From: an uncultured Jannaschia sp.
GTDB lineage: Bacteria; Pseudomonadota; Alphaproteobacteria; Rhodobacterales; Rhodobacteraceae
NCBI GenBank assembly: GCA_947494145.1
Contig: CANLTZ010000006.1
Coordinates: 1-64,000 of the forward strand
DNA length: 64,000 nucleotides
Reading direction: 5' to 3'
Shown in pieces: positions 1-64,000 of this stretch; position 1 is the first letter of the stretch, and every line of letters starts with the position of its first letter. Below the pieces are notes generated by a model. It did not search any database and was not told the origin of the DNA. It saw only the letters and a list, made by a program, of their open reading frames with translations. A program made the position numbers and the translations under genes.

Positions 1-213
1 CTACGCAGCTCTGGATAGATCAGACATAGCCGCGTAACTAAGATCAATCAGCCTCCGGCAAACCCGGCGCGGTTCATAATGATTACTTTGGGTGATCTTT
101 GCCCGCTGTTCCATGTAAACGGCCTGGCCAGTGAATTGGCCCGGCTTTTCCCAAGAATCGCCCTAATCCGGTGGCATTGATCCTAAAACGGGAACTGTGC
201 CGAAGGCTGGCCT

Positions 214-684
214 ATGGCGACGACCATCGACTTAAAAAAGGATGCTCTCGTGCCGCTTCCTGGTGACGATGCACCTTACATGGTCAACATCTTCCGGGTG
301 GATGAACACGATACCAACGCCGAGATCGAGGCTGCCGTGGCGCAGGCCATGGTCAACCAAGCCGAGACTGCGCCATCAGACGCCCCCGCCATCGACCTGA
401 CGTCGCCGGATAGGCAGGCCAGCCAAGGGCAGGCGCGCAGCCGGGCGCGGCTTATGGCTGTGATCTTGTTGTTCGGCATGGGGGCGGCGCTGCTGATGTT
501 CTCGCTGCAAGGCCGCGAAACTATGGCTGACCGCATCGAAGACATCGTGCCGTTGCCCGCAACAACCAAGTCTCGTGCCATCCCGGACACCCCGTCATCG
601 CCTGTCTTGGCCTCGTTGCCATCGCTGCAAGATGCCGAAGCGGTCATGGACGCTCAGACAGCGTTAGCCAGCGCACCGCTTTAG
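214..684 (+). CDS. Hypothetical single-span membrane protein, 156 aa
   Basis: I do not recognise this protein. It has an acidic N-terminal half, an Arg-rich stretch around residues 74-79 and one clear hydrophobic span at about residues 80-98, followed by a Pro/Ala/Ser-rich tail. By the positive-inside rule the N-terminus is probably cytoplasmic and the tail periplasmic. The ATG at 214 has only a weak upstream purine stretch. It stands alone on the plus strand, converging on the leuC group. The 213 bases before it show no other gene. It is probably real because of the coherent membrane span and alphaproteobacterial codon use; the function is unknown. Confidence 0.65.
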   Translation: MATTIDLKKDALVPLPGDDAPYMVNIFRVDEHDTNAEIEAAVAQAMVNQAETAPSDAPAIDLTSPDRQASQGQARSRARLMAVILLFGMGAALLMFSLQGRETMADRIEDIVPLPATTKSRAIPDTPSSPVLASLPSLQDAEAVMDAQTALASAPL

Positions 685-707
685 CGATTGCCGGACGGCG
701 GCGTTGG

Positions 708-1049
708 TTACTCCGCCGGGAAACAAGCGTATCTCTCCGCGATTTCATCAATTCCACCATTGATGGCGATGTTGGACCGCCAAGCTGCGCCGAATACATC
801 TAGGCCTGTCGCTTCGGGCCCGCCGTCAAGCTCGCGCTCGATTGGGGCAATCATCGTGTCTGCCGCCGCGACTATGGTCTGGTCGAGAAGGACGGCGCTG
901 GCTTCGGACGCGTCAGGCTGGCACATGATGACGGCGTCCTGCTCTGCTTCGGCCAGGGGCAAGCTATAGCGCGGCCAGTTCGCCGTATCGACACAGCCCG
1001 ACGGAAGAAGCGCGGCGCTCGCGGCAAAACAAGCGCCGCGACAGGTCAG
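708..1049 (-). CDS. Small unknown ORF directly behind leuC, no standard start codon
   Basis: An open frame of about 113 codons follows the leuC stop. It encodes a hydrophobic Cys/Ala stretch ending near ...LLPSGC, then a soluble acidic domain ([14 protein letters not shown]..., ending YACFPAE) that looks like real protein. There is no ATG, GTG or TTG in frame until an ATG far inside the ORF. The only plausible early start is a CTG at 1049-1047, overlapping the leuC TGA. The N-terminus resembles a short signal peptide or lipobox (PSGC). Either a CTG start is used, or the gene is damaged. I cannot assign a function. Translational coupling to leuC is likely if it is expressed. Confidence 0.45.
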
Positions 1050-2449
1050 ATCATTTCCCGCACATCGGTCAGGCGACCCGTGACGGCGGCAGCGGCGGCC
1101 ATGGCGGGCGACATCAGATGCGTGCGCCCGCCGCGACCTTGGCGGCCTTCGAAGTTGCGGTTGGACGTGGCCGCGCAACGTTCGCCAGGCTGCAATTGGT
1201 CCGGGTTCATGGCCAGGCACATAGAACAGCCCGCCAAGCGCCATTCGAATCCCGCCTCTTTGAAGACATCGGCGATGCCTTCTTCCTCGGCCTGGGCCCG
1301 CACCAGGCCCGAGCCGGGCACCACCATGGCGCGCAGGCCATCCTTGATCTTCTTGCCGCGCAAGATGTCGGCAGCGGCGCGCAGGTCCTCGATCCGGCCA
1401 TTGGTGCAGGAGCCGATGAAGACCGTGTCGATTTCCACCTCGCTCAGCGGTGTGCCGGGCTTGAGACCCATATAGTCGAGCGACCGCTTGGCCGCATCCA
1501 CCTTGCCGCCCTGGAAGTCTTCGGGCGCAGGTACGGCGGAGGTGATCGGCAACACGTCTTCCGGCGAGGTGCCCCAGGTCACGACGGGGGCGATGTCTTC
1601 GGCATCGATGGTGACGACCATGTCCCAATGGGCGTCGTCATCAGAATAGAGCGTCTTCCACCAATTCATGGCGGCTTCCCATTGGGCCCCTTTGGGCGCG
1701 TGGGGGCGGCCTTGGCAGTATTCATACGTCTTTTCGTCAGGCGCGATCAGGCCCGCCCGGGCACCGCCCTCGATTGCCATGTTGCAGACCGTCATGCGGC
1801 CTTCCATGGACAGGTCGCGAATGGCCTCGCCGCAATATTCGATGACATAGCCGGTGCCGCCCGCCGTGCCGGTCTTGCCGATGACGCTGAGCGTGATGTC
1901 CTTCGCGGTCACACCCGGGCGCAGCTTGCCCCGGATTTCGACCTTCATGTTCTTCGATTTCTTCTGGATCAGGGTCTGCGTGGCCAGCACATGCTCCACC
2001 TCGGACGTGCCGATCCCGTGGGCCAGCGCCCCGAAGGCGCCATGGGTCGCCGTGTGGCTGTCGCCGCAGACGACGGTCATGCCGGGCAGCGTCCAGCCCT
2101 GTTCGGGGCCGACGATGTGCACGATGCCCTGCCGGATATCGCTGACAGGGTAGTAATGAATGCCGAATTCCTTGGCGTTCTTGTCCAACGCCTCGACTTG
2201 GATGCGGCTTTCTTCGTTCATGCCGCCTTGGGCGCGGTCCAGCGTGGTGGGCACGTTGTGGTCCGGCACGGCGATGGTCTTGTCGGGCGCATGGACCCGG
2301 CGACCCGCCATGCGCAGGCCCTCGAAGGCCTGGGGGCTGGTCACTTCGTGGACCAGATGCCGGTCAATATAGAGAAGGGATGTGCCATCCTCAGCCTCAT
2401 GGGCCAGGTGGGCATCCCAGATTTTGTCGTAAAGCGTCTTGCCGGTCAT
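1046..2449 (-). CDS. leuC: 3-isopropylmalate dehydratase large subunit
   Basis: LeuC with LeuD isomerises 2-isopropylmalate to 3-isopropylmalate in cytoplasmic leucine synthesis. The 467-residue product has the family's usual length. It shows the aconitase-type 4Fe-4S ligands: Cys348 in SCTNGR, and Cys408 and Cys411 in [11 protein letters not shown]. It also has the [14 protein letters not shown] motif near residue 127. The ATG at 2449 follows GAGGA on the minus strand and gives the canonical [14 protein letters not shown] start. leuD is not adjacent: an odd small ORF follows, then an opposite-strand gene. The leuD and leuB partners must therefore be elsewhere. Confidence 0.97.
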
Positions 2450-2505
2450 GGGCGGAATCCTCGGCGGAAAGTCGTGTCGGTTAGGCAGCGTCCAAGTGGT
2501 GCGCG

Positions 2506-2592
2506 TCAGCCGCGCGCGGTCACGCCGAAGGCGCGTCCAAAGAAGCGCCAGGGCAGGAAGGCGTGGTCGCCAAGATCGTGCATCCGTCTCAT
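2506..2592 (-). CDS. Possible 28-aa upstream ORF in the leuC leader
   Basis: On the leuC strand, an ATG at 2592 opens a 28-codon frame ending in TGA at 2506, 56 bases before the leuC ATG. The peptide is rich in Phe, Arg and Gly ([19 protein letters not shown]). It does not carry a run of Leu codons and no terminator follows it, so a classical leucine attenuator is not supported. The ribosome binding site is weak. It may be a leader peptide, a tiny protein or chance. Confidence 0.2.
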
Positions 2593-2732
2593 GCGATAGG
2601 TACTTACCGGGTCGGCCCGGCGACGACAAGAAACGCTGCGACCCTGTGACAACGTTGAAGGCCGCATCAGAAACCGGACGTTGTGATTTCGCTGCCCGTT
2701 GGCGACAAGGGCCGGCCAAGAAGGAACGTTGC

Positions 2733-4709
2733 ATGCGCAAAATCGTGGTTTTACTTGTCCTTGGCTCTGTCATCGGGGCAGGCGTCGCGGGGTATCTGCT
2801 GCTACGGTCCCCGTGGGCCGCACAGGATGCGCCCGTTGCATTCGTGATGACCGATACCCGCATCACCGACGGGTTGGACGGCCCTGACGTCGAGGTGACG
2901 GGCGAGGAATACACCTTTCTTGCCCCGGTGATCCTCGGTCTGGCCGAACAATTCGAACTGGCCTTGCGAGATGGCTATGCTGTGTGGGACCCGAGCACTG
3001 GCACCTTGGCGGTCCATGCCGCGGGCCAAGTCCAGGTTTCTGCCGTCACAATGACTGACGGGCTGGTCGCGCTAGAGGATAGCGGAGAAGGTTTCGGAGC
3101 GGGCTTTGTCGACCCGGCCCCCCAAGGCCTCGCCTTCTCGTTGAAGGCACCGGTGGAGGGGTTGGGGCTAAGTCTGGTGATTGCAGCTGATTTTCAAGCG
3201 GTGTCAGACATCGCCGACAAAATCGCCCTGCAAGACACCCTCGTCGTGGAACGCTTGGAACGGATCGCCACCTTTCAAGAAGGGGCCGAGGTCGCGGCCC
3301 AGACCCTTGCCAAGGACGGGCCAGCCTTCGATGGGCCGACATTTGCCATGCGCCTTCCGGGTTGGGCTGTGAGCGTAACGCTTCCCCTCCAAGCCCATTC
3401 GGGCATCTACCCCGATTTTCCGCGCACTGACTTTGTCGACCTGTCGGGCAGACATCCGCCGTTCAACGTGCTGGCCCTAAGGCCAGGCGTAGGTGCGCGT
3501 GTCTTTGCCGAAGAAAAGGCGCGGGCCCTGGAACACCCCGCAGATGAAAGCATCGTCCTGATCGACGCGCCCGACGCCTTCGTTGTCGCCAAGCTCGACC
3601 AGGCCAGTACGGCATTGTTCACGGCGCAGGCAGGTGGTCTGGACTACTTGATCTGGTCAGAAGGCGGCGAACTGCCCGATATCCGCCGCGCCTGGGCCAT
3701 CGCCCGTTCTTTGACCGACGCGCCGCCTGATACCGCCGCCATCCTGTCGAACGCCTTCGATATCGTGGCCGCCTTCGACGCGATGGGCATTCGGCTTGTG
3801 CCAACCGACGAAGTCCAGGCCAAAATCGCGGATGCGATCGCCGACATCTTCCTGCCTGAGCGATTGATGGAGCGTGGTAATATCTTCGCGAATGTGGAGT
3901 TCAAAATACCTATGGGCATCGAAGGCTACGACGCTTTCTATTCCTCGCCCGGGGCGCTTTGCCAAGTCTATCCGCAAGATGGCCGACCGCTTGCAGACGT
4001 CCACACGCCATTTGTGGAAGAGGGCGGTTTCCACTTTGCGAGCTTCACCCATGTCAATCAGCGGATCTCAGAACACGTCCTATCCGGGGATTTCGCAGAA
4101 GATCGCGCTTACGACCCACTTGCGATCACCCGCCCGGCTTCTGAACTCATGGCCGATCCGGCCTGGATTGCCGAAAGTCCATCTCGCTTGGCTGGAACCG
4201 CGGGGGCGATGAACTTCATCTATACTCGCCGTCAGGTGGGCGCTTTCGACCTGATCTGCGGCTTGAGCCAAGAGGACCCGGTAGCGCTTCGCCTGGCCGA
4301 AACCGTCCTGGCCGATGTGGCTGTGCAGTTGGAGACGGCGACCGGCCCCGAGGCTGCGGCGCTATTCCAAGCGTATTCGAGCGTGTTGAAGGTCCGCGAT
4401 GATCTATATGCCGTCGAGCCGGTCGACGGCGCGGGCCATTCGCTGATCCGTTGGCCTAGCGGAGAGACGGTAATCGAAGGGGCTTTCGAGCGGATTTCGT
4501 GGTTGGCGCAATCGAACGCCATTCTGACCGAAAATGCCGACGGGGCCGAAGCGCTCTGGCTGGATGACGGCACATCCGTGATCGAGGCGGGGCGCTACGA
4601 CATCAGCCCCAGATCCTCGTCGCAAGGCGACCAGGTCGAGGTGCTGACGGATGATGGGTGGGTTCCGTTTTCGGTGACGGAGCGGCGGATCCTGCCCGCC
4701 GCCGAGTGA
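2733..4709 (+). CDS. Large unknown exported or membrane-anchored protein, 658 aa
   Basis: The ATG at 2733 follows AAGGAA and opens with [17 protein letters not shown], a signal peptide or N-terminal anchor at about residues 3-26. The rest is a long soluble acidic protein with no catalytic motif I recognise. It has alternating hydrophobic strands with many Asp/Glu/Ala/Val residues, and no coiled coil or repeat stands out. It may resemble the DUF2125-type periplasmic proteins common in this order, but the length is greater and I cannot confirm the family. It diverges from leuC and converges with a small secreted-protein gene. Expected location is the periplasm. Confidence 0.8.
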
Positions 4710-4716
4710 CGTAGCC

Positions 4717-5076
4717 TCAGCCGGGGGGCATGGCTTCGATGTTAAGGCGAAACGGCTGTTCGCTGCCGTCGCCTGAGCGTTGCGAGACATTGACCTGGAC
4801 CGCATTGCTGGCTGGGAACATCTGAACCGAGGTCATGTCTTCGCCTGCCAGATCGCCCACGCCATAGGCGAAGGCCACGTTCTGCCCCTCGATCTCTAGC
4901 GCCAGATTGCCGTCATGGCCGCTCATGTCGAGCATGTAGCAGGTGGCCCCTTCCGCGGGGGCGACGCCTTCGATTGTGCCCGCGGTGAAGTTGTCGGCAA
5001 ACGTGACCGGCGTGCAGGTCTGGGCTGCGGCAGCAGCAGGCAGGACGATAAGGGAAGCGGCAAGGGCACGGATCAT
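4717..5076 (-). CDS. Small secreted protein, 119 aa
   Basis: A textbook signal peptide (MIRALAASLIVLPAAAAAQ, cleavage about residue 19) precedes a mature domain of about 100 residues. The mature part has two cysteines (TCTPV, ATCYML) that could form a disulfide. An AGGAGA ribosome binding site lies just upstream of the ATG at 5076. The remainder is acidic and strand-rich (NLALEIEGQNVAFAYG). I see no enzyme motif. It is likely periplasmic, function unknown, and diverges from the MscS channel gene. Confidence 0.8.
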   Translation of the reverse strand: MIRALAASLIVLPAAAAAQTCTPVTFADNFTAGTIEGVAPAEGATCYMLDMSGHDGNLALEIEGQNVAFAYGVGDLAGEDMTSVQMFPASNAVQVNVSQRSGDGSEQPFRLNIEAMPPG

Positions 5077-5207
5077 GGTCGGTCTCCTGAAGGTGAGCTG
5101 GATGGGCGAAAACGGCAGATGCCCGCCGACAGGCTGTCACGATTCGGAAGGTCACGCCAAATCACGACCCGTTGCTTCGCGGACCTCCGCTGAGCCATAG
5201 AGGTCGG

Positions 5208-6530
5208 ATGGAACAGGAGAACCTTCTCGACACGCTGACCATGCAGGATGAGGTCATGCGGCTTTGGACGCGGGCCGAGAACTTTGTCGACAGCCTGATG
5301 CGTCCAGGTTGGACGCTTTACCAGGTGTTGATCATCCTGGGCCTTGTCCTGGCGGCGTGGCTGGCCCGGCGCTGGCTAACCGAGCGGATGACCAACTGGA
5401 TGCGGACCCAGACGGGGCGTCCGAAATGGCAGCTTCGGTCGCTGGTCGTCATTCGCAACCGGCTGGGCCTGATCCTTTTCGCGTTGCTGGCCTGGGTCAC
5501 CTATCTGGTGATGCAACAGGTGACCTGGCCGTCCCGCAGCTTTCTGATCGAGCTTGCAGGCACCATCGGCACGGCTTGGATGGCGGTGAGCTTCCTCGCG
5601 CGGCTGATCCGCAACCCGCTTCTGCGCACGGTGGTCAATTGGGGCCTGTGGATCTGGGTCACGCTTTACCTGCTGGGCATCTGGGACGAAGCGGCGGTGA
5701 CACTGGACACGATCGCGCTGGAGGCGGGGGATTTCCGGCTGTCGATCCTCGACTTGCTGTCGGCGCTTGTGGTGATTGGCATTCTGTTCACCGGCGCGCG
5801 CTTCGTGGCGTCGGCCACGACGTCGCGCATCCAGCAGAACGAGGAAATCAGCCCGTCCATGCGGGTCTTGGTTACCAAGATGTTGCAGATCGTTCTCTAT
5901 GCCGGGGCGTTCTTCATCGGTCTGAAGACGGTGGGTGTGGACCTGACCGGACTGGCTGTTCTGTCGGGCGCCATCGGCGTGGGTCTGGGCTTCGGCTTGC
6001 AAAAGGTGGTGTCGAACCTGGTGTCAGGCTTCATCATCCTGCTCGACAAGTCGATCAAGCCAGGCGACGTGATTTCTTTGGGCGAAACCTTCGGCTGGGT
6101 GACCACGCTGACGGCGCGCTATGTCAGCATCACCACGCGGGACGGCAAGGAATACCTTATTCCCAACGAAGACCTGATCACCGGACAGGTCGTGAACTGG
6201 TCCCATTCCAACAGCTTTGTGCGGCTCGATATCTATTTTGGGACAGCCTATAACGACGACCCGCATCTGGTGCGCCGCATCGCCATCGAGGCGGCGGCGG
6301 GCACCAAGCGGGTGCTGCCTTCCAAGCCGCCCGTCTGCCATATCGTGGGTTTCGGCGATTCGTCGGTGGACTACATCCTGCGGTTCTGGATTTCGGACCC
6401 GACGGGCGGGCTGACCAATATTCGCGGCAACGTGTACCTGGCACTCTGGGACGCATTCCAAGAAAACGGGATCAGTATCCCCTTCCCGCAAAGGGAATTG
6501 CGCATGCTGTCCGAGGCGCCACAGGAATAG
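5208..6530 (+). CDS. MscS-family mechanosensitive ion channel
   Basis: This 440-residue protein is a larger MscS-type channel. Hydrophobic spans lie near residues 37-52, 84-102, 118-134, 143-157, 178-198 and 224-242. The pore helix (247-278) carries the glycine-rich GAIGVGLGFGLQKVVSN motif. The MscS beta domain follows (KPGDVISLGETFGWV, LIPNEDLITGQVVNWS), then the C-terminal domain. It should gate on membrane tension and release solutes during osmotic downshock at the inner membrane. I chose the ATG at 5208 because AGAGG precedes it; an upstream in-frame start would add 12 residues. Confidence 0.93.
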   Translation: MEQENLLDTLTMQDEVMRLWTRAENFVDSLMRPGWTLYQVLIILGLVLAAWLARRWLTERMTNWMRTQTGRPKWQLRSLVVIRNRLGLILFALLAWVTYLVMQQVTWPSRSFLIELAGTIGTAWMAVSFLARLIRNPLLRTVVNWGLWIWVTLYLLGIWDEAAVTLDTIALEAGDFRLSILDLLSALVVIGILFTGARFVASATTSRIQQNEEISPSMRVLVTKMLQIVLYAGAFFIGLKTVGVDLTGLAVLSGAIGVGLGFGLQKVVSNLVSGFIILLDKSIKPGDVISLGETFGWVTTLTARYVSITTRDGKEYLIPNEDLITGQVVNWSHSNSFVRLDIYFGTAYNDDPHLVRRIAIEAAAGTKRVLPSKPPVCHIVGFGDSSVDYILRFWISDPTGGLTNIRGNVYLALWDAFQENGISIPFPQRELRMLSEAPQE

Positions 6531-6706
6531 GCGACGTTACGGCATTTGCCCCGTCAGCGGGCGTGGCGTGGCCACCTGTTGCCGCTTTCCCCTTGAAGTC
6601 CCGCCATCTTGTGCCGATTTCGATGGCGAATGTTGCCGGAAAAGCGCCATGGCGCTACCGTCACCCTATGGGCTGAAAAGCCCCCCATATCCCGGAGGAA
6701 CGGACC

Positions 6707-7114
6707 CTGTCTGTTGACACCTTCGCGGCCCAGAAGGCCGCATCCGCCGCCCGGACGGGCGACATGGCCAAAAGCGATGCAACGCTGGCCCTCATCCTGA
6801 CTGCCTTGGACGACGACAAGGCCGAGGACATCGTGCAGATCGACCTGCGCGGAAAATCCTCGGTCGCCGACCACATGGTCGTCTGTTCGGGCCGGTCCAC
6901 CCGGCAGGTGACGGCCTTGGCCGAAAAGCTGTCCGATAAGCTCAAGCCCGTCATGGGCCGGGCGCCCAAAGCCGAAGGGAAAAGCCAAGGTGATTGGGTT
7001 CTGGTGGATGCGGGCGACGTGATCGTCCATATCTTCCGCCCCGAAGTGCGGGAATTCTACCAGATCGAAAAGATGTGGCAGGACCCGTCGGACGCCGTGG
7101 CGCGCCCGAACTAG
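6707..7114 (+). CDS. rsfS: Ribosomal silencing factor RsfS
   Basis: RsfS binds uL14 and blocks 30S-50S joining when nutrients are short. The conserved core is clear: EDIVQIDLRGKSSVADHMVV, then GRSTRQVTALAEKL, and DWVLVDAGDVIVHIF near the C-terminus. The first standard start is the ATG at 6764 (116 aa). However, the frame stays open upstream to a CTG at 6707 encoding (M)SVDTFAAQKAA, and a perfect GGAGGAA lies 6 bases before that CTG. I therefore place the start at 6707 (135 aa). The gene is followed 1 base later by rlmH, the usual partner. Confidence 0.9.
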   Translation: MSVDTFAAQKAASAARTGDMAKSDATLALILTALDDDKAEDIVQIDLRGKSSVADHMVVCSGRSTRQVTALAEKLSDKLKPVMGRAPKAEGKSQGDWVLVDAGDVIVHIFRPEVREFYQIEKMWQDPSDAVARPN

Positions 7115-7115
7115 G

Positions 7116-7577
7116 GTGCAAATCCACTTGGTTGCCGTCGGGCGCCTGCGAAAGGGGCCCGAAAGGGCGCTGGTCGATGACTACCTGGACCGTTTTGCAA
7201 AGACGGGCCGTGGGCTGGGGTTACCATCTGTTTCGGTGACCGAGGTCGAGGTGAAGGGCGGGATGGCAGCAGAGGCCCAGGCCATCGCGAAGGCCCTGCC
7301 GCCGGGTGCCGCACTCGTGACGCTGGATGAACGAGGCCGCGTGCTCACCTCCCCCGATTTTGCGGCGAAACTGGGCGCCTGGCGCGACGATGCGCGGGAT
7401 GTGACCTTCCTGATTGGCGGCGCCGACGGGATCGACCCGGCCCTGCGTCAGCGCGCGGATCTGTCCATCAGCCTTGGTGCCATGGTCTGGCCCCATATGC
7501 TGGTGCGAGTCATGTTGGCCGAACAGCTTTACCGCGCCGCTTCCATCTTGGCGGGCGCCCCCTACCATCGGGCGTGA
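7116..7577 (+). CDS. rlmH: 23S rRNA (pseudouridine1915-N3)-methyltransferase RlmH
   Basis: This 153-residue SPOUT-fold methyltransferase uses S-adenosylmethionine to methylate pseudouridine 1915 in helix 69 of 23S rRNA. The knot region is present: LVTLDERGRVLTSPDFA, FLIGGADGIDP, then LSLGAMVWPHMLVRVMLAEQLYRA. The size matches the family. It starts at GTG 7116, one base after the rsfS stop, so translation is probably coupled. The rsfS-rlmH pair followed by gpmI is a common gene order in this group. Confidence 0.95.
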   Translation: MQIHLVAVGRLRKGPERALVDDYLDRFAKTGRGLGLPSVSVTEVEVKGGMAAEAQAIAKALPPGAALVTLDERGRVLTSPDFAAKLGAWRDDARDVTFLIGGADGIDPALRQRADLSISLGAMVWPHMLVRVMLAEQLYRAASILAGAPYHRA

Positions 7578-7616
7578 TCGGGCCCTACAAGGCATCGAAC
7601 TCCCGGAGGGCCGTCC

Positions 7617-9125
7617 ATGAAGAAGAAACCTGTCATCCTCTGCATCCTCGACGGTTGGGGTATTTCGGACCGGCCCGAGCAATCGGCACCCGATGTGGCA
7701 AAGACGCCGAATTTCGATCGGCTCATGGCGGACTGTCCAAACGCGACGCTGGTGACCTATGGCCCGGCGGTGGGGTTGCCCGAAGGGCAGATGGGCAATT
7801 CCGAAGTGGGGCACATGAATATCGGTGCGGGGCGCGTCGTCTGGATGGATCTGGGCCTGATCGACCGCGCCATTGAGACGGGGGATTTTGCCTGCAATGA
7901 CGCGCTGGTGGCGTGGGCTGACGGCCTGGGCGACGGGGCCGTCGCCCATCTGATGGGTGTGATTTCCGATGGTGGGGTCCATGGCCATATCGAACACGCG
8001 CTGGCCGCGTGCCGGGCCCTGACCGACCGGGGCCTGAAGGTGAAGTTGCACGCGGTGACCGATGGGCGCGATGTGCCGCCCCGGTCTGCCGAAGGCTTTG
8101 TGGAGGCTCTGATGGCGGGTTTGCCCAAGGGCGCCGAAGTGGCCACGGTGACGGGCCGCTACTTCGCCATGGACCGTGACAACCGCTGGGACCGCGTGCA
8201 GCGTGCCTGGGCCGCCATGGTCTGGGGCGAGGGGGAGCATCTGGCCGACCCTGCCGCGGCCATCGCCGCCGCCCGCGACCGTGACGAAAGCGATGAGTTC
8301 ATCCAACCCACTGTCATCGGGGATTATGAGGGGATGCGCGAAGGCGACGGTTTCTTCTGCCTCAACTTCCGCGCCGACCGCGCGCGCGAAATCCTGTCGG
8401 CCTTGGGCGCGCCGGATTTCGACGGCTTCGATACGGGCGACCGGCCCAAGCTCAAGATGCTCGGCATGGTAGATTATTCCGAGGCCCATGACCGCTTCAT
8501 GACCACCGTTTTCCCCAAAAAATCCGTGCCCAATACCCTGGGCCACTGGGTCGCCACCAAGGGCCTGACCCAGTTCCATTGCGCCGAGACCGAGAAATAC
8601 CCGCACGTCACCTTCTTCCTGAACGGCGGCAAGGAAGACCCCGAAGACGGCGAAGACCGGCACATGCCGAAATCCCCCGACGTGGCGACCTATGATATGC
8701 AGCCCGAAATGTCCGCCGAAGCCGTGACCGATGCTTTCGTGGGTGCCATCGAAGCGGGCTATGACCTGATCGTGGTGAACTACGCCAATCCCGACATGGT
8801 GGGCCATACTGGCGATCTGAAGGCCGCGGCCAAGGCCTGCGAAGCGGTGGATCGCGGCTTGGGTCGGGTGCTCGACGCGCTGGATGGCACCGACGGCGCC
8901 ATGATCGTCTGCGCCGACCACGGCAATTGCGAAACCATGGTGGACCCGGTGACCGGCAAGCCCCACACGGCCCATACCACGAACCTCGTCCCTGTTATCC
9001 TGTGGGGCGGGCCCCCGGGGGCGGTGATGAAAGACGGCAAGCTGGGCGACCTGGCGCCGACTTTGTTGCGGTTGATGGAAATCGACCCACCGGAAGAAAT
9101 GACGGGGGATTGCCTGCTCGCATGA
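7617..9125 (+). CDS. gpmI: 2,3-bisphosphoglycerate-independent phosphoglycerate mutase
   Basis: GpmI interconverts 3- and 2-phosphoglycerate in glycolysis and gluconeogenesis with two Mn ions. The 502-residue product carries the alkaline-phosphatase-fold metal and catalytic residues: Asp12 in LDGWG, the nucleophile Ser62 in GNSEVGHMNIG, the phosphate-binding DGRDVPPRS, and late ligands in CADHGNCETM and HTAHTTN. The ATG at 7617 is preceded by CGGAGGG. Its last codons overlap the ATG of the next gene (ATGA), making one operon with the peptidase genes downstream. Confidence 0.97.
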   Translation: MKKKPVILCILDGWGISDRPEQSAPDVAKTPNFDRLMADCPNATLVTYGPAVGLPEGQMGNSEVGHMNIGAGRVVWMDLGLIDRAIETGDFACNDALVAWADGLGDGAVAHLMGVISDGGVHGHIEHALAACRALTDRGLKVKLHAVTDGRDVPPRSAEGFVEALMAGLPKGAEVATVTGRYFAMDRDNRWDRVQRAWAAMVWGEGEHLADPAAAIAAARDRDESDEFIQPTVIGDYEGMREGDGFFCLNFRADRAREILSALGAPDFDGFDTGDRPKLKMLGMVDYSEAHDRFMTTVFPKKSVPNTLGHWVATKGLTQFHCAETEKYPHVTFFLNGGKEDPEDGEDRHMPKSPDVATYDMQPEMSAEAVTDAFVGAIEAGYDLIVVNYANPDMVGHTGDLKAAAKACEAVDRGLGRVLDALDGTDGAMIVCADHGNCETMVDPVTGKPHTAHTTNLVPVILWGGPPGAVMKDGKLGDLAPTLLRLMEIDPPEEMTGDCLLA

Positions 9126-10228
9126 TCCTGCGTCTTGTCCTTGCGGTTATTCTTAGTTGCCATCTGACGACACTGGTCCGCGCCGAAGACGCTGCCGAGA
9201 TGGCCCGTGAGGCGGCGACCGCCTTGGCTCAGGCGACTGCGCGGCTGGACGCGGCGGATGGCGCATCAGACCGGGTCGCGGCGTTGACCGATGTCGTTCG
9301 CGCCTATGAAGACGGCCTCGCGGCGTTGCGCGAAAGCTTGCGACACCTCGAAAGTCTGGACCGGATGTTGATGGCAAACCTTGCCGCGCACGAAGCTAAG
9401 ATCGGCACGCTTCTTGCTGCCCTAAACGCGATGGAGCGGGTGCCTGCGCCGCTGACCCTGCTTCACCCATCGGGCGCGCTGGGGACCGCACGCACCTCGA
9501 TGATGCTGGGCGAGGTGGCGCCCGCGATGCGTGCCGAGGCAGAGGCTTTGCGCGCCGACCTGGATGAGCTGCGCGATCTGCGCCAGTTGGAAGAAGCGGT
9601 GGCCGCAAGCCTGTCGGACGGGTTGATCGGCATCCAAGCCGCCCGCGCCGCACTGTCGGATGCCATCGCTGATCGCACGTCACTGCCTGCGCCCGTGGCC
9701 GACGATGGTGCGCAGATCGCGGCGCTTCTGGGCCGGGTCGATACGCTGCTTGCATTCGCCGATGGGTTGGGCGCTTTGCCGCCTGGGCCCCGGGACGAAC
9801 TTATGCGGCCCTTTCCCTGGCCCGTTGCAGGCGCCTTGCTGCGCGGCTTCAACGAACCCGATGCCGCGGGTATCGCCCGGCCCGGGATTATCCTGGCGGC
9901 GCAGGCAGGTGCTGAGGTGACGGCCCCAACCGGAGGAACTATCCGATATGCTGGCCCGCTTCTGGATTACGGAAACGTGATCATACTGGAGCCGCGAAGC
10001 GACCTACTTCTGGTTTTCGCAGGATTGGGAAAGGTTTACAGCCGCGTGGGTCAGATCGTGACAGCCCAGACACCGCTGGGGGCCATGGGCGATCAGATGC
10101 CGAACACACCCGAATTTCTGCGCGACGAATTGGCAGATGGTGGTGCTTCGCGCGCCGAGACGCTTTATGTGGAAGTAAGAGAGGCCGGACGGCCCATGGA
10201 CCCGGCGACCTGGTTCGCTGACGAGTAG
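9122..10228 (+). CDS. EnvC-like coiled-coil protein with degenerate LytM/M23 domain
   Basis: A signal peptide (residues 1-21, ending VRA) is followed by long alpha-helical coiled coil (about 22-225) and a C-terminal M23/LytM domain (about 235-368). The zinc ligands are missing: Arg-Pro-Gly-Ile replaces the usual His-x3-Asp region (ARPGIILAAQAG), LVFAGLGKV lacks the HxH histidine, and LYVEVREAGRPMDP has Tyr where His is expected. It is thus probably not a hydrolase but an activator of a periplasmic amidase at the division site, as EnvC is. It overlaps gpmI by ATGA and precedes ctpA by 10 bases. Confidence 0.88.
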   Translation: MILRLVLAVILSCHLTTLVRAEDAAEMAREAATALAQATARLDAADGASDRVAALTDVVRAYEDGLAALRESLRHLESLDRMLMANLAAHEAKIGTLLAALNAMERVPAPLTLLHPSGALGTARTSMMLGEVAPAMRAEAEALRADLDELRDLRQLEEAVAASLSDGLIGIQAARAALSDAIADRTSLPAPVADDGAQIAALLGRVDTLLAFADGLGALPPGPRDELMRPFPWPVAGALLRGFNEPDAAGIARPGIILAAQAGAEVTAPTGGTIRYAGPLLDYGNVIILEPRSDLLLVFAGLGKVYSRVGQIVTAQTPLGAMGDQMPNTPEFLRDELADGGASRAETLYVEVREAGRPMDPATWFADE

Positions 10229-10238
10229 GGGAACGACG

Positions 10239-11570
10239 ATGACGAAATTCGCGATGGCCGCCGGTTGCGGCGTGTTGGCCGGCATCCTGGCCACCACCCA
10301 AGTAGCGGGCCCGCTGCTGGCGCAGGAAACGCAGCAGGCCTCGGTCTATGAACAGCTCGATCTGTTTGGGATCGTTTTCGAACGGATCCGCAACCAATAT
10401 GTTGAAGATGTCGATGAGGGCGAGCTGATCGAAGCCGCAATCAACGGGATGCTCACCTCGCTTGACCCCCATTCCAGCTATCTGCCGCCGCGTGATTTCG
10501 AAGACATGCAACTCGATACCCGCGGCGAATTCGGCGGCCTGGGCATCGAAGTCACGCAGGAAGAAGGCTACGTCAAAGTCATCACGCCCATGGACGGCAC
10601 GCCCGCCTATGAGGCCGGTGTCGAGGCGGGCGATTTCATCACTGCGGTCGATGGCGAAAGCATCCTGGGTTACACCTTGGAAGAAGCGGTGGAATTGATG
10701 CGCGGCCCCGTGGGTTCCGAAATCATCGTGACCATCGTGCGCGAAGGGCTGGAAGAGCCCATCGATATCTCCATCACGCGCGACACCATCCGGCTGACCG
10801 CGGCGCGCGTGCGTCAGGAAGGCAATGCCGTCATCATCCGGGTGTCGACCTTTAACGACCAAACCATCCCCAATGTGCGCGACGGTTTGGATACAACCCT
10901 GACCGAGATGGGGGGCCTTGAAGATATCGACGGCGTGGTCCTTGACCTGCGGAACAATCCGGGCGGCTTGCTGACGGCGGGTGTGGGCCTGGCCGACGCT
11001 TTCCTGGAGCAGGGGGAAATCGTCTCGACCCGCGCGCGCGATGCCGATCAGGGCGACCGCTTCAATGCGAAGGACGGCGATATCATCGAAGGCCTGCCTT
11101 TGGTGGTGCTGATCAATGGCGGCTCGGCCTCGGCCTCGGAAATCGTGGCGGGTGCGCTGCAAGATCACCGCCGCGCCGTGGTGGTGGGCACCAAAAGCTT
11201 CGGCAAAGGCAGCGTCCAGACCATCATGCCGGTGCAAGGCGATGGGGCGATCCGCTTGACGACATCGCGCTATTACACACCATCGGGCCGGTCCATCCAG
11301 GCCTTGGGCATCAGCCCGGATATCGTTGTCGTCCAGCCCCCGCGCGCGCCCGAAGTCGAAGGTGAAGACGAAGCGACGGATCGCCCCCGCCGCTCCGAAG
11401 CGGGTCTGCGTGGCAGCTTGTCCAATGACAGCCTGACCGAAGACCAGCAGGAACAGGTCCGCCAGGAACAGGAAGCGGCCGAGCAAGCGGCCGAGTTGCG
11501 CAGCGAAGACTACCAACTCGCATATGCCATCGACATCCTTAAGGGTCTGAACGCGATCGAGTTGGAATGA
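10239..11570 (+). CDS. ctpA: S41 carboxyl-terminal processing protease
   Basis: This 443-residue periplasmic serine protease trims C-termini of envelope proteins and, in several bacteria, turns over cell-wall hydrolases. A signal or anchor sequence spans about residues 5-28. A PDZ domain spans about 95-170 (GGLGIEVTQEEGYVKV, AGVEAGDFITAVDG). The tail-specific protease core contains GGSASASEI with the likely nucleophile Ser298, and FGKGSVQT with Lys323, a spacing of 25 as in Prc. The C-terminus is Gln/Glu-rich. Its place beside the EnvC-like gene suggests a shared role in division-site wall remodelling. Confidence 0.95.
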   Translation: MTKFAMAAGCGVLAGILATTQVAGPLLAQETQQASVYEQLDLFGIVFERIRNQYVEDVDEGELIEAAINGMLTSLDPHSSYLPPRDFEDMQLDTRGEFGGLGIEVTQEEGYVKVITPMDGTPAYEAGVEAGDFITAVDGESILGYTLEEAVELMRGPVGSEIIVTIVREGLEEPIDISITRDTIRLTAARVRQEGNAVIIRVSTFNDQTIPNVRDGLDTTLTEMGGLEDIDGVVLDLRNNPGGLLTAGVGLADAFLEQGEIVSTRARDADQGDRFNAKDGDIIEGLPLVVLINGGSASASEIVAGALQDHRRAVVVGTKSFGKGSVQTIMPVQGDGAIRLTTSRYYTPSGRSIQALGISPDIVVVQPPRAPEVEGEDEATDRPRRSEAGLRGSLSNDSLTEDQQEQVRQEQEAAEQAAELRSEDYQLAYAIDILKGLNAIELE

Positions 11571-12055
11571 CGCCTGACGAAATCGCGTCGCTTCCCTATC
11601 GGCCCTGTGCGGGGGTCTGCCTGACAAACCCGCAGGGTCTGATTTGGGTGGGTGAGCGGCTGGACCGCCCGCCTGACGCGCCGGTGGCTTGGCAGATGCC
11701 CCAAGGGGGCATCGACCCGGGTGAGACGCCGGAGGCGGCAGCCTTGCGTGAGTTGACGGAGGAAACGGGCCTCGCCCCCTCAGCCGTGGAGGTGTTGGAT
11801 TGGCTCGATGAGGCACTGCCCTACGACTTGCCGTTGGAGCTTGTGCCGAAGCTTTGGAAGGGCCGCTACCGCGGTCAGGCGCAGCATTGGTTCCGCATGG
11901 GCTATGACGGGCCCGACGCTGCGGTGGACCTTGACTATCATCATCGCGAATTCAGCCGTTGGGCCTGGATGCCCGCCGATGAGGTCCTAGCCAATATCGT
12001 GCCCTTCAAGCGCGACATCTACCGAACGGTCTTGGGCCGGTTCGGCTTGCTATGA
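11567..12055 (+). CDS. rppH: RNA pyrophosphohydrolase RppH
   Basis: RppH removes pyrophosphate from the 5' end of mRNA and so opens it to RNase E decay. The 162-residue product has a complete Nudix box at about residues 47-69 (GGIDPGETPEAAALRELTEE) and the Arg/Trp-rich substrate region WKGRYRGQAQHWFRM. The ATG overlaps the ctpA stop (ATGA), so it is cotranslated with ctpA. Length and order match other Rhodobacterales. Confidence 0.95.
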   Translation: MTPDEIASLPYRPCAGVCLTNPQGLIWVGERLDRPPDAPVAWQMPQGGIDPGETPEAAALRELTEETGLAPSAVEVLDWLDEALPYDLPLELVPKLWKGRYRGQAQHWFRMGYDGPDAAVDLDYHHREFSRWAWMPADEVLANIVPFKRDIYRTVLGRFGLL

Positions 12056-12147
12056 TCCGCCTAAGCGGCGGGTGTTATTGGATACATCTTGCGTGTCTGG
12101 CGCTTGAGGCGCACCCCCGGGGCAAATCGCAATCGGAGGGCTCCCTG

Positions 12148-12630
12148 ATGCTGCGTCCCATTCCAACAGCCTTGCTGGCCCTGACGCTGGCGCAACCCGC
12201 CGCAGCACTCAGCTGCGCGCCTTCGTCAGTGCAGACGTCTTTCATTCACGCCAACGAGGCGGAGGCGCAATATGTGATGGCTGTGGGTCGCGTCCAGCTT
12301 CTTCCCGGCGAACGCATCCCGCCGCCCGCCGCAAACCCGAATGAGCGGGAAGGCTACGAGGTGAAAGGCCGGTTCGACGGTAATCTCGCCACGCTGGAGG
12401 GCTTTGAGACGCCGGCATCCTTCCCGGTGACCATCCGCGTGGAATGCGCGGGGCCCTGGTGCGGTGGCGTCCCGCTGGACCGCGTCCTGGCCTTCGTAGA
12501 GCGGACGGAAAGCGCCAACGTGATCACCGAAGGCCCGTGCCCGCGCGATGTGTTGCCCGCCACGGCAGAGAACGTGGAGAGTGCGCTGGCCTGTCTGCGC
12601 GGCGAGACCTGTGAGCCGGGGGCGTTCTGA
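12148..12630 (+). CDS. Secreted protein of unknown function, 160 aa
   Basis: The ATG at 12148 follows a good CGGAGGG site and starts a signal peptide (MLRPIPTALLALTLAQPAAA). The mature part has Cys pairs (LSCAPSS, VECAGPWCGG, GPCPRDV, LACLRGETCEPGAF) consistent with disulfides. I do not recognise the family. It probably ends the rsfS-rppH transcription run, since a strong inverted repeat lies just beyond and the next gene is on the other strand. Expected location is the periplasm or outer surface. Confidence 0.78.
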   Translation: MLRPIPTALLALTLAQPAAALSCAPSSVQTSFIHANEAEAQYVMAVGRVQLLPGERIPPPAANPNEREGYEVKGRFDGNLATLEGFETPASFPVTIRVECAGPWCGGVPLDRVLAFVERTESANVITEGPCPRDVLPATAENVESALACLRGETCEPGAF

Positions 12631-12683
12631 CGGGCGGCCCGTTGATCGTCTTTGGCTGAGCCCGCCCCGCTCATCGGTCCCAC

Positions 12684-12703
12684 GTGGCCCCGGTTGGGGC
12701 CAC
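12684..12703. terminator. Inverted repeat between convergent genes, likely bidirectional terminator
   Basis: A perfect 8-bp stem GTGGCCCC / GGGGCCAC with a GGTT loop sits midway between the convergent stops at 12630 and 12729. A second, imperfect outer repeat (CTGAGCCC near 12656 against GGGCTCAG near 12725) encloses it. There is no U-run, so termination may rely on Rho or on the nested structure. Confidence 0.5.
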
Positions 12704-12728
12704 GGTCCCTCTTCGCGATAGGCGGGGC

Positions 12729-14459
12729 TCAGTTCCCGATGGCCACGCCTTCGCGCCGCGGGTCTGCCCCGCCGCTCAGCGTGTCGCCGTCGATGGCGAT
12801 GGCATGGAGCCCCGAGGTCAGACCGCGCACATTGGTTTCATAGCCCAAGGCCGTCAGCGCCTCCGCGAAGCCTTCGGCGGCGGTGCCTTCTTCTAGGTCG
12901 TAGGTGCCAAACCGGTTCACCAGATGGGGCAGCGCGATGGCTTGCTGCACATCCATCCCCCAATCCATGTGGGCGATGATGGTCTTGGCCACGTAGCCGA
13001 TGATCCGGCTGCCACCCGGGCTGCCGATCACCAGGCTGGGTACGCCATCCTGCATCACGATGGTGGGCGACATGGATGACCGGGGGCGCTTGCGCGGCTC
13101 GATCCGGTTGGCGATGGGCACGCCGTCGGTATGAGTGCGGAAGCTGAAATCGGTCAACTCGTTGTTGAGAAGGAACCCGCCCGGCGCCAGCAGGCGGGAG
13201 CCGAAGCCGTTTTCGATGGTTGTCGTCATGGACAGCGCATTGCCGTAGCTGTCCACGATGGAGATGTGGGAGGTGGAGGGCAGTTCCAGCGACACATCGT
13301 CGGCCAGATCCAAGGCTGCGTGGTCCCAAGGGGGCGACCCCGGTGCCACTTCGGGCAGCGCGTCATCGCCGGACAGCAGCGCCGCGCGGTCGCTCAGATA
13401 CGCGGGGTCCAGCAGCTTGGGCATGGGCACGAAGTCGCTATCGGCCATGTAGCGGCCCCGGTCGGCAAAGGCGAGGCGCGAGGCATCGCCGATCAGGCGC
13501 CAGGCTTCCGGGCTGTCGGGGCCCAGGGCGGCGATGTCGTAGGGTTCGATCAGCGCCAGGATCTGCCCCACCGTCAGCGCACCGGATGAGGGCGGGCCCA
13601 TGCCGCAGACCTCCGCGCCGCGATAGGGGGCGCAGATTGCGGGACGCTCGATCACGCGGTAATCCGCCAGATCATCCAGGCTCATCCGTCCGGGCAAGGC
13701 GGCGGAGCGGATGGTGGCCACGATGCCTTCGGCCACCTCACCTGTATAGAACGCGTCCGTGCCCTCCGCGGCCAAGCCGCGCAAAGTATCGGCATATGCC
13801 GCGTTCAACAATGTGTCGCCCTCGGCGATGGGCGTGCCGCCGGGCAGGAAATAAGCCGCCGTTGCGGGCGCGACGGACAGACGCTCCGCATCGTTGGCCA
13901 CCAACGTCGCCAAGCGCGGCGAAACGGTGAAACCATCGGCGGCCAGGGTGATCGCCTCGTCGAACAGACCGCCCCAATTGGCGCGACCCCAGCGGCGATG
14001 GGCCTCCTCCATCAACATAGGCGTGCCGGGCGTGCCGACGGACAGGCCGCCGACGACCGCGTCGAAGAAGCCCATGGGTTCTCCGTCCACTTGGAACATC
14101 GTTGGGGTCGCGGTGGCGGGGGCGGTTTCGCGGCCATCCAGCGTCGTCAATTCGCCCGTGGCCGCATCGTACCAGACCAGGAAGGCCCCGCCGCCCAGAC
14201 CGCTCGATTGCGGCTCCACCAGGCCCAAGACGGCTTGGACGGCGACCATGGCATCGGCGGCCGTGCCACCTTCGCGCAAGACGCGGGCGCCCGCCTCTGA
14301 TGCCAGGGGGTTGGCGGCGGCCACCATCCAGTCGGTGGCTACGACCGGGGCGGGGGCGTCGGGCACAAAGCCGGTGACGCCTTCGGGCGCCACCGTGTCG
14401 GCGGCCTGCTGCGCGAAGGCAGGGCTGGCAATGAGCAAGAGGGCGAGGGCAGTCCGCAT
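12729..14459 (-). CDS. ggt: Gamma-glutamyltransferase
   Basis: GGT is a periplasmic Ntn-hydrolase that cleaves or transfers the gamma-glutamyl group of glutathione and related peptides. The 576-residue precursor has a signal peptide (residues 1-16, cut after SPAFA). It has the large-subunit motif EPQSSGLGGGAF, the self-processing site with nucleophile Thr396 (PSTSH), and small-subunit residues MTTTIENGFGS and PRKRPRSSMSP. AGGAGA precedes the ATG at 14459. It lies 46 bases downstream of an MFS transporter gene on the same strand, which may import a product or precursor. Confidence 0.96.
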   Translation of the reverse strand: MRTALALLLIASPAFAQQAADTVAPEGVTGFVPDAPAPVVATDWMVAAANPLASEAGARVLREGGTAADAMVAVQAVLGLVEPQSSGLGGGAFLVWYDAATGELTTLDGRETAPATATPTMFQVDGEPMGFFDAVVGGLSVGTPGTPMLMEEAHRRWGRANWGGLFDEAITLAADGFTVSPRLATLVANDAERLSVAPATAAYFLPGGTPIAEGDTLLNAAYADTLRGLAAEGTDAFYTGEVAEGIVATIRSAALPGRMSLDDLADYRVIERPAICAPYRGAEVCGMGPPSSGALTVGQILALIEPYDIAALGPDSPEAWRLIGDASRLAFADRGRYMADSDFVPMPKLLDPAYLSDRAALLSGDDALPEVAPGSPPWDHAALDLADDVSLELPSTSHISIVDSYGNALSMTTTIENGFGSRLLAPGGFLLNNELTDFSFRTHTDGVPIANRIEPRKRPRSSMSPTIVMQDGVPSLVIGSPGGSRIIGYVAKTIIAHMDWGMDVQQAIALPHLVNRFGTYDLEEGTAAEGFAEALTALGYETNVRGLTSGLHAIAIDGDTLSGGADPRREGVAIGN

Positions 14460-14505
14460 GGCGTGGTCTCCTGTCGGGTATGCAGACCGACAGGATGGCA
14501 TGGTT

Positions 14506-15765
14506 TTACGCAGCGGCAACCTTTCGTTGACCCATCGGCGTTTCATTGATGGGCAGATGGACGATGGCCGATAGAAGCCCCACGCCCACGCCGACCCACC
14601 AGACGGCAACGTAACTGCCTGTGGAATCGTAGAGTGTGCCGCCCAGCCAGACCCCCAGGAAGCTGCCCAATTGGTGGCTAAAGAACACCAGCCCATAAAG
14701 CGTGCCCATGTAACGCAGCCCGTAGATATGCGCGACAAGCCCGCTGGTCAGTGGCACCGTCGCCAGCCAAAGCGCGCCCATGGCGACCGAAAACAGGATG
14801 ACCGAAAGCGGTGTGATGGGCAGCGCGATGAACAGGGCAGCGGCAATCGTGCGGCCCAGATAGATGCCTGCCAGCAGCTTCTTTCGGCTATATCGCTTGC
14901 CCAGCCAACCCGCATAGATCGTACCCGCCACGTTGGCCAGCCCGATGAGCGAGATGGAGATGGCGCCCAAGGCCGATGTCGTGGTGATGCCCAGCGAATA
15001 GAGGGTCGTGCCGGGCTCAATTGGTCCGCACATTTCGGTCACCAGGGCGGGGAAGTGTGCGGTAACGAAGGCCAGCTGGTAGCCGCAGGAAAAGAAGCCG
15101 ATGAAGATAAGACTGTAGGACGGGTCGCGCACGGCCCGACCCAGGACATGGCCCAGACTTTCCTGAAGCTCCGTCTTGGAGGCCACGGGCGCGCGCATCA
15201 TCGGCAGCGCGAATAGGGCGAGGCCCGTGCAGGCGGCAAAGATCAGGAAGACCTCCTGCCAGGAATAGAAGCCCAGCAACCATTCCGCCGCGGGTGCGCC
15301 GAAAACCTGCCCAAGGCTGCCCGCCGCGGTGGCGATGCCCAGCGCCATGGAACGGTTTTCATCCGACGCCGCGCGGCCCACCACGGCCAAGATCACGCCA
15401 AACCCCATGCCCGCAATGCCGAAGCCCACCAGGATTTCCAGCAATTGATGGGCCCCGGGCGTGGTGGCGAAGGACGACAGGACCAAGCCTGCCGCGTAGC
15501 AGATTACGCCGAGCACGATGGCTTTGCGATCCCCGAAGCGGTCGGCCAGCGCGCCAAAGATCGGCTGGCCAATGCCCCAGGCCAAGTTTTGGATGGCGAT
15601 GGCCAAGCTGAACTCGCTCCGGGCCCAGCCGAATTCTGTCGCAATGGGGATCTGGAAGACCCCGAAACTTGCGCGGATGGCGAAGCCGATCATCAGCACG
15701 ATGCAACCGGCAATCAGGACGGGTGTGATGAGCGATGGGGTTTGGATATCGGCGCGCGGGGTCAT
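14506..15765 (-). CDS. MFS transporter
   Basis: The 419-residue product has twelve predicted membrane spans and the major facilitator loop signature GALADRFGDRKAIVLG between spans 2 and 3, with a related GWLGKRYSRKKLLAG in the second half. The sequence is closest in feel to the oxalate/formate or YbfB-like carboxylate transporters, but the substrate cannot be read from it. It sits upstream of ggt on the same strand, so a role in uptake or export of amino-acid or glutathione derivatives is a guess. Confidence 0.9.
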   Translation of the reverse strand: MTPRADIQTPSLITPVLIAGCIVLMIGFAIRASFGVFQIPIATEFGWARSEFSLAIAIQNLAWGIGQPIFGALADRFGDRKAIVLGVICYAAGLVLSSFATTPGAHQLLEILVGFGIAGMGFGVILAVVGRAASDENRSMALGIATAAGSLGQVFGAPAAEWLLGFYSWQEVFLIFAACTGLALFALPMMRAPVASKTELQESLGHVLGRAVRDPSYSLIFIGFFSCGYQLAFVTAHFPALVTEMCGPIEPGTTLYSLGITTTSALGAISISLIGLANVAGTIYAGWLGKRYSRKKLLAGIYLGRTIAAALFIALPITPLSVILFSVAMGALWLATVPLTSGLVAHIYGLRYMGTLYGLVFFSHQLGSFLGVWLGGTLYDSTGSYVAVWWVGVGVGLLSAIVHLPINETPMGQRKVAAA

Positions 15766-15832
15766 GGGCGCACCCTTTGCCTGCGGGCGCCTGCGGTCAA
15801 TTCAGGAATTCTGATATGAAGGCCAAAATTGC

Positions 15833-16306
15833 TTATGTCTGCGCCCAGGCGAAGACCTGTTCGCGCGTGTCCGCGTTTCCCACGCGGCATGGCAATGTAT
15901 CAATGATCCGCCCGCCCGAGGCTTGGTAGAAGGTGCAGGCGCGGACATTTCCTTCCAGCACAAGGGCAGTCATGGCGCGACCGCTACGCACGGCGGCCAG
16001 CAAGTCACGCCCATAGCCCCGACCCTGGCCCGCACGCAGCAGATACAGGCAATAGAGTTCTTCGGGATAGACTTCGCGGCGAGAGGCGTCGCGTTGCGGG
16101 CCGGCTTGGGCGAAGCCAAGGCCGGGCAAGATGGCGATGTGTGTCGCTCCTTGCTTGAGGCACGACAGCCATTGATCGAGGCGCATGGCCTCGGTCCGCG
16201 CCGCGATTTCACCGTCGGGAAGCAGGCCGGTATAGGTCTCGCGCCAGCATTCCACATGCAGGCGGGCGAGATCAGGTGCATCTGACAAGAGGGCAGAGCG
16301 GATCAT
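15833..16306 (-). CDS. GNAT-family N-acetyltransferase
   Basis: The 157-residue protein fits the GNAT fold. It opens with MIRSALLSDAPDLARLHVECWRETYTGLL, typical of the family. The acetyl-CoA pyrophosphate loop is GQGRGYGRDLL (Q/R-x-x-G-x-G/A), followed by LVLEGNVRACTFYQASGG. The substrate is unknown. I start it at the ATG at 16306; an earlier in-frame start would add 18 unlikely residues. It diverges from zapE across a 76-base gap. Confidence 0.85.
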   Translation of the reverse strand: MIRSALLSDAPDLARLHVECWRETYTGLLPDGEIAARTEAMRLDQWLSCLKQGATHIAILPGLGFAQAGPQRDASRREVYPEELYCLYLLRAGQGRGYGRDLLAAVRSGRAMTALVLEGNVRACTFYQASGGRIIDTLPCRVGNADTREQVFAWAQT

Positions 16307-16382
16307 CGGTGTCGTTTCCGGGGATCGGATAGTCTCAACGGAGGGCTTTTCAGGCAGCACTTATTATAAGAGTTTCCCCGCA

Positions 16383-17429
16383 ATGACGTTACAAGAGATT
16401 TATGCCGCCCGTGTGGCGGAAGGGGCGCTGGAAAGGGATGCGGCCCAGGAAGCGGCCCTCGCCCCCCTAGAAACCATCCGACTGAAACTGTCCGAGCCAC
16501 CTGCCAAACGCCGCCTGCTGGGGCGTAAGAAAGCGCCCGAAGGGCCCATGGGTGCGTATCTTTGGGGCGGCGTGGGGCGTGGGAAGTCGATGTTGATGGA
16601 CCTGTTCCACGAGGCATCCCCGGTGCCGTCGCGACGCGTGCATTTCCACGCCTTCATGCAGCAGGTCCACGAAGCGATGCACGAAGCGCGCACGCGCGGG
16701 GTGCGCGATGCCTTAGCGCCCTTTGCCGATAGTGTCATCGGCGCGGTGCGGGTGCTGTGCTTCGATGAGATGCAGATCACCGACATCACCGATGCAATGA
16801 TCGTCGGCACGCTGTTCGAGAAGCTTTTCGCCGGGAATGTCCATATCGTGACCACGTCAAACCGGGTTCCGGACGATCTCTATAAAGATGGGCTGAACCG
16901 CGCGCTGTTCTTGCCCTTCATCGCCATGGTCAAGGACCGGATGTTGGTCCACGAATTGGTGTCTGACACTGACTACCGGCAAGATCGGCTTGCGGGGGCG
17001 CCTGCCTATTTTCTGGGCGGTGGGCGCTTGGATGACATTTGGCTTCGGCTGTCGGATGGACGCTCCGAAGGGTTGTGTTTGCGCGTGAAGGGGCGGGAAC
17101 TTCGGCTTGAGGATTACTCCGCGGGCGTGGCCCGCGCGTCCTTCGCGGAGTTGTGCAGCCGACCGCTCGGCGCGGCGGATTACCTTGCCCTGGCCCGTGC
17201 TGTGCGCGTGCTGATCCTGACGGATGTGCCGGTTCTGGCAAAGGCCCACGGCAATGAGGCCCGGCGCTTCGTCACACTGATCGACGCGCTTTACGAGGCG
17301 AAGGTGCGGGTCATCATCTCGGCCGAAGCGGAACCCGAAGACCTGTCGGGTCGGGAGGTCTTCGAGTTCGAGCGCACGGCTTCGCGCTTGCGCGAAATGC
17401 AGGCCGCCGATTGGGGATTTGCTGCCTGA
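16383..17429 (+). CDS. zapE: Cell division protein ZapE (AFG1-like ATPase)
   Basis: ZapE/AFG1 ATPases act at the division septum in bacteria and in mitochondrial protein quality control. The 348-residue product has the Walker A loop GGVGRGKS (62-69), Walker B VLCFDEMQITD, the family motif RVHFHAFMQQVH and a sensor region TSNRVPDDLYKDGLNR. It is slightly shorter than the E. coli protein but complete. The ATG at 16383 lies in a short divergent promoter region containing TATAAG. It is transcribed alone or with the gene that follows after 185 bases. Confidence 0.95.
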   Translation: MTLQEIYAARVAEGALERDAAQEAALAPLETIRLKLSEPPAKRRLLGRKKAPEGPMGAYLWGGVGRGKSMLMDLFHEASPVPSRRVHFHAFMQQVHEAMHEARTRGVRDALAPFADSVIGAVRVLCFDEMQITDITDAMIVGTLFEKLFAGNVHIVTTSNRVPDDLYKDGLNRALFLPFIAMVKDRMLVHELVSDTDYRQDRLAGAPAYFLGGGRLDDIWLRLSDGRSEGLCLRVKGRELRLEDYSAGVARASFAELCSRPLGAADYLALARAVRVLILTDVPVLAKAHGNEARRFVTLIDALYEAKVRVIISAEAEPEDLSGREVFEFERTASRLREMQAADWGFAA

Positions 17430-17614
17430 CGGGGGGCGGTTGGGACATCGTCCCACATCGACGGCCACAGGTCTTGCATCGGTTTGCCCGCCTGGCCGCA
17501 TACTATCTGTCCCAGCAAGGGTCTGTCAAAGAACACTTTTCGCGAATACCTCTCGTCACGTCTGCGAACCCATTCTAACGTCGACCCAGTGTCGCAATGA
17601 CGTGGGAGAGATCG

Positions 17615-18649
17615 ATGCGCTGCCTCATCGTAGGGGGAACTGGCTTCCAGGGTGGCGCGATCACGGATGCGCTGGCTGCGGCGGGACATGACGTTGCGGT
17701 TCTGACGCGGGGTGTGACCACGCGCGAATTGCCCGATCGTGTGGAGGTGATCCGCGGCGATCGCCACGGGGACATGGCCGCTTTGACGGGGCGCAGCTTC
17801 GATTGGGTCTTCGACACCTGTGCTTTCGCGCCGGATGCGGTGGAACGTCTGCTCGATGTCTTGGGGGATAAGCTGCGGCGCTATGTGCTGATTTCGTCGA
17901 TCTCGGCCTATGGCAGCTTCCCCAAGCCAGGCCTGACGGAAGATGACCCCGTCCCGGATGCGACCGATACCGACCTTGCGGTCGCTGCTGCTGTGGCGCC
18001 CGAAAACCGCGCCTCGGCCTTCGCTTACGGCGCGTCCTACGGCCCGTTGAAGCGGGCCTGCGAGGTGGCCGCATCGGAACGGCTGGGCCCACGGGCAACG
18101 GCCCTTCGCGTCGGGCTGCTTGTGGGCGCGGGGGACTACACTGATCGCCTGACATGGTGGGTGCGGCGGATGGACGACGCGACGGGGCCGCGCGTCCGTA
18201 TGCCCGTCCCGGCCCCCGAGACGCGGCCCGTACAGCTGATCGACGTGCGCGATGTTGCCGATTTCGCCCTGCTTTGCGCGGTGGAGGGGCGTGGCGGGAT
18301 CTGGAATGTCACCAGCGAGCCCATGCCCTTCGCCGACATGCTTGATGCGATCCGCGTGGCAACGGGATCGCGGGCCGAGATCGTTTGGGTGGACGAAGCG
18401 GCCATCGCGGCGGCGGGGGTCGCCCCATGGACCGACATGCCCCTTATGGCGCCGCCTGATTCCAGGTTTCGTCATATCCTTGGGATCGACCCGTCCCGTG
18501 CGCAGGCGGTTGGGCTGGCGACAAGGCCGCTTGCCGATACGCTCGGGCCGGTGGTCGCTTGGGACCGGGGCAGGCGGGACATCCCCCTTCAATGCGGTTT
18601 GACGCCCGAACAGGAACACGCGCTGATCGGGGCGTCCGGCGAAACATGA
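17615..18649 (+). CDS. NAD-dependent epimerase/dehydratase family protein
   Basis: An extended short-chain dehydrogenase of 344 residues. It opens with the nucleotide loop MRCLIVGGTGFQGGA and has the modified central motif SSISAYGS. The active-site Tyr appears within FAYGASYGPLKRACE (YxxxK). The C-terminal half binds substrate (RPVQLIDVRDVADFALLC). It resembles the isoflavone-reductase-like or sugar-reductase groups, and the substrate is not clear. GGGAGAG precedes the ATG at 17615. No biosynthetic neighbours help with its role. Confidence 0.85.
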   Translation: MRCLIVGGTGFQGGAITDALAAAGHDVAVLTRGVTTRELPDRVEVIRGDRHGDMAALTGRSFDWVFDTCAFAPDAVERLLDVLGDKLRRYVLISSISAYGSFPKPGLTEDDPVPDATDTDLAVAAAVAPENRASAFAYGASYGPLKRACEVAASERLGPRATALRVGLLVGAGDYTDRLTWWVRRMDDATGPRVRMPVPAPETRPVQLIDVRDVADFALLCAVEGRGGIWNVTSEPMPFADMLDAIRVATGSRAEIVWVDEAAIAAAGVAPWTDMPLMAPPDSRFRHILGIDPSRAQAVGLATRPLADTLGPVVAWDRGRRDIPLQCGLTPEQEHALIGASGET

Positions 18650-18733
18650 TGTCGGATTGCCTATTCGCGATGACACCCGTGTCTCATGACGCTGGTGGGA
18701 CGTATCCGCCAGCTTCCGCTTCAAGCGAAAGCC

Positions 18734-19708
18734 TCAGGGCCAGACTGGGACGCCGTCCAGACCAGCGGTCTCTGGCAGACCGCAGATCAGGTTGGCGTTC
18801 TGCAACGCTTGGCCCGCCGCGCCCTTGCCGAGATTGTCCACCACGCCCATTGCTATGACCAAGTCACGCTTTGGGTCGGCGGCGTAGCTGACAAAAGCGA
18901 GGTTGGAGCCGGTGGCCCATTTGGTTTGCGGTGGCCTGTCGGTCACGCGGATGAACGCCCTTCCTTCATAGAAGCGCCGGGCGGCGTCCAGGCATTGCTC
19001 CGTCGTGGCGCGACCGCGGCAATAGGTCGTGACAAGGACGCCGCGGGTCATGGGCACCAAGTGGGGTGTGAAGACCAGCCCAGTCGCGCTGCCGCCGCTG
19101 AGCCGCGCAATCGTTTCGGCCATCTCGGGCATATGGACGTGTTTAAGCAGGCCATAGGGGATCAGGTTCTCATTGCTTTCGGCATAGCCGAAGGTGCCGC
19201 CGCCGCCGCGCCCGGCGCCGGAAATACCCGTCTTGGCGTCGATGACGATGTTGCCAGGCTCGATCAACTTGTTGGCTAGCAGGGGCGCCAGCGGGGTCAG
19301 GGTCGCTGCGGGGAAACAGCCGGGGTTGGCCACGCGGGTTTGGCCTTTGATCTGGTCTGGCCAGATATCGGCCAGGCCATAGGCCCATCCGTCCGCATAG
19401 CGATGGTCGCCGCCGATATCGACGATCTTCACATCTTCGGGGACGGGGGCCAGCGCTTCGGCTGACGCACCTGTGGGAAGCGAGGCAAACAGCAGATCGA
19501 GCTTTGGCAGAGCGGTTGGATCCCATGTCTCGATCACCAAGTCGGCCAACTTGCCGGAAAGGCCTGGAAAGCGGTCCCCCAACCGGTCGCCCGCGCTGCC
19601 CGCGCCAGCGGCATAGACCAAATCGAAGGACGGGTGACCCGCGATCAGGCGCATCGCTTCGCCGCCCCCAAAACCGCTGATCCCGACGATGCCCACGCGT
19701 ATGTTCAT
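18734..19708 (-). CDS. argC: N-acetyl-gamma-glutamyl-phosphate reductase
   Basis: ArgC performs the NADPH-dependent reduction of N-acetylglutamyl phosphate to the semialdehyde, the third step of arginine synthesis. The 324-residue protein is the short type common in alphaproteobacteria. It has the N-terminal loop GISGFGGGEAMR, the catalytic Cys131 in ANPGCFPAA, and the later KTGISGAGRGG and HLVPMTRGVL segments. On the same strand, 60-200 bases upstream, lie a small Arg-rich ORF and a strong intrinsic terminator. Expression may therefore be attenuated by arginine supply. No other arg gene is adjacent. Confidence 0.96.
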   Translation of the reverse strand: MNIRVGIVGISGFGGGEAMRLIAGHPSFDLVYAAGAGSAGDRLGDRFPGLSGKLADLVIETWDPTALPKLDLLFASLPTGASAEALAPVPEDVKIVDIGGDHRYADGWAYGLADIWPDQIKGQTRVANPGCFPAATLTPLAPLLANKLIEPGNIVIDAKTGISGAGRGGGGTFGYAESNENLIPYGLLKHVHMPEMAETIARLSGGSATGLVFTPHLVPMTRGVLVTTYCRGRATTEQCLDAARRFYEGRAFIRVTDRPPQTKWATGSNLAFVSYAADPKRDLVIAMGVVDNLGKGAAGQALQNANLICGLPETAGLDGVPVWP

Positions 19709-19767
19709 GATGTTGCCCTTCTGTGGCGGCGGCGCGCCTATTGCGGGTGCGCAAAATGATGTGTCTG

Positions 19768-19798
19768 AAAAAGAAAAAACCGCGCCGAGGGGCGCGGT
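19768..19798 (-). terminator. Strong intrinsic terminator in the argC leader
   Basis: Read on the minus strand: stem ACCGCGCC, loop CCTC, stem GGCGCGGT, then TTTTTTCTTTTT. This is a complete Rho-independent terminator ending about 60 bases before the argC ATG and pointing into argC. It follows the stop codon of a short Arg-rich ORF by 27 bases. An extra copy of the left-arm core (CGCGCC, 19841-19846) in the leader could pair with the 3' arm instead. A simple end-of-operon terminator for an upstream gene is the alternative. Confidence 0.88.
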
Positions 19799-19824
19799 CG
19801 CAGATGAACGATCTTGGACGAGCG

Positions 19825-19881
19825 TTATCGGCGTCGCGCAGGCGCGAAGCAGATACGGCGTCGGAAGAGGTTCAGTTCCAT
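19825..19881 (-). CDS. Putative arginine leader peptide of argC, 18 aa
   Basis: On the argC strand an ATG at 19881 encodes MELNLFRRRICFAPARRR and stops at TAA 19825. Six of the 18 codons are Arg, in two triplets (CGA CGC CGT and CGA CGC CGA), and the CGA codons look uncommon for a genome this GC-rich. A strong terminator follows 27 bases later and argC comes next, which is the layout of a leader-peptide attenuator. There is no good ribosome binding site. A tentative promoter (TTGACG 19912-19917, TATCCA 19888-19893, spacer 18) would start the RNA at or near this ATG, as in leaderless trpL of rhizobia. An in-frame ATG at 19908 would add nine residues. Confidence 0.55.
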   Translation of the reverse strand: MELNLFRRRICFAPARRR

Positions 19882-19887
19882 GGATGG

Positions 19888-19917
19888 TGGATAGGAGAGA
19901 AACGCCATGGCCGTCAA
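19888..19917 (-). promoter_or_regulatory. Tentative promoter of the argC leader
   Basis: Minus-strand TTGACG (19917-19912, five of six consensus bases) and TATCCA (19893-19888, three of six) are separated by 18 bases. The seventh base after the -10 is the A of the leader ATG at 19881. The -10 is weak, so this is a suggestion that fits the leaderless-leader model rather than a firm call. Confidence 0.3.
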
Positions 19918-19981
19918 TGTTGCCATTCCCGTCGGTTTGGCGACACCGTCATCGGCACCTGTCACTGAACGGGACAGATTG

Positions 19982-20506
19982 TCAGCCATGGTGGCGCAGC
20001 AGAGGCGGCAGCGACGACATCGGCAGGGGGCCGCACGGGGTTTCCGGGTTGGCAGAAACCGTCAGGGGGGTGTCGGGTTCAATGCTGCTTTCCCGAATGA
20101 ACGTGTCGTTCACGCAGACATCTTGAAAAGCGTTACCACCGTTGAAGCCGAAGCCGGGTGTGCCGCAATTGTTGACTGCGCCGTTGGCGTTCCATTCCTG
20201 ATAGGTGCCCTGGGCGGGAATGCCACCCATCGGGAAAGACAGAGTGCGCGTGTCGAAACGCAGGATGAAGCTGGTCGAAGGCGTCCGATCCTTGAGCGAC
20301 CATTGACCCAGCAACGTCTCCCCCCGGTAGCCTGCGATGCCGAAATCGGTGACCGTATCTTCGGTGACGATGCCGTCGACCGTGTCGGGATAGCTGATGA
20401 ACCCCTCCATCCGGTAATCGTTGGCACCGATCCAGCAGAAGGCATGGGTGGCGGCCTTGGCCGGGCTGGTCAGAACAAGTGCGGCAAGGAGGGCGGTGCG
20501 GATCAT
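19982..20506 (-). CDS. Secreted protein of unknown function, 174 aa
   Basis: A signal peptide (MIRTALLAALVLTSPAKA, cleavage about residue 18) precedes a mature domain with scattered cysteines (HAFCWIG, NNCGTPG, DVCVND, ETPCGPL). The cysteines could form two disulfides. Several Gly/Asn/Phe-rich strands (PGFGFNGGNAF) suggest a beta fold. It may belong to PEP-CTERM-less envelope proteins of this order, but I cannot name a family. It lies 12 bases downstream of the RidA gene on the same strand and may share its transcript. Confidence 0.75.
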   Translation of the reverse strand: MIRTALLAALVLTSPAKAATHAFCWIGANDYRMEGFISYPDTVDGIVTEDTVTDFGIAGYRGETLLGQWSLKDRTPSTSFILRFDTRTLSFPMGGIPAQGTYQEWNANGAVNNCGTPGFGFNGGNAFQDVCVNDTFIRESSIEPDTPLTVSANPETPCGPLPMSSLPPLLRHHG

Positions 20507-20518
20507 GGCGGGTCTCTC

Positions 20519-20905
20519 TCAGGCGGCGGCGATGGCACGGATTTCAACAAGCGCACCGGGACGACGCAAGGCGGCGACCTCGATCGCGGTCCAGGCGGGG
20601 AAGGGCGTGGCGATGTAGTCGGCCCGAACCTGCGCAAACAGATCGAAATGATCCTGTATCCCGACATGATAGCTTGTCATTTCAACCAAGGCGCCGAAAT
20701 CCAGGCCTGCTTCCGCAAGAACGGCGCCGATCTTGTCGAAGGCGGCGCGGAATTGGGTTTCGGGGTCAGTCGGCATGGTGCCGTCCGGTGCACTGCCAGT
20801 GGTGCCGGACAAGAACAGATGGCCGTGGGACAGGATGCCTGGTGACATCTTGAGAGCTTGCGCGGCCGTGGCGAAGGCGGGCGGGGTGACGGCGGTACGC
20901 ATCAT
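20519..20905 (-). CDS. RidA family (YjgF/YER057c/UK114) protein
   Basis: RidA proteins hydrolyse reactive enamine/imine intermediates released by PLP enzymes. The 128-residue product has the family strands HGHLFLSGTTGSAPDG, the helix FDKIGAVLAEAGLDFGALVEMTSY, and the C-terminal block AWTAIEVAALRRPGALVEIRA with the conserved arginine. Its ATG overlaps the folC stop (ATGA), so it is translationally coupled to folC. It may be a divergent rather than archetypal RidA. Confidence 0.88.
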   Translation of the reverse strand: MMRTAVTPPAFATAAQALKMSPGILSHGHLFLSGTTGSAPDGTMPTDPETQFRAAFDKIGAVLAEAGLDFGALVEMTSYHVGIQDHFDLFAQVRADYIATPFPAWTAIEVAALRRPGALVEIRAIAAA

Positions 20906-22167
20906 GAATGATCCCTCAAGATGTGGCCCGCCAAATAGAGCGATCCGCAGATGAGGATGCGCGCGTCGGGGGCGGTCCGGCGGATATTGGCGACAGCGGC
21001 TGCGACGCTGCTGGCCTCGGAGGCGGGCAACCCGACCGACGCGGCGGCTTCGCAGGTCTCAGACGGGGGCAGCGTCGCGGTCTCCCCAGGGACGGCGACG
21101 GCATGGAGATGATCGGCCTGGGCGGCCAGCGGGCGCAGGTAGCCCGCCACGTCCTTGGTGCCAAGCATGCCGCAGATGAGGTGGAGGGGCTTTGGCGGCA
21201 GGCGGGTCAGCGCTTCGGCCAGGGCGGCCCCGGCGGCGGGGTTGTGTCCGCCATCGAGCCAGATTTCGGTGTCATCCGAGACCAGCGGGCCGCGGCGCAG
21301 CCGCTGCATCCGGGCAGGCCAAATCGCGTTGATCATGGCCGCTTCAGCGCCATGGGCGCGGTCGAGCGCGCGCAAGGCCGCCACGACCATGCCGGCATTC
21401 TGCGCCTGGTGCGCGCCGATCAAACGCGGCAGCGGCAGGTCCATCAGCCCCGTTTCGTCCTGGAAGACGAGGCGACCGCCTTCTTCGGTCACGTGCCAAT
21501 GTTGGCCGTGGATTTGCAGCGGCACGTTGAGCGCGGCGGCCCGGTATTCGATCACCTCCAACGCGGCCTCTTGCTGGGGGCCGACGATGCAGGGTACGCG
21601 GGGTTTCAGGATGCCCGCCTTTTCGGCGGCGATCTTTTCGATCGTGTCGCCCAGGAAAGCTTCGTGATCCATCGAGACGGGCGTAATGATCGTCAACGCC
21701 GGGTTGACGACATTGGTGGCGTCGAGCCGTCCGCCCAGGCCGACCTCCAGCAACGTCCAATCGGCGCGGGCGCGGGCGAACGCCAGAAGGGCGGCGCAGG
21801 TCGTAATTTCAAAATAGGTGATGGGCGCGTGGTCATTGGCGATCTCGCATTCCTGCAAAAGCGTCGTGAGCGCGTCTTCTTCGATCAACTCGCCCGCCAC
21901 GCGGATGCGTTCGTGGAAACGGGCCAGGTGAGGGGACGTGTAGGCGTGGCAGACCTCGCCCGCACCTTCGAGCCCGGCGCGCAGCATCGCGAGCGTGGAG
22001 CCTTTGCCATTGGTGCCCGCGATGTGGATGACGGGGGGGAGCCGGGTTTCGGGGTGGCCCAGGGCGGTGAGCAGGCGGTGGACACGGTCCAGCACCAGGT
22101 CGATGACCTTGGGGTGCAAGGCCATCAGACGTTCGAGAACCCGATCGGAGGACGGCGTGGTGGTCAT
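20902..22167 (-). CDS. folC: Bifunctional folylpolyglutamate synthase / dihydrofolate synthase
   Basis: FolC attaches glutamate to dihydropteroate and to folates in the cytoplasm, an ATP-dependent Mur-ligase-type reaction. The 421-residue protein shows the P-loop HIAGTNGKGSTLAML, the Mur-ligase middle segment VGLGGRLDATNVV and the C-terminal DGGHNPAAGAAL motif. I place the start at the ATG 22167, giving MTTTPSSDRVLERLMALHPK. It follows accD on the same strand by 67 bases, the common accD-folC order, and precedes RidA with an overlap. Confidence 0.96.
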   Translation of the reverse strand: MTTTPSSDRVLERLMALHPKVIDLVLDRVHRLLTALGHPETRLPPVIHIAGTNGKGSTLAMLRAGLEGAGEVCHAYTSPHLARFHERIRVAGELIEEDALTTLLQECEIANDHAPITYFEITTCAALLAFARARADWTLLEVGLGGRLDATNVVNPALTIITPVSMDHEAFLGDTIEKIAAEKAGILKPRVPCIVGPQQEAALEVIEYRAAALNVPLQIHGQHWHVTEEGGRLVFQDETGLMDLPLPRLIGAHQAQNAGMVVAALRALDRAHGAEAAMINAIWPARMQRLRRGPLVSDDTEIWLDGGHNPAAGAALAEALTRLPPKPLHLICGMLGTKDVAGYLRPLAAQADHLHAVAVPGETATLPPSETCEAAASVGLPASEASSVAAAVANIRRTAPDARILICGSLYLAGHILRDHS

Positions 22168-22234
22168 CGCGCGGGTCGCGTAAGGGCGCCCGAGCGCTTC
22201 ACGATCGGAGTGAGGCGATTGGCGGCATATCGCG

Positions 22235-23176
22235 TCATTCCGCGACTTTTGGCGCGGCCTGCTCCTCCGCCGTGTCCGGCGTCGTCGCATCGGGCTCTGG
22301 CGCGGGAAGGTCACCGGAAACGGCGCGATCCATCCCCATGAGCATCCGAATGATCGTCGTGAGTTCTTCGCGCATCTGCCCGCGGGCCGTGACGCGGTCG
22401 AGCATGCCATGGTCCAGCAGGTATTCCGCGCGCTGGAACCCTTCGGGCAGGGTTTCGCGGATGGTCTGTTCTATCACGCGGGGACCGGCGAAGCAGATCA
22501 GCGCATTGGGTTCGGCGATATGGACATCGCCCAGCATCGCATAGCTGGCCGTCACCCCGCCGGTGGTCGGATGGGTCAACACCACGATATAGGGCAGCCC
22601 CGCTTCCTTGAGCATCTCAACCGCGACGGTGGTGCGGGGCATTTGCATCAGGCTCAGGATGCCTTCCTGCATGCGCGCGCCACCGGCAGCGGAAAACAGG
22701 ATCAGCGGGCGCTTGAGTTCCACGGCCCGTTCGGCGGCAGCAATGATGGCGTTGCCCACATACATGCCCATGGAACCCGCCATGAAGCCAAAGTCCTGCG
22801 CTGCGGCCACCACGGGCGTGCGGTGGATCTCGCCCTCGGCAACCAGCATCGCCTCGGCTTCGGTGGTGGCTTTCTGGGCGGCGCGCAGGCGGTCGGGGTA
22901 TTTCTTCTGGTCGCGGAATTTAAGCGGATCTTCGACCGGGGCGGGTACGGCCACTTCGGTGAAGATGCCGCCGTCGAACAGCGCCTCGAACCGTTCGCGC
23001 GGCGCGATGTGCATGTGGTGGCCGCAATTGTTGCAGACGCGCAGATTATCCTTCAATTCCCGGTGGAACAGCATCGTTCCGCATTCGTCGCACTTGGTCC
23101 ACAGGTTTTCAGGCACCTCGCGGCGCGAAAACAGGCTGTTGATCTTGGGCCGGACGTAGTTCGAGATCCAGTTCAT
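22235..23176 (-). CDS. accD: Acetyl-CoA carboxylase carboxyltransferase subunit beta
   Basis: AccD with AccA transfers carboxyl from carboxybiotin to acetyl-CoA, giving malonyl-CoA for fatty-acid synthesis. The N-terminal zinc ribbon is intact with Cys29, Cys32, Cys48 and Cys51. The crotonase-like core includes [15 protein letters not shown] and [15 protein letters not shown]. The 313-residue length is normal, with a Pro/Glu-rich tail. The ATG at 23176 starts the accD-folC-RidA operon. Confidence 0.97.
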
Positions 23177-23238
23177 GGGCTGTTCCCTGATTGCGTCGTC
23201 GAGATAGTTGCCCGTGGCGGGGAATGCAATTCGCGGCG

Positions 23239-23967
23239 CTACGTGGCGGGTGCCAATGCGGCGTCGATTGCGGCCTCACAATGCAGGCGCGCGGTGTTAA
23301 ACATGGGCAGATCGGGGATATCCGGCTGGTCCAGCAGCAAGAAGATTTCGGTGCAGCCCAGGATCAGCCCTTCGATGTCGTCTTCGGCCCGCATGCGTTG
23401 GACGATTTCGACATATCGCCTGCGAGAGGTCGGGTGGATCTGGCCCTTCACCAACTCGTCGAAGATGATGGTGTCGATGTCATCCTGTTCGGCCAAGGAC
23501 GGGCTGACGGTCGTGACGCCGAAACGGTTGAGATAGCGCGCATGGAGATCGTCCAGTTGCATCACCGGCTTGGTGCCGAAAAGCGCCACGCGGGTCAGGC
23601 CTTGGGCCTGAATGGCGGAGCCTGTCGGGTCGGCGATATGGATCAGCGGGATGGGTGCGCCGGCCATGGCCCGTTCCAACGGTTTGTGCAGCGTGTTGGA
23701 CACGCAAAGGACCATGTCGGCACCGCCCGCAACCAGAGCCTGCACTTTGTCGCCCATGTAGCGTTCCAGAGCAGGCCAGTCGCCTTCGCGCACCAGCGCT
23801 TCGATGTTGCCGAAATTCATGCCCGCGATCAGGGTTTCGGCGATGTCCCAGCCGCCCAGCCGGGCATTCACGCCGTCATTTAGGAAGCGGTAATACTCGG
23901 CCGTGGCGACGTTCGAGGCACCACCAAGCAGGCCGATGGTCTTTTGGGGAAGGGGCCGCTGGGTCAT
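23239..23967 (-). CDS. Aspartate/glutamate racemase family protein (YgeA-like)
   Basis: The 242-residue protein has the two-domain cofactor-independent racemase fold. It carries [16 protein letters not shown] near the N-terminus, HIADPTG in the middle and [12 protein letters not shown] with Cys205. The first catalytic position, normally Cys in CNT, is Ser90 (VSNTLHK). This recalls E. coli YgeA, in which Thr occupies the site, so a YgeA-type broad racemase is likelier than a classical aspartate racemase. It sits 8 bases downstream of the CPBP protease gene on the same strand. Confidence 0.85.
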
Positions 23968-23975
23968 CGCAGCAT

Positions 23976-24851
23976 TCAGGCCATGCGCCGCGCGAGGTAG
24001 AGCCGAAGGGCGGCCCAGATGATGACGGTCAGCATCATGTCCTGGGCCACTAGAAGCGGATCCAGCTCGGACACTTCAATGGGTGCGGTGTAAAGCGACA
24101 GGCCCGACAGCGCACCCTCCATCGACACGACAAGGATGGCGGTGGCGTTGTTGACGAAATGCCAACCCCACGCCACCCCGATGGAGCCTGTGACCCGGGT
24201 CAGATCGGCGGCGGCCAGACCAAAAAGCGTTGCCGCGGCCACCACAAGCAGGGCGTTGTCGCCATTACCTTCGAAATCGAGGTGCAGAAACCCAAAAAGA
24301 AGCGAGGGCAGAAGCATCCAGATAAACGGATGATTGAAGCGCGCCGCCAGTTGTTGTTGCAGGTAGCCGCGAAACAGAAGCTCTTCGGCGCCGGTCTGGA
24401 GCGCTAGGCAGAGAAGGGCCAGCGGCAGAAGCTTCAAAAACAGGTCGGTGGGCGTGTCCGGCACGATCTCCACCGGGAAAGGCAGAAGAAAGCTGATCAA
24501 CAAGACCCCGATTGCGCCTGCTGAGCCGATGACGAAACCGCGTCCCATGGCGGGACCGAACAGGCTGGCCACCGGACGATTGTGCAAGTGCCGCGCCACC
24601 AGAAGTGTGCCAAGGGCCATACCGATGAAGCTGCCAAGCAACAGAAGGACGGTCTTGGGTGTCCCGCCGGTGACGAAGCTATCCGTCGGGGAAAGCTCAA
24701 TCGGGTCTGCGGTTACGATTGCAATGGCCAGCGCGCCGAAGGTCGTCGCTGCGTAAAGCGCGAAAACGACGACGATGCCCACGATCAGGCGCCAGATTTC
24801 CGGTTTGGCGCGGGCTGGCGCCACATATTGCTCGAAACGGGCGGTCCACAT
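23976..24851 (-). CDS. CPBP-family intramembrane metalloprotease
   Basis: About seven to eight hydrophobic spans make up this 291-residue membrane protein. All CPBP (CAAX protease and bacteriocin-processing) motifs are present: Glu156-Glu157-x3-Arg161 in EELLFRGYL, Phe-x2-x-His190 in FGFLH, and His231-x3-Asn235 in HFVNN. It should be an inner-membrane glutamate-type protease or abortive scaffold, substrate unknown. It is cotranscribed with the racemase gene downstream and diverges from ilvD across 125 bases. Confidence 0.9.
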   Translation of the reverse strand: MWTARFEQYVAPARAKPEIWRLIVGIVVVFALYAATTFGALAIAIVTADPIELSPTDSFVTGGTPKTVLLLLGSFIGMALGTLLVARHLHNRPVASLFGPAMGRGFVIGSAGAIGVLLISFLLPFPVEIVPDTPTDLFLKLLPLALLCLALQTGAEELLFRGYLQQQLAARFNHPFIWMLLPSLLFGFLHLDFEGNGDNALLVVAAATLFGLAAADLTRVTGSIGVAWGWHFVNNATAILVVSMEGALSGLSLYTAPIEVSELDPLLVAQDMMLTVIIWAALRLYLARRMA

Positions 24852-24976
24852 TTGACGCGGCCCCTCTTGTTGGTTTTCGGGCTACCTAGCCCCTCGACCC
24901 GGTTGCGGCAATCGCGCTTGTCGGAATGGGGCGCGGCGTCTATCCCCGGAACCCGACGGATAGAGAGGATCACGCC

Positions 24977-26710
24977 ATGCTCAAGGGCCCCACCGACAAG
25001 TCAAAACTGCCCAGCCGCCATGTGACCGAGGGCCCGTCTCGGGCGCCGCACCGGTCCTATTTCTATGCGATGGGTCTTGGGGATGAGGAAATCCACCAGC
25101 CTTGGGTCGGTGTCGCAACCTGCTGGAACGAGGCCGCGCCCTGTAACATCGCGCTCAACCGCCAGGCCCAGGCCGTGAAGTTGGGCGTCAAGCAGGGCGG
25201 TGGCACGCCGCGGGAATTCACGACAATCACCGTCACCGACGGGATCGCGATGGGGCATGAGGGCATGCGGTCCTCACTCGCCTCGCGCGAGGCCATCGCG
25301 GATACGGTCGAATTGACGATGCGCGGCCATTGCTACGACGCGCTGGTGGGGCTTGCGGGCTGCGATAAGTCGCTGCCGGGCATGATGATGGCCATGGTGC
25401 GGCTGAACACGCCGTCGGTGTTCATCTATGGCGGCTCGATCCTGCCCGGGCGCTTGAACGGCAAGGATGTCACCGTCCAGGACGTGTTCGAGGCCGTGGG
25501 CCAGCACCAGGCGGGCAACATGTCCGACGAAGAGCTTGAGATATTGGAGCGCGTTGCCTGCCCCTCGGCCGGGGCCTGCGGCGGGCAGTTCACCGCCAAC
25601 ACGATGGCTTGCGTGTCCGAGGCCATCGGCCTGGCGCTGCCCAACTCGTCGGGGGCGCCTGCGCCCTATGAAAGCCGCGACCAATACTCCATCGCCTCGG
25701 GCGAGGCGGTGATGCGCCTGATCGAAAAGAATATCCGTGCCCGCGATGTGGTGACGCGCAAGTCGCTGGAAAATGCGGCCCGCGTGGTGGCCTGCACCGG
25801 CGGGTCGACCAATGCGGGCTTGCACCTGCCCGCCATCGCCCATGAGGCGGGCATCGACTTTGACCTTGGCGATGTTTGCGAAATCTTCAGGGATACGCCC
25901 TATTTCGTCGACCTGAAGCCCGGCGGGCAATACGTGGCCAAAGACCTTTATGAGGCCGGTGGCGTCCCCGTCGTGATGAAAGAGCTTCGCAAAGCGGGCT
26001 TGATGCATGAGGATTGCATGACGGCCACGGGCAAGACGATGGGTGAGGTCCTTGATGAGGTGCGGGGCGAGGCCGATGGCCGCGTAATCTATCCCATCGA
26101 GACGCCGATCACCAAGACCGGCGGCGTCGTGGGGTTGCAGGGGAACCTCGCGCCCGACGGGGCCATCGTGAAAGTGGCTGGCATGGAGGCACAGCACCAG
26201 ATTTTCACTGGCCCTGCCCGCGTCTTTGAGTGCGAGGAAGATGCCTTCGCCGCCGTTAAAGCGCGCCAATATGAGGAAGGCGAAGTGCTGGTCATCCGCA
26301 ATGAAGGCCCCGCTGGCGGCCCTGGCATGCGGGAGATGCTGGCCACCACGGCGGCCCTGTCAGGCCAGGGCATGGGCAAGAAGGTGGCGCTGATCACCGA
26401 TGGGCGCTTTTCGGGCGCCACACGGGGGTTTTGCGTGGGCCATGTGGGGCCGGAAGCGGCCCATTGCGGGCCCATTGCCCTGATCCGGAATGGCGATGTG
26501 ATCACGCTGAATGCCATCGAGGGCACGATTTCCGTCGACCTGACCGATGATGAGCTTGAAGCGCGCAAGGCCAATTGGGCCGGGCCCCGCAAGACGATTT
26601 ATTCCTCGGGGGCGCTTTGGAAATATGCGCAACTGGTGGGATCCGCCAAAGCAGGGGCGCCCACTCATCCCGGCGCGGATGGCGAAGCACATATCTACAT
26701 GGACCTCTGA
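24977..26710 (+). CDS. ilvD: Dihydroxy-acid dehydratase
   Basis: IlvD dehydrates dihydroxy acids to the 2-oxo acids of valine, leucine and isoleucine with an Fe-S cluster. The 577-residue product carries the cluster cysteines in the segments APCN (Cys56), AGCDKSLPG (Cys129) and [15 protein letters not shown], plus the substrate motif [24 protein letters not shown] precedes the ATG at 24977. I searched the short leader and found no branched-chain leader peptide, only a 5-bp hairpin GGGCT/AGCCC. Two small genes follow without a gap. Confidence 0.97.
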
Positions 26711-27493
26711 ATGGAGGGACGGCCCCCCGGATTGATCGACGCGCTTCGGTCGCGGCGGGCGCTGCGCCGCTGGCAGCGCGCGGCCCGCGAGGCGGCTGTG
26801 CTGGACACGGCCACTTTGGCCCGTCTGGCGCCGATTGCCCGGGATGTGGTGGACCATGGGGCGCGCCTCGTGCGGGCCGCCGATGCCCGGCTTTTGGGGC
26901 CGCGGATCGGCCAGGCTGGCATTGCACGCCCGCCCCAGTGCGACTGGGCCTGGCGACCCGCGCCTTGGGCGGCTGCGCTGTTGCCGCCAGCCATTGCCGG
27001 GGCCACTGGCGGGACGTCTTTGACCGAAGGCGTGACGCTGTTTCATGATTGCCCGCTGGCCGAAATCACCCTGCGCCAAACCCGGGTGCAAGATGCCCAG
27101 GCTGCGGCGCCGTTCGCGCTGTCGCTGGATGCGTTGGGGTTCGAAGGCTCATTCCTATCGCTTGCCATGGACCTGCCCGCCGAAGGGGCCACGACCTTGC
27201 GCACCAACCATATCGTCGGTGTCAGCGTGTCCGTTCAACTGGAGCGCCCGGCCGAGATCTTCCTACGCCTCAACATCCGCCAGGGACCCAATACAGAAGA
27301 ACTCGTCAGTGAGTTGATCCCGGGTGAGCGCCCGGACAGCCCGCTTAGCGCCGAATTCGACCTGGGCTTCCACCAGATCAAACCGGCCAAGCTGGACCAT
27401 GCCTGGATCGACCTGATTATCGATCGGCCCGAGATGAACCTGGTGCGCATCGACGACCTGACCGTGACCCGCCGCCCGCGGGCCGATATCTGA
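26711..27493 (+). CDS. DUF6478 family protein
   Basis: This 260-residue protein matches my memory of the Rhodobacterales DUF6478 family. Hallmarks are an Arg/Ala-rich N-terminus, the motif DWAWRPAPW, TLFHDCPLAEITLRQ, SFLSLAMDLP, IFLRLNIRQGPNTEE and the ending RRPRADI. No function is established to my knowledge, and I see no signal peptide or membrane span. Its ATG begins on the base after the ilvD TGA, so it is tightly coupled to ilvD. The structured beta-rich C-terminal half suggests a carbohydrate-binding-like fold, which is a guess. Confidence 0.8.
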   Translation: MEGRPPGLIDALRSRRALRRWQRAAREAAVLDTATLARLAPIARDVVDHGARLVRAADARLLGPRIGQAGIARPPQCDWAWRPAPWAAALLPPAIAGATGGTSLTEGVTLFHDCPLAEITLRQTRVQDAQAAAPFALSLDALGFEGSFLSLAMDLPAEGATTLRTNHIVGVSVSVQLERPAEIFLRLNIRQGPNTEELVSELIPGERPDSPLSAEFDLGFHQIKPAKLDHAWIDLIIDRPEMNLVRIDDLTVTRRPRADI

Positions 27494-27503
27494 AGGGGGC
27501 GAC

Positions 27504-27860
27504 ATGGCCTGGACCCTGCATCGCGTCTCGATCACGGATGGCATCTACCGCGGGCTACTGACCGGCCCGGGGCAGCCGCCGCGCCTAGAGATGTCTCTTG
27601 GCGGACAGGTCTTGGGCACATTGACCCCGTCCGAGACCGATGGCGGCTGGCAGGTCGAAGGGCCGCTGGGAACCGCGCCGCTGACCGACGGGGCACAGAC
27701 CGTCTTGATCCGCGAAGCGGGGGGCGACGTGCTGGACAGTTTCACGGTGCTGTGCGGTCTTGGCGCGCCTGAGGATCTGCGCGCCGAACTGGGGGCGCTG
27801 CGCGATGAAGTGGCTATCTTGAAGCAGGCGTTTCGACGTCACGTCTCAAAGACGTCATGA
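27504..27860 (+). CDS. Hypothetical protein, 118 aa
   Basis: The ATG at 27504 follows GAAGGGGG, ten bases after the previous gene. The first 90 residues are strand-rich with many Gly and Thr (GIYRGLLTGPGQPPRLEMSL). The last 30 (LRAELGALRDEVAILKQAFRRH) form a short amphipathic helix or coiled coil, perhaps for oligomerisation. I do not recognise a family. The position behind the DUF6478 gene suggests that the two act together. Confidence 0.7.
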   Translation: MAWTLHRVSITDGIYRGLLTGPGQPPRLEMSLGGQVLGTLTPSETDGGWQVEGPLGTAPLTDGAQTVLIREAGGDVLDSFTVLCGLGAPEDLRAELGALRDEVAILKQAFRRHVSKTS

Positions 27861-27890
27861 TACCACTTCCACCCGTGACATCATGGGTGA

Positions 27891-29954
<2,064 letters not shown>

Positions 29955-29975
29955 CGCACGCGGTTCACCGATGGT

Positions 29976-31220
29976 TTAGGGGTCTTGGACCCCATTATAA
30001 AGCAGGCGCCAATCTGGCAGTGACATGTTGACTGTCAGCCCTTCGCCGGGCGGAGAAAGGTCCACGCGACCCGAGTGAAGCTCCACGATGTGGCGCACGA
30101 GTGGGAGGCCTAGACCCAGCCCATCGGCGCGCCGTGTGGTCATGGCGGCGCCCAATTCGAAGCCTTGCCAAAGTTCCGGTCGGCGCAGTTCGGGAATTCC
30201 CGGGCCGTCATCTTGCACGGCGATCTGTACGCCGTCGTCGCAGGACAGGGAAACCGTGATGTTGCGGCCGCCATGGGCACGCGCGTTTTCGATCAGACAA
30301 CCGATGGCCAGTTCGAGATGTATCGGGTCAGCCGTGACGCGGATTTCTTCATCCGGGATGTCCAGCGTGATTGTACGATTCTCTGCCGTCATGATGGGGG
30401 TGATGGTTCTGACGATATGCCGCAGCAACGTGGTCAGGTGGACGTCGATTTCTTCAAGGTGAATTGCGCCGGAGCGTAGGTCGGTGAATGTGAGGATCCG
30501 CTCAATCACGCTGTGCAGGCGGCTGGCAGAGGCGCGCAAGGCGGTGACGATTTCCCTGTCGGTATCGTCCGCAGGCTCCAACACCTCGGCGAGGCCCATG
30601 ATACCATTGAGGGGAGTGCGAAGTTCATGCCCGACCAGAGCCAGGAAACGGTCTTGCGCCGTCCGTTCTGCGGCATCCAGCTTCGGCGCGACGTCTGTCC
30701 TTGGGGCGACCTGTTGTTCGAAGTGATTGGCCACCAGCGCGGCCACGCTTTCGAGTTGGGCAACTTGATCGTCGGTCGGTGCTTCGCGCGGTTCGAAATC
30801 GAGCGCGCAGACTGAGCCTGGGCAAAGGCCACTCGACAAGATGATAGGTGCGCTGACGGCATAGCGCAGATGGGGTGAGCTGGCGACGATCGGTAAGTCC
30901 CGGAACCGCGGATCGGTTGCGAGGCTGGGCACCACAATCGGGGCGCCGCGGGCCACGGTATGCGCGCACACAGATTGCGACCGGGGCGTTCCGTCGATGG
31001 TCAGGCCGTCAATGCATAAGAAGCGCTGATCCACACCGGTGATCAAGCCGACAAAGGCCGCGGGCACGTCAAAGATGCGTTGGACGAGTGTAACGACGTG
31101 ATCCAAAAACGGATCCCCGCGCCGATCATGAAGGCGAAGTGCAGCGATGGCTTCTTCGCGGGAACCTTCGTTGACCGGGATAGGGAATGGATGGGTAAAC
31201 TGATCTTGGTGATACGACAT
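29976..31220 (-). CDS. GAF-domain sensor histidine kinase
   Basis: A soluble 414-residue kinase. A GAF domain occupies about residues 30-170 (SVCAHTVARGAPIVV, LRYAVSAPI). The HisKA dimerisation helix has the phospho-acceptor His198 in ALVGHELRTPLNG. The HATPase domain has N-box LIENARAHGG, G1 DDGPGIPEL and G2 GLGLGLPLVRHIVE. No membrane span is present, so it senses an internal signal. I use the ATG at 31220, preceded by AGGAAA. No response regulator is adjacent, and it diverges from a LysR gene. Confidence 0.9.
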   Translation of the reverse strand: MSYHQDQFTHPFPIPVNEGSREEAIAALRLHDRRGDPFLDHVVTLVQRIFDVPAAFVGLITGVDQRFLCIDGLTIDGTPRSQSVCAHTVARGAPIVVPSLATDPRFRDLPIVASSPHLRYAVSAPIILSSGLCPGSVCALDFEPREAPTDDQVAQLESVAALVANHFEQQVAPRTDVAPKLDAAERTAQDRFLALVGHELRTPLNGIMGLAEVLEPADDTDREIVTALRASASRLHSVIERILTFTDLRSGAIHLEEIDVHLTTLLRHIVRTITPIMTAENRTITLDIPDEEIRVTADPIHLELAIGCLIENARAHGGRNITVSLSCDDGVQIAVQDDGPGIPELRRPELWQGFELGAAMTTRRADGLGLGLPLVRHIVELHSGRVDLSPPGEGLTVNMSLPDWRLLYNGVQDP

Positions 31221-31418
31221 GTGCTTTTTCCTATGCCGCCGTCGTAGCACGCTCCCCGCTCAAAATGTGGGGGATTATGTCTAAAATTGTATCAGGCAGA
31301 TCGTTTACCGCCCCGGTTTAATCCCGAAACGATCCAGAGATTGGCCGCTCGACGGCCCGGTTTCGCCCCAATCGAACGTCATGCCTGATGCCAACGCAAA
31401 TACTGCCAAGGGACTATT

Positions 31419-32324
31419 ATGGACCGTCTGTCTGAAATGGAAGCCTTCGCCACGGTCGTTGACCAGGGTGGGTTCACTGATGCTGCAAAGAAGTTGGGTA
31501 TCTCCAAATCCGCCGTGTCGAAACACGTCTCTTCGCTGGAAACACGTCTTGGCGCCCGGCTTTTGAATCGGACGACGCGTCGTGTATCACCCACAGAAAT
31601 CGGGTTGGCCTATTATGACCGTGCCCGCCGTGTCTTGAACGACGCGGGCGAGGCCGATGCCCTTGTCACATCGATGCAATCCGCGCCGTCGGGCATGTTG
31701 CGGGTGTCGGTAGCGACAGATTTCGGTGTGAACCATTTGTCGCCCATCTTGGGCGGGTTCTTGCATGAGTATCCTGACATTACGGTCAATATGGTTCTCA
31801 ACAACCGCTATGTTGAGCTGATTTCAGAAGGGTTCGACTTGGCAGTTCGGATCGGAGATCTTGAAGACAGCTCGCTTCGGGCCCGCAAGCTTGCTGAGAC
31901 CCACAAGCAGATGATCGCGTCCCCCGAATATCTTGAAGAATACGGTCGCCCACAACGCATTGATGACCTTAACGAACACAAATTGCTGCATTATTCGAAC
32001 CAAGCCAATGGGTCCGTCTGGAAGCTGACAGCCCCCTCGGGGGAAAAGCGTCAGGTTCGGTCCGCGGGTTGGCTGACGGTCAATGATGGGCAGTCGCTGT
32101 TGAACGCAGCCGTAAACGGCCTTGGCATCGCGTTCCTGCCGGATTTCCTTTACGCAGACGCGATGAAGGACGGAAAGCTCGTCCCCGCAATCGAAAACCA
32201 TGCACCGGAAACCCAAGGCATCTATGCCGTCTATCCGCCGGGCCGTTACACGCAGCCGAAGGTGCGGGCCTTCATCGATTTCTTGGTCGAAAGCTTCCGC
32301 GATCGGGGCCCCGGCGACTGGTAA
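31419..32324 (+). CDS. LysR-family transcriptional regulator
   Basis: The 301-residue protein begins with a winged helix-turn-helix (MEAFATVVDQGGFTDAAKKL, SKSAVSKHVSSLETRLGARL, NRTTRRVSPTE). A periplasmic-binding-like effector domain follows (about 90-295; LRVSVATDFGVNHLSP, LRARKLAETHKQMIASPEYL). It belongs to the large CrgA/AaeR-like subgroup. The target is unknown. The 198-base region shared with the divergent histidine kinase gene contains an AT-rich patch suitable for its own operator. Confidence 0.92.
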   Translation: MDRLSEMEAFATVVDQGGFTDAAKKLGISKSAVSKHVSSLETRLGARLLNRTTRRVSPTEIGLAYYDRARRVLNDAGEADALVTSMQSAPSGMLRVSVATDFGVNHLSPILGGFLHEYPDITVNMVLNNRYVELISEGFDLAVRIGDLEDSSLRARKLAETHKQMIASPEYLEEYGRPQRIDDLNEHKLLHYSNQANGSVWKLTAPSGEKRQVRSAGWLTVNDGQSLLNAAVNGLGIAFLPDFLYADAMKDGKLVPAIENHAPETQGIYAVYPPGRYTQPKVRAFIDFLVESFRDRGPGDW

Positions 32325-32351
32325 GGCCGGGGCACGCAAGGTTCTCTCTGG

Positions 32352-32381
32352 CGGCGGGTCATCTGAAATGGTGGCCCGCCG
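32352..32381. terminator. Probable bidirectional terminator between lysR-type and OmpA genes
   Basis: The arms CGGCGGG (32352-32358) and CCCGCCG (32375-32381) pair across a 16-base interior that can itself extend the stem (CAT/ATG). The T-containing stretch TTTGCGTTT follows on the plus strand. It sits between the convergent stops at 32324 and 32403. Confidence 0.5.
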
Positions 32382-32402
32382 TTTGCGTTTGCGGGCCGCG
32401 CC

Positions 32403-33311
32403 CTATTCAGTCGATGTGATGATGACCTCGACGCGGCGGTTAAGCTCGCGCCCTTCTTCGGTGTCGTTGCGCGTGAGGGGGGCGAAGAAGCCAACCCCAT
32501 GGGTCTCGATTCGCCCTGGCGCGATGCCATGGCGATCAATCAGTAGTCTGCGGGCGGATTGGGCACGTTGCCGCGAAATGGCCATATTTCCTTCGGCGCT
32601 GCCCTCCGCATCCGTGTGGCCAACGACGGCGATGGTGGTGTCGGGATTGGCCTGCAGGAAGGCGGCCAGAGCTTCCAGCGAAGCATAATTGTCGGCGGCC
32701 AACTCGGTCGAGCCGGTGGCGAAATCCAGGTCGCTCAGAACGGCGCGACCGGTTTGCACAAGGACCCGCGCGACGTCGCTGTCGACATTTATCGCAGGCG
32801 GCGGCGCAGTGCTGGATGCGCTCTTGATCACGTTGTCGACGTCGGTGGCTGGGTCGATCCGTGTTTCCTGCACGAACCCGGCCTGGCCAGCCCGGCTGAC
32901 GATGAGGGTGCGCCAGGCATCGTCCTTCTGGGCGGCCAGGTATCGGAAGTCGGACAGGTCTACGAACATCTCCGGGGCCGGGGTCACGTCGATCTCAAAC
33001 CGGAAGTCGAAGCCGCCGCATTCCTTCGTGTTGCATTCGTAAACGATTTGCCAATCGTCGGCGGTCAGCGCCTCCCGAAGGGGGGCCAAGACTTGCAGTG
33101 TTGTCAGATCGGCGGCGTCCAACTGCCAGTTACTGCGAGTCATGGCGCCTTCCACAACCTCGACCGGCAGGGCGCCGTCATAGGGGCCCATCGCCACCCG
33201 GTGGCTGGAAAGGGCGCGGGTTTCGCGGAACGTGTTGGTGGCAGGGACCTGGAAAGTCAGGTCCGCGCAGGCCGGGCTGGCCAGAAGTAGGAAAGCAGCT
33301 GCCCGGATCAC
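32403..33311 (-). CDS. OmpA-domain envelope protein
   Basis: A signal peptide (about residues 1-16, cleavage after SPACA) is followed by a strand-rich N-terminal domain. From about residue 185 comes an OmpA-like peptidoglycan-binding domain: LDFATGSTELAADNYASLEAL, VVGHTDAEGSAEGNMAISRQRA, IETHGVGFFAPLTRN and a RELNRRVEVII ending. It should tether the outer membrane or periplasm to the wall. It starts at GTG 33311, overlapping the stop of the AhpD-like gene, and is the last of four overlapping genes. Confidence 0.9.
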   Translation of the reverse strand: MIRAAAFLLLASPACADLTFQVPATNTFRETRALSSHRVAMGPYDGALPVEVVEGAMTRSNWQLDAADLTTLQVLAPLREALTADDWQIVYECNTKECGGFDFRFEIDVTPAPEMFVDLSDFRYLAAQKDDAWRTLIVSRAGQAGFVQETRIDPATDVDNVIKSASSTAPPPAINVDSDVARVLVQTGRAVLSDLDFATGSTELAADNYASLEALAAFLQANPDTTIAVVGHTDAEGSAEGNMAISRQRAQSARRLLIDRHGIAPGRIETHGVGFFAPLTRNDTEEGRELNRRVEVIITSTE

Positions 33312-33877
33312 CCGCGCGCCTGGCTGTGATAGTCCGGGTTGGGCTGCATCGCGATGGCGGAGGCCATGCGGTTGGACATGTTGAAGAACGAGGCGACGGC
33401 GGCCAGGTCCCAGATGTCCCGGTCCTGTAGGCCGTGGTCGCGCAGCGCCTGACGGTCGCTTTCTTCGATGGTCGCGGAGGCTTTCGTCATCAGCACCGCG
33501 AAATCGAGCATCGCGCGCTGGCGCGGCGTCAAGGATGCCATGCGGTAATTCATGGCGATCTGCTCGCCCAAGGCCGGGTCACCCGACAAGGCGCGGACGG
33601 CGGCGCCATGGGCCACGAGGCAATAGAAGCACCGGTTTTCGGCAGAAACGGCGACGGCGATCATCTCCCGCTCAAGCTTTGTAAGTGCGCTGTCGCCCAG
33701 CATCAGGTCGTTATAAAGCGCCGTGAACGCGTCGAGCTTCGCCTTGTCGAACGCGTAGGCGCGCAACACGTTGGGCACGAAGCCCAGCTTTTCGACGCAG
33801 ATATCGAAGTAGCGGGCCGTATCCTCGGGCAGCGGGTCCATTTGCGGCAGGTTGAGCGCGGTGGGTTGGTCGGTCAT
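33308..33877 (-). CDS. Peroxidase-related (AhpD-like carboxymuconolactone decarboxylase fold) protein
   Basis: The 189-residue all-helical protein has the AhpD redox motif ENRCFYCLVAHGAAV with Cys83, Cys86 and His90. This indicates a thiol-dependent peroxidase or disulfide reductase rather than a decarboxylase. The flanking LEREMIAVAVSAE and FFNMSNRMASAI fit the uncharacterised peroxidase-related subfamily. Start ATG 33877 overlaps the stop of the GNAT gene. It probably acts in oxidative-stress defence in the cytoplasm. Confidence 0.9.
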   Translation of the reverse strand: MTDQPTALNLPQMDPLPEDTARYFDICVEKLGFVPNVLRAYAFDKAKLDAFTALYNDLMLGDSALTKLEREMIAVAVSAENRCFYCLVAHGAAVRALSGDPALGEQIAMNYRMASLTPRQRAMLDFAVLMTKASATIEESDRQALRDHGLQDRDIWDLAAVASFFNMSNRMASAIAMQPNPDYHSQARG

Positions 33878-34578
33878 GTCACATCCGGGTGGCGGCGGTA
33901 GTGATAGCCTGCCTCCGATATCATCCCATGGGAAGCGTAGGTTGCGTTGGCGGCCTCGTTTGCGTCGGCGGCAATCAGCGCGATGCGGGTGCAGCCGCGG
34001 CTTTTCGCCCAATGGGCGGCAGCGCGCAACAAAGTGCCCGCGACGCCCTTTCGGCGGTGTTGAGGCAGGACCTCGACGGCGGACATCATGACCGTGTCGC
34101 CATGGGCAGCCACGAAAGCGGCCCCCGCGGCCCGGTCATCGACGCGCGCCAAGACGCCCATGGGGTCAGCGGCCCGTTCCATCACGGCCTGGCGGGCGGG
34201 CGTGATCGACCCGGCGGACCAGATATCCCGCATGATTTGAAGTGGGGGCCAGATGGTGAAGCCGCTGGCATGGGGCATCGGTGTCTGGGTCAGCGGGGCA
34301 ATGGGATGCGTCCAGATGGTGACATTGTCGCGCATGTCGTAGCCGCGGGCAGTCAGTGCGGCATCAACCGCCTCCTGCCCCGGCCAGATCACGAAAAGCG
34401 GGGTTTGGTCGTGGCTGCGGGCCAGGGCCTCCGCCTGGTCGATCTGATCGGGGGCATTGCCGGAAATAGCGGCGACGCGGCTGCCTGCACCGTGGGTCAC
34501 GCGGACGGTCCAAGGCCCTTCGGTGACGAAGCGCGCAGCGGGCCAGCAGGCGTCGATGATCCCTTGCCAGTCGGTCAC
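33874..34578 (-). CDS. GNAT-family N-acetyltransferase
   Basis: The 234-residue protein has a degenerate N-terminal half and a clear C-terminal GNAT domain. The core is MMSAVEVLPQHRRKGVAGTLL with the acetyl-CoA loop Q-H-R-R-K-G-V-A, then CTRIALIAADANEAANATYASHGM and YHYRRHP. The substrate is unknown. It starts at GTG 34578, overlapping the TGA of the CinA-like gene by four bases, and its own stop overlaps the next start. Confidence 0.85.
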   Translation of the reverse strand: MTDWQGIIDACWPAARFVTEGPWTVRVTHGAGSRVAAISGNAPDQIDQAEALARSHDQTPLFVIWPGQEAVDAALTARGYDMRDNVTIWTHPIAPLTQTPMPHASGFTIWPPLQIMRDIWSAGSITPARQAVMERAADPMGVLARVDDRAAGAAFVAAHGDTVMMSAVEVLPQHRRKGVAGTLLRAAAHWAKSRGCTRIALIAADANEAANATYASHGMISEAGYHYRRHPDVT

Positions 34579-35291
34579 AACAGGGTTTGCAACCTCTCAG
34601 TCGCCTCGGATACGCGGTCGGCGTCTTGGCCGCGTATGACGATATTCGCGCCGAATTTGCCATCCTTCTGGAATGGGTAAGAGCCGAGGGAGAGGTCGGG
34701 AAAAGCCTCCGCCAATTCGCCCAAGGGCCCGGCAATGTCGCCCTCGCCCCTGTCAATCCGTGTTGAGGTGGAGGTTAGGGGCTGCCCGCCCGTCAGCGTT
34801 GGCAGAACCGATGCCACCATGGCCTGAAAGACCGACGGCACCCCAGCCATGACGTGGACATTCCCGATGGTGAAGCCGGGCGCGACGCTGACCGGGTTGT
34901 CGATGAGCGTGGCGCCTTCGGGGATGCGCGCCATGCGCAGGCGCGCCGCGTTCAACTCAGACCCCGTACGCGCGTAATGTGCCGCCAGCAGCGCGCGGGC
35001 ATCCTCGCGGATGTCCACGCCTACGCCAAAGGCCGCGCCGATGGCATCGGCGGTGATATCGTCATGGGTCGGCCCGATCCCACCAGAGGTGAAGACGGTG
35101 CCCCATGCCGCCCGTAGCGCATTGACCGCCGCCACGATGGCGTCGTGGTCGTCGGAAACGATGCGCACCTCGGACAGCGTGATGCCCGCTTCCGTCAACT
35201 GGCCCGCCAAGTGATGCATGTTCGCGTCACGCGTGCGCCCCGACAGGATTTCATCCCCGATGACAAGCATGGCGGCGGTGGGATTTGGCAT
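34575..35291 (-). CDS. CinA-like molybdopterin-binding domain protein
   Basis: A 238-residue single-domain member of the competence/damage-inducible CinA family. It has the MoCF-fold motifs MLVIGDEILSGRTRDANM, FTSGGIGPTHDDITADA and NPVSVAPGFTIGNVHVMAGVP. The C-terminal nicotinamide-nucleotide amidase domain of full CinA is absent. These short forms are proposed to be ADP-ribose or NAD-derivative pyrophosphatases, but I cannot confirm that here. A strong GGAG site precedes the ATG at 35291. It heads a four-gene overlapping operon and diverges from sfsA. Confidence 0.88.
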   Translation of the reverse strand: MPNPTAAMLVIGDEILSGRTRDANMHHLAGQLTEAGITLSEVRIVSDDHDAIVAAVNALRAAWGTVFTSGGIGPTHDDITADAIGAAFGVGVDIREDARALLAAHYARTGSELNAARLRMARIPEGATLIDNPVSVAPGFTIGNVHVMAGVPSVFQAMVASVLPTLTGGQPLTSTSTRIDRGEGDIAGPLGELAEAFPDLSLGSYPFQKDGKFGANIVIRGQDADRVSEATERLQTLL

Positions 35292-35327
35292 GGGTCTCTC
35301 CTCCGAGGTCGGGTATAGGGCGCGGCC

Positions 35328-36035
35328 ATGCGCTTCGCCACACCCCTGATCCCTGCCACATTGGTGCGCCGCTACAAGCGGTTCCTGGCGGATGCTGTGC
35401 TGGAAGACGGGCGCGAAGTCGTGGCCCATTGCCCTAATTCGGGCGCCATGCTGGGGCTGAACGCACCTGGTGCCCGCGTCTGGTTGGAGCCCAATGACGA
35501 TCCGAAGAAGAAGCTCGACTATGGCTGGCGCCTGGTGGAGTTGGGCGACGGGCACATGGCTGGGATCGACACATCGGTGCCCAATCGCGTCGTGGGCGAC
35601 GTGCTGCGTGCCCGGGAAGTGCCGGGCCTGGAGGCGTATGGCAACGTCCGGGCGGAGGTGCCTTATGGCACGCGCAGCCGCGTGGATTTCCTGTTGTCCG
35701 AGGCTGGTTTGCCAGACGCCTACGTCGAGGTGAAGAACGTCCATCTGCGCCGCAACGGCAGCTTGGCAGAGTTCCCTGACTGCGTGACAGAACGTGGCGC
35801 CAAGCACCTGAGGGAGTTATCGGCCATGGTCGCCGAAGGGCATCGCGCCGTCATGATTTACCTGGTGCAAAGGACTGATTGCAGCTCGGTCGCCATGGCT
35901 GCGGACTTGGACCCGGGCTATGCGCAAGCCTTCACCCAGGCAAAGAAGGCGGGGGTGGAGATGATGGCGTTGGGGACCAGGATCGACACGGATGGAATCG
36001 CCGTGACCTTTCCGCTGCCCGTGATTGGTGGATAA
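35328..36035 (+). CDS. sfsA: DNA/RNA nuclease SfsA (sugar fermentation stimulation protein)
   Basis: The 235-residue product spans the whole SfsA family. Motifs include LVRRYKRFLADAVLEDG, AHCPNSGAMLGL, RSRVDFLLSE, YVEVKNVHLRR with the nuclease-fold E-x-K, FPDCVTERGAKHLREL and MIYLVQRTDC. Annotated historically as a maltose-gene stimulator, it is now viewed as a PD-(D/E)xK-type nuclease; its physiological role is unclear. The next gene, map, follows within 50 bases, the usual sfsA-map order in this group. Confidence 0.93.
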   Translation: MRFATPLIPATLVRRYKRFLADAVLEDGREVVAHCPNSGAMLGLNAPGARVWLEPNDDPKKKLDYGWRLVELGDGHMAGIDTSVPNRVVGDVLRAREVPGLEAYGNVRAEVPYGTRSRVDFLLSEAGLPDAYVEVKNVHLRRNGSLAEFPDCVTERGAKHLRELSAMVAEGHRAVMIYLVQRTDCSSVAMAADLDPGYAQAFTQAKKAGVEMMALGTRIDTDGIAVTFPLPVIGG

Positions 36036-36084
36036 ACCTTCGCTTTGATACTATGTGCCCCCGGAGAACGTGCAGGAGCATGCT

Positions 36085-36900
36085 TTGGACGAACATCGTG
36101 GCAGATTGACCCGCGACGGTATCCGCATCCACGACGATGCGGATTTCGAAGGCATGCGCGTGGCCGGGCGGCTGGCGGCCGAGATTCTGGACCGAATCGC
36201 CGACCACGTTGTGCCCGGCGCCACCACGGGCGCGCTGGACGATTTGATCACGCTTTGGGTCGAAGAGGCCGGGGCAACCTCGGCCACGATCGGCTATAAG
36301 GGCTACAAGCACGCCTCCTGCATCAGCGTGAACCATGTGGTTTGTCACGGCATACCTGGGGACAAGGTGCTCAAGGATGGGGACATCCTGAATATCGACG
36401 TCACGGTGATCGTGGATGGCTGGTTTGGCGATACGTCGCGGATGTATGTGGCTGGCACCCTGTCGCGTAGGGCGGAGCGGCTGGTTCAGGTGACGCATGA
36501 CGCGCTCTTCAAAGGGATCGAGGCCGTTTGCCCGGGCAAGACGTTTGGCGATATTGGCCATGCCATTCAGTCCTACGCCGAAGCTCATCGCATGTCGGTG
36601 GTGCGTGATTTCTGCGGTCATGGGCTGGGCCGCGTGTTCCATGCGCCGCCCAATGTGCTGCATTACGGGCGGCCAGGCACCGGACCGGTGCTGGAAGAAG
36701 GCATGTTCTTCACCATCGAACCGATGATCAACCTGGGCAGACCGGAAACGAAGGTCTTGGCCGATGACTGGACGGCGGTGACCCGCGACAAGTCGCTATC
36801 GGCGCAGTTCGAACATTCGGTGGGCGTCACGGCCACAGGGGCGGAGCTATTTACTCTGTCGCCCGCAGGCCGTTTCCACCCCACATGGGCGAGTAGTTAA
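36085..36900 (+). CDS. map: Type I methionine aminopeptidase
   Basis: Map removes the initiator Met from new proteins. The metal ligands are all present: Asp105, Asp116, His179, Glu212 and Glu243, with His84 in NHVVCHG. I set the start at TTG 36085, because AGGAG lies 6 bases before it and the product begins MDEHRGRLTRDGIRIH as in relatives (271 aa). A GTG at 36055 would add ten atypical residues with no good site. It is followed closely by radC. Confidence 0.94.
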   Translation: MDEHRGRLTRDGIRIHDDADFEGMRVAGRLAAEILDRIADHVVPGATTGALDDLITLWVEEAGATSATIGYKGYKHASCISVNHVVCHGIPGDKVLKDGDILNIDVTVIVDGWFGDTSRMYVAGTLSRRAERLVQVTHDALFKGIEAVCPGKTFGDIGHAIQSYAEAHRMSVVRDFCGHGLGRVFHAPPNVLHYGRPGTGPVLEEGMFFTIEPMINLGRPETKVLADDWTAVTRDKSLSAQFEHSVGVTATGAELFTLSPAGRFHPTWASS

Positions 36901-36936
36901 CCCTTATTTAGCACCTGGCGTTGCAGAGTTCGGTCC

Positions 36937-37737
36937 ATGATCAGACCTGCACCGACCCATGGCCTGTCCGAGGCCCCGTTCCCGCCCGATCTGTTCACGG
37001 TGGCGCCGCAGGTTGCGCTTGCGCTCCCGCAACGGGCTGACCTGCTTCCCGCGACCGATGATGAACCCGACCACCGCTTGGCCCATCGCGCGCGGCTGCG
37101 CGAACGGTTCATGCAAGGCGGCGCCGCCGCCATGCCCGACTATGAGTTGTTGGAGCTTCTGCTTTGCCGGGCCCTGCCGCGTGGCGACGTGAAGCCGCTG
37201 GCCAAGCGGTTGCTGACAACATTCGGTGATCTTAACCGCGTCATGGCCGCCCCGCCCAGCCGGTTGGCTGAGGTGAAGGGTGTCGGGAATTCAGTAGTAG
37301 AACAAATCAAGATCATGGAAGCACTTGGCCACCGCATGGCGCGGGCCAAGGTCATCCAGAAGCCGGTTCTGTCATCCTGGGATGCGCTGCTCGATTACCT
37401 GCGCACGGCCATGTCGCATCAAGGGACGGAACGGTTTCGCGTGCTGTATCTGGACCGCAAGAACGTGTTGATCGCCGATGAAGAACTGGCGGAGGGCACC
37501 GTGGACCATGTGCCGGTCTATCCGCGCGAAGTTCTCAAACGCGCCTTGGCATTGGATGCGTCGGCGATGATCTTGGTGCATAATCATCCATCGGGTGACC
37601 CGACCCCGTCAGAAGCCGATATATCCATGACCTACGCCATCCGCGACGCGGCAGAGGTGTTTGGCATTGTGCTGCACGACCATCTAATCGTCGGCAAAGC
37701 GCAGGAGCTTTCGTTCCGCTCCGAAGGGTTGCTGTAG
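36937..37737 (+). CDS. radC: JAB-domain protein RadC
   Basis: The 266-residue protein has a helix-hairpin-helix-like region (AEVKGVGNSVVEQIKIM) and the C-terminal MPN+/JAMM domain with His215, His217 and Asp228 in VHNHPSGDPTPSEADIS, plus VYPREVLKRAL. RadC was named for DNA repair, but that role is not well supported and its activity is uncertain. The N-terminal 40 residues are Pro-rich and variable. It converges with an opposite-strand operon. Confidence 0.93.
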   Translation: MIRPAPTHGLSEAPFPPDLFTVAPQVALALPQRADLLPATDDEPDHRLAHRARLRERFMQGGAAAMPDYELLELLLCRALPRGDVKPLAKRLLTTFGDLNRVMAAPPSRLAEVKGVGNSVVEQIKIMEALGHRMARAKVIQKPVLSSWDALLDYLRTAMSHQGTERFRVLYLDRKNVLIADEELAEGTVDHVPVYPREVLKRALALDASAMILVHNHPSGDPTPSEADISMTYAIRDAAEVFGIVLHDHLIVGKAQELSFRSEGLL

Positions 37738-37749
37738 GTCCAGGCGGCG

Positions 37750-38652
37750 TCAGCCCACGGCATCCAGGATGTAGCGGCTGGTCATCAGGTCCAGATGGGC
37801 GCCGCCACCGTTTTTGAACAGGGTGATCTCATCCTCCGCGCGGCGCTTGAAGGCGCTGCCGTCGTAGTAGTCGGCGGCAATGTCGTCTGCGGTGATTGTG
37901 CCAGCGGCCAGCGGGATCCTAAGCTCTCCGATGTGGTCGAGCGTGGTGGCGCGGGCATCGACGAAAATAGTGGCGCGGCGCAAGGCTGTGTCATCGGCTT
38001 CGCGCATATCGGGGCGATAGGCGCCGATCAGGTCGATATGCTGGCCCGGCTGCAACCAATCCCCTTGCAGCACCGGTTCTGTCGCCATGGTGGCGCAGGC
38101 GATGATATCAGCCTCGGGCACAGCTTGCGCCAGGTCGGTTGCCGCCGCGCAGTCATGGGCCGCGGCGAAGGCGCGGGCATTGTCGGCGGACCGGGACCAG
38201 ACCGTGAAGTCGGCCTGCGGAAAGGCGGCGGCATAGGCCTGTCGCAGGCTGGCTGCGACGGTGCCCGACCCGACGATCAGGATGCGGCGGCTGTCTGGGC
38301 GTGCCAACCGCGTAGCGGCCAGCAGACTGTCGCCCGCCGTCTTCCATTTCGTCACCAGCCCGAAGTCCAGCATGGCAGCCAAAGTCCCGTCAGTATCGGA
38401 AAAGAGCGAGACGGCACCGCCGATGGCCGGTTTTCCGTGGTTTTTGTTGCCTGGAAAGATCGTCGCTGTCTTAACCAGTAAGCCCAGCCCGTCGATCCAA
38501 GCCGCGCGGCTGAGCATCGTGTCCGGGTCGCGATAAAGAAACGTATCCCCGATTTCGGCGCGCGGCAGGTCGTGGCCCGCAGCAAGGGCGCGGGTCAGCG
38601 CGAGCCAATCCAGCATGCGCTCGGCTTCCTGTCCGATGAAGGGAATTGTCAT
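37750..38652 (-). CDS. Ornithine cyclodeaminase / mu-crystallin family protein
   Basis: The 300-residue product has the family substrate segment LGLLVKTATIFPGNKNHGKPAIGG, the Lys-containing LVTKWKTAG and a Rossmann loop IVGSGTVAASLRQAY. Later come IDLIGAYRPDMREAD and the catalytic-region RATIFVDAR. Members act as ornithine cyclodeaminases, ketimine reductases or amino-acid dehydrogenases, and the exact substrate cannot be read. It is last in a four-gene set, its ATG overlapping the HAD gene's stop. Confidence 0.87.
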   Translation of the reverse strand: MTIPFIGQEAERMLDWLALTRALAAGHDLPRAEIGDTFLYRDPDTMLSRAAWIDGLGLLVKTATIFPGNKNHGKPAIGGAVSLFSDTDGTLAAMLDFGLVTKWKTAGDSLLAATRLARPDSRRILIVGSGTVAASLRQAYAAAFPQADFTVWSRSADNARAFAAAHDCAAATDLAQAVPEADIIACATMATEPVLQGDWLQPGQHIDLIGAYRPDMREADDTALRRATIFVDARATTLDHIGELRIPLAAGTITADDIAADYYDGSAFKRRAEDEITLFKNGGGAHLDLMTSRYILDAVG

Positions 38653-39266
38653 GCGGCTTCCTCCGCGCTTAGCAGACCTTCTTCCACCAATCGCGCCGCC
38701 CACCCCCCCGGTTCTGTGAACAGGTGGGTGGACCAGCCGCGCGCGGCGGCGGCGGTTACGTTGTCCGGTCGATCATCGGTAAAGAGAATGGCGCCCGGGG
38801 GCACGGCCACTTGGCGCTCAACCTCGGCATAGATGGCGGGGTCGGGCTTCGCCACGCGCAGGCGGCCCGACACGGCGAGGCCATCGAATTCCGACAGAAA
38901 GTCAAAATGGCGCGCCGCAAGGTCGAAGCTTTCCGCGCCGAAATTGGTCAGCGCGTGGACGGGTACGCCCTTGGCGCGCAGGGCCCGTTGAAGGCGCACG
39001 GATTGGTCGATGACGGGCGTGATCATGTGCAGCCAGTCGTCATGCCACATGCAGATTTCGCTTCGCCATTGGGGGTGATGATCTGCCACGGCGTAGATGA
39101 TATCGCGAAACCCCTCACCCAGATCGACGCGCGCATTCATCCCGTCCAGGTCCACCTCGGCAAAGAGAGCGCGGCGCCGGTCTGGCCCGATGCGGGCGTC
39201 ATAGAAGCTTTCGGGGTCCCACCCGATCAGCACATTGCCGATGTCCAGCACCACCGCACGGATCAT
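38649..39266 (-). CDS. HAD-family hydrolase (YihX-like)
   Basis: This 205-residue HAD-IA protein has motif I as VLDIGNVLIGWDP, where the second Asp of DxD is Gly, as in YihX-type sugar phosphatases. Motif II is ALTNFGAE, motif III LRVAKPDPAIY, and motif IV ILFTDDRPDNVTAA. It probably dephosphorylates a small sugar phosphate or similar metabolite. Start and stop both overlap neighbouring genes by four bases, indicating strict co-translation with fghA. Confidence 0.88.
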   Translation of the reverse strand: MIRAVVLDIGNVLIGWDPESFYDARIGPDRRRALFAEVDLDGMNARVDLGEGFRDIIYAVADHHPQWRSEICMWHDDWLHMITPVIDQSVRLQRALRAKGVPVHALTNFGAESFDLAARHFDFLSEFDGLAVSGRLRVAKPDPAIYAEVERQVAVPPGAILFTDDRPDNVTAAAARGWSTHLFTEPGGWAARLVEEGLLSAEEAA

Positions 39267-40072
39267 GCAAGGTGATCCGCGTGGAAGGCGATGTGGGCTT
39301 CGGCGAAGCTGGCCACGAAGAAATAGCTGTGGTCGTAGCCATCTTGCAGATTGACCTCGGATGGGCTGCCGGTCGCCGCCAGTGCTTCGGCCAGCGCGGC
39401 GGTGCCGAGCTTGTCAAAGAACTGATCGGACGTGCCGGTATCGATCCGCAGGGGGGCGCCGAACTTCCCCGCGCGGCGCAGCAGGATCGAGGCGTCGTGG
39501 TCGGCGGGGGCGCCAGTATAGGCCGTCAGTTGCGGGCGGCCCCAATCGCTGTCGGACGGATTACAGATGGGCGCGAAGGCCGAAACCGACCGGTAGCGGC
39601 CCGGATGTTTCAGCGCCAAGGTCAGGGCGCCATGGCCACCCATGGAATGGCCCGTGATGCCCTGGCGTTTCTGGTCCAAGTCGAAGGCAGCGAAGACCGT
39701 GTCGGGCAGGTCGCTGGCGATATAGCTTTCCATCCGGAAATGCTGGGCCCATTCGCCCTCGCTCGCATCGACGTAGAACCCGGCACCTTGGCCCATGTCA
39801 TAATTGCTGTCGTCGGGCACGCCCGCCCCGCGCGGGGACGTATCGGGAAAGACGACAGTTAGTCCGGCCTCTGCCGCCCAGCCTTGCAGGCCCGCCTTGG
39901 TCATGGCGTTTTCATGGGTGCAGGTCAGACCCGAAAGGTACCAAAGCACGGCGCCCGTGGCGTGTTCGGGGCGGAAAAGGCCAAAGGTCATCTCGGTCCC
40001 TGTCGCGTCAGAGGCATGGGCATAGACGCCTTGGACGCCGCCGAAGCACCGATTTTCGCTAAGGGTCTTCAT
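39263..40072 (-). CDS. fghA: S-formylglutathione hydrolase
   Basis: FghA splits S-formylglutathione to formate and glutathione in formaldehyde detoxification. The 269-residue esterase-D-type protein has LWYLSGLTCTHENAMTKAG and the nucleophile Ser143 in GHSMGGHGAL, with the acid in TGTSDQFFD and His in DHSYFF. Its usual partner, glutathione-dependent formaldehyde dehydrogenase, is not in the window. The formate it makes could feed the formate dehydrogenase implied by the far right end, a functional and not a genetic link. Confidence 0.94.
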   Translation of the reverse strand: MKTLSENRCFGGVQGVYAHASDATGTEMTFGLFRPEHATGAVLWYLSGLTCTHENAMTKAGLQGWAAEAGLTVVFPDTSPRGAGVPDDSNYDMGQGAGFYVDASEGEWAQHFRMESYIASDLPDTVFAAFDLDQKRQGITGHSMGGHGALTLALKHPGRYRSVSAFAPICNPSDSDWGRPQLTAYTGAPADHDASILLRRAGKFGAPLRIDTGTSDQFFDKLGTAALAEALAATGSPSEVNLQDGYDHSYFFVASFAEAHIAFHADHLA

Positions 40073-41007
40073 GGGCTTCCTCCGGTTAGCAGGCCGATGA
40101 CGACCGAAACGGTGACAATAGAAACTGTGGTCGAAACCAAGATGGCGGCCGATACGCGCTGCGGTGCCACGCCGTAATGCTGCGCCAGCATGTAGACGTT
40201 GCCCGCCACGGGCAAGGCGGCGGCGGATATCATGACCGTCGCTGCGAAAGGATCGGCCACCGGGAAAATCACCAGTGCAGACAGTGCCACCGCGGCGGGG
40301 TGCAACACCAACTTGCAGAAGGTGAGCCAGCCAGCGACGGACAGACGCTCCGCCGTTTTGCCGGCGAGTGAGGCGCCGATGGCAAACAGCGCGCCTGGCG
40401 TGGCAGCGGCGCCCAGAAGCGTCAGGAATTCGTTCACCGGTTCCCACAGATCGCGGCCCGTATAGGACCATGCAAGTCCCAGGACGATGGAGACGATCAT
40501 TGGGTTGCGCAGAAGGCCCAAGCCCACTGAGCGCAGGGTGCCCAGAGAGACCTTTCCGTCGCGCGAGCCCGTAATCAGGATCACGATGAGTGATGAAAAC
40601 ACGATCAGGTCAGCCGCCAACACCATCAGCATCGGCCCCGCGCTGGCCGGGCCCAGAAGCAGCACGAACATCGGGATGCCAAGGAAGCCCACATTGCCGA
40701 TTGTGGCGACTTGGGCTTCGACCGCCGCTTCGGCCACCGAAAGGCCCCGGAAGAAGCCAACAGCCGTGGCGATCAGATAGACCATGGCGCACCCCCAAAG
40801 GTAGGCGCCGATGAACTGCCAATCGAGGATTTCGGCCAAGGTGAGGTTGGCGGCGAAGTTGAATAACATCGCCGACAGGGCGAACCAGAAGACGAACTTG
40901 GTCAGATAGGCGGTCGCCTCGGCGGTAAAGAACTTGGTGCGCCCCGCGGCATAACCCAGCGCGATCAAGGCGAAGAAAGGAACGGTCTTCAAAAAGATCG
41001 CGAGCAT
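40069..41007 (-). CDS. AEC-family (auxin efflux carrier-like) transporter
   Basis: Ten hydrophobic spans arranged in two five-span halves make up this 312-residue membrane protein. Typical elements are ALIALGYAAGRTKFF, the conserved middle NVGFLGIPMFVLLLGPA and the second-half LLGAAATPGALFAIGASLAG with the P-kink region LVLHPAAVAL. Bacterial AEC proteins often carry malate or other dicarboxylates. It heads the operon with fghA, HAD and cyclodeaminase-like genes, each overlapping by ATGA. Confidence 0.9.
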   Translation of the reverse strand: MLAIFLKTVPFFALIALGYAAGRTKFFTAEATAYLTKFVFWFALSAMLFNFAANLTLAEILDWQFIGAYLWGCAMVYLIATAVGFFRGLSVAEAAVEAQVATIGNVGFLGIPMFVLLLGPASAGPMLMVLAADLIVFSSLIVILITGSRDGKVSLGTLRSVGLGLLRNPMIVSIVLGLAWSYTGRDLWEPVNEFLTLLGAAATPGALFAIGASLAGKTAERLSVAGWLTFCKLVLHPAAVALSALVIFPVADPFAATVMISAAALPVAGNVYMLAQHYGVAPQRVSAAILVSTTVSIVTVSVVIGLLTGGSP

Positions 41008-41151
41008 GGCGCAGGGCTATCGGTCGCGGGCAGGGCTGTCCAGTTGGCGCAAGCACGCCCGCCATGGGCGCGCCTTGGCCGAAGACTGCGCAGAAGCTGG
41101 CCGACGGCGAGGTTCCGCGAATTGTCGTTGGGTGAGGTCGGAGCCACCTGA

Positions 41152-41183
41152 GGTTGGCGCGGGCCGATCAGGCCCGCCCAACC
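41152..41183 (+). promoter_or_regulatory. Stem-loop in the 5' leader of a small secreted protein gene
   Basis: GGTTGGCGCGGGCC (41152-41165) can pair with GGCCCGCCCAACC (41171-41183) over a GATCA loop, with one bulged base. It ends just before the ribosome binding site of the gene at 41200. It may stabilise the mRNA, affect translation, or be a terminator lacking U residues. Confidence 0.45.
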
Positions 41184-41199
41184 TTGAAGGAGAGACGAC

Positions 41200-41508
41200 A
41201 TGACGAAACTAAGTGTTGCGACGGTCCTTTCCCTAATCCTTGCGCTGCCTGTGTCCGCCCAGGCTTTGCGCATTGAAGATGATGGCATCATCACCTTGCC
41301 GGAAGCGCCGCCCGCGGCAGGACCGATTATCGAGATTAACGATGATGGCATATCGGAACTGGCCCCTGACGCCGAAGCGGAAGGCACAACCGGCGCCATC
41401 GTCGGTGCCCCGGGGCAATGCACGGCCGTGGAAAGCTCTGCCGGGATGAGCGGCGCAGAATGCGGCTCGCTCAGCGCGGAACAGGTCATTCAGCGGCTTG
41501 ACGGCTAA
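41200..41508 (+). CDS. Small secreted acidic protein, 102 aa
   Basis: An AGGAGAG site precedes the ATG at 41200. The signal peptide (MTKLSVATVLSLILALPVSAQA) leads to a strongly acidic mature peptide with a repeated IEDDGI / INDDGIS element, which might bind a cation, and two cysteines (GQCTAV, AECGSL). I do not recognise a family. It is likely periplasmic or secreted. A leader hairpin upstream suggests regulated or very stable mRNA. Confidence 0.75.
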   Translation: MTKLSVATVLSLILALPVSAQALRIEDDGIITLPEAPPAAGPIIEINDDGISELAPDAEAEGTTGAIVGAPGQCTAVESSAGMSGAECGSLSAEQVIQRLDG

Positions 41509-41596
41509 GCCTGAGACGACATGGCGCGCCGGGCAAATTAGCTGTGTTCAGGGGCGCGTCATGATGGGTTGGGGCCTGATTTCTGGGTTCTGACCT

Positions 41597-41654
41597 GTCC
41601 CGCTGAGCCTCCGCGGCGGGACGCGCGGGCCAGGACTTCCCCTCTGGCCCGCGC
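41597..41654. other. Two adjacent perfect hairpins
   Basis: Hairpin 1 pairs GTCCCGC (41597-41603) with GCGGGAC (41616-41622). Hairpin 2 begins on the next base and pairs GCGCGGGCCAG (41623-41633) with CTGGCCCGCGC (41644-41654), an 11-bp perfect stem with a 10-base loop. They lie between the small secreted protein gene and the TetR operator. They may end transcription from upstream or form a structured non-coding RNA. No U-tract follows. Confidence 0.5.
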
Positions 41655-41660
41655 AAGCCG

Positions 41661-41676
41661 TAAACCGTTCGGTTTA
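41661..41676. promoter_or_regulatory. TetR-type operator
   Basis: A perfect palindrome TAAACCG-TT-CGGTTTA lies 7 bases after the double hairpin and immediately before the promoter of the TetR gene. Half-sites of AAACCG are typical for TetR/AcrR regulators, so autorepression is likely. Confidence 0.7.
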
Positions 41677-41684
41677 GTAATTGC

Positions 41685-41712
41685 TTGTGCGCGGCCTCTC
41701 ACTGCCTATATT
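41685..41712 (+). promoter_or_regulatory. Probable promoter of the TetR gene
   Basis: TTGTGC (41685-41690) and TATATT (41707-41712) are separated by 16 bases, 26 bases before the ATG at 41738. The palindromic operator ends 8 bases upstream of the -35, where bound repressor would hinder RNA polymerase. Confidence 0.5.
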
Positions 41713-41737
41713 CTTGGCAGAAAAGATGAGGCGAAGC

Positions 41738-42358
41738 ATGAACGAAGTGACACCGATCAAGAAGGGTCGAAAGTACGACCAAGTCCTTGAGGGTGCGCGT
41801 GCCGTGTTCATGGCCGACGGATATGAAGGCGCCAGCGTCGACGCGATTGCCCGGTCTGCGGGCGTATCGAAGGCCACATTGTATAGCTATTTCACGGACA
41901 AGAAGCTGCTGTTCATGGAGGTCGCAAAGACCGAATGCAGCGTCCAGATCCGAGAAACGGGCGACCTTCTGGTGGACGACGCCGCACCTAGAGAAACGCT
42001 TTACAAGGCGGGTCGGCGCATCACGGGTTTCATCATTTCGGATTTCGGGCAAAGCATCTTCCGCATGTGCGTCGCGGAAAGCGATCGCTTCCCCGAATTG
42101 GGCCGCGAATTCTTCCGCACCGGCCCGGCCGTTTTTCGGGGGCGGATGGTTGAATACCTGCAATCTGCCGTCGAACGGGGCGAATTGGCCATCGACGACG
42201 TCGCCCTGGCAGCGGACCAATTCATAGAACTTTGCCACGCGACGCTGTTTGTCGAGATGGTCTTCAACGTCCGTGACAGCGTCACGGAAGAAGAAGCCGA
42301 GCGTGTGGTCAGCGGCGCCGTAGAGACCTTTCTGGCCCGCTACGGCACCGGCGGCTAA
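41738..42358 (+). CDS. TetR/AcrR-family transcriptional regulator
   Basis: The 206-residue protein has a standard N-terminal helix-turn-helix: ILEG-type helix VLEGARAVFMADGYEGASVDAIA, then RSAGVSKATLYSYFTDKKLLF. A ligand domain of the AcrR C-terminal type follows (FRMCVAESDRFPELGREFF). GAGG precedes the ATG at 41738. An in-frame ATG at 41726 lacks a site. It probably represses itself through the palindrome at 41661-41676. No transporter gene is adjacent, so its wider regulon is unknown. Confidence 0.92.
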   Translation: MNEVTPIKKGRKYDQVLEGARAVFMADGYEGASVDAIARSAGVSKATLYSYFTDKKLLFMEVAKTECSVQIRETGDLLVDDAAPRETLYKAGRRITGFIISDFGQSIFRMCVAESDRFPELGREFFRTGPAVFRGRMVEYLQSAVERGELAIDDVALAADQFIELCHATLFVEMVFNVRDSVTEEEAERVVSGAVETFLARYGTGG

Positions 42359-42365
42359 GGCAGGC

Positions 42366-43106
42366 TCACTCGGGCCGCAGGCTTGTTGTGACGTAGTTCA
42401 CGGCCAGATCGCGATCTGAAAGACGCCAGGTCCAGGTGAGCGGGTTGAACACGAAGCCCGTGCGATCCACCGGGTCCATCCCCGCATTGCGCAACAGATC
42501 ATAAAGCTCGTCTGGCGTGATGAACTTCGACCATTCATGCGTCCCTTTGGGCAGCCAGCGCATCACATGCTCGGCCCCGATGATGGCCATGACATAGCTT
42601 TTCGGATTGCGATTGATGGTCGAGCAGGTCATCAGGCCGCCGGGCCTGAGAAGGTCATGGCACGCCTTCAGATAGGCTTGCGGGTCGGCCACATGTTCGA
42701 CGACTTCCATGTTCAGAATGGCGTCGAAAGGGGGCTCCCCGGCTTCGATCAGCGCTTCGGCGGAGGTATGGCGATAGTCGATATCGAGGCCCGATTGCTC
42801 TGCATGGGTGCGGGCCACGGGAATGTTGCGTTCGGCCGCATCGACGCCCACGACGGTGGCACCCAGCCGCGCCATGGGTTCGCACAAAAGCCCGCCGCCG
42901 CATCCGATATCGAGGATGCGAAGGCCGTTGAACGGCGCATCGGCGGTCAAGTCACGGTCGAATTCGCCCGCTATCTGAGTTGTGATGTAGTCGAGCCGGC
43001 ATGGGTTGAGCATGTGCAACGGCTTGAATTTGCCGTTGGGGTCCCACCATTCGGCGGCCATGGCCTGGAATTTCGCGATCTCGGACTCGTCGATCGTGGT
43101 CGTCAT
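42366..43106 (-). CDS. ubiG: Bifunctional 2-polyprenyl-6-hydroxyphenol methylase / 3-demethylubiquinol 3-O-methyltransferase
   Basis: UbiG performs both O-methylations of ubiquinone synthesis at the membrane surface. The 246-residue product has the class I SAM motif [11 protein letters not shown] (64-74) and the family segments [30 protein letters not shown] and [18 protein letters not shown]. The start at ATG 43106 gives [13 protein letters not shown] as in relatives. It diverges from pip by 62 bases and converges with the TetR gene. Confidence 0.96.
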
Positions 43107-43168
43107 CTGATCCCCTATGGTCTTGTTAAGGATGGTGGCGGGCCGGTGCCGGTCTATATAGGGCGGAT

Positions 43169-44155
43169 ATGGACAGAAACCCGCACCACAAGACGGCCAA
43201 CGCGCTCTATCCCCCGATTGACCCTTTCGACCAGCGTATGGTCGAGGTGGGCGAGGGGCACCGCCTGTATGTGGAGCAATGCGGCAACCCCGATGGCTTG
43301 CCTGTCGTCGTGCTCCATGGCGGTCCCGGGGGCGGATGCAGCCCGATGATGCGGCGCTTCTTCGATCCCGATGTGTGGCGGGTGATCTTGTTCGATCAGC
43401 GTGGCTGCGGGCGGTCCCGCCCCCATGCCAGCGTGCGCGACAACACGACCGCGCATCTGGTGCGCGATATCGAGGCACTGCGCACCCTGTTCGGGATCGA
43501 TGCCTGGGCAGTGTTCGGCGGAAGCTGGGGCGCGACCTTGGCCCTGATCTATGCTCTGAACCATCCCGACCGGGCCGCGCATCTGATCCTGCGCGGCGTC
43601 TTCCTGATGGAGCAGCGGGAGCTTCGGTGGTTCTATGGCGGCGGGGCAGGGACGTTTTGGCCGGACCAATGGCGCCGCTTCGTCAACATGATTCCGGAAG
43701 ACGAACATGGCGACCTGATTGCCGCCTATCACCGACGGCTTTTCGACACGCCACCCCATGAACAGGTCCGCTTCGCGCGGGCTTGGGCCGCCTGGGAAAA
43801 CGCCCTGGCTTCCATCGGCAGCCAGGGCCAGACCGGAGAGCCCAATGGCGAATATGCCCGTGCCTTCGCCCGGCTGGAAAACCACTACTTCACCCATGCG
43901 GGCTTTCTGGAACATGACGGATGGATCCGCGCCAATATGAAACGGCTCAGCGGTGTGCCCGGTGTCATCGTGCAGGGCCGCTACGATATGATCTGTCCGC
44001 CCCAATCGGCCCATCTGTTGGCCGATGCCTGGCCCGCCGCGCGCCTTCACATGGTGCCCTTCGCAGGCCATGCCCTGTCCGAGCCCGGGATATCCGAGCA
44101 ATTGGTGCGCTCCACCGACACCATTGCCCGCACCCATCGCGGACTGCGCTTCTGA
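43169..44155 (+). CDS. pip: Proline iminopeptidase
   Basis: Pip removes N-terminal proline from peptides in the cytoplasm. The 328-residue alpha/beta hydrolase has the oxyanion [10 protein letters not shown] (50-58), [11 protein letters not shown], the nucleophile Ser119 in [11 protein letters not shown], an Asp in GRYDMICPP and His in [11 protein letters not shown]-terminal [18 protein letters not shown] is family-typical. It stands between ubiG and the rhamnose genes with no obvious link to either. Confidence 0.95.
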
Positions 44156-44221
44156 CGGCTGACAGGCTTTGCGCGCTGGGTTAGGTGTGCGCGGCAGGGG
44201 CAGACGGCTACAGGACAAGAT

Positions 44222-44788
44222 ATGCAAATCGAAGAAACGGGGCTGGAGGGCCTGAAGCTGCTGACGCCGCGCCGGTTTGGTGATGCGCGCGGCTTCTTCG
44301 CCGAGTTGTGGAACGCACGCACATTCGCGGGTTTTAACCTCGACGTGGCGTTCGTGCAGGACAATCATTCCCTTTCAGGTCCCGTGGGGACTTTGCGCGG
44401 GCTCCACTACCAAGCGCCGCCCCACGGCCAGGGCAAGCTGGTGCGGTGTGGGCGTGGCCGGTTGCTGGACGTCGCGGTGGATATCCGTCGCGGCTCCGTC
44501 ACCTATGGGCAGCACCACGCGGTGGAATTGACGTCCGAGGATGGGCGGATGCTCTGGGTGCCGGAGGGCTTCGCCCACGGCTTTGTGACGCGCGAGGAAG
44601 ACACCGAGATCGTCTATAAATGCACCGGTTTCTATGCGCCGGATGCGGAATTCGCCGTGGGCTGGGACAGTTGCGGGATCGACTGGGGCCTGGCTGCGGA
44701 ACCGGTTCTGTCTGCAAAAGATGCCGCCGCTCCGGCCCTTGCCGACATCGAAAGTCCCTTTGAAATGGGTGTGGCGCCATGCGCCTGA
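44222..44788 (+). CDS. rfbC: dTDP-4-dehydrorhamnose 3,5-epimerase
   Basis: RfbC epimerises dTDP-4-keto-6-deoxyglucose at C3 and C5 on the way to dTDP-L-rhamnose. The 188-residue cupin has the catalytic His62 in [13 protein letters not shown], the strand segment [15 protein letters not shown] and [11 protein letters not shown], with Tyr and Asp in KCTGFYAPD. It is the first of three overlapping genes. The thymidylyltransferase rfbA is missing from the set. Confidence 0.96.
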
Positions 44789-45819
44789 TCGTGACCGGCG
44801 GGGCCGGGTTCATTGGGTCGGCTGTGGTGCGCCAAGCCGTGGCGGCGGGGCATGAGGTGCTCAACATCGACGCGCTGACCTATGCGGCGAATTTGGAGAA
44901 CGTGGCCTCCGTCGCAGGAGCCTCCAATTACCGCTTTGTGCAGGCCGACATAACCGACCGCGGCGCCATGGACGCGGCCTTTGCCGATCATCGACCTGAC
45001 GCCATCCTGCATCTGGCTGCCGAAAGCCATGTGGACCGGTCCATTGACGGCCCGGGCGCCTTCATCAAGACGAACGTGACCGGCACCTTCACCTTGCTGG
45101 AAGCCGCGCGCGCCTTCTGGCAGCGGCAGGGCTTTCCGAGGTCCTTCCGGTTCCACCACGTTTCCACCGATGAAGTCTTTGGATCGCTCGGCGAAGAAGG
45201 GCGGTTCGATGAGACTACGCCCTACGACCCTCGCAGCCCCTATTCAGCCAGCAAGGCGGCCAGCGACCATCTGGTGCGCGCCTGGTTCGAGACCTATGGC
45301 TTGCCAATTCTGGTGACGAATTGTTCCAACAATTATGGGCCTTACCACTTCCCGGAAAAGCTGATCCCCGTGGTCATCTTGAACGCGCTGCATGGGCGGG
45401 CCATCCCGGTCTATGGCGCGGGCGCCAATGTGCGGGATTGGTTGTTCGTGGAAGACCATGCCAATGCGCTCTTGACCGTTCTGGCAGGCGGGCAGGTAGG
45501 GCAGACCTATGTCATTGGGGGCGAGGCGGAGGCGCGCAATATCGACCTTGTCCGCCAAATCTGCGCCCTGATGGATGAGATGGTCCCAGACGGTGCCCCC
45601 CATGACCGGTTGATCGAGTTCGTCACCGACCGGCCCGGGCATGATGCGCGCTATGCCATTGACCCCAGCCGCATCCGGAGGGAATTGGGCTGGCGGCCGT
45701 CGGTGTCGCTGGAAGAAGGGTTGCGGCGCACGGTCTGCTGGTATCTCGACAATCGCGATTGGTGGCAGCCGCTTCTGGCACGGGACGGTGTGGGGCAGCG
45801 CCTGGGGAAAGGCGCGTGA
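44779..45819 (+). CDS. rfbB: dTDP-glucose 4,6-dehydratase
   Basis: RfbB dehydrates dTDP-glucose to the 4-keto-6-deoxy sugar using bound NAD. The 346-residue protein has the glycine loop [22 protein letters not shown], the catalytic Asp131-Glu132 in STDEVFG, and Tyr155-x3-Lys159 in [24 protein letters not shown] and the C-terminal [11 protein letters not shown] are family hallmarks. It overlaps rfbC by ten bases and rfbD by four. Confidence 0.97.
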
Positions 45820-46652
45820 TCCTGGTCTTTGGCGCCAATGGGCAGGTGGGCCAGGCTTTGGCCGCGGCGCCGGGTGTCACGGCTTTGGGTCGTGCTGAGG
45901 CTGACTTGTCTGAGCCTGGCGCCTGTACCGCCGCCATCCGGGCCCATGCCCCGAAAGCGGTGATCAACGCAGCCGCCTGGACGGATGTAGACGGGGCCGA
46001 AGGCCAGGAAGCGGCGGCGCGCCTCGTCAATGCAGATGCACCGGGCGAAATGGCGCGCGTTTGCGCGGCGTTGGATGTGCCCTTCGCCCATATCTCAACA
46101 GATTACGTCTTTGACGGAACGGGTACGCGCCCGTGGGTGCCAGGGGATGCACCCGCACCGCTTGGGGCCTATGGCCGCACGAAGCTTGCGGGCGAACAGC
46201 AGGTCGCCGACGCAGGGGGGCGATGGGTTGTGCTGCGCACAAGTTGGGTTTTCTCGGGCCAAGGCCGGAACTTCGTTACGACCATGCTGCGGCTGGGGGC
46301 AGAGCGGGAGGCATTGACCATCGTGGCCGACCAGATCGGTGGGCCAACGCCGGCAGGTGCGATCGCCGATGCCTGTCTGCATATTGCCCGCGCGCTCCAG
46401 GATGGCGCGTCCTCTGGCATTTACCATTTCGCAGGGGCGCCCGATGTGAGCTGGGCAGATTTCGCGCGAGCGATTTTCGAGGTCGCAGGGCTTAGCTGCA
46501 ACGTGACGGATATCGCAAGCACCGATTGGCCGACACCGGCGGCGCGCCCCGCCAATTCAAGGCTGGATTGCACCTCGCTTGTCGAGGTGTTCGGCATCCA
46601 GCAGCCCGATTGGCGCGACGCGTTACGTAGCCTGGCCGCAGACTTGTTTTAG
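45816..46652 (+). CDS. rfbD: dTDP-4-dehydrorhamnose reductase
   Basis: RfbD reduces dTDP-4-dehydrorhamnose to dTDP-L-rhamnose with NAD(P)H. The 278-residue product has [36 protein letters not shown] and the catalytic Tyr119-x3-Lys123 in [10 protein letters not shown]. It starts at GTG 45816 within the rfbB stop. Its TAG overlaps, base for base, the opposite-strand stop of the export lipoprotein gene, leaving no room for a separate terminator. Confidence 0.96.
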
Positions 46653-47764
46653 TTGTCGATCGTGTTCGCCAGCTTGGCGAGGCCGAAGCCTGTCCCGACA
46701 AGTGCCAAGATAGTCTGGGCTGACGTCACATAGCTTTCCGTCACATAGACCACATCCTTGGGCATGATTTGGAAGCTGCGCGCCGAAAAAAGCCCGTCAG
46801 CCGTGGTCAGGTCCAGGGTGAAGACGACCCGCTCCATCCGGGGGCCGCGTTCGCCCGCGGACAGGGCTGAACTGGGATATTCCCGCAAGATCAGCACACC
46901 TTCGGGGTTGCCGCGTCCGTCATCGATGCCGCCGATGATCGACGCGGCATCCATGGCACTGACGACATCTTGCGTGAACGGGTGCAAGGCTTCGTCACCG
47001 GCTGCGCCGATGGACAGGAAATAACGGTCGTCTTCCTCCACGATAACCTGATCACCACCGATCAAGCGCGTGTCGAGGTCGGGTTCATCATACAGACGGT
47101 TAATCGACGTGCCGAAAATCCGCCCTCCGCGCTGCAAGCGGATTTGCGGGTTCGACAACGTCTCCGACACGCCCCCACCGGCGGCAATCAGGCTGAGTAC
47201 CGAATAATTTCGGTCGGGCATGGGGTACGTCCCAGGCGCGGTCACGCCGCCCACAAGGTCAACCGAGTTGCTGCGGCCCTCCTGCAAGGAAAGCTGCACT
47301 TGGGCAGATGGCGCGACAGAGGTCAGACGCTCTTCCACCCGGGCACGGGCCGCTTCGGGCGGAACGCCGGCCACATTGATGTCGCCGACATAGGGCACGA
47401 AGATCATGCCGCTGGGTGAGACGCGCATATCCGGCAGCATGATCTGACGTGCACCGGGTGGCACCAGCAAAGAACTTTCGTTGCTGTCCCAAATCTGGAT
47501 CGAGACGGTGTCACCTGCCGTTACCATCCGACCGCGAGAGCCTTGGCTGGCCGTTATCCAACCTAGATGCGGCTGGTTCACTTGGGGCCATTCCGCCACC
47601 GAAGGCAGCAAGGCCCGTGTCACCGGGTAAACAGCGAAATCCACCGCCGCGCTGTCGGACGAGCCCACGATCTCGGATTGCAGGGCTGCACCGCGGGGCA
47701 GGCCGCAAGATGCGAGCGCGAGAGTGGACAGAAGAATGGCGGCAAAGCGCGCTAGTCGGTTCAT
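46649..47764 (-). CDS. Wza-type polysaccharide export lipoprotein
   Basis: A lipoprotein signal with lipobox LASC (about residue 21) starts this 371-residue protein. A poly-export domain follows (TAGDTVSIQIWDSNESS, FVPYVGDINVAGVPPEAA), then SLBB-like repeats (VDLVGGVTAPGTYPMPDRN, FQIMPKDVVYVTE). The final hydrophobic stretch TILALVGTGFGLAKLANTI matches the Wza C-terminal helix that forms the outer-membrane pore. I use the ATG at 47764; the ribosome site is weak. It diverges from the polysaccharide operon and should export its product. Confidence 0.92.
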   Translation of the reverse strand: MNRLARFAAILLSTLALASCGLPRGAALQSEIVGSSDSAAVDFAVYPVTRALLPSVAEWPQVNQPHLGWITASQGSRGRMVTAGDTVSIQIWDSNESSLLVPPGARQIMLPDMRVSPSGMIFVPYVGDINVAGVPPEAARARVEERLTSVAPSAQVQLSLQEGRSNSVDLVGGVTAPGTYPMPDRNYSVLSLIAAGGGVSETLSNPQIRLQRGGRIFGTSINRLYDEPDLDTRLIGGDQVIVEEDDRYFLSIGAAGDEALHPFTQDVVSAMDAASIIGGIDDGRGNPEGVLILREYPSSALSAGERGPRMERVVFTLDLTTADGLFSARSFQIMPKDVVYVTESYVTSAQTILALVGTGFGLAKLANTIDN

Positions 47765-47869
47765 GGAACTCGATCCAAAAATGCTCCCCACGATTCGCCC
47801 CCCGACGCCTCGCGCGGCGCCACGATAGACGAGCGACCGCCGAGGTCAACGCGACGACCACGCAGGGGT

Positions 47870-47898
47870 TTGCCGCGCAGCATTCGCAGCATTATGAT
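47870..47898 (+). promoter_or_regulatory. Sigma70-like promoter of the polysaccharide operon
   Basis: TTGCCG (47870-47875) and TATGAT (47893-47898) have the optimal 17-base spacing and lie 26 bases before the ATG at 47924. This is the clearest promoter in the window and probably drives all six genes to 55014. Confidence 0.65.
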
Positions 47899-47923
47899 AT
47901 GATCACAAAAACGGGAGCAGGGC

Positions 47924-49801
47924 ATGTTGGGCAAGATCGAAAGCTGGGCACGGCACCTGCTTCGTATTCTGTCACCCAGTCAGAAGTATCTGATATTCTT
48001 AAGTCTTGATCTTGTTCTCGTCGTTTCAGCGCTCGCGTTGGCTGTCGGGCCAGCATCCCTTTTGCCGGTATTTTGGCCCACGTTGCTTGGCGCAACGTTC
48101 ATTTGGGCGGCGCTCGGATTGCCGCGATTGCATCTATTGGACTACGACGCCTTGGCATTTGGCCGCGTCGGCGTTGCAGTCGGCGGAGTCACGCTTGTGC
48201 TGGCCGTCTGGGCCATGATGCACGGATTTGTCATTCCCCCGGTTTCGTTTGCATTGTTTGCCAGCGCGCTTTTCGGGGTGGTCGCAGTGTCGCGCATTCT
48301 GCTGCTCCAGGTCGTCCTGATGATCTATCGCAGGGGGCACCGCGCGAAGCGTGTGGTGATCTACGGCGCCGGGCGCACCGGGACAGAGCTTGTGCAGGCC
48401 CTGCGCACCCATCGCTCCATCACGCCGGTGGCGTTTGTCGATGACAACACATCGCTTCAGGGCCGTCCCGTTGCGGGTCTGCCCGTTCTTGCCCCCGGAC
48501 GGCTGGCTGAGTTTGCGCGGGAACAGCGGATCCACCGCGTCCTTCTTGCAATGCCGTCGCTTGCTCCGCCCCGGCGGGCCGCGATTGCACGCCGTCTGCA
48601 GGATATGGGAATCGAAGTGCATTCGCTTCCCACCTTCGCACAGCTGATCGGGGTGGAGCGTCTGCCGGATGCCTTGGCACCCTTGCCGGGCCGGGCTTTC
48701 CTGGGTCGCAGCGAAGTGACGGAGATGCCGGACCTTGTGCAAGAAGGATATGGGGAAAAGTCCGTCCTCGTGTCCGGGGCCGGGGGCTCCATCGGGTCGC
48801 AGCTTTGCCGAAACCTGATCTACATGCGGCCCCGACGGCTGGTGTTGCTTGAATCCGCGGAACCCGCGCTGTTCCAAATCCATGAAGAATTACGGTCCGT
48901 TGCCCAGTCTTTGGGGGTCGAGGTGGTGCCTTGCCTGGGCTCTGTCACTGACGCTGGTGGCTTGGACAAGGTGCTGCGCAAGTATGAAGTCGAAGTGATT
49001 TTGCACGCCGCCGCCTACAAGCACGTGGCGTTGGTGCAGTCGAACCCGCTGGCAGGCTTGTCCAACAACACGCTTGGCACGCAGGTCTTGGCAGATGCCG
49101 CGGTGCGGGCGGGCGTGGAGCGATTTATCCTAATTTCAACCGACAAAGCTGTCCGCCCGGCCGGTTTGATGGGGGCCTCGAAGCGATTGGCCGAATTGGT
49201 TGTGCTGGACCAGGCGGCGCGGGCAAAGAAGACCGTCTTCGCCATGGTGCGGTTTGGAAATGTGCTGGGGTCTTCGGGGTCTGTCATCCCGATCTTCCAG
49301 GACCAGATCCGACGCGGTGGCCCTGTGACCGTCACCCACCCCCTGGTGACACGCTATTTCATGACGATTGAAGAAGCTGCGCGTCTGGTCATTCAGGCCG
49401 GTGCCATGGCTGAGGGTGGTGAAGTCTTCATCCTCGATATGGGTGAACCCGTCCGCATTACCGACCTTGCCCGTCAGACCATCGAGGCGGCGGGCTACAC
49501 GGTACAGGATGACCGTAATCCCGGCGGCGACATCGCCATTCGCTATATCGGTCTGCGCCCGGGCGAAAAGCTGCATGAAGAGTTGTTCATCGACGGTTCT
49601 GAGCGCCCGACCGAAAACGCGCGGATCTTCCGCGCGCGCGACGCCGCAATGTCGGAGTTTGAGACCGCTGAGATGATCCGCGATCTGCGACGCGCAGTCG
49701 ATAGCGGCGACGAAGGGGCTGCCCTGGCTGCCGTCGAACGCCGCTTGGGCGCGCTTGAATTGCCCGCCCTGTCGCCTGGCCTGCGCGAAGGCAGGGTTTG
49801 A
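47924..49801 (+). CDS. CapD/FlaA1-family nucleoside-diphosphate sugar 4,6-dehydratase/epimerase
   Basis: The 625-residue membrane-bound enzyme has four hydrophobic spans in the first 130 residues. A first Rossmann domain follows (VVIYGAGRTGTELVQAL), then a large SDR domain from about residue 280 (VLVSGAGGSIGSQLCRN, HAAAYKHVALVQSNPL, STDKAVRPAGLMGASKR, PVTVTHPLVTRYFMTI). This is the WbpM/CapD/PglF type, which makes UDP-4-keto-6-deoxy sugars for surface glycans. In FlaA1-type enzymes the Tyr is replaced by Met (here GLMGASK), consistent with the family. GGGAGCAGG precedes the ATG. Confidence 0.94.
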   Translation: MLGKIESWARHLLRILSPSQKYLIFLSLDLVLVVSALALAVGPASLLPVFWPTLLGATFIWAALGLPRLHLLDYDALAFGRVGVAVGGVTLVLAVWAMMHGFVIPPVSFALFASALFGVVAVSRILLLQVVLMIYRRGHRAKRVVIYGAGRTGTELVQALRTHRSITPVAFVDDNTSLQGRPVAGLPVLAPGRLAEFAREQRIHRVLLAMPSLAPPRRAAIARRLQDMGIEVHSLPTFAQLIGVERLPDALAPLPGRAFLGRSEVTEMPDLVQEGYGEKSVLVSGAGGSIGSQLCRNLIYMRPRRLVLLESAEPALFQIHEELRSVAQSLGVEVVPCLGSVTDAGGLDKVLRKYEVEVILHAAAYKHVALVQSNPLAGLSNNTLGTQVLADAAVRAGVERFILISTDKAVRPAGLMGASKRLAELVVLDQAARAKKTVFAMVRFGNVLGSSGSVIPIFQDQIRRGGPVTVTHPLVTRYFMTIEEAARLVIQAGAMAEGGEVFILDMGEPVRITDLARQTIEAAGYTVQDDRNPGGDIAIRYIGLRPGEKLHEELFIDGSERPTENARIFRARDAAMSEFETAEMIRDLRRAVDSGDEGAALAAVERRLGALELPALSPGLREGRV

Positions 49802-50829
49802 CAGCGACCGAGCGGTCCGGCACCACGCCCGACATGCGGCGCGCTCTTGTTACCGGCTCGGCCGGGTTCATCGGATACCATCTGTCAGAGATTTTGCTGG
49901 CAAGCGGTTGGAAAATCGTCGGGCTGGATAACCTGTCGGACTACTACGACCCGAACCTGAAACGCAGACGCCACGCCCTGTTGGGCGCAGGCTTCACGCC
50001 GGTCATCGGCGACGTGTCGGAGCCCGGTCTGATTGCCGAGTTGATGGCCCAGCATCGCCCGGATGCCGTCATCCACCTAGCCGCACAAGCCGGGGTACGG
50101 CATTCCATTGATGCGCCTCGCGACTACGTGCAAGCAAACTTGCTTGGCACGTTCGAGGTGCTGGAAGCCGCCCGTGCCCATCCGCCTGCGCACCTGCTCA
50201 TGGCCTCCACCTCATCGGTTTATGGTGCCGGAACGGACATGCCGTACCGTGAGGTGCAGAAGGCCGACACGCAGATGTCCTTCTACGCGGCGACCAAGAA
50301 GGCCAATGAGGCCATGGCCCACAGCTACGCGCATCTCTACCGGCTGCCGGTCACGATGTTTCGGTTCTTCACGGTCTATGGGCCCTGGGGCCGGCCAGAC
50401 ATGGCCTTGTTCAAGTTCGTTCGCGCGATCCTGGCGGGGGAGGCCATCGACGTCTACAATCACGGTCATATGCGGCGCGACTTCACTTATGTGACCGATC
50501 TGGTGGGCGGAATTGCGGAGCTTATTGATGCCGTGCCCGGGGATACGCCTGTGTCGCCGCGGGACAGTCTCAGCCCCGTGGCGCCGTTTCGCGTCGTCAA
50601 CATCGGCAACGGAGAAACGGTCGAGCTTGGTCGCTTCATCGCCGCCATCGAAGCCGCCACGGGCCGCACAGCCAAGCGGAACCTGATGGACATGCAGCCC
50701 GGTGATGTCCCCGCCACTTGGGCCGACACGGGCCTGCTGCGCGACCTGCTCGGTCACGCTTTGCCCCGGACGCCGATCGAAAAAGGCGTACAGGCTTTCG
50801 TGGATTGGTATCTTGCCAACCAGATTTGA
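49798..50829 (+). CDS. UDP-glucuronate 4-epimerase-like NAD-dependent epimerase
   Basis: The 343-residue SDR has RRALVTGSAGFIGYHL, DNLSDYYDPNLKRRR, HLAAQAGVRHSIDAPRDYV, SSVYGAGTDMPY and the catalytic Tyr-x3-Lys in SFYAATKKANE. The YYD...LK segment and FRFFTVYGPWGRPDMA are marks of the CapI/LpsL UDP-glucuronate 4-epimerase group. Together with the nearby UDP-glucose dehydrogenase it would supply UDP-galacturonate. The start is TTG 49798 overlapping the previous stop, or ATG 49834 (MRRALVTG), which lacks a good site. Confidence 0.92.
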   Translation: MTATERSGTTPDMRRALVTGSAGFIGYHLSEILLASGWKIVGLDNLSDYYDPNLKRRRHALLGAGFTPVIGDVSEPGLIAELMAQHRPDAVIHLAAQAGVRHSIDAPRDYVQANLLGTFEVLEAARAHPPAHLLMASTSSVYGAGTDMPYREVQKADTQMSFYAATKKANEAMAHSYAHLYRLPVTMFRFFTVYGPWGRPDMALFKFVRAILAGEAIDVYNHGHMRRDFTYVTDLVGGIAELIDAVPGDTPVSPRDSLSPVAPFRVVNIGNGETVELGRFIAAIEAATGRTAKRNLMDMQPGDVPATWADTGLLRDLLGHALPRTPIEKGVQAFVDWYLANQI

Positions 50830-50840
50830 AAGCCTGCCAT

Positions 50841-51530
50841 ATGCCCGCCCTGTTTGACCTGCCGCAACTGCCAAGCCTGCCTGTCACGGGCATGCCCGAC
50901 ACCTATCCAGTAGGGCGCGTCTTCTGCGTTGGCCGCAACTATGCCGCCCATGCCGCCGAGATGGGGAATGAGGTTGATCGCGAGGCACCGTTCTACTTCA
51001 CCAAGTCGGTGTTTTCGGTGGCCTTGTCGGGACAGACGCTTCCTTATCCGCCGGGCACGTCCGACTACCATCACGAGATGGAGCTGGTGATGGCAATCGG
51101 CGCGCCTGCCTTTCGTGTGTCATACGATGCGGCCGGTGCGGCCATCTTCGGATATGGCTGCGGGCTCGATATGACGCGCAGGGATTTACAGGCCATGGCC
51201 AAGGAAAAGCGGCGTCCCTGGGATCTGGGCAAGGATGTCGAAGGCTCCGCCGTGCTCGGCCCGCTCACAAAGGGGTTCCTGCCAACGTCAGACGTGCCCA
51301 TCACCTTGGATGTCAACGACGACACGCGGCAGGATGCGACGTTGGGCGAGATGATCCACGATTGCCAGGCCATCGTCGCAGACCTGTCTCGTTTCTATCA
51401 CCTGCGACCGGGCGACGTGATCATGACCGGCACACCGGCGGGTGTCGGGCCGGTGCAGCCCGGCGACCATCTGATCGGCCGCATCGAGGGGCTTGCGCCG
51501 GTTGAGTTGCGGATCGGCAACCCCGAATAG
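50841..51530 (+). CDS. Fumarylacetoacetate hydrolase family protein
   Basis: The 229-residue FAH-fold protein has RVFCVGRNYAAHAAEMGNEV, FYFTKSVFSVAL, DYHHEMELVMAIG with metal-ligand Glu residues, GYGCGLDMTRRDLQ and the ending DVIMTGTPAGVGPVQPGD. Relatives are acylpyruvases or oxaloacetate decarboxylases. Catabolic chemistry is unexpected inside a polysaccharide operon, yet it lies 11 bases after the epimerase and 3 bases before a glycosyltransferase. The ATG at 50841 lacks a strong site. Confidence 0.92.
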   Translation: MPALFDLPQLPSLPVTGMPDTYPVGRVFCVGRNYAAHAAEMGNEVDREAPFYFTKSVFSVALSGQTLPYPPGTSDYHHEMELVMAIGAPAFRVSYDAAGAAIFGYGCGLDMTRRDLQAMAKEKRRPWDLGKDVEGSAVLGPLTKGFLPTSDVPITLDVNDDTRQDATLGEMIHDCQAIVADLSRFYHLRPGDVIMTGTPAGVGPVQPGDHLIGRIEGLAPVELRIGNPE

Positions 51531-51533
51531 GCC

Positions 51534-52388
51534 ATGACTGGTTTGCGTGCCGTCGTCATCATCCCCCACCGGGACGACCCGCAGCGCCTCGCCAAATGTT
51601 TGGACGCCCTTTGCTCGACCTGTCCGTCCGATGTCGGCGTTGTGGTGGTCGATAACGGTTCAACCATGGCGGTGGATGACATCGTCGCGCGGCATGAGAA
51701 CGCGACGCTTCTCCTGGAGGCGCGGCCTGGCGCCGCCCATGCCCGCAATACGGGCGTTGCCGGAACCGATGCGCCTGTCCTGCTGTTCACCGACGCCGAT
51801 TGCGTCGCTGCGTCGGATTGGGTGGAAAGGGCGCTTGTCGTCATCGAAGGGCGCGACGCGGTCGGCGGCGCGGTTGCAGTCTTTCACGAGACGCCGGGCC
51901 CGCTGAGCGGCGCGCAGGCCTTTGAGGCAGCATTCGCTTTCCAGACGCACCGCTATATCACGCGGGAGCGCTATGCCGTCACCGCCAATCTGGTCGTCCG
52001 CCGTGCCGTCTTCGAGGCCGTGGGCCCCTTCAGGCCCGATGTCGCCGAGGATCGTGACTGGGGATTGCGGGCGCATGCGGCCGGTTTCGAAATGACCTAT
52101 GACCCGGCGCTTTGCGTCGCGCATCCGTCTAGGCCGGACTGGGCGGCGCTGCGGCGCAAGTGGCGGCGGGTGACCGATGAAGGCTTTGCCTTGCATCTGG
52201 ATCGCGGCGGCAGCCGGGTCTATTGGGCCGGTCGGGCGATGCTGTTGCCGTTTTCCATCCCGGTCCATGCGCCCCGTCTGTTGCGCCACCCGGATCTGAG
52301 CGCCAGTGAAAAGCTGGGCGGATTAGCCACTTTGGCGCGCTTGCGACTGTTGCGCATGGGTTGGATGCTGCGGCAGGTGTCGACATGA
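51534..52388 (+). CDS. Glycosyltransferase family 2
   Basis: The 284-residue cytoplasmic GT-A enzyme opens with VVIIPHRDDPQRLAKCLDAL and has the early VVVDNGST, the DxD motif FTDADCVAA and ERYAVTANLVVRRAVFEAVGPF, then EDRDWGLRAHAAGFEM. It transfers a sugar from a nucleotide donor to the growing glycan. Neither donor nor linkage can be read. The C-terminus has a hydrophobic, basic tail (WAGRAMLLPFSIPVHAP) likely to touch the membrane. The ATG at 51534 follows the FAH stop by three bases. Confidence 0.92.
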   Translation: MTGLRAVVIIPHRDDPQRLAKCLDALCSTCPSDVGVVVVDNGSTMAVDDIVARHENATLLLEARPGAAHARNTGVAGTDAPVLLFTDADCVAASDWVERALVVIEGRDAVGGAVAVFHETPGPLSGAQAFEAAFAFQTHRYITRERYAVTANLVVRRAVFEAVGPFRPDVAEDRDWGLRAHAAGFEMTYDPALCVAHPSRPDWAALRRKWRRVTDEGFALHLDRGGSRVYWAGRAMLLPFSIPVHAPRLLRHPDLSASEKLGGLATLARLRLLRMGWMLRQVST

Positions 52389-52463
52389 CTTCGCCATACA
52401 GGCTTGCAAATGGGCGCCTGCGCGGGGACCAAGGACCCCGGAAGCGGTGAAGACGGGTGAGCT

Positions 52464-53768
52464 ATGCGCATTGCGATGATCGGAACGGGATATGTGGGCC
52501 TGGTGTCCGGTGTTTGTTTTTCCGATTTCGGGCACGAAGTGTGCTGCGTGGACCGCGACCCCGACAAGATCGCTATGCTAGAAGGCGGCAAGGTTCCCAT
52601 CTTCGAGCCGGGGCTGGACGACCTGATGGCGCGGAACGTTGGGGCAGGACGCCTGACATTCACCACAGACCTAAAGGCGGCGGTTGACGGGGCCGAGGCT
52701 ATTTTCATCGCCGTCGGCACGCCGACGCGCCGCGGCGACGGGCATGCCGACCTGACCTATGTGATGGCCGCCGCTGAGGAAATCGCAAAGGCGCTGACCG
52801 GCTATGCCGTGGTCGTCACCAAGTCCACCGTGCCCGTGGGCACCAACCGCAAAGTCGCCGAAGTCATGGCGGCGGCGAACCCCGATGCGGCCTTCGACGT
52901 TGCCTCAAACCCCGAATTCCTGCGCGAAGGCGCGGCCATCGACGACTTCATGCGCCCCGATCGCGTGGTTGTTGGCGTCGAAAGCGACCGCGCCGGGCAG
53001 GTCATGTCCGACATCTACCGCCCCCTTTATCTGCGCGATTTCCCGATCATGATCACCGATCTCGAATCGGCTGAGATGATCAAATACGCCTCCAATGCGT
53101 TTCTTGCGACGAAGATCACCTTCATCAATGAGATTGCCGCGCTTTGCGAACGGGTCGGCGCGGACGTCAAGAAGGTCTCCAAGGGGATGGGGCTTGATGG
53201 GCGGATCGGGAACAAGTTCCTCCATGCCGGGCCAGGCTATGGCGGCTCCTGCTTTCCGAAGGACACGGCCGCCCTGGCACGCATCGGGCAGGAACATGCC
53301 TCCCCCATGCGGATCACCGAGGCCGTCATTCAGGTCAATGACGGTGTCAAAGGGCGCATGATCGAAAAGCTGCGCGACCTTTGCGATGGGGTGTTCAACG
53401 GCAAGACCGTCGCGGTGCTGGGTGTGACCTTCAAGCCCAATACAGATGACATGCGCGAAGCGCCAAGTTTGACCATCGTGCCAGCCCTTGTGGGCGGGGG
53501 CGCGAAGGTACGGGTCGTTGACCCCGAAGGGCGCCGCGAAGGGGAAGACCTGCTTCCGGGGGTTGCTTGGTGCGCCGACCCTTATGAGGCGGCCAGCGAT
53601 GCCGACCTGTTGGTGCTGCTGACAGAATGGAATGAGTTTCGCGCGCTCGACCTAACGCGCCTGTCCGCTTCAATGCGGAAGGCGCGGATGGCCGATTTGC
53701 GCAACATCTACAATCGCGACGACGTGCTGGATGCCGGTTTCGTCGCTTATGAAGCCGTGGGGCGTTGA
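52464..53768 (+). CDS. ugd: UDP-glucose 6-dehydrogenase
   Basis: Ugd oxidises UDP-glucose to UDP-glucuronate with two NAD. The 434-residue protein has MIGTGYVGLVSGVCFSDFGH, VGTPTRRGDGHADLTYV, KSTVPVGTNR, SNPEFLREGAAIDDF and the catalytic Cys263 in GYGGSCFPKDT. The C-terminal domain has VLGVTFKPNTDDMREAPS. It supplies the substrate for the epimerase two genes upstream. The start is ATG 52464 after a 75-base gap. Confidence 0.97.
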   Translation: MRIAMIGTGYVGLVSGVCFSDFGHEVCCVDRDPDKIAMLEGGKVPIFEPGLDDLMARNVGAGRLTFTTDLKAAVDGAEAIFIAVGTPTRRGDGHADLTYVMAAAEEIAKALTGYAVVVTKSTVPVGTNRKVAEVMAAANPDAAFDVASNPEFLREGAAIDDFMRPDRVVVGVESDRAGQVMSDIYRPLYLRDFPIMITDLESAEMIKYASNAFLATKITFINEIAALCERVGADVKKVSKGMGLDGRIGNKFLHAGPGYGGSCFPKDTAALARIGQEHASPMRITEAVIQVNDGVKGRMIEKLRDLCDGVFNGKTVAVLGVTFKPNTDDMREAPSLTIVPALVGGGAKVRVVDPEGRREGEDLLPGVAWCADPYEAASDADLLVLLTEWNEFRALDLTRLSASMRKARMADLRNIYNRDDVLDAGFVAYEAVGR

Positions 53769-53772
53769 GTTA

Positions 53773-55014
53773 ATGAAGATCCTTTTCGTGCATCAAAACA
53801 TGCCGGGTCAGTACCGAGAAATGCTCGATTGGCTGGTCGCGCAGGGCGGGCATGAACTGGTCTTCCTGACCCAACGCCGCAACTTTCCCGACATGCCGGG
53901 GGTGCGAAAATACTTGTACAAATCTCACCACGTTCCCGACAAGAATGCCTATGGCCTGTCCCGTGTCTGGGAAGAAGCCGCAGGCTACGGGTACGGCGCT
54001 GCGCAGGCGGCCCTACGCCTCAAGAACGAGGGCTTCTTGCCCGATATCATCCTCGGCCATACCGGCTGGGGGGAGCTTTTATTCATGAAGCAAGCTCTGC
54101 CCGATGTGCCCGTTCTGGGCTTTTTTGAGTATTACTATATGCTGAGCGGCGGCCCGGTGGGCTTCGACCCCGAAGATCCGATTTCTGAGGCGACGGCCTA
54201 TCTGCTCCATGCCAGGAACGCTGTTCCGAACACGAATATCCACGCAGTCGATGCCGGCCTGTCGCCCACGCGCTGGCAGCGCGACACCTTTCCCGAGATG
54301 TTCCATGACAAGCTTTACGTCTGCCATGACGGCATCCGAACCGACCGCCTGAAGCCTGACCCGGATGTCAGCCTTAGCCTTGGCCGTGTTGGGAAGATCA
54401 CCCGCGACGATGAGATTTTCACCTATCTTGCCCGCAACATGGAAAGGACGCGCGGCTTTCACACCTTCATGCGTGCCTTGCCCGCCATCCAGAAAGCGCG
54501 GCCAAATGCACGTGTGCTGATCGTCGGCGGCTCGGGCGCGTCTTATGGCAAGGCCAGCCAAGCCGAAGGTGGCTTCCGGGCCGAGTTGGAACGCGAAGTG
54601 GGCCACCTCGTCGATTGGGATCGGGTGCATTTCCTGGGGCAGGTGCCTTACGGCGACTTCCAGAAGATCATCCAGATCAGCAGGTGCCACATTTACCTAA
54701 CCATGCCGTTCGTCCTGTCTTGGTCCCTGCTCGAATCCATGTCGATGGAGGCCACGATCGTCGCGAGCGACGTTCCTCCGGTACGCGAAGCCGTCACCCA
54801 TGGTGAAACAGGCCTGCTGATCGACTTCCACAGCCCGGATGCGTTGTCCGGGCAGGTCATCGACGTCCTGTCGGCGCCCGAATCCTTCGCGCATCTTGGC
54901 CCGGCGGCGCGCAAACATGTCGTGGCTGAATACGATTTCCTGACCAAGTGCCTTCCGCAGCATATTGAACAGATCAACGCGCTGGTCCCCGAAGATCGCC
55001 GTATTTCCATGTGA
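53773..55014 (+). CDS. Glycosyltransferase family 4 (GT-B)
   Basis: The 413-residue GT-B enzyme begins MKILFVHQNMPGQYREML, with an N-terminal acceptor domain. The C-terminal donor domain holds ARVLIVGGSGASYG, VHFLGQVPYGDF and the E-x7-E region SWSLLESMSMEATIVASDVPP, then EAVTHGETGLLID. The sequence FFEYYYMLSGG in the middle is characteristic of a subgroup seen in marine alphaproteobacterial polysaccharide loci. The start ATG 53773 falls four bases after the ugd stop. It ends the operon. Confidence 0.93.
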   Translation: MKILFVHQNMPGQYREMLDWLVAQGGHELVFLTQRRNFPDMPGVRKYLYKSHHVPDKNAYGLSRVWEEAAGYGYGAAQAALRLKNEGFLPDIILGHTGWGELLFMKQALPDVPVLGFFEYYYMLSGGPVGFDPEDPISEATAYLLHARNAVPNTNIHAVDAGLSPTRWQRDTFPEMFHDKLYVCHDGIRTDRLKPDPDVSLSLGRVGKITRDDEIFTYLARNMERTRGFHTFMRALPAIQKARPNARVLIVGGSGASYGKASQAEGGFRAELEREVGHLVDWDRVHFLGQVPYGDFQKIIQISRCHIYLTMPFVLSWSLLESMSMEATIVASDVPPVREAVTHGETGLLIDFHSPDALSGQVIDVLSAPESFAHLGPAARKHVVAEYDFLTKCLPQHIEQINALVPEDRRISM

Positions 55015-55021
55015 CGGCGCC

Positions 55022-55039
55022 GGGTGCCGGGCGGTGCCC
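55022..55039 (+). terminator. Possible weak terminator after the polysaccharide operon
   Basis: GGGTGCC (55022-55028) pairs with GGTGCCC (55033-55039), including two G-U pairs, over a four-base loop. The U-containing stretch TGTTGCTTTCCC follows. It could separate the glycan operon from the tungstate transporter genes. Confidence 0.35.
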
Positions 55040-55118
55040 TGTTGCTTTCCCGTCAACGCCGGTGGTCATGGCTGCGCGGATGGTTTTCAGTCTGCGCCGC
55101 GGGCGCTAGGGATTCGCC

Positions 55119-55823
55119 ATGGACGACCTGATTGCCGGGCTCGCCGCGGCGTTCCGGTTGATCGTCACGGCAGACCCGGAACTGATTGAGATCTCGATCC
55201 GGTCACTCCAGGTGACCCTGACAGCCGTGGCCATTGGTTGCCTATTGGGCTTGCCGTTGGGCGCTTGGCTTGCCGTGCGACGCTTTCGCTGGCGGCGCGG
55301 GGTGATCGCGACGCTCAATGCCTTGATCGGCTTGCCGCCGGTCGTCGTCGGGCTGGTGGTCTATCTGATGCTGTCCCGTTCTGGCCCGTTCGGTGTGCTG
55401 GGGCTGTTGTTCACGCCCACCGCGATGATCATCGCGCAGGTCATCATCGTGACACCGCTGGTCGCCTCCATCGCGCACCAAGCCATGCGGGAGCTTTGGG
55501 CAGAATACCACGACCTGCTGATTTCCATGAACGCTACCAAGACGCAGCGCATCTTGACGCTGCTGATCGACGGGCGCCGCGCCTTGCTGCTGGCGGCCCT
55601 TGCCGGGTTTGGCCGCGCCATTGGGGAGGTCGGTGCCATCATGATCGTGGGGGGCAATATTGACGGGGCGACACGGGTGTTGACCACGGCCATCGCCCTC
55701 GAAACGGGGCGCGGCGATTTCGCCCTCGCCCTTGGTCTGGGCATCGTCCTGATCGTGCTGTCGCTGCTTATATCCGGTGCAAGCCACTGGGCCATGCGCA
55801 CGGAAAGGCAGGGCCGATGGTAA
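55119..55823 (+). CDS. tupB: Tungstate ABC transporter permease
   Basis: The 234-residue inner-membrane permease has about five spans and the binding-protein-dependent transport signature near YHDLLISMNATKTQRILTL and GRAIGEVGAIMIVGGNIDGATRV, which is typical for TupB. The MetI-type EAA loop contacts the ATPase. It is followed by an ATPase and a periplasmic binding protein in overlapping frames. The TupB identity rests on the GNIxxxTRVLTTAIALE signature and on the adjacent binding protein. Confidence 0.9.
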   Translation: MDDLIAGLAAAFRLIVTADPELIEISIRSLQVTLTAVAIGCLLGLPLGAWLAVRRFRWRRGVIATLNALIGLPPVVVGLVVYLMLSRSGPFGVLGLLFTPTAMIIAQVIIVTPLVASIAHQAMRELWAEYHDLLISMNATKTQRILTLLIDGRRALLLAALAGFGRAIGEVGAIMIVGGNIDGATRVLTTAIALETGRGDFALALGLGIVLIVLSLLISGASHWAMRTERQGRW

Positions 55824-56530
55824 GCGCGCTGCCCCTGCATCTTGAGGCCGCAACCCTGCGCAGACGGGGTCGCGTCTTGGTGGGACCCGTCGACCTGTCC
55901 CTGGATGCCCGCGATGGTGGGGTGACCGTGGTGATCGGGCCCAACGGGTCTGGCAAGACATCGCTGCTGCGGATGATGCACGGCCTTCAGCGCGCCGAAG
56001 GACAGGTCCGCTGGGCCTTACCCGCCGATGAGGCACGCCAGCGACAGGCCTATGTATTCCAGCAACCCATCGTGCTGCGCCGGTCTGTCCTGGCCAATCT
56101 GGCCTTCCCTCTGCGCTTGCGCGGTGTGCCCCGGCCGGCGGCTTTCGCCCAGGCAGAAGAACAGGCGGCGCGCTTCGGCCTAACCGGCCTGCTGCGCCAG
56201 GCCGCACCGTCCTTGTCGGGCGGCGAAACGCAGCGCCTTGCCTTGGCCCGCGCGCTGATCACGCAGCCTGAGATCCTCTTTGCCGATGAGCCCTGCGCCG
56301 CCCTTGACGGCAGCGCCACGCGCGAGATCGAGGCACGATTGGTCGAGGCCGCGCAATCCACGCGCCTCGTCATGGCGACCCATGATATGGGGCAGGCGCG
56401 TCGCATTGCGTCCGAAGTCGTCTTCCTGCTTCATGGAAAGGTGCACGAAACGGGGCCCGCCGGGGCCTTCTTCGCCGGGCCGAAGACAGAAGCGGCTGCG
56501 GCATTTCTAAGGGGGGATATCGTCGAATGA
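55817..56530 (+). CDS. tupC: Tungstate ABC transporter ATP-binding protein
   Basis: The 237-residue ATPase has Walker A GPNGSGKTSLL, the Q-loop VFQQPIVLRRS, signature LSGGETQRLALARAL, Walker B ILFADEPCAALD and the H-loop MATHDMGQARRIA. It powers tungstate import with TupB. Its ATG overlaps the permease gene by seven bases and its stop overlaps tupA (ATGA), so the three are translated together. Confidence 0.92.
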   Translation: MVSALPLHLEAATLRRRGRVLVGPVDLSLDARDGGVTVVIGPNGSGKTSLLRMMHGLQRAEGQVRWALPADEARQRQAYVFQQPIVLRRSVLANLAFPLRLRGVPRPAAFAQAEEQAARFGLTGLLRQAAPSLSGGETQRLALARALITQPEILFADEPCAALDGSATREIEARLVEAAQSTRLVMATHDMGQARRIASEVVFLLHGKVHETGPAGAFFAGPKTEAAAAFLRGDIVE

Positions 56531-57315
56531 TCCGCGCTTTCATCCTGGCGCTTCTGATGCCGTTGGCAGTGCAGGCCGACACCATGCGCATGGCCGTCAC
56601 CACGTCCTTCAACAATTCCGGTCTGGCCGATGTGCTGCTGCCCGCCATCGAGGCTGACACCGGTTTGCAGGTCCAGCTTCTGGTCGTCGGCACAGGGCAG
56701 GCGCTGCGCCTTGGCGCGGCGGGCGATGTAGATGCGGTCCTCGTCCATTCCAGAACGGCGGAGGAGGCCTTCGTTGCCGAAGGCTCCGGCACGCATCGGC
56801 GTGAAATCATGTATAACGACTTCGTCGTGGTGGGCCCCGTCGATGACCCGGCGGGGGCGAGCGACGCGGCAACGGCGGCCGACGCGCTCACGCGCATATC
56901 CGAGACCGCGGCGCCCTTCGTCAGCCGCGGCGATGACAGCGGCACCCACAAGGCCGAGTTGCGGCTGTGGGACAGCGCGGGCATCGCGCCCGAAGGCGAT
57001 TGGTATCGCCCGGTGGGCGCGGGCATGGGTGCTGCGCTGAACACGGCAGCGGGCATGGGGGCCTATGTGCTGTCAGACCGGGCGTCTTGGCTGAACTTCG
57101 GCAACAAGGACGGCATGGCCATCGCGTTCCAGGGGGACCCGGTGCTGTTCAACCAATATGCTTATCTGCCCGTGAACCCCGCCAAGCATGACCATGTGAA
57201 AGCCGAGGCGGCGGCGCGGCTGGAGGATTGGCTCGTCTCACCCAAGGCCCAAGCGCTGATCGACGGATACCGCATCGCGGGTGAGCAGCTTTTCACCTTC
57301 AACGCCCAGCGCTGA
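56527..57315 (+). CDS. tupA: Tungstate-binding periplasmic protein
   Basis: The 262-residue substrate-binding protein has a signal peptide (MIRAFILALLMPLAVQA, cleavage about residue 18). It then has the TupA-type oxyanion site AVTTSFNNSGLADVLLP, followed by VGTGQALRLGAAGDVDAVLVHSR and SRGDDSGTHKAE, the last binding the anion. TupA proteins are selective for tungstate over molybdate, though sequence alone does not prove it here. Its position beside formate-dehydrogenase accessory genes supports tungsten use. Confidence 0.92.
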   Translation: MIRAFILALLMPLAVQADTMRMAVTTSFNNSGLADVLLPAIEADTGLQVQLLVVGTGQALRLGAAGDVDAVLVHSRTAEEAFVAEGSGTHRREIMYNDFVVVGPVDDPAGASDAATAADALTRISETAAPFVSRGDDSGTHKAELRLWDSAGIAPEGDWYRPVGAGMGAALNTAAGMGAYVLSDRASWLNFGNKDGMAIAFQGDPVLFNQYAYLPVNPAKHDHVKAEAAARLEDWLVSPKAQALIDGYRIAGEQLFTFNAQR

Positions 57316-57327
57316 GGGGCGTCGGTT

Positions 57328-57555
57328 TTGGCCCATGCGAACAAGGTCATCCGGTCGGTGAACCTGGACGGCGCGGATATCTGCGTCGACATTTTCCAGC
57401 GCCCCGATGGGACCTTCGGTTTCGATGAGTTCCGCCGCGACCCGGAGGACGGACGGGGTTGGTTTTCCATCGGCCACCACGGGGTGGAGGCCTTCGCCAC
57501 CGAAGCAGCCGCAGTCGCCGCTGCCGTCACGAGAGTCGGGTGGTTCGAGGGGTAG
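57328..57555 (+). CDS. Small hypothetical protein, 75 aa
   Basis: A TTG at 57328, with GAGGGG nine bases before it, opens a 75-residue frame 12 bases after tupA. It reads as a compact alpha/beta protein (SVNLDGADICVDIFQRPDG, FDEFRRDPEDGRGWFSIG). I do not recognise the family, although short proteins of this type trail tup or formate-dehydrogenase genes in relatives as I recall. It is likely cotranscribed with tupBCA. Confidence 0.65.
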   Translation: MAHANKVIRSVNLDGADICVDIFQRPDGTFGFDEFRRDPEDGRGWFSIGHHGVEAFATEAAAVAAAVTRVGWFEG

Positions 57556-57760
57556 GCGGCGTTGAGGCGAATGGCGGGTCTGAGCCCAGTTTGACATATG
57601 CTGCATGTTGAACAAATGGCAGCTTCCGGCGTTCCGCGTGCCTCTAGACCTTCCTTTGGCGACATGCCGAAACTTGCTGACACCCCCGATGCAACGACAA
57701 AACCGCTTCACTCTGACGTTCTATATCAGCGCATCCGGTCGAAACCCGGTCCGAAGCTGA
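57556..57760. other. Gene-poor spacer
   Basis: Between the small tup-linked gene and the deacetylase I find no convincing gene or terminator. A plus-strand frame from 57598 runs into the opposite-strand deacetylase gene and has no recognisable protein. With the similar stretch at 58613-58776, this suggests that the deacetylase was inserted together with flanking non-coding DNA. Confidence 0.4.
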
Positions 57761-58612
57761 CTACTCGCTCGGACGTCCCATCACCCGCTCGACCTGCGAA
57801 AGCCCACGCGGCCCGGCATAGAGGTCGGGCATGGCGTAGAAGGGATCGCGCATGGCCTCCTCGACGCTGACAAAGGTCCAGCCTTCGGCCACATACCAGT
57901 CCAGCATTTCGCTGAGGTGATCCGCGTTGATCCGGTTCATGTGGAGGAGGAGGATGTGAGGCACCTCCCCGCCGATGGCATCCTCGGCCAGAGATTCGAA
58001 GTGCAGCGTGCGCTCTCGGATGTGGGCGAGGTAGGCCTCAGCGATCTCGGCAGCCGTAACCTCGTCGTCTCGGTCGAGCGCGTCGAGGTAGTCGGCATTG
58101 TAGCGCCAGTCGTCGGTGTCGATGGTGACGGGGACGTTCACGTAGCCAAGATCGGCGAGCACTTGATCGGCGGCGGCCTTGGCTTCCTCCGTCTCGCCCT
58201 CCCGCAGGAACGGAAAGCGGTAGAAGCGGCTCTCCCCAATCCAGCGGGACAGGGCCTCGTCTGTTCGCTGCGTTTCCTCGCGGAACTGGTCCGGCGTGAG
58301 CGTCCCGTAGTCCGGGTGCGACCAGGAGTGATTGCCCACCGTGTGACCTGCCTCGGCGAAGGCGGCGACGGCCCGGCGCGAGCGCCAGCCGATTTGGCTA
58401 CCGACCGCGAAGCCCGTCGCCTCCACCCTATGCGCCGCCAGCGCTTCGTTCACAGCCCGGACCTGCTCCAATCCTTCCGAGGGCGAGGTGCGCGAAGGCA
58501 TGACGTAAGGCAGGTCGTCCAACGTGATCGCGATCTCGCGGGCCGCGCCCGGGAGCGCGGTCGACAGGACAGCCAAGCCGGCGGCGATGGCGCGGGTGAC
58601 ATGGGCGAGCAT
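57761..58612 (-). CDS. Polysaccharide deacetylase family protein (secreted)
   Basis: The 283-residue protein has a signal peptide (about 1-24) and a NodB-homology domain. The catalytic Asp-Asp is in ITLDDLPYV, metal histidines in GNHSWSHPDYG and the FPFLREG motif replaces the usual RPPxG. DTDDWRYNA and HILLLHMNRINADHL complete the site. It should remove acetyl or similar groups from a periplasmic glycan. It interrupts the tup and formate-dehydrogenase accessory genes and is flanked by spacers, so it may be a later arrival. The ATG at 58612 is the natural start. Confidence 0.88.
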   Translation of the reverse strand: MLAHVTRAIAAGLAVLSTALPGAAREIAITLDDLPYVMPSRTSPSEGLEQVRAVNEALAAHRVEATGFAVGSQIGWRSRRAVAAFAEAGHTVGNHSWSHPDYGTLTPDQFREETQRTDEALSRWIGESRFYRFPFLREGETEEAKAAADQVLADLGYVNVPVTIDTDDWRYNADYLDALDRDDEVTAAEIAEAYLAHIRERTLHFESLAEDAIGGEVPHILLLHMNRINADHLSEMLDWYVAEGWTFVSVEEAMRDPFYAMPDLYAGPRGLSQVERVMGRPSE

Positions 58613-58776
58613 TCGGAACCCTAGCAGTTCGTCGCGTCCGCGATACAGAGGCGAGCTGAGTATGTCGTCCAAACATAGCCCCTCAGGACATCTTGCAAAG
58701 TCGACCTTAGATTCTGAGCCGCCAATGGCTGCTTCGTCCGCACAACCGACGCGACCTTCCACGTCAGCGAAACCCT

Positions 58777-59250
58777 TCATTCTTCCCCATGCACGGCCAC
58801 CTGCGCGATCTCTGCGTCCTGGTGGTCCAGGATGCGGAACGTCTCTGTCACCCCGGCTTCGCCCAAGTCGCGCGCGACGGTCATGACGCGGTTGGCCTCG
58901 ACCCCATCGCAAAGACTGGCCATGGCGTCGACTTCCTGCGTGGCGACAGGCAGGGCCGCGTCGATGGACGGTGCGCCGTAAAGCGTCACGAAGTGTTCTG
59001 CCAGCGATGTCACCAGGGCCTCGCGCTCCGCCGGTTCGATCTGGGTCACCGCGACGAAGGTGACCCGCCCGAAGGTTTCCAGGCCCAGCCAGCCATTGGT
59101 GAACGCCTGACGCGCCTTGCCCACCAGGTCGGCCTCCGTCCAATCAGAAAACTCGAATCCGCCAGGGATGCACCATTCGCCCGTCCGTGCAGCCACGCGA
59201 TACACGTTGCGGTCACTTTCGTCGAAATGGATGGCGCGGGCGAAGTTCAT
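58777..59250 (-). CDS. DUF6505 family protein
   Basis: The 157-residue product matches what I recall of DUF6505: MNFARAIHFDESDRNVYRVAA, GEWCIPGGFEFSDW, GKARQAFTNGWLGLETFGRVTFVAV and a MASLCDGVEANRV block. No function is known. It overlaps the ligase-like gene upstream by four bases and belongs to the minus-strand formate-dehydrogenase accessory run. Its job is unknown but probably tied to maturation of that enzyme. Confidence 0.8.
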   Translation of the reverse strand: MNFARAIHFDESDRNVYRVAARTGEWCIPGGFEFSDWTEADLVGKARQAFTNGWLGLETFGRVTFVAVTQIEPAEREALVTSLAEHFVTLYGAPSIDAALPVATQEVDAMASLCDGVEANRVMTVARDLGEAGVTETFRILDHQDAEIAQVAVHGEE

Positions 59251-59876
59251 GGATGCTCCAACAGGTCGGTCAATGGATCCAGAATGGTCCTGTCGCCTTC
59301 GCGGCGCAAGCGTCCCAAGGTTTCGTCCCGACCGATCCAGACGGGGTCAGATGTCTCCCGCTCCCATGCGGCGCCTTCGAGTTCGGCATGAAGCGGGGCA
59401 GGGCCGGTGTCTTCCCATTCGGCCAGGCGGTGGACGAGGTGCCGCGACCAGCTTTCGAGTAGGTCCTGGGCATTGACGCTGGCCAAGGGTTCGTTCGGGT
59501 CGAGGCCAAGGGTCACATGGGCGACGATCCAGGCGGGAATGGTGGCTGCATCGGTCCGTGGTGCAATCACGCCCACGCCGCCTGCCACGGCGCCATCCAC
59601 ATAGATCGCGTTTTCCCAACCCAGATGGACGGGGACTTCGGCCGGGCCGATGGCCCCAACGGCATCGCGCAGCGCGACCAGGGCAAGCGGGCCCATCTGG
59701 ACGGCCTGCCCAAGCGGGACATCCGGGGCAAGCACAAGGGCGGCTTCCAGCCCGGTATCGGCCCGCCAAAGCAGCGTGCCGCCATCGCAACCGTCTTGGG
59801 CCGCGGCGATGGCATCCATGCGCGGGTCCGGCGATAGATGACCCCGCAGAAGGGGCGGCAGCGACAGGTCCGTCAC
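59247..59876 (-). CDS. Biotin/lipoate-protein ligase-like protein (DUF4444 C-terminus)
   Basis: A 209-residue relative of the biotin/lipoate ligase fold. The N-terminal part has GTLLWRADTGLEAALVLAPDVPLGQAVQMG in place of the usual ligase core, then VPVHLGWENAIYVDGAVAGGVGVIAP, which echoes the W-P-N-D / G-K-x-x-G segments. A small C-terminal domain resembles DUF4444 (DPVWIGRDETLGRLRR). Catalytic lysine is not evident, so activity is doubtful. I use GTG 59876; GGAG lies 8 bases upstream within a strong hairpin. The gene is part of the formate-dehydrogenase accessory cluster. Confidence 0.8.
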   Translation of the reverse strand: MTDLSLPPLLRGHLSPDPRMDAIAAAQDGCDGGTLLWRADTGLEAALVLAPDVPLGQAVQMGPLALVALRDAVGAIGPAEVPVHLGWENAIYVDGAVAGGVGVIAPRTDAATIPAWIVAHVTLGLDPNEPLASVNAQDLLESWSRHLVHRLAEWEDTGPAPLHAELEGAAWERETSDPVWIGRDETLGRLRREGDRTILDPLTDLLEHP

Positions 59877-59878
59877 GG

Positions 59879-59906
59879 GTGCAACTCCGCTTGAACGGAG
59901 TTGCAC
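59879..59906 (-). promoter_or_regulatory. Perfect 11-bp hairpin over the ribosome binding site of the ligase-like gene
   Basis: GTGCAACTCCG (59879-59889) and CGGAGTTGCAC (59896-59906) are perfect inverted repeats around a six-base loop. In the minus-strand mRNA the GGAG ribosome site of the gene starting at GTG 59876 lies inside the 3' arm. The structure would hide that site. It lies 27 bases after the mrp stop, with no U-tract, so translational control or mRNA processing is likelier than termination. Confidence 0.65.
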
Positions 59907-59933
59907 CTGGCTTGAAAGACAGGTGTCCTCGCC

Positions 59934-60992
59934 TCAGCCATGGCCCGCCGCAACCAGGTCACGCGCTAGTTTCCGATAGGATTCTGCCTGGGGTGAGCCG
60001 GGTTTTGACGCGACCACCGGCGCGCCGCCATCCGCCGCCACCCGGATTGACAGATGCAGCGGGATTTCGGCCAGAAGCGGGACGCCCAGCTTGGCCGCTT
60101 CAGCGGCTACGCCGCCATGGCCGAAAATGTGTTCTTCGTGTCCGCAGTTGGAGCAGACATGGGTGGACATGTTTTCCACCATGCCGATGACAGGGATGCT
60201 CATCTGGTTGAACATGTCGATGCCCTTGCGCGCGTCGATCAGAGCCACGTCTTGGGGCGTGGAAACCACGATGGCCCCGTCCAGCGCGAATTTCTGCGCC
60301 AGCGTCATCTGCACATCACCCGTACCTGGAGGCAGGTCCACCAGAAGGATGTCGAGCGTGCCCCATTGCACCTGGTTCATCATCTGTTGAAGCGCACCCA
60401 TTAACATGGGGCCCCGCCAGACGACGGCCTGATCTTCGTTGGTCATCAGGCCCATGGACATCATGGTGACGCCGTGGTTGCGCAGCGGCAGGATGGTTTT
60501 GCCATCGGGCGAGGCGGGCCGCCCCGAAACGCCCAGCATCCGCGGCTGGGATGGGCCATAGACATCCGCATCCAGCAGGCCCACGCGGCGGCCTTCGGCG
60601 GCCAGTGCCACGGCCAGATTGGCCGACAGCGTGGACTTCCCCACGCCGCCCTTGCCGCTGGCGACGGCCACGATGCGGGCCACCCCGGGCACAGCCAGCG
60701 GCCCCTTCGGCTCGGCGGCGCGCGCGGGCTTCAGCTCCGGCGGAGCCTTGTCGGTATGGGCCGTCATCATGACATTGGCTTGGGTCATGCCCGGCAACGC
60801 GGCCAAGGCGGCTTCGGCCTGGGCGCGGATCGGTTCCATCACCTTCGCTTGGTCTGGCGCGATTTCCATCACGAAACGGGCCGCACCATCGGCGACGGTC
60901 AGGGCCCGCACGAACCCGGCGGCCACCAAGTCGTCGCCGCTGGGGGCTTTGATTTGTTTGAGCGCTGCCAGCGCGTCTTCGCGTGTGGCCAT
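59934..60992 (-). CDS. apbC: Mrp/ApbC-family Fe-S cluster carrier ATPase
   Basis: The 352-residue protein has an N-terminal DUF59/MIP18 domain (about 1-85) and a P-loop NTPase: deviant Walker A SGKGGVGKSTLSANLAVAL (112-130), LLDADVYGPSQPRML, and the cluster-holding Cys-x2-Cys in HVCSNCGHEEHIFG. It delivers Fe-S clusters to apo-enzymes. Here it is embedded with polyferredoxin and formate-dehydrogenase accessory genes, so it may serve that enzyme. It starts at ATG 60992, one base beyond the DUF6494 stop. Confidence 0.95.
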   Translation of the reverse strand: MATREDALAALKQIKAPSGDDLVAAGFVRALTVADGAARFVMEIAPDQAKVMEPIRAQAEAALAALPGMTQANVMMTAHTDKAPPELKPARAAEPKGPLAVPGVARIVAVASGKGGVGKSTLSANLAVALAAEGRRVGLLDADVYGPSQPRMLGVSGRPASPDGKTILPLRNHGVTMMSMGLMTNEDQAVVWRGPMLMGALQQMMNQVQWGTLDILLVDLPPGTGDVQMTLAQKFALDGAIVVSTPQDVALIDARKGIDMFNQMSIPVIGMVENMSTHVCSNCGHEEHIFGHGGVAAEAAKLGVPLLAEIPLHLSIRVAADGGAPVVASKPGSPQAESYRKLARDLVAAGHG

Positions 60993-61183
60993 CAGTCGGG
61001 CGTGCCGTCGATTTGCCCGGTGACGACATGTTCCAGGTCAAGCCCGTCGATCGTCAGCACCACCTTGGCGTGAAATGGACCGGACCGGCCTGCGGCGCGG
61101 GCGGCTTTCTCGATTTCCTGTTGTGAGGTGACACCCACCTGCTTGAGGAACTTGCGCATGGACATGTTGAAATCGTCGGACAT
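60992..61183 (-). CDS. DUF6494 family protein, 63 aa
   Basis: This small protein fits DUF6494 as I remember it: FNMSMRKFLKQVGVTSQQEIE, AKVVLTIDGLDLEHVVTGQID. It may form a short helix pair and a beta hairpin. Function is unknown. It starts at ATG 61183, ten bases after the polyferredoxin gene. Its last base coincides with the first base of mrp, so the three genes are cotranslated. It may assist cluster delivery. Confidence 0.82.
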   Translation of the reverse strand: MSDDFNMSMRKFLKQVGVTSQQEIEKAARAAGRSGPFHAKVVLTIDGLDLEHVVTGQIDGTPD

Positions 61184-61193
61184 CGAACTCTCC

Positions 61194-63113
61194 CTAGTTC
61201 AGATAATCGTCGGTGGACCGGGGCTTGGGCCGGGGTGCCGATGTGAAGGGGTTGTCTTCGGTATGGGCCACGGCGTTCACCCGGCATTTGTCGCACATGC
61301 GGATCATCTGGGCCTTTTCGGCGCCAAACATCGGGTGCTTATCGGCGAGCATGCCTGCGATGCGCTCGATGGTGGAGGCCACGCCAAAAGGCGCGCCGCA
61401 TTCGATGCAAAGCGCGGGCTCCTCTTCGTTCAGGATCTGCGGGCTGAGCGCTTCGGGGCTGAGGTTCAGGCGCGGTTCGAGACTGATCGCGCTTTCGGGG
61501 CAGATATTGGCACAAAGACCGCATTGCAGGCAGGCATCTTCGGTGAACCGCAGTTCCGGCCGGTCGGGGTTGTCGAGAAGTGCGCCTGACGGGCAGAGCG
61601 ACACGCAAGACAGGCAGAGCGTGCAGGCATCGGTGTTGACCTGAAGCGTCCCGTAAGGCGCATGCGCTGGCAAAGGCACGGTTTCGGTGCCGCGCAGCGC
61701 GGTGGCGGCCGTGCGTGTCACCTGGCGGCGGGTGCCGATGGGCAGGATGGGTTCCGCCAAGGCGGCGGGCAGCGGCGCGCGGGTTTCCTGGTCCAACGCG
61801 TCGGGCTCGGCTGCCGTCATAAGGCGCACGGCGTCTTGGCCCGCAATCGCATTGGCCAGGGCGATCTGGGTTTCTAGCGGGGCGATTTCCGTCGGCGGGC
61901 CGGGCAAGATGTCGACGCGCGCGAAGCCCGCGCCCAATGCTGCCAGCGCTTCGGCATGGCCGAAGGCGGCGAGGGCGGGCAGGTGCAGCGGTACGGCATG
62001 GGGCGGCAAGCCCGCGCCATGGCGGGCGGATAGCGCGATCATCTCCGTCCCGTGGTCGTCATGGACGAGGAGCGACGGCACGTCGCCGAAGCTGCGGAAG
62101 GTGCGGGCCAGAACCTCTATCCGGCGGAACGTGTCGTCGGTGGATGGCGCGTCATAGCTGATCGCGCCGGACGGACAGGTCGACGCGCAGGCGCCGCAAC
62201 CCGCGCAGATCATCGGGTCGATGGTGACATGCTCGCCCGCCGGGCTGATGGCGCCCGTGGGGCAGAGGTCCAGGCAATTGGTACAGCCCGTCTGTTCGGC
62301 GCGTGAATGCGCGCACAGGCTGGGCTCCGCGCGGACATGCAGGACCTTCTCAAACGTGCCGATCAGTTGGGAGGCCTCCAGGACGGCGTCGGCCACTGCC
62401 TGGGGGGATTTCGGATCGGGGCGCAGATAGCCCTCGCGCTTGTGATGGGCGGGGAAAAGCGGCGTGCCGCCCGTCAGGTCCAGGATAGCATCGCAGCGTG
62501 TCTTGGCGCTGTCGCGCGGGTGCGAAAAGGCCCGGGCGCGGCCCGATGGGTCGATCTGCCGCAGGCCGTCCAACGTTAACTCGAACCCCGCAAACGTGCC
62601 TGACGCGCTGCGAATGCGGCCCGACACGATGTCGAATGGCGCGGGGTCGGGCGCCTCCGCGTCCTCGGGCAAAAGGACGGTGACCGACAGGATCGGGTGC
62701 AGCCGAGTGGCCGCCGCCAGCGCCACATCCGCGGGCCCCACGATCAGGCAAAGCCCGTCCGATGTCACATCGCGCACCGGCATTTCCGCAGCGGGCAAGG
62801 CCGCCTCAGTCAGCAGCGCGGCCTGTTTCGCCGTGGCCGCGCCGTCGGCGTTCCAGCCCGCGCGGTCCCGTATATCAACGAATTGCGGCACTGGGGCGCC
62901 GCCTTCCTGGGCCAACGCGGTCAGCGCATCCGCCTGTTCGGCGCAGGCCATGATCGCGTCGCCACCGGCAAAGGCCTTCGCCACCTCCTCGGGGCTGCAG
63001 GTGCAGAGCGCCTTGTGGACGGCACCGCAGCTGCGGCCCGTCGCTTCTGACAACGCGTCGGCGTCGATCTGCTGCGTGTCTGCGCAGGTGCACAGGACGA
63101 TCCGTCCGGTCAT
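61194..63113 (-). CDS. Polyferredoxin-like 4Fe-4S protein of the formate-dehydrogenase accessory cluster
   Basis: The 639-residue protein has four ferredoxin-type motifs: CTNCLDLCPTGAIS and CAGCGACASTCPSGAIS in the middle, and CTLCLSCVSLCPSGALLD and CLQCGLCANICPESAIS near the end. Two extra Cys pairs follow (CIECGAP, CDKC). The N-terminal 200 residues have more cysteines (LCTCADTQ, LCTCSPEE, MACAEQ) and a HdrA- or sulfite-reductase-like feel. It is probably an electron hub or maturation factor for formate dehydrogenase in the cytoplasm. It diverges from the DUF3305 gene. Confidence 0.9.
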   Translation of the reverse strand: MTGRIVLCTCADTQQIDADALSEATGRSCGAVHKALCTCSPEEVAKAFAGGDAIMACAEQADALTALAQEGGAPVPQFVDIRDRAGWNADGAATAKQAALLTEAALPAAEMPVRDVTSDGLCLIVGPADVALAAATRLHPILSVTVLLPEDAEAPDPAPFDIVSGRIRSASGTFAGFELTLDGLRQIDPSGRARAFSHPRDSAKTRCDAILDLTGGTPLFPAHHKREGYLRPDPKSPQAVADAVLEASQLIGTFEKVLHVRAEPSLCAHSRAEQTGCTNCLDLCPTGAISPAGEHVTIDPMICAGCGACASTCPSGAISYDAPSTDDTFRRIEVLARTFRSFGDVPSLLVHDDHGTEMIALSARHGAGLPPHAVPLHLPALAAFGHAEALAALGAGFARVDILPGPPTEIAPLETQIALANAIAGQDAVRLMTAAEPDALDQETRAPLPAALAEPILPIGTRRQVTRTAATALRGTETVPLPAHAPYGTLQVNTDACTLCLSCVSLCPSGALLDNPDRPELRFTEDACLQCGLCANICPESAISLEPRLNLSPEALSPQILNEEEPALCIECGAPFGVASTIERIAGMLADKHPMFGAEKAQMIRMCDKCRVNAVAHTEDNPFTSAPRPKPRSTDDYLN

Positions 63114-63168
63114 GTCGTCCTCCTCCCTCGGTCTGGGGGCTCAATGGGCCACATGGGTTCCGGGATGG

Positions 63169-63196
63169 CAAGCGCCCCCTTCCCAAGGGGCGCTTG
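63169..63196. promoter_or_regulatory. Perfect 10-bp inverted repeat between divergent genes
   Basis: CAAGCGCCCC (63169-63178) and GGGGCGCTTG (63187-63196) flank an eight-base spacer in the 101-base gap between the polyferredoxin gene and the DUF3305 gene. The repeat is symmetrical to both promoters and could be an operator for a regulator of both arms. As RNA it would form a strong hairpin 18 bases before the DUF3305 ATG. Confidence 0.5.
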
Positions 63197-63214
63197 GCCG
63201 GGCAGGCTGGACAC

Positions 63215-63754
63215 ATGGAACGAACGGCTGAAATGGATGTGGGTGTCGTGTTGCGGCGCACGCCCGGGGTGACGCGCTGGCAGAAGCAGGTCTGGTCCCT
63301 GGCCGGCGTGATCCCCTTCGCCCCGGAAGCGAACGGGCGGGTGCTGCGCGACAGTGACGATGTGTTGGAAGTGCATGCGGCCACGCGGCCCTTGATTTTG
63401 CATCGCAAGGAAACCGAGGCACTGGTACAGAACCTGTCCGCGCAGGTGCCGTCCCTCTGGGTGGCGATGCGCGGGACGGGGCAGCCCGACATCGTGACGG
63501 TCACCGCCTCCCCGTTCGAGGCAGGGTGCCACGATATCGACGATGAGGACCGGGTGGAAAAGGTCGCGATGCCTGCGGGTATCCGCGACTGGATCGAGGC
63601 CTTCGTGGCGCGCCACCACGTGGATGAGCCCTTTATCAAGCGTCGGCGCGACAAGCTGCGTGAGGGGGCCAAGCAGGACGGGATCGGAGATGCCCGCATT
63701 CCGCAAGGCGCCGATGTCTGGCGCACGCCGTCATCGCTTCGGGGGCGGAAATGA
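63215..63754 (+). CDS. DUF3305 domain protein
   Basis: The 179-residue product matches DUF3305: TRWQKQVWSLAGVIPFAPE, then LILHRKETEALVQNLSAQVPSLWVAM, TASPFEAGCHDIDDEDRVEKVAMP, and WIEAFVARHHVDEPFIKRRRDKLR. The family is found beside formate dehydrogenase genes and DUF3306 but has no known activity. The ATG at 63215 lacks a clear ribosome site. Its stop overlaps the next gene (ATGA). Confidence 0.88.
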   Translation: MERTAEMDVGVVLRRTPGVTRWQKQVWSLAGVIPFAPEANGRVLRDSDDVLEVHAATRPLILHRKETEALVQNLSAQVPSLWVAMRGTGQPDIVTVTASPFEAGCHDIDDEDRVEKVAMPAGIRDWIEAFVARHHVDEPFIKRRRDKLREGAKQDGIGDARIPQGADVWRTPSSLRGRK

Positions 63755-64000
63755 GCGACTTCTGGTCCCGCCGCCGTCAATCCGTCGAAGCCGAGGAACA
63801 GGCTGAGGCGGAAGCCGCTGCCGCCCGCGAAGATGAAGCCACGCAGGCGGAACTCGCGGACCTGGACGATTCGGAGATCCTGGAACGCTTGGGCCTACCC
63901 GATCCCGATTCCATTGGCCCCGGCGACGATGTGGCCGCCTTCATGGCCAAGGCCGTGCCGCGGCACATCCGCAACAGGGCCCTTCGCAAGCTCTGGGTGT
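63751..64000 (+). CDS. DUF3306 domain protein (partial, cut by window edge)
   Basis: The ATG at 63751 overlaps the DUF3305 stop. The visible 83 residues read SDFWSRRRQSVEAEEQAE, a long Glu/Ala-rich helix, then LADLDDSEILERLGLPDPD and FMAKAVPRHIRNRALRKLWV, exactly the DUF3306 pattern. The C-terminal part is outside the window. It is expected to be followed by 4Fe-4S, fdhD or formate-dehydrogenase genes. Function is unknown; partnership with DUF3305 is inferred from constant pairing. Confidence 0.88.
   Translation, partial: MSDFWSRRRQSVEAEEQAEAEAAAAREDEATQAELADLDDSEILERLGLPDPDSIGPGDDVAAFMAKAVPRHIRNRALRKLWV

Follow-up and report, generated by a model that had tools for sequence, protein, structure and literature searches.

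The window (the whole 64-kb stretch of DNA that was analysed) carries on its minus strand argC2, a gene for N-acetyl-gamma-glutamyl-phosphate reductase, preceded by a leader that contains a short upstream open reading frame (uORF) rich in Arg codons and a strong intrinsic terminator (Table 1). A sequence-only reading of this DNA had proposed a short ORF beginning at ATG 19881, with six Arg codons in two triplets, and a terminator 27 nt after its TAA aimed at argC; both were present where it had placed them. The uORF is 18 codons long (ATG 19881 to TAA 19827-19825, minus strand), with Arg at 6 of the 18, and the whole terminator (CCGCGCC-CCTC-GGCGCGG-TTTTTTCTTTTT, 19797-19768) lies 27 nt past the uORF stop, is directed into argC and was the sole terminator match in the 64-kb window (criteria, ≥6 stem pairs with ≥6 T per 8 bases). 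The leader was more stably folded than its shuffles (z −3.56; 1 of 200 shuffles equally good).

The tentative promoter of the sequence-only reading was borne out in its geometry (TTGACG, an 18-nt spacer, TATCCA, 6 nt, then ATG 19881), the spacing of which is kept in relatives, but a sigma-70 consensus scan, which demands a closer consensus match, reported no site. The uORF frame stays open upstream to ATG 19989 (54 aa), so we infer the start at 19881 from promoter spacing and relatives. A Pfam search with this 54-aa frame gave no match, DUF2618 included. A chance scan covered 1.46 Mb on both strands (the window plus the collected loci, several of them overlapping) for RRR-containing ORFs of 8 to 40 aa ending at most 80 nt from a terminator; it returned 100 rows, repeats included, of which 1 was unrelated (L131) and all others lay in leaders of the argC2 group.

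Table 1. Features of the argC2 leader and gene in the window (5' to 3' on the minus strand where a motif is given)
Feature	Position	Strand	Basis
-35 box TTGACG	19912..19917	-	TTGAC spacing to uORF ATG kept in L112 and type A
Putative -10 box TATCCA	19888..19893	-	Sequence; L112 has TAAGTA at equal spacing
Leader uORF MELNLFRRRICFAPARRR, stop included	19825..19881	-	Sequence; relatives
First Arg triplet CGA CGC CGT (candidate codons for arginine sensing)	19855..19863	-	Kept in L112; ribosome here gives antiterminator probability of 0.70
Region 1, TCGCG, pairs with CGCGA in ribosome-free RNA	19843..19847	-	Folds
Region 2, antiterminator 5' side; core GCGCG 19839-19835	19828..19839	-	Nascent-RNA folds
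Second Arg triplet CGA CGC CGA	19828..19836	-	Sequence; inside region 2
Antiterminator inner helix, CGCCGATAACG 19833-19823 with CGTTCATCTGCG 19810-19799	19799..19833	-	Folds
Terminator hairpin, 5' arm CCGCGCC 19797-19791 (region 3), 3' arm GGCGCGG 19786-19780 (region 4)	19780..19797	-	Sequence
Terminator U tract TTTTTTCTTTTT	19768..19779	-	Sequence
argC2, N-acetyl-gamma-glutamyl-phosphate reductase, 324 aa	18734..19708	-	TIGR01850, Pfam

The downstream gene had been read as argC, which TIGR01850 upheld (282.5 bits; cut-off, 233.6), but it is an extra, laterally spread argC and not the canonical one. It is the second argC of the source genome, the other copy (on C10) being 34% identical. Relatives of argC2 confirmed in the genome collection (best 80 of 216; 83 to 87% identity) were found in Bosea, Methylobacterium, the Roseomonas group, Reyranella, and others; some of them lie in Cupriavidus, Polaromonas, and Ramlibacter, and argC2 also occurred on six plasmids. 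Among the window's own kin argC2 is rare: 2 of 20 genomes of its genus carry it at 75% identity or more, and at an E value of 1e-80 or better it was found in 5 of the 394 genomes from the family and 6 of the 385 from the class (own genome included in each count). Fifteen leader-bearing genomes were tested with TIGR01850; all 15 had one copy above the cut-off and an additional match below it (124 to 165 bits), the latter taken as the canonical argC.

Leaders upstream of argC2 in other genomes

A long form of the leader (type A) was found upstream of argC2 in 56 of 80 relatives (best 80 of 216). It consists of a TTGAC box, a leaderless ATG 36 to 38 nt on, 3 to 5 Arg codons, and then a terminator, which was kept across the aligned leaders. 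Fifty of the 56 were picked by an ATG ORF with an Arg run and a terminator, and six (L008, L017, L023, L034, L060, and L068) were recovered from the other 30 relatives by covariance model R1. The gene order is leader, GNAT acetyltransferase gene, argC2 in L017, L023, and L060, where the first ORF matches were false (inside the GNAT gene) and were discarded, the true leaders lying further upstream; L034 has the leader followed by GNAT, a GDSL-like gene, and argC2, and L068 has a SnoaL-like gene between leader and argC2. In L008, the leader lies immediately before argC2 and has lost its start codon and promoter. A terminator kept without the Arg-rich ORF had been named by the sequence-only reading as evidence that would count against it; the upstream scan of these 80 relatives gave L008, with its lost start, as the only such case.

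Type-A leaders were also present in the window's own family (L113 and L114, from two genera), in genomes G717 and G794, and before 3 of the 6 plasmid argC2 copies (Agrobacterium leguminum pTiCFBP4996, Methylobacterium aquaticum, and Roseomonas haemaphysalidis). On the Ti plasmid pTiCFBP4996 (L147 3799-3974), the Arg run of the leader consists of two adjacent codons plus one more Arg. The upstream neighbour genes differ between the annotated plasmids L147 and L149. Over a 385-genome class sample, R1 gave strong matches in G717 and G794 only, with weak ones in seven others; weak matches L128 to L134 and L141 look like ordinary terminators near unrelated genes and were rejected.

No leader was seen before argC2 in 24 of the 80 relatives (best 80 of 216; among the 24, L063 has no upstream sequence), and none was found in eight further loci (L083, L115, L145, L146, L150, L155, L157, and L158), so the switch is dispensable. 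The argC2 copies without the Arg leader in L005, L014, L056, L155, L007, L019, L021, and L157 resemble one another upstream, where the shared sequence closes with a TTCGCTCACTCCAGCAGTAGGACACC-like motif, and may have a different control region. On the Paracoccus plasmids L145 and L146, argC2 lacks the Arg leader and a gene annotated as encoding an HD-domain protein follows 12 nt downstream in both; transposase genes lie near argC2 in L145.

The window leader is of a shorter form (type B), found in two genomes. The second is L112 (genome G427, another genus of the family), whose argC2 is 82% identical to the window's and whose leader has the RRR...RRR ORF followed by a terminator that the sequence-only reading had suggested looking for in related argC leaders. 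Its uORF (MSRTIFIRRRLCLAFARRR) has the ATG at −173 from argC, exactly as in the window; the −35 box is spaced identically and the terminator matches. Similarity between the two loci peaks from promoter to terminator: identity is 35% upstream of the −35 box, 69 to 70% over the promoter, the uORF, and the stretch to the terminator, and 56% past the terminator, with 60% at third codon positions of argC2. Covariance model R2 (built from the window and L112) was run over 394 family genomes with stricter filters and gave no third genuine copy; a weak match (G333, L153) was set aside as an ordinary-looking terminator ahead of an unrelated gene. The long and short forms have different RNA stems, and the type-A model R1 did not match the window leader significantly (E value, 0.48 in 165 kb; 8.5e-4 only when searching 291 bases); from position, promoter spacing, and gene, we infer that types A and B are of common origin.

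Of the 50 type-A leaders, 49 have a TTGAC that starts 36 to 38 nt ahead of the ATG; in both type-B leaders, the distance is 36 nt. Such spacing would be expected for a leaderless start. From the ATG to the Arg run, the distance is 27 nt in 36 of the 50 type-A leaders and 30 nt in 14. These 50 aligned leaders were selected for an RRR ORF and cannot test frame conservation; the Arg cluster was nevertheless in frame in all 14 further leaders with an intact ATG, which were found by covariance model or at argC2 loci and not chosen by frame (in two of them, L126 and L147, the Arg run is interrupted or short). Past the Arg run, 11 of the 50 type-A leaders are frame-shifted (L077 is unclear), with the nucleotides nonetheless conserved. 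A frame that is kept as far as the Arg run and then drifts over conserved nucleotides is the pattern of a leader in which the Arg codons count as codons and the later part as RNA.

The 223 Arg-run codons of the 50 type-A leaders comprised 112 CGC, 84 CGA, and 27 CGT, and no CGG, compared with 245 CGG and 17 CGA among the 974 Arg codons in the bodies of the same 50 argC2 genes. By standard wobble rules, CGC, CGA, and CGT are read by one tRNA, Arg-ICG. This bias is no independent proof, because the repetitive CGACGC also serves RNA pairing.

R1 was scanned over 29 leader-bearing genomes (L067's genome left out; places compared with argC2 ranges) and gave 32 strong matches (E value below 1e-30), 30 before argC2 and 2 before a GNAT gene, together with four further weak matches; one of the 29 genomes carries two argC2 copies with the leader. 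In Roseomonas nepalensis (L142 1036-1218 and L143 2105-1923), an Arg leader precedes a GNAT gene alone, and one of the GNAT ORFs is cut short beside a transposase-like ORF. In G794, a decayed leader without a start codon (L135 1501-1674) is fused to an internal argC2 fragment and is a relic of a second argC2 copy. On a tree of 92 ArgC2 proteins (without the incomplete L115 and L150, and with L034 and L068 assigned to the GNAT group), the leader label formed interrupted clusters (16 changes versus a shuffled mean of 30.2), a pattern that fits leader loss or replacement together with lateral transfer. The two type-B rows fell near the drawing root on long branches, where their placement is unsure.

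Predicted folding and the proposed switch

Folding of the nascent RNA extended as far as the terminator loop; the ribosome was taken to cover 15 nt upstream and 11 nt downstream of the first A-site base. Pairing of the terminator 5' arm was scored with bases after position 24 (restricted measure) or with any upstream partner (open measure). By the restricted measure, pairing in the window was absent from ribosome-free RNA (0.00), rose to 0.70 when the first Arg triplet was occupied, and fell to 0.07 at the second triplet and 0.05 at the stop codon; the corresponding open values were 0.01, 0.70 to 0.71, 0.02 to 0.26, and 0.12. The window's predicted switch difference was reached by 0 of 400 dinucleotide shuffles of the intervening stretch, and the difference between stall and stop taken singly by 5 of 400. 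The predicted antiterminator pairs GCGCG (19839-19835) with CGCGC of the terminator 5' arm, atop the inner helix (19833-19799), and is also contained in the RNAalifold consensus structure of the window and L112; in ribosome-free folds of the window, region 1 (TCGCG) holds region 2. The sequence-only reading had a second CGCGCC competing for the 3' arm of the terminator, a pairing that folding replaced with this one to the 5' arm.

Any A-site position from codons 4 to 11 of the window uORF gave 0.57 to 0.71, so the effect is not limited to Arg codons; the codons supply the stall site, and the RNA only needs the stall to be early. In type A, codons 2 to 9 gave 0.52 to 0.62, above the Arg run itself (codons 10 to 14; 0.44 to 0.51). 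Upstream pairing of the 5' arm over the 50 type-A leaders was 0.35 in free RNA, 0.51 when the first three Arg codons were occupied, and 0.32 once the ribosome had passed them; at the run versus beyond, it was up by more than 0.05 in 32 leaders, down in 5, and within 0.05 in 13. The type-A mean difference was 0.194, versus 0.034 over 600 shuffled sequences; because the leaders are related and hence not independent, a Wilcoxon test exaggerates the significance of this difference.

Switching in L112 was weak by the restricted measure (0.30 free, 0.46 on the first triplet, 0.01 on the second, and 0.00 at the stop), a difference matched by 94 of 400 shuffles (21 of 400 when only stall and stop were compared), and there was hardly any change by the open measure (0.64 free, 0.58 to 0.71 on the first triplet, and 0.55 to 0.57 on the second triplet and at the stop). 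Full-length equilibrium folds of L112 had the antiterminator in free RNA and with the ribosome at codons 8 and 10, and the terminator at codons 9, 11, and 18 and at the stop. In full-length equilibrium folds of the window and five type-A leaders, the terminator was kept in every state tried and no switch was seen, so the model needs an antiterminator that folds ahead of the terminator while the RNA is being made, in line with classical attenuation.

Pairing of the two nearly invariant type-A motifs GGCTGCG and CGCAGCC was considered as an antiterminator but was unsupported by folding (mean, 0.15 free and 0.13 to 0.21 stalled) and was rejected. A long-range type-A helix, CAGGAA/UUCCUG, pairs the uORF start with bases before the terminator (43-row alignment, columns 6 to 11 with 171 to 176). 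Of the helices listed, it had the most double-sided changes (4 pairs, 10 cells; slid controls, 1 to 3 pairs and 1 to 5 cells), and it could link translation initiation to termination.

Proposed mechanism and alternatives

The leader most probably acts by ribosome-mediated transcription attenuation, with its Arg codons gauging the arginine supply, and controls the laterally acquired argC2; the attenuator proposed by the sequence-only reading is supported at the level of sequence and predicted structure. Transcription would start at, or one or two bases from, ATG 19881, and the leaderless uORF would be translated while being transcribed. When Arg-tRNA for CGA, CGC, and CGT is short, the ribosome would stall on the first triplet and cover region 1, leaving region 2 (GCGCG...) free to pair with CGCGC of the terminator 5' arm, and with this antiterminator formed, RNA polymerase would continue into argC2. 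When arginine is plentiful, the ribosome would reach the second triplet and the stop and cover region 2, and the terminator would form; in an untranslated leader, region 1 would pair with region 2 and the terminator would form again. The start site, the stalling, and the arginine response are predictions of the model, set beside the anatomy, conservation, frame, codon bias, and predicted switch described above.

It is unlikely that the leader senses slow decoding generally (tRNA-Arg(ICG) modification, CGA wobble decoding, antibiotics, or ribosome stress) rather than arginine, with the Arg run serving as a stall-sensitive spot. CGA is usually decoded poorly, through inosine. Its share of the Arg runs as against the argC2 bodies, the drawing of all run codons from the CGU/CGC/CGA box, and the folding results, which permit stalls at several codons near the start, would suit such a sensor, but 30 of the 32 strong R1 matches precede an arginine-pathway enzyme gene (TIGR01850), in keeping with an arginine signal. 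In Salmonella orf34, moreover, it made no difference whether the Arg codons were rare or frequent (PMC6386406). That the terminated leader acts chiefly in trans, as a small RNA or peptide like rnTrpL/peTrpL, with a secondary cis role, is very unlikely: the build proposed here, a small leaderless mRNA that stops at a strong terminator, is that of rnTrpL (PMC7298713), but each of the 32 strong matches in the 29 genomes adjoins argC2 or a GNAT gene, the peptide's C-terminal sequence is lost in 11 of the 50 type-A leaders, and folding predicts a cis switch. The two roles could coexist. A chance ORF before an ordinary terminator serving the upstream gene (19982-20506), with argC2 having its own promoter after it, would accommodate a frame open for 54 codons without the proposed start and the 24 of 80 relatives (best 80 of 216) with no leader, but is highly improbable given that L112 and most of the 56 leaders keep the spacing of the promoter, the start codon, the Arg run in frame, and the terminator, that 1.46 Mb held one unrelated ORF-terminator combination, and that upstream neighbours vary on plasmids L147 and L149.

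Relation to known systems

The usual textbook control of arginine genes is the ArgR repressor, T-boxes bind uncharged tRNA directly, and ribosome-mediated attenuators of amino acid biosynthesis are known for trp, his, leu, ilv, thr, and phe. The argC2 leader has in common with these attenuators a short uORF, clustered codons for the end product, an intrinsic terminator before the gene, and, as folding predicts for the window and on average for type A, an antiterminator that depends on ribosome position; it differs from them in that the amino acid is arginine, the gene is a second, laterally spread argC, and there are two forms. A leaderless trpL attenuator is described for rhizobia, and the start at the AUG predicted for the argC2 leader would match that of Sinorhizobium meliloti trpL (PMC7298713).

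In Salmonella orf34-speF (DUF2618), consecutive Arg codons of the uORF, a feature of both systems, sense arginine by ribosome pausing (PMC6386406). There, a polyamine gene is controlled via Rho-dependent termination, ribosome-binding-site access, and RNase G (PMC6386406), whereas the argC2 terminator is intrinsic; nor does the leader belong with orf34-speF, since DUF2618 had no match in the 54-aa frame and the downstream gene is argC. The Rhodobacterales cysS leader uORFC-8-2 likewise has a conserved start and tandem cognate codons, with ribosome-mediated attenuation proposed, but its codons are for cysteine and its gene encodes a tRNA synthetase (PMC8632094), against Arg codons and argC2 in the window. 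Pseudomonas carA has a leader peptide and proposed attenuation before an arginine/pyrimidine synthesis gene, but that attenuation is reported to respond to pyrimidines, with a transcriptional arginine control (PMC4997734).

Rfam 15 gave no family at gathering in the 64-kb window (T-box, riboswitches, and leaders) and nothing but below-gathering matches in scans of window positions 18600-20600 and of five loci (L002, L003, L022, L033, and L044). Searches of the open-access literature likewise yielded no arginine attenuator before argC, in keeping with the sequence-only reading, which knew of none established; argC is absent from the available part of PMC2965389, and no such arginine element appears in those of PMC10117765, PMC8632094, and PMC3091783. 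T-boxes are given as RNA-level control of arginine genes (PMC1262725), and these and the polyamine-gene leader are the RNA controls reading arginine in the literature found, so far as the available portions extend.

The leader is probably new, an arginine addition to the ribosome-mediated attenuators that rides with a mobile argC. More tentatively, and with our expectation leaning slightly the other way, attenuator and argC2 may form a portable arginine-starvation cassette, transferred together laterally (on chromosomes and plasmids) atop the canonical argC; the recipient would gain a reserve ArgC, sometimes with a GNAT enzyme, that is on only with uncharged tRNA-Arg(ICG), and a trans function of the terminated leader, as small RNA or as peptide, may come in addition. 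If confirmed, the leader would be a biosynthetic leader-peptide attenuator for arginine and would show that attenuator and gene can cross orders together; its diverged versions, more than 60 in number, would provide a natural set for ribosome/polymerase timing by leaderless uORFs.
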